IMG/VR virus record: IMGVR_UViG_3300042320_000015
Coordinates: 1 to 24,578 of that record
DNA: 24,578 bases
Strand: one strand, 5' to 3'
Source: a virus
The notes beneath the pieces are model-generated. The model was not told where the DNA came from. It did not search any database and saw only the letters and a list, made by a program, of their open reading frames with translations. Position 1 is the first letter of the stretch. Each line of letters opens with the position of its first letter. Below, piece after piece: positions 1-24,578 of the stretch. A program made the position numbers and the translations under genes.

Positions 1-501
1 GCCAGCCGTGTACTGGCTGCGAAACTTGTCCGCAAGACTGGTGGTGTCAATGGCCTCGCGGTCGGTGTTGAACGTATAGCTAGTGACATTGCCAAGCACG
101 TTATAGGCCGTGTCCTTCACTTGTATTTCAATGTCAAGAGGCGCGCCAGTAAAAACCTGTAGAGGCACTTCTCTGGCCCTTACGTTGTTTACGGCATCCT
201 CAAAGCTGCGGAAGAATCGCAAACCGCCTGCTGCGTTCACATTGATGTAGAGGCTCACTTCATCGTTTAACTGGTTGTCAAGCCAAGTCGATGGAGGAAA
301 GCAAACGAGCTTTCGCGGATCGCTAGTGAGCATCTCTAGCCGGTCGCCAGTGAGAAGATTGTCAATGGCGCTGTCAAAGCTAAGGCGATTCAGCGACAGA
401 TTCACGTCGTCTGGTACTATCTGCTCACTCAGTCGCCCATAGCTCAGCTTTAGTCCACGCCGAAGCCGGATGTTCCCTTTGTGCCCAACGAATACTGTCA
501 T
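1..501 (-). CDS. Tube-like tail protein, 3' end outside window
   Basis: Partial gene starting at ATG 501, 8 bases after the preceding stop, and open to the left edge (167 residues seen). The N-terminal part MTVFVGHKGNIRLRRGLKLS is followed by a mixed domain with LSLNRLSFDSAIDNLLTGDR. A section with TSYTFNTDREAIDTTSLADK then FRSQYTAG is the classic tail tube signature (rEaiDtTsL), so a tube-type domain begins near residue 115. It appears to be a two-domain relative of tube subunits. Function, perhaps a tip or baseplate ring, is inferred. Confidence 0.6.
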   Translation of the reverse strand, partial: MTVFVGHKGNIRLRRGLKLSYGRLSEQIVPDDVNLSLNRLSFDSAIDNLLTGDRLEMLTSDPRKLVCFPPSTWLDNQLNDEVSLYINVNAAGGLRFFRSFEDAVNNVRAREVPLQVFTGAPLDIEIQVKDTAYNVLGNVTSYTFNTDREAIDTTSLADKFRSQYTAG

Positions 502-509
502 GCTGTTCC

Positions 510-941
510 TTATTCAATCACTTCAACAAAATCACCATCCATCGTGAACTGAATGGAAACCGTACTGAGTTCTCCAGTGCTGGAGCCAACCTGCGCAGAT
601 GTAATGTATGCGTCCAGCTTAATATCATCTTCGTCCTTGTTGCCCACATTGAGGATCAAGCGCACTCGATGATTGGTGTTAATCTCACCAATCCTCATGA
701 TATTCCCAAGAAGTTGCGTAAATTGTGTGTACTGACTACTTTCGCCGCTCTCCAGTCGATAGTAAAGCAGTGTTGCGCTACCAGTGGCTCCTTTTACGCC
801 AGGAGTGAATGTGTTGGCGACACTGCTAATGTCATTAGTGGAAAGAAGCTCTACCGTTGTCTCAAGCGACCAGTCACGGATTTTGGCCACTGAACTGCCG
901 TTGTACCTCAGCGATCCAGTGCGGCCAGTATAGAAGCCCAT
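510..941 (-). CDS. Tail tube-like structural protein
   Basis: A 143-residue protein with a tail tube/Hcp-like fold signature. It begins GRTGSLRYNGSSVAKIRDWS, with a first strand pair and a typical internal-strand 'dWsl' turn. Next are ELLSTNDISSVANTFTPGVK and GATGSATLLYYRLES, then a final strand block LSTVSIQFTMDGDFVEV. These are the repeating features of lambda gpV-type subunits. Being downstream of J is unusual for a main tube gene. AGGTG lies close before the ATG. It could be the true major tube, a second tube subunit or a tip-associated ring. Confidence 0.6.
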   Translation of the reverse strand: MGFYTGRTGSLRYNGSSVAKIRDWSLETTVELLSTNDISSVANTFTPGVKGATGSATLLYYRLESGESSQYTQFTQLLGNIMRIGEINTNHRVRLILNVGNKDEDDIKLDAYITSAQVGSSTGELSTVSIQFTMDGDFVEVIE

Positions 942-962
942 ATCACCTATTGTTTTCTATCA

Positions 963-977
963 GCTTAGCCACTAAGC
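963..977 (-). repeat. Perfect 6-bp hairpin after J-like gene
   Basis: GCTTAG-TGG-CTAAGC on the minus strand, 13 bases beyond the J stop and before the tube-like gene. No T tract follows, so it is not a standard terminator; an mRNA-stabilising or attenuating hairpin is possible. Confidence 0.4.
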
Positions 978-989
978 ATCACCAATGCC

Positions 990-3900
990 CTATAGCACCT
1001 TGAATAGGTCGTTGGAGAAATTAGCCACCCTGCTCAGCAGCTTCCCTCCAGAATCCTGGCAGGGGTGCTCCATGGCCTTAACAGTCACTTCTCCTTCCTC
1101 GTCCATCGCCACCTCTGTCACCCTGAACACACGCTTTCTGTTGTTCTTCACGCCCAGTACGAACATGGCGCCCTCTTTGCTTGAAAGGGAAGCTGCGCTA
1201 ATGACGCCGGTTGTGGCATTATTCACCACAGCCACGCCAGACAAGCTCTCGACTTTCTTCCCTGCTTGATACACAAGCATGTCATAGTTGCTGCTAACGA
1301 TGGAGGAGCGTAAGGGGATGTTCAGTTCACCATCCTGCATCACCATGCCAGAGGATATGCGGTCCCAAGTGTTGAGGCCAATGTCCACGTAGATGTAGCT
1401 ACCAGGCGACACGGGAGAATCAGTGGGGAATGTCTTGAACTCAACGCCCCGTCTCATCCATCGCCGCTGGTTACACAGCAACTTGCCAAACAGAATCGCT
1501 TGGTCTCGTTGGGTGACAAACTGCGACAAGTCAAGCGTTTGCCTGATTGCTGCGCCTTCTTGCGCGTCGGCCAAGCTCACTTGCACGCTTGCATTGCGTG
1601 GAAACACGTCTTGTACTTCCGTGTCTCGATAAATGATGGTTGCAATGAGGTCTTGCGAACTGTCGCCATAGTCCACAAACTCTTCCTTGTAGCTGCCTTC
1701 AAGGATGTTGCCTGCCGTGAACATGGCAGAAATCGTCACTTCCCGATCAGTCTCTCCCCTTCTGTTGGTTGGCACTGCAGGGATGAGGGTTTCCTTGCCG
1801 CCAATCCTTGCAAGCTCCAGCAGGCTGTAAGGAGCCACTTCCGCCCAGAACTGCCGCCACGATGACAAGTCGGCAATCACGCCGTCCATGAACAAGCGGA
1901 CGCCTAAACCATTGTTCTTGCAAAACCGCTTAGCAAGCGCCAAGCTTTCCCAGTCAATGCCTTCTGGCTTGGCATATTTACCAATGCCATTGTCTGTATC
2001 AAGAACAGTGTCGGCAAAAATGTCAGGCGCATAGCTTGTGGAATTGGCGCTCCTGCTGCGCGTGCCATCTTTCTCGTCTACCACCCAACTTTCCTTGCCT
2101 TCTGTCACATAGGCGGTGATAGATCGCAAATCCTGTACGCCTTTGCCTGAATACACGCCAAGCGCAGCCATGCTCATAGCTTCATACTTACCGCTTGTAC
2201 CGCCCACTTGCTGTTCCGTAACAGCAGTAATCTTGAACTCAGGCCCGCCTTCAAAGCTGAATTGTGTGCTGGTATCAGACCGCACAGAGAACAAGTCCCA
2301 TTCGTTGGTGTAGAGAGGGCCTCGCTCCTCCAGGGCGTCCTTATTGAGCAGGCCAGCATTTACCAACGATCCTGTCCATTTAATCCTTCCCCCATCGCCC
2401 AGCCCATAACTAGAACGCTTGCCGCTGTTTTCAATGAAAGCAAACTGCGACTGACCGCTATCTTGCGTTTCTGCGCCAATATCACCAATGGGTTCCATCT
2501 TGAACTCCCACTTAGCTGTAGACGGAGCCTTGAAATCTAGGCCAACGAAGTTGTCTTGATCTGCTGCGCGTCTTACGGCAAAGACAATGGGAATGGCAAT
2601 ATAATCACGATTGCCAGTCTTTCTGTAGCTAACAGTGAAGAATGCCATTCGCCCTTGAATGCCATTGTCACTCATCTTGTAACCATCGGGAGCATCCTTC
2701 TCTCCATATTTCTTCTGTCTCCCCTGGATGCGCCGGAACAGTTTGCAGCGCAATGAAAACTTCACATAGTCACAAGCAGTGACAGTTTGATAGGCAGCAG
2801 AGTCTGCCTTGACGAGGCATTTGGTATAGAAGTTATCATCGGCAGCGCCTTGCAAGTCTTCCCAGTTTTTAAGGGCGTAGTCGAGAAAGTTGATCGCTTC
2901 TTCTTTCTCTTTAATTAGGGAGTCCATATAGCCTTTGACGGCTTCTGTACCAATGGCATCAGTGGTGAACTCTCCCTTCAAGTCGGCAACGCGCCTCTTG
3001 ATAGCGACAATGCCACCAGTACCATAGCGATTGCCGTCAAGACCAACGAATGGGCTAGTAGTTCTACGAAGGAATTGTGAATAGGCTTTACGTCGCTCAG
3101 CAATGCTGTCGCTCAAAATGTCGTCTTTGATTTCCCTGCGGCGTTCAATTTGCTTTTCTAGCTCCGCAATTCGCTTGCCACCTACCTCTAGCTTTGTTCC
3201 ATCAGTCAGCACTTGAGTGCCGCTAATCTTGGCTGTCTCTGGGGAGAGCTTGTACGCTTCTAAGATGCGCTTTTCCAACTCTTCCTTGAGGCTGTCAATA
3301 TCTTTCTTGACAGCTTGAAATGCGGCATTGTTCTTCGCCTCTTTGCGCAATTGCTTGTCGTAGTCGCCTGCCAGTACATCGTCCCTGAGCTGGCGGACTT
3401 TCTCTAGGTCGTCGTCAAGCTCCTTTCGCAGCTTTGCAACAGACAGGCGAGGTTTGTCTGACAAGAAGCGTTCAAGCTCTTTCTTGCTGTTTGCCAGCGA
3501 TCCTCCGCGAGTGACAATGTAAGACTGCCTCTCGTCTAGTTCGTCTCTCCATTGGATGGTTTCCGTGCCTTGGAAGGAATAACGCTTGCCTAGAAAGCGA
3601 AACTCAACGTCACCGGATTGCTCCGTGGTGGTGTCATAGTCGTCGCTATTGGTGACCCTCCTGAGGAACGTGGGGATGGCATCGGCGCGAGGGGCCTCGT
3701 CCAAAAGCTTGGGGCCTGTTGTTTCCGCGTCAGAAGCTTTTGCCTTTAGCACCTCTTGAGCGGTTTCTAGGTCTTCTCTGTCCTTGTCATCCCACGTTTT
3801 AGCTTTCGTTTCGTCGTATGGCGTGAGTGGCCTGCGGCCAGGCTCCACACATTCAAAGACGGCCTCCACTTCATTCTTGTCTAGGTTGGTCTCATCACTC

Positions 3901-4886
3901 ACGCCAACCAGCTTGAACTTTGCGCTGCCAAGCTTGTAGACAGCAGCTTGGTCAAGTGACGACACCATTTGATAGCGCAAGTTCTTAGCGGCTTCTTGAG
4001 CCACCTTGTCTTGTCGCCTAAATGCTTTCTCAAAAATAAGCGTGAGCTTATCGCCTTCTTTGTAGCGCACATCGCTGCCCGACTGCCAGCTCCCTCCCTT
4101 AATACGAATGCCCAAGTCTGCCCAGTCTGGCCGCCCTGACGTGCGACGCTCCTGAATCTCCACGTTCACTGGAATGGGATCGTAAACGCCAATGGAAGTG
4201 AGGCTGCTAGGCGTGAAGGCTTGGCTGTAGCCCTCTAGGCGCTTGTCACCATCTCGCAATTGGCATACGTCAGAAGACGATGGGGCTCCGTCCCTAGTTG
4301 GATCTTTGCCATCACCCAGCACTTTATTGTTGTAGCTGACATTGCCGTTTTGGTTGTAGTAGAGCCAAGTGTTGGCACCACTGAACTGTCCTAATGGAAG
4401 CTGGCCAAATGCCACTCTGTCAAAGTCAATCGTTTTGACTTTCGCTGCGCCTACCAACAAAAGCAGTTGCATGAACTGACTACTGCCATAGCTTTCCACG
4501 GCAGACCATACGAGCGACGTGGCAACACGCACTGAACCACGGGCGTTGTCTTTGGAGCAGTAGACGAGGTTGACTGGTTGGCCGTATTGCGCAAGCTCTT
4601 GGGAGGAATTGAAGCCAAAGCGTGGACTAAAGCGCTGCTCTCTGGGGCGTCGTTGATTCTGTTCTTCCGGCTTTGGCGCTAACAACGCTGCCGCCACCTG
4701 AAAGACAATGCCAACAATGGTGAGGATCAGTGCTACCTCGGCCACCCCGTTCTGCGGCTTCTCCAGAATCTGCTCAGGAGACTTTTCGCAGTCTCTCGTT
4801 GCCATCAAGAAGTCAAGATACTCTTGCTTCGTAATGCCAAGGGCTTCCACCAGTTGGTGTTCGTATGGCAGCAGCGGACGATTCAT
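990..4886 (-). CDS. Tail tip protein J-like (host specificity)
   Basis: A 1298-residue central tail tip protein, the receptor-contacting and tip-plug component. A short soluble N-terminus is followed by a hydrophobic segment at about 48-70 (ALILTIVGIVFQVAAALLA). Next come SSQFMQLLLLVGAAKVKTID near 134 and an inserted charged coiled-coil region at about 470-690 (repeated Lys/Glu/Leu/Arg helices). The gpJ-type hub domain has DTVLDTDNGIGKYAKPEGID near 955 and RLFMDGVIADLSSWRQFW beyond it. The last 200 residues hold beta domains with SPGSYIYVDIG. There is no collagen-like repeat or lectin domain that I can name, so the receptor is unknown. It overlaps the K-like gene by 4 bases. A 6-base-pair hairpin lies just beyond its stop. 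Confidence 0.85.
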   Translation of the reverse strand: MNRPLLPYEHQLVEALGITKQEYLDFLMATRDCEKSPEQILEKPQNGVAEVALILTIVGIVFQVAAALLAPKPEEQNQRRPREQRFSPRFGFNSSQELAQYGQPVNLVYCSKDNARGSVRVATSLVWSAVESYGSSQFMQLLLLVGAAKVKTIDFDRVAFGQLPLGQFSGANTWLYYNQNGNVSYNNKVLGDGKDPTRDGAPSSSDVCQLRDGDKRLEGYSQAFTPSSLTSIGVYDPIPVNVEIQERRTSGRPDWADLGIRIKGGSWQSGSDVRYKEGDKLTLIFEKAFRRQDKVAQEAAKNLRYQMVSSLDQAAVYKLGSAKFKLVGVSDETNLDKNEVEAVFECVEPGRRPLTPYDETKAKTWDDKDREDLETAQEVLKAKASDAETTGPKLLDEAPRADAIPTFLRRVTNSDDYDTTTEQSGDVEFRFLGKRYSFQGTETIQWRDELDERQSYIVTRGGSLANSKKELERFLSDKPRLSVAKLRKELDDDLEKVRQLRDDVLAGDYDKQLRKEAKNNAAFQAVKKDIDSLKEELEKRILEAYKLSPETAKISGTQVLTDGTKLEVGGKRIAELEKQIERRREIKDDILSDSIAERRKAYSQFLRRTTSPFVGLDGNRYGTGGIVAIKRRVADLKGEFTTDAIGTEAVKGYMDSLIKEKEEAINFLDYALKNWEDLQGAADDNFYTKCLVKADSAAYQTVTACDYVKFSLRCKLFRRIQGRQKKYGEKDAPDGYKMSDNGIQGRMAFFTVSYRKTGNRDYIAIPIVFAVRRAADQDNFVGLDFKAPSTAKWEFKMEPIGDIGAETQDSGQSQFAFIENSGKRSSYGLGDGGRIKWTGSLVNAGLLNKDALEERGPLYTNEWDLFSVRSDTSTQFSFEGGPEFKITAVTEQQVGGTSGKYEAMSMAALGVYSGKGVQDLRSITAYVTEGKESWVVDEKDGTRSRSANSTSYAPDIFADTVLDTDNGIGKYAKPEGIDWESLALAKRFCKNNGLGVRLFMDGVIADLSSWRQFWAEVAPYSLLELARIGGKETLIPAVPTNRRGETDREVTISAMFTAGNILEGSYKEEFVDYGDSSQDLIATIIYRDTEVQDVFPRNASVQVSLADAQEGAAIRQTLDLSQFVTQRDQAILFGKLLCNQRRWMRRGVEFKTFPTDSPVSPGSYIYVDIGLNTWDRISSGMVMQDGELNIPLRSSIVSSNYDMLVYQAGKKVESLSGVAVVNNATTGVISAASLSSKEGAMFVLGVKNNRKRVFRVTEVAMDEEGEVTVKAMEHPCQDSGGKLLSRVANFSNDLFKVL

Positions 4887-5269
4887 TTGCGCAGTCTAAA
4901 ATAGTGGCCAATGGTAGGAGGCATGGGAGCAATCACCACGCCATTCTTTTTGTGAATGTGCAAGATTCGCCCATCATCCATTACTGTCCCCATCGCTCCT
5001 CCATTCTGCCCCTCCATGAGCACCACGGCATGAGGCTCCGGTCCTTCTAGGCGAGTGCCATTCTTTAGCAGCCATCGAGCCATGAACCACGATGGCAGAG
5101 AATCGTCAGTGTATTGCTCAAACACCCAAGCAAAGTCTGGCGCGTAGTCGTGGTAGCCAAGTCGCTTATGCACTTCCGCAGCGAGCAGGCAGCAATCCAC
5201 AGTGCCGCTTCCATCGCCAGGTACTGCGGCCCATGCCCGATTAAGCCCAATCAAGTCGTGGAAGCTCAT
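4883..5269 (-). CDS. NlpC/P60-like tail protein (gpK-like), possibly inactive
   Basis: A 128-residue protein with the NlpC/P60 pattern: DCCLLAAEVHKRLG (D25, C26) and a later block GAMGTVMDDGRILHIHKKNG (92-110). In active enzymes this block begins with the catalytic His (H-V-G-x-x-x-x-D-G). Here that position is Ala92, although H104 and H106 remain in the second half of the block. It may be inactive or use another residue. Lambda gpK combines such a domain with a Mov34 domain; here only the peptidase-like part exists. It overlaps the L-like and J-like genes by 4 bases each. Confidence 0.7.
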   Translation of the reverse strand: MSFHDLIGLNRAWAAVPGDGSGTVDCCLLAAEVHKRLGYHDYAPDFAWVFEQYTDDSLPSWFMARWLLKNGTRLEGPEPHAVVLMEGQNGGAMGTVMDDGRILHIHKKNGVVIAPMPPTIGHYFRLRK

Positions 5270-5733
5270 TGCAGATAGAGTTCGGCATTGAGAGGCAAGA
5301 TGCCCACATTGTCCACGCTTAGCGTGCGAGCAGGGAACGATGCTCCTACGCTGTCCATTGCGCTCCTGAAGCGAAGTTCCACGGTTTCGTCGCTATAGCT
5401 TGCACCAATGCCAATGTAGTAGTCAGAGAAGCCTGGTACAAGCTGATCAGAGGCTGTCACCCATGCCGTTGTCAGCTCTAAGGCGCTGAGGCGGTTTCCG
5501 TCAGAAGCTTCCACCATCCGCACGATGATTTCCTCTGCAGGAAACAACACGCGGAATTGTTGGTTTTCGCCATTGAGACTTGCCATGGCGCCGTCCGCTT
5601 GGAATGGCGCGAAAGTGTAGCCTCGCCCGTTAAAATTTTTGCTCTGGCCAATGAAGTAGTTTTGCAGTCGATATGTAGCAGTTTTGTCTGCACTTGTGTA
5701 GTCAAAGAACTGGCAAAGGCGAATAACTGTCAT
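5266..5733 (-). CDS. Minor tail protein, gpL-like
   Basis: A 155-residue, mostly beta protein with RLCQFFDYTSADKTATYRLQ and FRVLFPAEEIIVRMVEAS; in lambda order it takes the place of gpL, the tip protein beneath the tube. It is shorter than lambda gpL (232 residues) and shows no cysteine cluster of the iron-sulphur type, since the only cysteine is near the N-terminus (C7). It overlaps its neighbours with ATGA at both ends. The family name is inferred from order. Confidence 0.6.
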   Translation of the reverse strand: MTVIRLCQFFDYTSADKTATYRLQNYFIGQSKNFNGRGYTFAPFQADGAMASLNGENQQFRVLFPAEEIIVRMVEASDGNRLSALELTTAWVTASDQLVPGFSDYYIGIGASYSDETVELRFRSAMDSVGASFPARTLSVDNVGILPLNAELYLQ

Positions 5734-6119
5734 AGGTCAATGTCACCCTGCAATTCAATGGTTACATTGCTGATTTCTCTATACACTGACTGAATGGTTG
5801 GAGGTCCAACGTATTCCCATTGAATGTCATAGGGAGACTGAATAAAACCCTGTAAATTGTTTGTCATTCCAGCAAAAAGGCCGTTAGGAAGCCTGAAGCG
5901 CTCAAAGCCTCCCGATGTGTCCCTGTAATGACGCAACAATTCAACGGTATCAGGATCGTGGAGGTTCTGGTAGAAAAGGGAGAGCTTGTAGCTGTTGGGC
6001 TTATTGCCAAAGCTGCGCTTAACTGTCGCACCAGATAGCGCCCGATACGTCTTAATGGGAAACTGCCCAAGCGTGAACTCGCGCTGGGAGGGAACGATGG
6101 AGGGGAATGTTTGACTCAT
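5730..6119 (-). CDS. Minor tail protein, gpM-like
   Basis: A 129-residue protein immediately after the tape measure gene, 2 bases from its stop, in the position of lambda gpM, the first tail tip protein. Sequence features: QREFTLGQFPIKTYRALSGA, then KLSLFYQNLHDPDTVELLRH and FERFRLPNGLFAG, a strand-rich domain with one central helix as in distal tail or M-like proteins. The stop overlaps the next start (ATGA). The assignment rests on order plus general shape. Confidence 0.65.
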   Translation of the reverse strand: MSQTFPSIVPSQREFTLGQFPIKTYRALSGATVKRSFGNKPNSYKLSLFYQNLHDPDTVELLRHYRDTSGGFERFRLPNGLFAGMTNNLQGFIQSPYDIQWEYVGPPTIQSVYREISNVTIELQGDIDL

Positions 6120-6121
6120 GA

Positions 6122-9100
6122 TCAGCGCCCTCTCATGCCAATGCGGCTTCTAGTAGCAGGGCTCTGTTGAATCTTATCGAGAGTCATGTTCATCCCACGA
6201 AGAGCACCGTCTTTTGCAGCCTGGCGACGAGTGGAAGCCATTGCTGCCTCTAGTTGATCCCTGCTGACGTATTCTACGCCGCCAATGTTGGTGCTCTCAA
6301 ACTTCATGGAAAGAATAGGCGCCATCGCCTGTATTGGGCTCATGGTGTTCATTGCTTCGCGCAGGGAGGCTGATTGATCGTTCATTTTCACGGGGATGGA
6401 GCGACCGTCAGGCAGGGGCACAATGGCTTCGTTGTAACGACCTTCTCCAACCATTCCGAGCGTGGGGCCATTCACCACTCCACCATTGGCAAAGAACTTC
6501 AGTCCAGTATTGAAGTTCCAAGGAATGCCACTTCCGCCGCTCATCGCAGCAGCACCTCCGCCACCACCAAACAAACCGCCAAGGCCGCCCAGAGCGCTAA
6601 AGCCGCCCAATGCACTGCCCAGGCTCATGGCGATAGAGCCAATGCCGCCAAGCACGCCAGACACGCCACCTTCCTTGATTTGGCTGATGCCTGCCGTAAT
6701 GCCGACAATGGAACTGGCCGCAATGCCCACCGCAGAGACGGTCTTGCCAAGGTTTTGCTGCCAAGTGGTTGTAGCAGTCGCGCCTTTGCGGGCTTCCTCG
6801 ACAAGCGATGAAGTGACTGCAGACGTGTTGGCATTGAATTGCTCCATTGCCTGTCCCATGCCTCCCAGTGAATCTGGGAACTGCCATGCCTGTTCAGACG
6901 CTTCTTGCATAGCCTTTCCGCTCATTTCAAAGGCTGGCGCATTTAGTACATCGCCCATCAAAGGCGATGGCAGAGAAGCGTTGCCTCCAAAGGCTTGTCC
7001 AGAGGCGCCAGCAGGGGTGCCTTGCAGTGCTGCCGTATTACGATCAAGGGCTGCAATTTGACGCTCCATAGCTGCAATGGTTTCAGCTCTCTGCTCTTCT
7101 TCGTTGGGCAGGCCAAAGACGTTGAGCAGTTGATCTTTGAAGAACTTTTCAACTGGCTTCATCGAGAAGTCGATGAACATTGTGAACACTTGCTTAGACA
7201 GACTTTCCTGCATCCGCTTAGCAGCTTCTTTAATGTCACCTCCGCTCATAATGTCAACGAACAAGCCCTTGTAGCTTGACAGCACGCCATCAACGGCATC
7301 ATTCACTAAGGCGGCGGCTTCTTCCATAGCCTTCATCGCGTCAGCGTTTTTCAACGCCAAAAGCGAAGCCTCCAGTACTTCTGCGTTGTATGCGGCTTGC
7401 TGCGTCGTTACGGATTCCAGCGCTTTTGTGTGTAACGCGATTCGATCCTGTACTCCCTTTAACTCGGCCTCGTAGAGAGCCTGCATTTCTCCTCCTTTCT
7501 TGACCTGCTCTGCAAGCGTCTTCTCTTGAACTTCCAACTCTGTAATTTTCTGCCTATAAGTTTCCGCTTGCAATGTGCCAGCAATGTCGGCTCGCGTGAT
7601 TTGCTCGCGAGCTTGGATGTACTCCTCTGGAGCGCCTTGCAGAAGGAGGGCATTGCGTTCTTTTAGCAACTGCGCATCAAGACGCAGTTGTTCAACGGGG
7701 AAGATTTCTCCCACTTGTTGCGCAAGAAGTGCGCGGGTTTGCTCAAGGTCAACCCTCGCCCCATTGACAACTTTCCCTAGCTCAATGGCTAAGACGTTTG
7801 CCCTCTCCATTTCGGCCAGTTCAACGCTGAACTCAGCACCTTGTTCGGCCCTAGCAATAGACTGCCTAGCACCAGAGGCGGGCCTCTTCATGCCACTAAA
7901 CTCAACGTGGCCGCCGTGAGAGCCTGGGTAATCGTGGATGTTCCAGCCATACTGGGCGCCATGTCTTTTAATCCATTCCAAAGACCGCCCATGTATGTCC
8001 ATTGCAGTGCCGGCTAGGTGTCGAGAACCCGTGGCACCTCCAACCGCTGCATTTTTACGGGCCGAGCGCTGGGAGCTGGCAATGTCACTTCCCCTTACCT
8101 GTCCACCGGACGCTGTAATCATCGCCGCAAAGGCTTCTGCTGCCTCCCTGCTGAATACAACAGGACGACCCTGCGCATCTTTAACACCTGGCACCGTATA
8201 GCCGCTTCCCGTTTCAGGATGGATCACTGGCACCGCTACTCCCAGCGTGGCCACAGAAGCAGGCGGGGCTGCGCCAGTCACGGAGGGAAGCACTGGAGCT
8301 GCGGGAGGCGTCAAGAACTGCCTTGCTTGACGTTGAATCTCGGGAGGCTGCGCCTGGCTACCGCCTGGCAGCGATGGCCAAGTGCCTTGGCTCAGGATCG
8401 CGTCAGCATCATCAAACCTTCCCGCGACAATCGCCTCATAAGCGCGTGGCCGATGCCGCTTGATCCACCCTTCAACTGCAGCAGCCGACTCGCTGTAGTT
8501 TGCCGATCTTGAGTTTTTCCCTCCAGAAGCAGCAAGGGCTTCTTGATGGAATGGTCCCTTTGTCTGGAAGTAGCCCATTGCTCCAGACCCTTCCGCATTG
8601 GGCACGTTCCTGATGCGTGTCTCAAGGAAAGCAAGTCGCCTTAGGTAGTTCTGAACATTACCCTGTCCGCCCATCGCCGCCGCACCTTCTGCGGGCAGCA
8701 GTGCCGCCGCTTGTTGACTTGCCGCCCGCAGCGCCTTGGCCGCATTGATTTTCATGCCAGCTTCCGTGACGCGAGCAGTGGCCTCAGAAAGACGCCTGGT
8801 GCTACGCATTTGTATTTCAAGAAGCTCTTTTTCATTGCGCTTATTCTTGGCATGTATTTCATTCATGCCAGCCATTTCATAATCAAACTTTGCATCCATG
8901 AGCGATTTTTCCAGCTCAAAACTTTGCTCTGCTAGTTCGCGCATTTGCTCGTAGCGGAGCTTGTCTTTATCGTTCTGGAACTCAGCAGTTGCAGTGATTA
9001 GCTGTCCTTGTTGTCGAGCATATTGCTCCGCAAGGCGCTGTTGCTCTGCGGCAAGTTTTGCGCGATCTTCTTCAGCTTTTCTGGCTGCCTTGTCTGGATC

Positions 9101-12100
9101 ACCAGAAGGCTGTAGGTCAATGGGGGTGAGGGCTTGCTGTTTGCTTTGATTGGCCACTTGAACGGCGGTTTTCAACTCATCCGCTGCGTTTCCTGCGTCA
9201 CTTAACGCTTCACGCCAAGCAATTTCAGCTAGTTGTAAATTGGCACTAGCCTGCTGTTGTGTGATGTCAGGCGATGCCCCGACAAGAGGAACGCCTCCTG
9301 CAGCCCGTTGCACAAAACCGCCGGGGCCACGGGCTAGTCCTGCGGCTAATCCACTGCGTTGAAGCCTGGCGAAATCCTCTTCCGATACCTGCTGAGGGCC
9401 TTTCGCGGCAATCGTCGCCAAGATGTCGCGTGACCTCTTGAAGGACTGCACTCTCTCTTCCGCTTCACCTAGCTTCCGTGTTATAGGCTCAGTCATGCCA
9501 GCAACGGCCATCTCGTTCAATTCATCACGTGCCTTCCTAGCCCTTGCCGCAGACTCTGCCAGCTTTTGATTTACTCTGTCAATCGAATTGGCGAGTATTT
9601 CAAAAGCAGTCCACACGGCCGCTACGACAATGCCAGCAAGAGCCGCCTTTGCAGCCGCAGACGTGGCAATAAGAACTCTGAGCTTCACAATGGTCGCTTG
9701 AGTTTGAGTGGCAAGCAGGACCAATCCTCTCACCGCTGCCACGATTCCAGCCTTCGCCATAAGCTGAAGTGCGGCAGTTACAAGCGCAACCTTCGCGGCA
9801 AAGTTGGCCAAGAATCCACCAACGGGAGTATTGATGAATCGAGCAATTTGCTCCAATGCGAACAAAATGAACCTGCCCAGCTCCGCAAATGTTGGCGCCA
9901 GGCTCATAATCACATCGCCTAGCGCCCTGCCAATTTCAGTGATCTGCTGGAACACCGTATAAATGGCTAGTGCTTGCCCGCTCAATGCGCCAGCGGGGCC
10001 AGCGTTGCCTTGCGCTGCAGCAGCGAATGCTTGCACTGCTTGCGTTGCACTTGCAACAGCCTCAGAGATCAATGGGAAAGCCTGTTGTGCAACAATGTTT
10101 ACAAGCGGCTCAAATGCCTCGTACAGCCTCAGCACGCTATTCTGCATGTCATTCAGCGCACCACGAAGAGTTTTGGCAGCACCAGCCGCACCTTGAGAAA
10201 AGTCTCGATTTAGCAGAATGCCTACATTATTAAGCACTTGCTGCATTGCCTTGCCCCTGAAAGCTCCGTCCTCCATCGCCTTGGAGAACTCAGGAATGTC
10301 CATTTGCGCTGCTTCTGCGAAAAGCGCCAATGCTCCAGGCAGCACGTCGCCCAACTGCCCACGCAGCTCTTCTGCCGTGATCTGCCCCTTGCTCGCCATC
10401 TGAGAAAGGGCGTATGTCACCCTGTCTACCTTGTCGGCACTCAAGCCGAATGTGGCAGCAGCCTTTGACACACCAGTGAACAGGTTTTGGATTTCTTCCG
10501 CGCCAAACCCTGCAGGCGCCATCGAGGCGTACATGCGGGCAAAGCCTTCCCTGATACTTGCCAATGGCACGGCAAAGCGATCCGCCAAATTGTCTAAGAA
10601 GGCAAAGGAACGGTCAGTCTCCGCAGCGGAGCCAGTGATGGCATTGAGCTGGTTGCGGATAGACTGCAGGGCGCTAGAAGCATCCAGCGCCTGACGCGGC
10701 AAGTCCATGATGAACGCCAAGCCCTTGTAAGCAGCGCCATACAGCAACACTTGTTTCGTAGCTTGCCCGAACTCTCCAGCAAGCTCCTCAATAGCACCAG
10801 CAAGCGGCACTCTTGCTTGACGAAGGTAACGGTCAGCTTCTCCTAGCGACTTGGCGAATCGACCACCAGCGAGGTAGCCAGAGGGAAGTGCGGTAGAAGG
10901 TCTTTCCCCGCCTCCTCCGTAAGGCGCAGGAGTCCGACCAACACCAGGGGGAAGTTGAGGTGGGCCGCCTCCACCAACGCCTTCTGCCATCACTGACAAG
11001 CCACGCGCCGCTGATCTTTGATACGCCTGTGCAATGCGATCTTGCACGGACATACCAGTAGCGGAAGGCAGTAATCCTGCGATCTGCCGACCACCCAACG
11101 CTGCCTGCATGGAAGTGCCAAGATCACGCACGTTTACGGAGCGCACTGCAGCATTCAACTCGGCTTTTATTGAATCGACAAAAGCATTGGCGGCTCCGCG
11201 TAGAGCTTCTTTTAGAGATGGGGAAAGAATGTCGCCAACAAGTCGCTTTTGCTCTGCGAATGACGTGCCGGGTAGTGCTGCAAAGTTTGCGCCAGGCGGC
11301 AGCGCCCTGCCAGTAGAGGATGGGCCAATGGGAGGGCGAGAGCTTGGCGGCACCTGAGCAGGCCAGTTGATCGCAGGAGGGGCAAGCCTCGCTCTTCGTT
11401 GTGCCGCAACCTGCGCCGGGTCCATGCCCAGCATGTGGAAGACGCCCCTGGCAAACGTATCCAACACTCGCTGCACGCCGCTCCTGTCTGGATTGCGCAT
11501 CACAGCCTGAGGATCAAGAAACTTCTTGATCATCTCCACCGACGCATCGGCAACAATCTTTTGAATGATGTTGCCCTTGTTTAGTTTGCTAACGCCAGAT
11601 ACATTCATCTGCTTAGCAATCTGCCTCAGTTGCTCATTCGTGAAGCCACCAGTCTCTAAGCGGGATTGAAGCTGGGAACGTCGAGCGGCTTCCGTGACGC
11701 CGCCGCCAGCCATTCGTGCCGCACCCATTGCGCTAATGGTTTGCATTCCACGCGCTACCTCGGCATCAATTTCTGCTTGCGTCTTGGCGCCGCCACGAAT
11801 TGCCGCTGATTGCAGATTGGCCTTTACGTCAATAGTGGTAGAACCAAGCTTTCTAACTACATCTGCCTTGAACTTGCTCGCGGCACTATCGGACAGTGGC
11901 TGCAGTCCCACGGGAAGCAGTATCTTGCCCCCTTGAGCCATGATGCCTCTGTAGACATCAGTGCGAATCTTGCGGGCTTCACGCTGACTGACTGCTGCCC
12001 TGCCACTAACAGGAATCTCTAGCTTTGTATCTTGCAGTGCCTCCAGCCTGTCTTTCAGTTTTTCTGCTTTCGCTATGGAAGCGTCAAGCTGAACGTCTTT

Positions 12101-12292
12101 AATTTTCAGCGTGAACGTTTTGCTGTTCAGAAAACGATCAAGAGCCTTGTATTGAGTGGCAATCAGGCGCCTGTCAAATTGCGTGCGCAGCGTAATTGGT
12201 TGCCCACCAAGCTGCGTGCCAATCGTTGAAATTTGCTGCCTGAGAAGAGCCAGGTCAAGACCAACTGATAGCCTCAGCTCAGGAGCGGCCAT
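6122..12292 (-). CDS. Tape measure protein with lysozyme-like and M15 peptidase-like domains
   Basis: A 2056-residue ruler that sets tail length and travels through the tail. The tape measure domain is at about residues 540-730 (ITGSAAETDRSFAFLDNLAD, KGQITAEELRGQLGDVLPGA). Hydrophobic helices at about 830-905 could enter the host membrane. Long charged coiled coils lie at about 1070-1190. A lysozyme/transglycosylase-like domain has E1224 in FLETRIRN and Q1243 in GAMGYFQTKGP. An M15-type metallopeptidase domain follows with H1425 and D1432 in SRHLAGTAMDIHG and H1462 in HVEF. The C-terminus has FFANGGVVNGPTLGMVGEG near 1940, common in tape measures. Both enzymatic parts would open peptidoglycan during DNA entry. 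No clear Shine-Dalgarno sequence is seen before the ATG. Confidence 0.92.
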   Translation of the reverse strand: MAAPELRLSVGLDLALLRQQISTIGTQLGGQPITLRTQFDRRLIATQYKALDRFLNSKTFTLKIKDVQLDASIAKAEKLKDRLEALQDTKLEIPVSGRAAVSQREARKIRTDVYRGIMAQGGKILLPVGLQPLSDSAASKFKADVVRKLGSTTIDVKANLQSAAIRGGAKTQAEIDAEVARGMQTISAMGAARMAGGGVTEAARRSQLQSRLETGGFTNEQLRQIAKQMNVSGVSKLNKGNIIQKIVADASVEMIKKFLDPQAVMRNPDRSGVQRVLDTFARGVFHMLGMDPAQVAAQRRARLAPPAINWPAQVPPSSRPPIGPSSTGRALPPGANFAALPGTSFAEQKRLVGDILSPSLKEALRGAANAFVDSIKAELNAAVRSVNVRDLGTSMQAALGGRQIAGLLPSATGMSVQDRIAQAYQRSAARGLSVMAEGVGGGGPPQLPPGVGRTPAPYGGGGERPSTALPSGYLAGGRFAKSLGEADRYLRQARVPLAGAIEELAGEFGQATKQVLLYGAAYKGLAFIMDLPRQALDASSALQSIRNQLNAITGSAAETDRSFAFLDNLADRFAVPLASIREGFARMYASMAPAGFGAEEIQNLFTGVSKAAATFGLSADKVDRVTYALSQMASKGQITAEELRGQLGDVLPGALALFAEAAQMDIPEFSKAMEDGAFRGKAMQQVLNNVGILLNRDFSQGAAGAAKTLRGALNDMQNSVLRLYEAFEPLVNIVAQQAFPLISEAVASATQAVQAFAAAAQGNAGPAGALSGQALAIYTVFQQITEIGRALGDVIMSLAPTFAELGRFILFALEQIARFINTPVGGFLANFAAKVALVTAALQLMAKAGIVAAVRGLVLLATQTQATIVKLRVLIATSAAAKAALAGIVVAAVWTAFEILANSIDRVNQKLAESAARARKARDELNEMAVAGMTEPITRKLGEAEERVQSFKRSRDILATIAAKGPQQVSEEDFARLQRSGLAAGLARGPGGFVQRAAGGVPLVGASPDITQQQASANLQLAEIAWREALSDAGNAADELKTAVQVANQSKQQALTPIDLQPSGDPDKAARKAEEDRAKLAAEQQRLAEQYARQQGQLITATAEFQNDKDKLRYEQMRELAEQSFELEKSLMDAKFDYEMAGMNEIHAKNKRNEKELLEIQMRSTRRLSEATARVTEAGMKINAAKALRAASQQAAALLPAEGAAAMGGQGNVQNYLRRLAFLETRIRNVPNAEGSGAMGYFQTKGPFHQEALAASGGKNSRSANYSESAAAVEGWIKRHRPRAYEAIVAGRFDDADAILSQGTWPSLPGGSQAQPPEIQRQARQFLTPPAAPVLPSVTGAAPPASVATLGVAVPVIHPETGSGYTVPGVKDAQGRPVVFSREAAEAFAAMITASGGQVRGSDIASSQRSARKNAAVGGATGSRHLAGTAMDIHGRSLEWIKRHGAQYGWNIHDYPGSHGGHVEFSGMKRPASGARQSIARAEQGAEFSVELAEMERANVLAIELGKVVNGARVDLEQTRALLAQQVGEIFPVEQLRLDAQLLKERNALLLQGAPEEYIQAREQITRADIAGTLQAETYRQKITELEVQEKTLAEQVKKGGEMQALYEAELKGVQDRIALHTKALESVTTQQAAYNAEVLEASLLALKNADAMKAMEEAAALVNDAVDGVLSSYKGLFVDIMSGGDIKEAAKRMQESLSKQVFTMFIDFSMKPVEKFFKDQLLNVFGLPNEEEQRAETIAAMERQIAALDRNTAALQGTPAGASGQAFGGNASLPSPLMGDVLNAPAFEMSGKAMQEASEQAWQFPDSLGGMGQAMEQFNANTSAVTSSLVEEARKGATATTTWQQNLGKTVSAVGIAASSIVGITAGISQIKEGGVSGVLGGIGSIAMSLGSALGGFSALGGLGGLFGGGGGAAAMSGGSGIPWNFNTGLKFFANGGVVNGPTLGMVGEGRYNEAIVPLPDGRSIPVKMNDQSASLREAMNTMSPIQAMAPILSMKFESTNIGGVEYVSRDQLEAAMASTRRQAAKDGALRGMNMTLDKIQQSPATRSRIGMRGR

Positions 12293-12330
12293 ATCGTAGC
12301 AACATGCCTATTATCACTTAGCTTAACGAA

Positions 12331-12798
12331 CTATTCTGCATTCTCACGCGAGGATGCAGTCTTGATCTCTTCTGCCAACATGCCAATCAACCTTCCATCC
12401 ATCCGTCGAGTTTTGAGCAGTTGACGCAAAATACGCAGGCTCTCTTCCGTCACGCCCGTATCCTTCTGCATCTTGCGCGTATCAAACGGCAGGAAGTCAG
12501 CAGGGCTCACTCTTGCCTTCTTGCCACCCAGCGCACCAACCACCACTGCGCCAAGTTTGGCAGTAGCAATGTTGTCAATGTTATGGCGATTCACGTCATG
12601 GCGCTCAATCCACTTCAGCGCCTTCACTACGTCCTTGGTTCTTTGCAGGCCAAAGTTACGCGCTGACCAACGATCATCCCGATATTCCGATGCGGAAAGT
12701 CGGAAATAAATGTCGTCCCAGCGCGTAAGGTTCTTTAGCGTGCGTCTAGCTTGTTTTTCTAAACGTTCGACGGGGCTTAAGCCTTCGTCGTCTTCGCT
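12331..12798 (-). CDS. gpT-like frame, expressed as frameshift fusion
   Basis: Second chaperone frame, with no good start of its own at its beginning. Read after a -1 slip at 12798-12804 it adds 155 residues to the first 169 residues of the gpG-like protein, giving a 324-residue G-T fusion. The joined part begins SEDDEGLSPVERLEKQARRT and continues through DDIYFRLSASEYRDDRW, VVKALKWIERHDV and VTEESLRILRQLL. In lambda-like phages the T part binds the tape measure or tube subunits and the fusion is made at a few percent. A GTG at 12627 (preceded by AAGGA at short distance) could start only the last 98 residues, but the conserved-looking open sequence before it argues for the fusion. Confidence 0.75.
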   Translation of the reverse strand, partial: SEDDEGLSPVERLEKQARRTLKNLTRWDDIYFRLSASEYRDDRWSARNFGLQRTKDVVKALKWIERHDVNRHNIDNIATAKLGAVVVGALGGKKARVSPADFLPFDTRKMQKDTGVTEESLRILRQLLKTRRMDGRLIGMLAEEIKTASSRENAE

Positions 12799-13304
12799 TT
12801 TTTTGCTGCTCCAGCCTCCGCGAGTTCAGCTTGCTGCTCGTCAGCAATAAACTCAAGCGTGGCAGCAATCAGCTTGCGCCCCATTGCCTTTGTGTCGTCC
12901 AGCGACCAGTCTTCAGTGCGCTGCCACTCGCCGTCCATCATCGCCTCACCACGGCACCGCATGAAAGTGGTGACAATGCGAGCATTGCTCACTTCCACGC
13001 TGCCCACACTGTTCAGCATCCCCAGCGTCTCTTCCGTGAAGTCGCTGAGCAAATCCATCTCTCCCATGCTTGCACCGCCCTGCAGCATGTCAAAGGCTTC
13101 CTCAAGGCTCACGCCTTTACTGGCGGAAATCTTCTTAGCCAGTTGCACAGCGCGGATGGTGGCCTGTGACTGAGCACGGCTTGCTTCCTCTTGTTCAATG
13201 GATTCGGCAACAAGCCAGCCGCCATACTTGCGCAGCCGCAACCCAGGCAGCAGCTCAAAGTATTCAGGCTCTTCCCCTTGAAGCAGGAAACTATACTTGC
13301 TCAT
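12777..13304 (-). CDS. Tail assembly chaperone (gpG-like)
   Basis: A 175-residue soluble protein just before the tape measure gene, the place of lambda gpG. The N-terminus is beta-like (YSFLLQGEEPEYFELLPGLR), followed by helices with SRAQSQATIRAVQLAKKISA and DLLSDFTEETLGMLNSVGSV. It ends in the Ala/Lys-rich tail GAAKKAKTTKA. Such proteins coat and keep soluble the long tape measure and recruit tube subunits, and are absent from the virion. Its last codons contain an A7 slippery run through which a longer fusion is made (separate entries). Confidence 0.75.
   Translation of the reverse strand: MSKYSFLLQGEEPEYFELLPGLRLRKYGGWLVAESIEQEEASRAQSQATIRAVQLAKKISASKGVSLEEAFDMLQGGASMGEMDLLSDFTEETLGMLNSVGSVEVSNARIVTTFMRCRGEAMMDGEWQRTEDWSLDDTKAMGRKLIAATLEFIADEQQAELAEAGAAKKAKTTKA
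12798..12804 (-). promoter_or_regulatory. Slippery heptamer A AAA AAA for -1 frameshift
   Basis: Seven A residues read as GCA AAA AAA GCG in the chaperone frame, so the heptamer is in the exact X XXY YYZ phase. A one-base slip backward moves translation into a frame that is open for 155 codons. The zero-frame stop TAA lies at 12779-12777, 18 bases downstream. Confidence 0.8.
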
Positions 13305-13530
13305 GACTGAGGATGTTCAGGGTAACGTTGAAAGCCTTGACGCGCTCACTAGAGGAACGACATTCAGGAGGCACTTCCACCAAGAAACGGTGGCTGTCAT
13401 TGCAGATTGTAGCTGTGTCGCCATGAAAGGAAACAAGACAGAGAATACCCGCTTCTAAGCTTGCCGCCTCTTGAGTGCAGTTAATGGCATGAACCCTGCC
13501 ATCTTCGCTGGCCAAGTAATCAACGTGCAT
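13291..13530 (-). CDS. Small protein of unknown function
   Basis: A 79-residue protein, not recognised. It fills the space between the gp10-like gene (11-base overlap) and the first tail chaperone frame (14-base overlap), so translation is likely coupled at both ends. It appears to be beta-rich with three cysteines (INCTQEA, GILCLVSFHG, ATICNDS). Its existence is supported by the tight packing rather than by similarity. Confidence 0.55.
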   Translation of the reverse strand: MHVDYLASEDGRVHAINCTQEAASLEAGILCLVSFHGDTATICNDSHRFLVEVPPECRSSSERVKAFNVTLNILSHEQV

Positions 13531-13981
13531 TGATCTTGTCTAGCTCGTCCTGTACGCGCAATTGTAGAGCCTTGCCAGGCGCCTTTCTGAAGAACGACGA
13601 TGGGATGGAGATGTCATCAGTGAATGGCCTTCCTGGCATCTTCCTTGTGCCTTCATGCACATACCAAGCGTATTCTTCACCACTGCTGTTCGTTGCGTCC
13701 CAGTGCCAATTAGCCTCAGCTCCGGCAGTTGTACGATTGAGCTTAAAGCTCTTTACGCCACTTTCGTACAGGTCGCCAAGGTCGTAAATGTCTCGCGGAC
13801 TACCGACCACTTCGCCATTTTTTCGCCTCGTCTCTCCATCCCATTCCCATTGTTCCATGTCGCGGAACTGATCATCCCAGTGGGCATCGTTAATATCCTC
13901 TTCGGCCCACTTCTCAAAAGCATCAAGCAATGCCTTCTCAATTTGCTTCGCGCTAATGATCCTCGCGGAAATGATTGCCAT
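13520..13981 (-). CDS. HK97 gp10-like head-tail joining protein
   Basis: A 153-residue protein with the hallmark YAWYVHEGTRKMPGRPF at residues 104-120, typical of the HK97 gp10/neck protein family that helps join tail to head. An N-terminal helix (AKQIEKALLDAFEKWAEEDI) and a PRDIYDLGDLYESG block precede it, as in the family. It overlaps the previous gene by one base and the next by 11 bases. The many Trp residues in the middle are notable. Confident as to family, less so as to exact role. Confidence 0.75.
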   Translation of the reverse strand: MAIISARIISAKQIEKALLDAFEKWAEEDINDAHWDDQFRDMEQWEWDGETRRKNGEVVGSPRDIYDLGDLYESGVKSFKLNRTTAGAEANWHWDATNSSGEEYAWYVHEGTRKMPGRPFTDDISIPSSFFRKAPGKALQLRVQDELDKINAR

Positions 13982-14385
13982 TATCGAATGATGGTGCGAA
14001 CTTCTCTGTCGGGAATGATGATGCGGCAGCGCTCATAAGCCACGTCGTTTCCAGGTAGGTAGCGGAAAGTCGCATCAGGAAAACGTCTCGTCATTCTCTC
14101 CATTGCCTCCGCAATCTGTCTTCCATCAGGATTGTATTGCACTAGCACTACTTCCCATTGCTTCAACAGATCGACAATGCCCACGCCTGCCGTTGGTAAC
14201 AGTTCGGGATACTGGCGCATTGTCACTTCCAGCCCATCGGCTTTCCATTCAGGCGGCACGCCTTTCTGTCCCACCACATACACAGCAGGAATAGTCTTAC
14301 CATCAGGCAGCGTATAACTACCAATCAGGTCGGGCTGCATCGTCAGCAGCGTGGTAATAATGTCGCGGAGTTGAGCGATGTTCAC
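13981..14385 (-). CDS. Putative tail terminator/minor tail protein
   Basis: A 134-residue alpha/beta protein with a helix at the start (IAQLRDIITTLLTMQPDLIG), then PAVYVVGQKGVPPEW, a strand block WEVVLVQYNPDG, a helix RQIAEAMERMTRRFPD and a final strand with CRIIIP. This resembles tail terminator/completion proteins (lambda gpU fold, about 130 residues). Its GTG start directly follows the terminator hairpin, whose 3' arm supplies the Shine-Dalgarno sequence, so expression is probably low. The stop overlaps the start of the gp10-like gene by one base. Confidence 0.55.
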   Translation of the reverse strand: MNIAQLRDIITTLLTMQPDLIGSYTLPDGKTIPAVYVVGQKGVPPEWKADGLEVTMRQYPELLPTAGVGIVDLLKQWEVVLVQYNPDGRQIAEAMERMTRRFPDATFRYLPGNDVAYERCRIIIPDREVRTIIR

Positions 14386-14388
14386 AAT

Positions 14389-14414
14389 AAAAAGCCTCCC
14401 CGTAAGGAGAGGCT
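14389..14414 (-). terminator. Intrinsic terminator overlapping next gene's ribosome binding site
   Basis: Minus strand: a 9-base-pair stem (14414-14406 with 14401-14393, one T-G pair) around a TTAC loop, followed by a T tract. It lies 22 bases after the stop of the tube candidate. The 3' arm holds GGGGAGG, which sits about 9 bases before the GTG start at 14385 and is the only Shine-Dalgarno candidate for that gene. Confidence 0.75.
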
Positions 14415-14436
14415 AACAGAGCTATGGGACAGAAGG

Positions 14437-15015
14437 TCAGTTGGGGGCAACAGGAATGATGCTGCCAGAGCTGGTGGCACTCTGATGGATGCCAATGCGG
14501 CTGCGGCTAACGAGATCAAAGGTGACTTCCACAAGATTGTCAGCAGGGTAGTTCTCGTTGTAGTTCATCACGGCAGCGCAGAAAGCCACACGGTCGTAAT
14601 AGAAAGTGGTGCCACTCACGCCAAGCTGCTTGTTGATTTCGACATACACCTCATGGGTTTTGTCGTAGCGTGAAGCGCTGATCACTTGGAACGCTTCATC
14701 AAAGCTGTTGGGCAGGAACACCGTGCCATCAACGTCCTTCTGAAAGTAGGAGGTAATAGAGGCAGTGGCTTGACTGGTGACGATCACGCTGTCAGCGAAA
14801 CCGCCGCCGCCAAGCAGGTAAAACTCTTGGTTGCCATCGTTAAAGGCCACAGAAGCCGTGGTGGCAGCCTGCAGGGTGAAGAGGGTGGGAGCCCCGCTCA
14901 CGGTGAACGTAGCGCCGCTCTGCGTGATCACAGGACGACCAGAGGCCAGGGGAATAGCGCCAACACGTACAATAACGTCTTGGCTCTTAACCAATTCAGT
15001 GGGGTGGTAGAGCAT
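14437..15015 (-). CDS. Putative major tail tube protein
   Basis: A 192-residue beta-rich protein with ATASITSYFQKDVDGTVFLP, then HEVYVEINKQLG, YYDRVAFCAAV and LVEVTFDLVSRSRIG. The length, the composition and the C-terminal run of strands fit a tail tube subunit. A GAGG Shine-Dalgarno sequence with good spacing precedes the ATG, and the gene is followed by an intrinsic terminator, as is common after an abundant tail protein. Its place before the tail-completion genes is a little early for a tube gene, and two other tube-like proteins exist at the left end, so assignment is tentative. An alternative is a connector-associated structural protein. Confidence 0.5.
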   Translation of the reverse strand: MLYHPTELVKSQDVIVRVGAIPLASGRPVITQSGATFTVSGAPTLFTLQAATTASVAFNDGNQEFYLLGGGGFADSVIVTSQATASITSYFQKDVDGTVFLPNSFDEAFQVISASRYDKTHEVYVEINKQLGVSGTTFYYDRVAFCAAVMNYNENYPADNLVEVTFDLVSRSRIGIHQSATSSGSIIPVAPN

Positions 15016-15052
15016 TTGAAAATCCTCAATAGAAAGAGAAAGTGGTTAAGCG

Positions 15053-15442
15053 TCAGACGTTCTGTACGCTTCCTTTGCCAACCAGTCTAAAAATGCCCCT
15101 GATTGGCGTACCCAAGAACTGCCAGTAGTGTTCGGCAATGTGTTCATTGGGCAATAGCTCAAACCGTCCTTCCCTTCCATTGATCGTTGCAGCAGCCGAA
15201 CTCCCAGGAGTGATGCCAGACAATGCCAGAGGCCCTGTCAGCCTGCCTTCCATGTACACTGCCGTATTGTCAGCGCCTAGAAGGTAGTCATACCGTGGAT
15301 TGTTCTTTTGCTTGAGACTGGCATAGTACGTGACGCCTGATGACAGACCAACGTAGTTGCCAGTTTCTTCGTCCAGAGCATAGCCCGAAGCCACTTGCCA
15401 AACCAGGGTGGCATTAGCGAGTGGCGACAGACCGTTGATCAT
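15053..15442 (-). CDS. Putative head-tail stopper/connector
   Basis: A 129-residue, mostly beta protein with SGVTYYASLKQKNNPRYDYL and a Gly-rich middle. Coupled to the adaptor gene by overlap and followed by the tube candidate, so it occupies the place of a head closure (stopper) protein. Small beta-barrel stoppers of about 110-130 residues are usual here. I do not recognise the family from sequence alone. Confidence 0.5.
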   Translation of the reverse strand: MINGLSPLANATLVWQVASGYALDEETGNYVGLSSGVTYYASLKQKNNPRYDYLLGADNTAVYMEGRLTGPLALSGITPGSSAAATINGREGRFELLPNEHIAEHYWQFLGTPIRGIFRLVGKGSVQNV

Positions 15443-15753
15443 GCGACGAAGCCAATAGAAGTGGAACCAGCGACGGTTTCAAGCATTCGTTTGAACTCTT
15501 GGCCATATTGCGTGGCCTCAAGCCCTTTGCCATAAACCTTGCCTTCAGTGGCACCAATTTGGATGCCCATTTGCGCAAGTTGAATGGCAATAATGTGAGC
15601 CGCAAGGTGCTTGATGGCGCGGTCGGTTTGACTGCCAAAAATGTCCTCGCTTACATCCGCCGATGCTTCAGTAATGGCTCCATTAACGATCCCCGATGGA
15701 TGGGGTTCAAACTCAGGAAACCGCTCCAAAAAGCCAGATGCAGTGACGGCCAT
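15439..15753 (-). CDS. Head-tail adaptor (DUF4054-like)
   Basis: A 104-residue protein matching the DUF4054 pattern. It starts MAVTASGFLERFPEFEPHPS, continues with a helix NGAITEASADVSEDIFG and then RAIKHLAAHIIAIQLAQMG. This family forms the connector ring below the portal (gp15/gp6-like adaptor) in many siphophages. The stop lies within the start region of the next gene (4-base overlap), so the two are coupled. Identification by eye, quite confident because the N-terminal motif is distinctive. Confidence 0.75.
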   Translation of the reverse strand: MAVTASGFLERFPEFEPHPSGIVNGAITEASADVSEDIFGSQTDRAIKHLAAHIIAIQLAQMGIQIGATEGKVYGKGLEATQYGQEFKRMLETVAGSTSIGFVA

Positions 15754-15755
15754 GG

Positions 15756-16142
15756 TTATGCCTTCCCTGTTTTAATGGCTTCGATGCGGCGGGCGATGGC
15801 GTTGCGGATGCGGATGCGGCCTTCAATCTTCTTCCAGTCAAGAAGTTGCTCTTCGTCGTGCATAATCTCGATCATGCTGAGAGCATCGCGCTGTGCAAGC
15901 TGAGACAGGGTTTCCACGCTTTGCGGAATGTCTTGCACAGTAGGCATGTCCTTCATCTCTTCAATGGCACCAATGGCCATCAAGCGCTTCACTTGTCGGT
16001 TTTGACGAGCCTCTGCCCATTTGGACTCAGGCACGTCTGCATTGACGCCAGGAGTGAGCTGAATAATCCCGGCATTGGTGATCACGCCAAAGCCCCCTTC
16101 ACGCGGCGGATTTTCCAGTTCAGGGCGATAAGCAATAAGCAT
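15756..16142 (-). CDS. Head-region protein of unknown function
   Basis: A 128-residue protein I do not recognise. The N-terminal part is probably beta (GGFGVITNAGIIQLTPGVNA), followed by a charged helical section (ESKWAEARQNRQVKRLMAIG) and a C-terminal helix rich in Arg and Ile. It lies between the major capsid gene and a DUF4054-type adaptor gene. No terminator is visible in the 51-base gap after the capsid gene, so it is probably co-transcribed. A head-completion or capsid-vertex role is a guess from position. Confidence 0.6.
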   Translation of the reverse strand: MLIAYRPELENPPREGGFGVITNAGIIQLTPGVNADVPESKWAEARQNRQVKRLMAIGAIEEMKDMPTVQDIPQSVETLSQLAQRDALSMIEIMHDEEQLLDWKKIEGRIRIRNAIARRIEAIKTGKA

Positions 16143-16193
16143 TGGTTCAACTAGGAACTGCCGCCAAGCCTAACGCCCTAAACTTTCTCATCC

Positions 16194-17099
16194 TCAGTTG
16201 TTTTGAACGTAGATGACGCTCTTGGGGAAGTAGATGGCCACACCACCCACGCGAGCGTGAGCAGGCACCACGAACTCCAGACCACGTTGCTGAGGCGGGA
16301 ACAGCTCAAGCGGTTGCGGAATGTGCAGTTGCACCTTCTGCGGGTCACGCTTGTAAACCACCATGCGATTGGTGTTCAGTACGCTGTTGTCTGCATCGAG
16401 CTGATTGATCGGCTCAATGGATGTGATGTAGGGGTTGGTGCGCAGGAAGTATTCCAGCACAGTCACGTCCGAGGAATCGGAGTTGCGCTGGGTGGAGATC
16501 ACGCGGAAGTCCTCATAGGCAATGAGGATGGTGTCAGGCGTTTCCTTCATCTTGGAGCCGTTGACAATGGCAGTCACGCCATAGTTCAGCAGCTCAAGCA
16601 TTTCCTCAGAAGTGGTGCCGGAGTCGGTGAACCACTTGTCAGCCTGCAGCACGTCAACCGTGGAGTTGTTGAAGAAACCAGCCAGCGAAGCAGAAGCCTC
16701 ACCGAACATGGCAATCTCTTCTACTTTCTCCTCGTAGGCACGACGCACGGCAGCAGCACGACGCTGCTCCAGGGCGATGTTGGCCATTTGAGCAGCCCGC
16801 AGTTCCTGCACGGTGTAGCCGAAGCTGCCACCAAAGGAGCGGATGTTGATGCTCTTCTCCACTTGGCTAATGTCAGCCCGTGGCAGGTCATCAGCAGCGT
16901 CGGCCAGCAGGCGGAAGTCGCCAGTGCTGTTCATCACGCGGTAGGTGAAGGTTTGCGCTGCGTTACCGGCTTCGGCAGTCACAGGCAGAATGGTGGGGTA
17001 TTTGATGTCCGCGTAGACGGTCTCAAACACTTGGGGGCGGATGTACTCAAGCTGACGCTCAAGAAACAGGCCCGCCTCATCCATACGAAATTCAGACAT
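16194..17099 (-). CDS. Major capsid protein (HK97 fold, DUF2184-like)
   Basis: A 301-residue shell subunit. Support: length, position after protease and decoration genes, and sequence features of DUF2184/encapsulin-like capsid proteins. These include an N-terminal helix with LERQLEYIRPQVFETVYADI, a central ALEQRRAAAVRRAYEEKVEE helix (the spine helix) and a C-terminal section with PQPLELFPPQQRGLEFVVPA and ARVGGVAIYFP (A-domain/P-domain). It has a perfect AGGAGG Shine-Dalgarno sequence at 17108-17113 with an 8-base spacer, the strongest in the window, as expected for the most abundant protein. The N-terminal delta-type region is short because scaffold is supplied by the upstream gene. There is no cysteine. 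Confidence 0.85.
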   Translation of the reverse strand: MSEFRMDEAGLFLERQLEYIRPQVFETVYADIKYPTILPVTAEAGNAAQTFTYRVMNSTGDFRLLADAADDLPRADISQVEKSINIRSFGGSFGYTVQELRAAQMANIALEQRRAAAVRRAYEEKVEEIAMFGEASASLAGFFNNSTVDVLQADKWFTDSGTTSEEMLELLNYGVTAIVNGSKMKETPDTILIAYEDFRVISTQRNSDSSDVTVLEYFLRTNPYITSIEPINQLDADNSVLNTNRMVVYKRDPQKVQLHIPQPLELFPPQQRGLEFVVPAHARVGGVAIYFPKSVIYVQNN

Positions 17100-17114
17100 T
17101 GGTAGGGCCTCCTA

Positions 17115-17681
17115 TCAAGCAGTGGTGGTGTCAGCGGTGAGCGTGAACGAGGGACCGTTCAGCTCAAGGATTGCCAGCCCCGAAGCAGCGCTAGTCAGAT
17201 AGCGAGCATTGGAGAGCACAGCAGTACGGCCAGAGATGGACGTGGCGTGGAACTGACCGGCATACTTGACGCCAGTAGCAGTGTGAATCACGCGCACAGC
17301 CGAGGCAGGGGTGACAGAACCATGCACGTAGACGGCCACAGCGCCTTCGTTCATGACGTTGAGAGCTTGGTTGACTTTCACGCCAGGACGGCTGTTACCA
17401 TCAAGCGCAGTCTCGTCAACGTAGGTGAGGACATTGATGCCCACCACGGTTTCAGAAGTGCCAGAAATGGTCTTGGCAGAGTTGTCAACAGTGCCACCGC
17501 TGGCGTAGCTGAGCACGTTGCCGAAAGCAAGCACGCCAGCAGTCTCATTGACATAAGTGCCAATGGTGTTGTCGCGCATGTCGGAAAGCTGGCCTTCCAG
17601 CAGGGGATCATGCTGCAGGGCATAAGCCTGCTGCACGCCACCAGTGACGCCAGTTGCAGTTTGAGTGAAGGTGACGGCCAT
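17115..17681 (-). CDS. Putative head decoration/cement protein
   Basis: A 188-residue protein rich in Ala, Gly, Thr, Val and Ser with alternating beta-type sequence and no cysteine, typical of a small beta-rich capsid surface protein. It lies between the protease/scaffold gene and the major capsid gene, the position of lambda gpD and similar stabilising proteins. A strong Shine-Dalgarno sequence (AAGGAGAA, 17691-17698, 9-base spacer) lies within the end of the protease gene, consistent with high expression. The family is not identified with certainty; a DUF2190-like cement protein is my best guess. Confidence 0.6.
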   Translation of the reverse strand: MAVTFTQTATGVTGGVQQAYALQHDPLLEGQLSDMRDNTIGTYVNETAGVLAFGNVLSYASGGTVDNSAKTISGTSETVVGINVLTYVDETALDGNSRPGVKVNQALNVMNEGAVAVYVHGSVTPASAVRVIHTATGVKYAGQFHATSISGRTAVLSNARYLTSAASGLAILELNGPSFTLTADTTTA

Positions 17682-17683
17682 GA

Positions 17684-18301
17684 TCAGCGCTTCTCCTTAG
17701 TAACGGAAAGGGGGGTTTTCCAACCGTTCTGCAGACGCTCCATGTAGGAAGACGGTGCAGCCACAGGCGCGGCGATAGAAGCCACAGCCTTGCGGAGGTT
17801 GTCAGTCGAAGCCGAATCCTTGCGGGCGGTTTCCGACAGGGTGTCGAACATGGCCATCACGTAATCGTCGGAACGCTCCGACAGGTCAGAATCGCCACGT
17901 ACAGCCTTGATAGAGGCTTCCATGATTTCCCGAGCAGTCTTGCCGGAGAAGTCAAACTCGCTGTCCAGGGTGGTGCGAGCCTTGTCGATGAGAGCGATGC
18001 GCTCGTCTACAAGCGAATCAACGTTCACTTGCTTGGCGGCTTCAAGATCAGCCTTGGCGGCTTCAAGCTCTTGGGCAAGGGCATCGGCGCGGCCTTCGGC
18101 AGCGTCCATCTTCCCTTTCATCTCCTTCTCCATTGCGTCCATTTCTTCTTTCATCTTGGACGCTTCGGCCATCATGCCGTCGTGCATCTTCTTCATATCC
18201 TCGTAGGACTTCTTGGCATCCTCTCGTTCTTTGGTGACCGCCAGAGCAACGCTCTCGCTCACCTCAAACTCAGCGCCATCGAAATTGACTTTCGCAGTCA
18301 T
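17684..18301 (-). CDS. Putative nested scaffold protein from internal start
   Basis: In-frame internal start inside the protease gene: ATG at 18301-18299 preceded by GAGG (18310-18313) with an 8-base spacer. This is a better ribosome binding site than that of the full-length gene. The product would be 205 residues, beginning MTAKVNFDGAEFEVSES and comprising exactly the coiled-coil scaffold part without the protease. Lambda C/Nu3 uses the same arrangement to make far more scaffold than protease. Seen: the site and its frame. Inferred: that it is used. Confidence 0.55.
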   Translation of the reverse strand: MTAKVNFDGAEFEVSESVALAVTKEREDAKKSYEDMKKMHDGMMAEASKMKEEMDAMEKEMKGKMDAAEGRADALAQELEAAKADLEAAKQVNVDSLVDERIALIDKARTTLDSEFDFSGKTAREIMEASIKAVRGDSDLSERSDDYVMAMFDTLSETARKDSASTDNLRKAVASIAAPVAAPSSYMERLQNGWKTPLSVTKEKR

Positions 18302-18874
18302 AGATGGTTCCTCGTAATTGAGTAGGGTTGGGTTTGCTGCATCAAGGCGATCAAGATGCAGCTTCACTTGCGGGCCTGCGCGGCCACGCCTGACAACGGC
18401 CACATGGTTGCCACTAATTGAACGTTGAACGCCGTCATAGTGCTCGCCGTCGTCGGTAACGCCAGGTGTCGAGTCGTATTCAACCCTGTAACCCGCGCTC
18501 ACCTCTTGAACATCTTTCCGCAGGATCTTCTCAATGGCATCTTTGTCAGTGATAGTCATGACAGCACGGACAAATCCGTTGTCATAAACCACTTTTGTAC
18601 CAGTGAAACCAATTTGGTGTTCTTTGGTATTGTTGCTATCAAGAAGGACGGATGGGTGTTCAAACGTGATTGCCTTGCCCGCAAATGAAGCAAGGCTTTC
18701 TGCTGAGCCAACTTCTTCCGCTGGACGATATTCCTTACGAATGGAACCATCGGCGTCAGTGTACAGTTGCACACCAGTACGCGCAATGGTCGCCCAAGCA
18801 CGAAGGTAGCCTTCCGGCGTCACCTCGTACTTGTCAATGGGGGATACGTCGTAACGAAAAGAAGTTTCGCTCAT
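17684..18874 (-). CDS. Capsid maturation protease with scaffold domain (DUF2213-type)
   Basis: A 396-residue protein. The N-terminal about 175 residues match the DUF2213 prohead protease type: EHP (H73), EVSAGYR (S126) and GNHVAVVRRGRAG (H157). H73 and S126 are the likely catalytic pair by analogy with herpesvirus-like phage proteases. The C-terminal half from about residue 192 is rich in Lys, Glu, Met and Ala with heptad character (QELEAAKADLEAAK), as expected for a coiled-coil scaffold that fills the prohead and is later digested. It sits directly before the decoration-like and major capsid genes, the usual order. The start at 18874 has no clear Shine-Dalgarno sequence. An internal start for a separate scaffold is listed on its own. 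Confidence 0.8.
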   Translation of the reverse strand: MSETSFRYDVSPIDKYEVTPEGYLRAWATIARTGVQLYTDADGSIRKEYRPAEEVGSAESLASFAGKAITFEHPSVLLDSNNTKEHQIGFTGTKVVYDNGFVRAVMTITDKDAIEKILRKDVQEVSAGYRVEYDSTPGVTDDGEHYDGVQRSISGNHVAVVRRGRAGPQVKLHLDRLDAANPTLLNYEEPSMTAKVNFDGAEFEVSESVALAVTKEREDAKKSYEDMKKMHDGMMAEASKMKEEMDAMEKEMKGKMDAAEGRADALAQELEAAKADLEAAKQVNVDSLVDERIALIDKARTTLDSEFDFSGKTAREIMEASIKAVRGDSDLSERSDDYVMAMFDTLSETARKDSASTDNLRKAVASIAAPVAAPSSYMERLQNGWKTPLSVTKEKR

Positions 18875-18935
18875 GAAACAACACTAACGAATGGAGCTGT
18901 CTATACTGCAATTCTTGTGCCAGAGATGAAACACC
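18875..18935. promoter_or_regulatory. Divergent control region between regulator and capsid operon
   Basis: A 61-base gap separating the start codons of the XRE-type gene (plus) and the protease gene (minus). On the plus strand TATACT at 18902-18907 is a fair -10 box for the regulator, but no good -35 is seen. On the minus strand there is a sigma-54-like element (listed separately). ATGAAACA occurs as a direct repeat at 18873-18880 and 18926-18933, 53 bases apart, which might be operator half-sites. The protease gene has no clear Shine-Dalgarno sequence. Promoter function is inferred from layout. Confidence 0.45.
18907..18922 (-). promoter_or_regulatory. Sigma-54-like -24/-12 element
   Basis: Minus-strand sequence TGGCACAAGAATTGCA matches the sigma-54 core TGGCAC-N5-TTGCW, with ten bases between the GG and GC pairs, as required. 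It would start transcription about 20 bases before the protease ATG at 18874. No enhancer-binding site was identified. Chance occurrence is possible, and cyanobacterial hosts lack this sigma factor. Confidence 0.3.
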
Positions 18936-19238
18936 ATGCGCTACCTAGTTAGCAGCACAATTAGCGCTGCACGGATGCCCCATCACCAGCGCAAGCTAGT
19001 CGTTGCGGAAAGAATGAAAGAAGCCCGCCTTAATAGCGGGCTCAGTCAGCGTGACGTTGCCAAAGAGCTGCACATAGGGGCTTCCACTTATTGCCGCATG
19101 GAAAGAGCCGAAACAGAACCATCCGCAGTGCAATTGGCAACACTTAGCGGACTTTACACCCTTTCCGTGCTTTGGTTTTTAGGGATACCTAGTTATGTCG
19201 TTGATGCTCAATCGTCGTCATCATCGTCCATACCCTGA
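18936..19238 (+). CDS. XRE-type helix-turn-helix regulator
   Basis: The only gene on the plus strand. 100 residues; the lambda-repressor-like HTH spans about residues 26-82: RMKEARLNSGLSQRDVAKEL, then HIGASTYCRMERAETEP and LATLSGLYTLSVLWFLG. This is a classic XRE/Cro-CI fold with the recognition helix near GASTYCRME. No peptidase or ligand domain follows; the C-terminus is a short tail with six serines. The start at 18936 has only a weak purine run upstream; Met14 at 18975 is an alternative. It diverges from the protease/capsid genes across a 61-base gap and converges on the acidic small gene. Control of the capsid operon or of itself is a natural inference. Confidence 0.8.
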   Translation: MRYLVSSTISAARMPHHQRKLVVAERMKEARLNSGLSQRDVAKELHIGASTYCRMERAETEPSAVQLATLSGLYTLSVLWFLGIPSYVVDAQSSSSSSIP

Positions 19239-19531
19239 CCCCTGATTGCCCTCACCTGGCTTTCCACGCCAGCCATGACATACGCCTTGGCAATAGCCTC
19301 CGCTTCAAACACCAGCATCTTCACAGGCACGCAGTCCTCATGCGGCTTCTCGTAGTAGTTTTCTACGAACATGTGGGTTTCGTCGTGCCGCCCATTTTTG
19401 AAATGTTGCCGCTCAACTAGCCGCCAATGGGGAGTGTCTCGATGCTCATGCGCCGACAGGATGGAGAGGGCTTGCATGATGCCAATGCCATCATCATCCT
19501 CGTCTTCCATCGTGTGAACGTGCTCGTTCAT
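19208..19531 (-). CDS. Small acidic protein of unknown function
   Basis: A 107-residue protein I do not recognise. It has an acidic N-terminus (MEDEDDDGIG), a middle section rich in His, Tyr and Glu, and ends in six consecutive aspartates. Its ATG overlaps the stop of the preceding gene in an ATGA junction, so it belongs to the minus-strand operon. Its 3' end overlaps the 3' end of the convergent XRE-type gene by 31 bases; the aspartate run and that protein's serine run are coded by the same trinucleotide tract. It is the last gene before the minus-strand operon meets the opposing gene. Confidence 0.6.
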   Translation of the reverse strand: MNEHVHTMEDEDDDGIGIMQALSILSAHEHRDTPHWRLVERQHFKNGRHDETHMFVENYYEKPHEDCVPVKMLVFEAEAIAKAYVMAGVESQVRAIRGQGMDDDDDD

Positions 19532-20109
19532 TGCTTTTTGCGGCGACTCTCAACCATCTTAATGATGCGACTTGCCCACGCCCTACCCGCGTCCGATCCC
19601 CAGAGCAACCAAGCGATTCGGCCAGCATCATCCTCGCCTCCGCTCTTGTTCTTTTCGTGCCGAGAGAAGAATGCCGCCATGCGCTTGATCGTTTCGTAGC
19701 TCACTGCCTCTCCGTTGGCCAAGCTTGTCGCCCTAGCCACACCACTACCAATGCCTTGCTTGCCTGCCTCTTGCGTGGTCAGACCACCTTTACCGTGCTT
19801 CTTGCGCAGCTCCAGTCCTCTGCGAGCAGCAGAGCGAACAGACGATGGAGGGGAAAATGATTCAGAGTCGCCCCTGCCGTCTTCTTCATAGTCATCATCT
19901 CCGCCAAGCTCCTTCATGAAGGCGAGGTAGTATTCATCGCCCATGTCTTTTTTGGACTTGCGCGACATGCCAGCTTCTGAGAGGGCAATGGCGAGAGCGC
20001 GTCGGGGGTCAACAACCTTCTCCCCACTGCTGCTTTTGAGCTTGCCGCTTTTGAACTCACGCAAAACAAGCCGAATCTTGGCTTGCTGCTTTTTGTCAGC
20101 CATTGTCAC
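19528..20109 (-). CDS. Basic phage protein with DUF6496-like N-terminus
   Basis: About 193 residues from GTG 20109; ATG 20103 is an equally good or better start, with TGGG at normal distance. The N-terminal part LREFKSGKLKSSSGEKVVDP (about residues 16-35) followed by RRALAIALSEAG resembles the small DUF6496 domain. An acidic linker follows, then a compact domain from about residue 88 with RRGLELRKKHGKGG, FFSRHEKNK and IAWLLWGSDAGRAWA, a pattern I recognise as recurrent in phage head-region proteins without a firm function. No catalytic motif is obvious. Position between the sugar cassette and the protease suggests a minor virion or assembly protein; this is inference. Confidence 0.65.
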   Translation of the reverse strand: MTMADKKQQAKIRLVLREFKSGKLKSSSGEKVVDPRRALAIALSEAGMSRKSKKDMGDEYYLAFMKELGGDDDYEEDGRGDSESFSPPSSVRSAARRGLELRKKHGKGGLTTQEAGKQGIGSGVARATSLANGEAVSYETIKRMAAFFSRHEKNKSGGEDDAGRIAWLLWGSDAGRAWASRIIKMVESRRKKQ

Positions 20110-20732
20110 ACCCAGTCATAAAGCGCCACCTTTGACCTGGCGCAGTCTTCCACAATCGTAGCTTTGGTCTGCAGAATCTCGTTGTGACGTGACTTACCTT
20201 GCCAGAAGCGATCATGCCACTCAACATAAATTGTTTTCACCCATCGCCCCACATTTTCGACTTCCAGCAAACGCGGCAATACAGTAAACTCTGCTCCCTC
20301 AATGTCGCACTTGATATAGATGGTCGCTTCGTCGTCCGCGTCGATGATTTCTTGCACCACTCGCTTTACGTCCATTGACTCCACGTAAAGCTCTTGGCAT
20401 TGGTGCCGCTCGATTTCCGCCAGTGGCTCCATCACGCAAGTAGACGCAGCGCTATAACCAGGCAGCCACTTGAAAGTGATTAGGGCATCTTCTGTGCCAA
20501 TAGCAGCATGAAAAGCCTGAAACGAAAGAAAGCGTTTTTCAAGGGAGGGAATGGCGGACTTATTTGCCTGTACTGCATGAGCAGACGGCTCAAACGTGAG
20601 AACATGCCAGTCATAGGGAGGCTCCTTGCCAAAAAATAGTTGCTTTTCAAACGTAAGCAAGCCGCTTTCGCAACCTGAATACTTCCCGCCATTGTCTAGG
20701 TAGTGGGTGCCAAGGTCCAGAAAGTATTTCAC
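20106..20732 (-). CDS. FkbM-family methyltransferase
   Basis: A 208-residue SAM-dependent methyltransferase of the FkbM type. The SAM-binding first strand is FLDLGTH (residues 4-10), the second acidic strand is LTFEPS (45-50), and the family block IYIKCDIEGAEFTVL is at about 138-152. FkbM enzymes usually O-methylate sugars or polyketides, and their place next to glycosyltransferases often means capping or decoration of a glycan. The start is GTG at 20732, overlapping the stop of the sugar transferase; its own stop overlaps the GTG of the next frame. This tight coupling argues that the three enzymes are one unit. Substrate unknown. Confidence 0.82.
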   Translation of the reverse strand: MKYFLDLGTHYLDNGGKYSGCESGLLTFEKQLFFGKEPPYDWHVLTFEPSAHAVQANKSAIPSLEKRFLSFQAFHAAIGTEDALITFKWLPGYSAASTCVMEPLAEIERHQCQELYVESMDVKRVVQEIIDADDEATIYIKCDIEGAEFTVLPRLLEVENVGRWVKTIYVEWHDRFWQGKSRHNEILQTKATIVEDCARSKVALYDWV

Positions 20733-21439
20733 TGGTAAATCTGCCGATCTTGCCAGAGTTGATTGTAGTTGTTCGTACCCTTAGCCCCAAAAGCGGACAA
20801 GTCGCCACCTCCCGCAGGTTTGCCCCATGCAAGAATAGTTCCGTCTGGCAGAACGAAAGCAGTGTTCGTCTTGCTGTGAGTGGGTGTTAGCTGCAGGAAG
20901 TCGCCATAGACAAACGATGCCTGCTCGCCATTTTTTGCCAATGCTTGCCCTAGCACGGGAGTAGCAGTAGGGGACAATGGCGTGATGCCATAGTACCTGG
21001 TGGCCCAATTCTCCACCACTTGATCAATGGCATTAAGAAGCGCAGGATTGCCAGGCTTGGAAAACAATACTGCAGTCATGCACGCCCAGCAAGTGCCAGT
21101 AAACTTCTGAATCTCGCGGAACGCAAGGAAGTCAATGCGGTCGGCAAGCTCCACTGGTGAATGGAGCCTGATGGCAATGTCAAAGTACCAACCACCAACT
21201 GCGTAGAGGATGCAATAACGGCCAAGGTCAGCCTTGTTGGAATAGGAGCGAAGGCCGTCATAAGCCTTGACAACATTCCCTCCAAAGCGCTTAACAATGA
21301 ACTCTCTCAGTGTTTCGTTGTTGTAGCGAACATAGTCCGCACCAAGAAAGCCCTGTTGAACTGTGCTTGTCAATTGCTCCAGCGCAGGAGGCAGTTCTTT
21401 GCCGCCTTCATCAGTCAGAAAGATTTGCGAAACCTGCAT
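20729..21439 (-). CDS. DXD-type sugar transferase (Gly_transf_sug-like)
   Basis: About 236 residues. The core KADLGRYCILYAVGGWYFDI matches the conserved block of glycosyltransferases with a DXD motif (capsular polysaccharide/mannosyltransferase OCH1-like, GT-A fold), in which a nucleotide-sugar is bound through a divalent metal. Here the motif reads DIA (D87, A89 counted from the ATG), so the second aspartate is missing; activity or metal use may differ. I chose ATG at 21439 over the TTG at 21445, because AAGGTGA lies at normal spacing before the ATG. Its end overlaps the GTG start of the next gene by 3 bases. It probably acts with the preceding GT4 enzyme on the same acceptor (inference). 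Confidence 0.7.
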   Translation of the reverse strand: MQVSQIFLTDEGGKELPPALEQLTSTVQQGFLGADYVRYNNETLREFIVKRFGGNVVKAYDGLRSYSNKADLGRYCILYAVGGWYFDIAIRLHSPVELADRIDFLAFREIQKFTGTCWACMTAVLFSKPGNPALLNAIDQVVENWATRYYGITPLSPTATPVLGQALAKNGEQASFVYGDFLQLTPTHSKTNTAFVLPDGTILAWGKPAGGGDLSAFGAKGTNNYNQLWQDRQIYQ

Positions 21440-21441
21440 GA

Positions 21442-22665
21442 TCAATTCACCTTCACTGGAGCGCCAAAACCTTTGAACTCAGGAGCTGCAACGGCAGGCT
21501 TGAGCAATTCATTGATATAGCCCAGCATCTTGTTAGTGACATGCTCCCAAGAGAATTGATCCTCATGAATGCGTGAATAGCACCACGCGCCATCATCGTT
21601 CATCTTGTCTCGATCTTCGTAGTATTCCGTGAGCAGTTCGGCAAGGTGATCGGGTGATACTTGCCCGCGCTCCAGTCCATAGTTCCTGTCGGTTTCCCAG
21701 CTTTCAATGCGAATGCGAGGCACGTCGCTAAAGATTTCCTTCAGGCTTGTGTGGTCTGGCACTAGCTGCGGACGGCCAGTGGCGGCATGTTCAGTGTTGA
21801 CCAAGCCCCAGCCCTCACCCAAGCAAGTGTTGATACCCACGTCCACTGCGTTATACACCTTGTTGAGCTGCTCAATGGGAAGACAGTTATGCGTGGAGAA
21901 ATTCGGGCTGGTGAGAATGAGCTTGCCCGCAGGGTCGTAGCCTGCGTCCCTAGCCACACGTTTGAACAAAGGGATCAGTTCCCAGCCCATATCTTTGGCT
22001 CCCATGTTGAGCCACAGGCGAGCATCAGGCTTGTCTTTTGCAAACTTGATAAAGCCCTTGATGGTCAAGTCAATGCGTTTACGAGGCTGGTTCCTGTTGC
22101 CATTGAATACAATGAACGCATCATCTGGCACGCCAACATCCTTCCGGCATTGCTGCTTGTCAATGGGGAAGAACTTGGTAAAGTCCGTGCCATGGCCCAC
22201 AATTCCAACGGGACGCTCATAGCCCATCTTCACAATTTCGCCCTTGGCAAACTCTGTGTAGGTGACGAGCTTTTCCCATTTGTTCAGGGCAGGAAGTAGC
22301 TCAGGGAATAGTCCGTAGGAGTCGATGGGAGTGTAGACGCAGGTTTTGAAGCCTAGCTTCTCTTTCAGTGGCTCGATCTTATCAACAAGCGTGACCGCCA
22401 CCCAAATGTCATTGACAATAAACACCACGTCAGGCTGAATGGTTTGCACCAGTTCAGCAATGCGATGGGAACCGAATGGGTCGGAGCCATGCGCCATCGC
22501 CGGAAACATCTGACAATGCTGCTGCATTGGGGAAGGGTCCCCGTGATGATTGACGCACAGTGCAAACACGTCATGATCTTTGGCGAGGGCGGGAATGAGA
22601 TATTCGGCCACCCTGCCGAAGCCCGTCTGTACGCCAACGTCTCCGCAGTAGAGGATTCGTGTCAC
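21442..22665 (-). CDS. Glycosyltransferase, GT4 (GT-B) family
   Basis: A 407-residue retaining glycosyltransferase of the group 1/GT4 type, expected to move a sugar from a nucleotide-sugar to an acceptor in the cytoplasm. The N-terminal domain starts RILYCGDVGVQTGFGRVAE, a glycine-rich first strand and loop. The second Rossmann domain starts near residue 185 with VFNGNRNQPRKRID, the basic phosphate-binding region. The EX7E motif is GEGWGLVNTE (E284, E292) and is followed by HAATGRPQLVPDH. The start is GTG at 22665; no convincing Shine-Dalgarno sequence is seen. It lies 35 bases after the MuF-like gene and heads a three-gene sugar/methyl cassette. Acceptor unknown: virion proteins or host surface glycan are both possible. 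Confidence 0.85.
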   Translation of the reverse strand: MTRILYCGDVGVQTGFGRVAEYLIPALAKDHDVFALCVNHHGDPSPMQQHCQMFPAMAHGSDPFGSHRIAELVQTIQPDVVFIVNDIWVAVTLVDKIEPLKEKLGFKTCVYTPIDSYGLFPELLPALNKWEKLVTYTEFAKGEIVKMGYERPVGIVGHGTDFTKFFPIDKQQCRKDVGVPDDAFIVFNGNRNQPRKRIDLTIKGFIKFAKDKPDARLWLNMGAKDMGWELIPLFKRVARDAGYDPAGKLILTSPNFSTHNCLPIEQLNKVYNAVDVGINTCLGEGWGLVNTEHAATGRPQLVPDHTSLKEIFSDVPRIRIESWETDRNYGLERGQVSPDHLAELLTEYYEDRDKMNDDGAWCYSRIHEDQFSWEHVTNKMLGYINELLKPAVAAPEFKGFGAPVKVN

Positions 22666-22700
22666 TGAAAGAAAGAAGCTCGCTAGATACTAGGGCCTCT

Positions 22701-23378
22701 TCACACGGGAGCATTAGGCGCTTGCTGACGGTAGAACTCCACTCGGCATTTGCACCGTGCCCTGCATTGACAACGCTGCCCTGGCATCGGGAGGGTGCCG
22801 ATGGGGACAAGGCCGCGAGCTGCGTAGGCTGGGCAATCAGCGCAGTGCCGGGCTTGTGGGTCGAGGATGCGGCGCATCAGTCCATAGCCTTCCGCTTGCT
22901 TCCGAAGCTCCAAACCCTGCCAGTAAGAGCCACGTACACTTTCAGCGTACAAGCTGATACGAGCAACAGCCATGGCAGGACTAGCGCGGCCAGCCAGAAC
23001 GTCATTAGCAAAGTCCTGTAGATAAGCGTATTCTGCACGAAGCCTTTGACCGATGCGGCCATATTCGACACTGCCCATACTGTCCTTTCCGCCATGGCCA
23101 ATGATTGCTGTCTGAATGTGAGCTGCCTTGATGGCTTCCCTGACGCTGCCTTGCCATTGCTCCAGCGTGATGCTGCCATCGGCCATCATCTTTGTAACGC
23201 GCCTGAGCGTAGTGTCCAGCCTGCCAATGCGGCCATCTACTAAGGCTTCAACAGCCTTCTGGCTCATGAACCGTCCTTTCTCGTTGCGGTAGCGTCCAGT
23301 ACGTTGGTCGTAAGCCCACGCAGCGTCCAGCCTAGTGGCCAGCACGGCTTGAGACAGCCCGCTTAGGTCATTCAGCAT
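22701..23378 (-). CDS. MuF-like minor head protein
   Basis: A 225-residue protein directly after the portal, the usual place for Mu gpF-type minor head (head morphogenesis) proteins. The N-terminal half is helical and charged. The C-terminal part has the MuF-like pattern of paired cysteines: HCADC (C179, C182), then PIGTLPMPG, then CQC and CKC (C203, C205, C209, C211). H178 and these cysteines could bind a metal. It carries no toxin domain of the kind often fused to MuF proteins. The start ATG overlaps the portal stop by 11 bases, so translation is probably coupled. The role in capsid assembly or DNA ejection is inferred from family and position. Confidence 0.75.
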   Translation of the reverse strand: MLNDLSGLSQAVLATRLDAAWAYDQRTGRYRNEKGRFMSQKAVEALVDGRIGRLDTTLRRVTKMMADGSITLEQWQGSVREAIKAAHIQTAIIGHGGKDSMGSVEYGRIGQRLRAEYAYLQDFANDVLAGRASPAMAVARISLYAESVRGSYWQGLELRKQAEGYGLMRRILDPQARHCADCPAYAARGLVPIGTLPMPGQRCQCRARCKCRVEFYRQQAPNAPV

Positions 23379-24578
23379 TGTCGGCCTCTAGCAGCTCTTT
23401 GAACTGGGCTGGAGCCTCTGCTTTCCATTGCTGCAGGGCCTCGGCAATGTCCTCTTCAGAAATGAGAGCCGCTTCGTCAACGCCGCCCAGTACCAAGCCA
23501 CTTGCCTTGATTGCTTCTGCATCTTCCTTGAAATACTCGGCAGTGGTCTTCTTGCCTTTGAAAGCTTTTTCCATGGAGCCGTGCTTGCGCTTGTAAAGCT
23601 CCTTGTACTTGCGCGTCACATAGGCTCCCGCCACTGCGCTGGGCCAAGTCTTGAATTTGCTCTTGGCGGCGGCAATCGCCTGTTGGTGAAGCTCTTTGTC
23701 CGTAAATTCCACGTCGCCGCGTTCATGCTCTAGGTCGCCTTCCAGAAATAGTCCAGCAGCGTCTTGGACTTCTCTGGAGCCGTCCATTGGCAGTGTGCCA
23801 TTCTCTTGATTTAATGGATCGCGTCCGCCAGGAGGCACAGCACCTCCCACTTTGGGAGCAAGCATTGCATCGTTGGCCTTGAGCGATGGGTCAAGGGCGG
23901 TTTCCATTGACCACTCAGAGCCCCCGTAACGTGCCTCTCGCACTTCTTGTGGATGGAGCACTCCCAGTTGCAGCATCCTGCCGTCCACGGCTGCCACGCG
24001 GGCTCTCACGTCGGCCTTTTCACGCTCATTCAGTTCAAACAAGTCATTGAAGGAGATTCTCCACGATTCGGGCAGTTCGCCATTGGTCGGCCCATTCTTG
24101 CTCAGCATGATCATTTCCATCAGCTTCTGCAAAGGCCGCTTGTAATGCGCTGCCTGGTAATCACCAAGGAACTTTGCAAAGTCTCGCTCTTCGCTTCTAC
24201 CAGTGGCACCAAGGCCGCTTGGGCTCTCGCCAAAGAGAATCGTATGGGGAATCTGTGAGGCGCCAATAATGTCAATGCGCAGCTTTTCCAGCACGTCGCC
24301 AATGCCGCTTAAGTTGCGTGTAACGTAATCAAGTTCCTCGCGCTCGGCGTCAATCGCATAGCCGCGATAGATGCTCTTGCTCATGTCATTCAACACCAAA
24401 CGCTGCCTCACATCACTCTCCTTTCCCGCAGCAAGCATTGTGCTCAGGCCGCGCAGCTTATGCACAAACACGTCAAACTCAACCAGCACTGTCGCCGCAG
24501 AATTGAGGCCAGTCCAATAGTGCCGGAAGCTGTCGTAGATGGTCTGCAAGCTGCTCATTCCCCACCCATAGTTCCTTT
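23368..24578 (-). CDS. Portal protein, DUF1073-type, 5' end outside window
   Basis: Portal subunit: forms the dodecameric ring at the capsid vertex through which DNA is packaged and the tail attaches. The first in-window ATG is at 24558 (396 residues to the stop), but the frame stays open to the window edge and reads RNYGWG before that Met. This suits the middle of a DUF1073 portal, so the N-terminal part is probably missing. The stretch IPHTILFGESPSGLGATG (about residue 103 from the ATG) is the most diagnostic part. From about residue 240 an acidic, charged C-terminal extension follows, containing FKTWPSAVAGAYVTRKYKEL, which resembles the small DUF5872 domain. The stop overlaps the MuF-like start by 11 bases. 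Family recognition is by eye; I am confident of portal, less so of the extension. Confidence 0.85.
   Translation of the reverse strand, partial: RNYGWGMSSLQTIYDSFRHYWTGLNSAATVLVEFDVFVHKLRGLSTMLAAGKESDVRQRLVLNDMSKSIYRGYAIDAEREELDYVTRNLSGIGDVLEKLRIDIIGASQIPHTILFGESPSGLGATGRSEERDFAKFLGDYQAAHYKRPLQKLMEMIMLSKNGPTNGELPESWRISFNDLFELNEREKADVRARVAAVDGRMLQLGVLHPQEVREARYGGSEWSMETALDPSLKANDAMLAPKVGGAVPPGGRDPLNQENGTLPMDGSREVQDAAGLFLEGDLEHERGDVEFTDKELHQQAIAAAKSKFKTWPSAVAGAYVTRKYKELYKRKHGSMEKAFKGKKTTAEYFKEDAEAIKASGLVLGGVDEAALISEEDIAEALQQWKAEAPAQFKELLEADNAE

Follow-up and report, generated by a model that had tools for sequence, protein, structure and literature searches.

Layout of the locus

The window, by which we mean the whole stretch of 24,578 nucleotides that was analysed, carries on its minus strand two overlapping reading frames immediately before the gene for a tail length tape measure protein (Table 1). 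The zero frame, encoding a putative lambda-G-like tail assembly chaperone (here G), ends with the codons GCA GCA AAA AAA GCG AAG ACG ACG AAG GCT TAA, and its run of seven A residues at 12804-12798, the sole A7 or T7 run on either strand of the window, forms the heptamer A_AAA_AAA in phase with this frame. Read from the A at 12798, the -1 frame continues AGC GAA GAC GAC GAA (SEDDE) and is open from the heptamer to the stop at 12331, and a shift at the heptamer would give a predicted fusion of 324 aa counted from 13304. The first ATG, GTG or TTG in the extension (here T) is its 58th residue, a GTG at 12627. An earlier note on this DNA had proposed a -1 frameshift here, with the A7 in exact slippery phase with the zero frame, a -1 frame open from there to 12331 and products of 175 and 324 residues; this layout and the predicted lengths were borne out. 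In-phase heptamers of the X_XXY_YYZ type are rare: the genes of the window contain 12 in 7686 codons, and the G bodies of relatives 4 in 7479. Given this scarcity we reject the idea that the A7 stands there by chance.

Table 1. Features of the predicted frameshift locus and its surroundings, in window coordinates
Feature	Coordinates	Strand	Remarks
Zero-frame ORF, putative lambda-G-like tail assembly chaperone (175 aa)	12777..13304	-	Conserved MSKYSF... start; precedes the tape measure gene
Slippery heptamer A_AAA_AAA, in phase with the zero frame	12798..12804	-	In-phase heptamer kept in 77 of 78 distinct relatives
-1 frame extension, putative lambda-T-like domain (155 aa + stop)	12331..12798	-	Open and conserved in all relatives
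GTG ORF (98 aa), covering the last two thirds of the -1 extension	12331..12627	-	Unlikely to be a gene of its own
Tail length tape measure gene	6122..12292	-	phrog_2335, E 5e-68; directly downstream of T
Shine-Dalgarno-like GGAGG, candidate stimulator	12815..12819	-	Ends 10 nt upstream of the heptamer
Hairpin CGACG..GGC(UUAA)GCC.CGUCG, candidate stimulator	12768..12790	-	Starts 7 nt after the heptamer; holds the zero-frame stop
Long stem inside the -1 frame	12649..12739	-	58-148 nt past the heptamer; synonymous-shuffle z -6.5

Conservation of the slip site and of the -1 frame

Scanning IMG/VR with the T alignment yielded 245 relatives and with the G alignment 300, and the best 80 of each were taken. 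The 78 distinct loci with both halves consist of Synechococcus phage S-CBS4, the sole match among the named phages searched, and IMG/VR contigs; a scan of bacterial and archaeal genome contigs gave no homologues. The earlier note had suggested looking for a conserved slippery site in relatives, and such a site is present in nearly all of them: in every distinct locus except one, T lies at -1 and the overlap carries an in-phase X_XXY_YYZ heptamer. The commonest heptamer is A_AAA_AAA, while G_GGA_AAA is found in one clade (L114, L124, L126, L139, L142, L144, L160 and L161). Both of these are contained in the G_GGA_AAA_AAA of L164-like sequences, and A_AAA_AAC occurs in L080 alone. The zero-frame stop falls 19-76 nt past the heptamer start depending on the clade, and the -1 arrangement is kept nonetheless. 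The exception, L031 (contig IMGVR_UViG_3300047557_002617), has kept the A7 and has about 23 nt fewer just upstream, a deletion that joins the G and T frames into a single frame of 317 aa (L031:2015-2968); this single contig could reflect either faulty assembly or a fusion that is constitutive in nature.

The genes on both sides are conserved as well. A tape measure match follows T in 64 of the 64 loci with enough sequence, and its start typically lies 23-43 nt after the T stop in the relatives. Upstream of G, a homologue of the window's 79-aa gene was found at all 72 testable loci, with the same overlap with G in 70.

In all 49 nonredundant sequences the -1 reading runs from the slip to the stop for about 155-160 codons, and no relative has a -1-frame stop between the slip and the position of the GTG. 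Modal identity is 0.73 for residues 11-56 of the -1 frame and 0.74 for residues 57-155, and the variable part is confined to the first ten residues, which lie mostly within the overlap. Over 14 pairs of relatives the pooled dN/dS was 0.065 for residues 8-57, before the GTG, and 0.086 for the remainder of the frame. The other two frames of the residue 8-57 stretch contain stops, with dN/dS of about 1 or above in nearly all computable pairs. In the variants nearest to the window the pre-GTG stretch carries 7-8 synonymous and no nonsynonymous changes, and its protein is identical. Judging from these substitution patterns, the pre-GTG part of the -1 frame is under strong purifying selection, with no start codon of its own. 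Either of two things would have counted against the proposal in the earlier note, namely a -1-frame stop in relatives before the GTG and a lack of conservation of the residues encoded at 12628-12795, and given the open frame, the conservation and the selection described here, neither was found.

The two halves differ in what they match. G has 57-94% identity to 29 relatives and no Pfam or PHROG match in the window, and the G proteins of relatives showed no consistent family match. T of the window matches Pfam Phage_tail_T (PF06223) at E 0.0013 with 19.5 bits, below the gathering score of 25.9, and is thus not filed as a member of that family. At E<0.1, 9 of 30 members of the T family match Phage_tail_T weakly (best E 0.0013), and sub-threshold matches to phrog_337 'tail protein' were obtained for 15 of 30. 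The AlphaFold models had mean pLDDT values of 69 and 61, a low to moderate confidence, and a PDB sequence search gave nothing of note. Searching viral structures with Foldseek gave two matches for T at 55-58% identity (131 and 97 residues), which are evident sequence relatives, and for G one match at E 5e-4 together with scattered weak tail-chaperone matches; because of the low confidence of the query model we do not rely on those for G.

RNA elements around the slip site

Across the family, pairing with the anti-Shine-Dalgarno sequence peaks some 6-18 nt upstream of the heptamer, and it exceeds what is expected from synonymous resampling (mean -6.9 versus -5.1 kcal/mol, Wilcoxon p 1.5e-4; -9.5 versus -4.9 in the window). 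The signal comes partly from Glu/Ala-rich coding, and taken singly 7 of the 49 sequences reach p<=0.1. The hairpin next to the heptamer in the window has a z of about -1.5 to -3.5, varying with the stretch that is folded. It is not universal, as S-CBS4 and several other relatives have none there, and the hairpins that other clades form in a comparable position are unrelated to it (GCCGGA/UCCGGC in L164, for example). We regard the Shine-Dalgarno-like site and the adjacent hairpin as candidate stimulators.

Further downstream, the stretch between the slip and 12640 folds with a z of -5.5 against dinucleotide shuffles, and with synonymous-codon shuffles in 105-nt windows the z of the window sequence goes down to the value given in Table 1 for the long stem. 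As a baseline, 241 windows in the window's other genes had a mean of -0.5 with sd 1.2, with one at -4.95. By the same synonymous-codon shuffles, L013, L037, L056 and L075 have values of about -4.5 to -6.5, and the average over the 49 relatives peaks at this stem (-1.7 versus about -0.5 elsewhere). The stem is absent from many relatives including S-CBS4, its pairing register differs by clade, and RNAalifold gave no convincing common structure for it in the broader clade. A search of Rfam gave no match. Comparison of the window with L013 shows a single compensated pair, and the stem has only slightly fewer third-position changes. Perhaps the stem is a selected regulatory element that tunes the G:GT ratio from a distance or hinders internal initiation within the T frame, which we consider rather unlikely and record as a lead only. 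We know of no such distal regulatory layer for phage tail chaperone frameshifts.

A probable lambda-type frameshift and the alternatives

The lambda G/GT frameshift takes place at G_GGA_AAG. The locus resembles this system in that a pair of overlapping genes precedes the tape measure gene, the first frame carries an in-phase X_XXY_YYZ heptamer close to its end and the extension lies in -1, and the G_GGA_AAA of the sister clade is nearly the lambda heptamer. It differs in that the window has A_AAA_AAA, with Shine-Dalgarno-like and hairpin candidates, and in that the gene upstream encodes an uncharacterised 79-aa protein, not an evident major tail protein. The likening to lambda G/GT in the earlier note stands for the layout, the predicted mechanism and the sub-threshold Phage_tail_T match, and not for the G half, which matches no family. 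Aligned directly with the family, lambda G and T gave hhalign probabilities near zero, in a comparison of low power as single lambda sequences served as templates.

Programmed frameshifting in E. coli dnaX, in -1 at A_AAA_AAG, involves an upstream Shine-Dalgarno-like element and a hairpin. The window is similar in its lysine-codon heptamer, with a Shine-Dalgarno-like element 10 nt upstream and a hairpin 5-8 nt downstream. A difference is that the dnaX shift leads to a quick stop, whereas the one predicted here would lead to the longer protein.

From these analyses we conclude that the pair almost certainly represents tail assembly chaperones of the lambda G/GT type, made by programmed -1 ribosomal frameshifting. 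In the mechanism that we infer, most ribosomes would read the zero frame and stop after 175 residues, giving the G-like chaperone, while a minority, with tRNA-Lys on AAA AAA, would slip back by one base at A_AAA_AAA and continue in the -1 frame into the G-T fusion of 324 residues. By analogy with lambda, whose frameshift product is made at a low, fixed ratio and whose G and T are both missing from the virion, G would coat the tape measure protein, the major tail protein would be recruited by the T extension, and the ratio of G to GT would therefore matter for tail assembly. For lambda a ratio of about 30:1 is given, and both parts have a role in building the tail (PMC5009743). The predicted slip is strongly supported, because nearly all of several dozen related viruses share the slip signal and the hidden frame, and on mechanism membership in the lambda G/GT type is well supported.

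A downstream gene translated on its own would require no shift, and indeed AAGGA stands 4 nt before the GTG at 12627 and the S-CBS4 record has a separate downstream ORF. However, the roughly 45 residues before this GTG are as conserved as those after it, are under purifying selection and lack a start codon, and only 14 of the 49 nonredundant relatives have a GTG at that column. The start of the 98-residue frame pointed out in the earlier note is therefore not a conserved one, and on these two grounds, upstream conservation and the want of a conserved start, we reject a separate T-like gene beginning there, to which we give very little probability. The single frame of L031 might suggest that the real gene is one frame and that the break stems from a sequencing error or marks a pseudogene. 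The same break, however, is seen in many separate assemblies as well as in the isolate S-CBS4, and the chance of either is negligible.

The A7 could also act on the polymerase, in which case a subset of mRNAs with an altered number of A residues would encode the fusion and the ribosomes would not shift. Most relatives do carry a homopolymer run, but the G_GGA_AAA clade and the A_AAA_AAC of L080 leave the polymerase a run of only four and six A residues respectively, and the phase of the heptamer, which is irrelevant to a polymerase, has been kept. Slippage during transcription is therefore improbable, since heptamers that are not homopolymers keep the phase. These differing heptamers (G_GGA_AAA and A_AAA_AAC) argue for tandem slippage of tRNAs and not for a chance run of A residues.

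Annotation of the family and other genes of the window

The family is cyanophage-like and divergent in sequence, and its predicted frameshift has been missed by public annotation. The orthologous pair in the only isolate, S-CBS4 gp032/gp033 (HQ698895), has an A7 in the same phase and a tape measure gene next to it, differing from the window in protein sequence (54-64% identity) and in lacking a strong adjacent hairpin. In the S-CBS4 record gp032, with a late start, and gp033, with a start inside the extension, appear as two unlinked hypothetical proteins, so that the extension is cut and its link to G is lost. In the literature covered, mostly titles and abstracts, we found no report of this frameshift in S-CBS4-like phages. 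The reading proposed here corrects the annotation of the tail chaperone pair for a poorly annotated family with well over two hundred matches in IMG/VR. It also yields a natural alignment, with several heptamers and candidate stimulators swapped at a single site, and this should be useful for studies of -1 frameshifting in cyanobacterial phages.

Some other features of the window were noted in passing. Another strong in-phase heptamer, G_GGA_AAG, lies within the ORF at 23368-24558 and is probably a chance occurrence. The ORF at 510-941 on the minus strand, which matches phrog_1407 (major tail protein, E 7e-5), sits after the large tail ORF, not at the usual place before the chaperone pair. For the ORF at 14437-15015, which lies in the head-tail region, no matching family was found. 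Residues 1404-1455, approximately, of the tape measure protein weakly match the endolysin/peptidase families phrog_894 and phrog_17373. Among the head genes, at 20106-22665, there are genes that by eye look methyltransferase- and glycosyltransferase-like, and the S-CBS4 annotation puts a glycosyl transferase and a methyltransferase in a comparable position.
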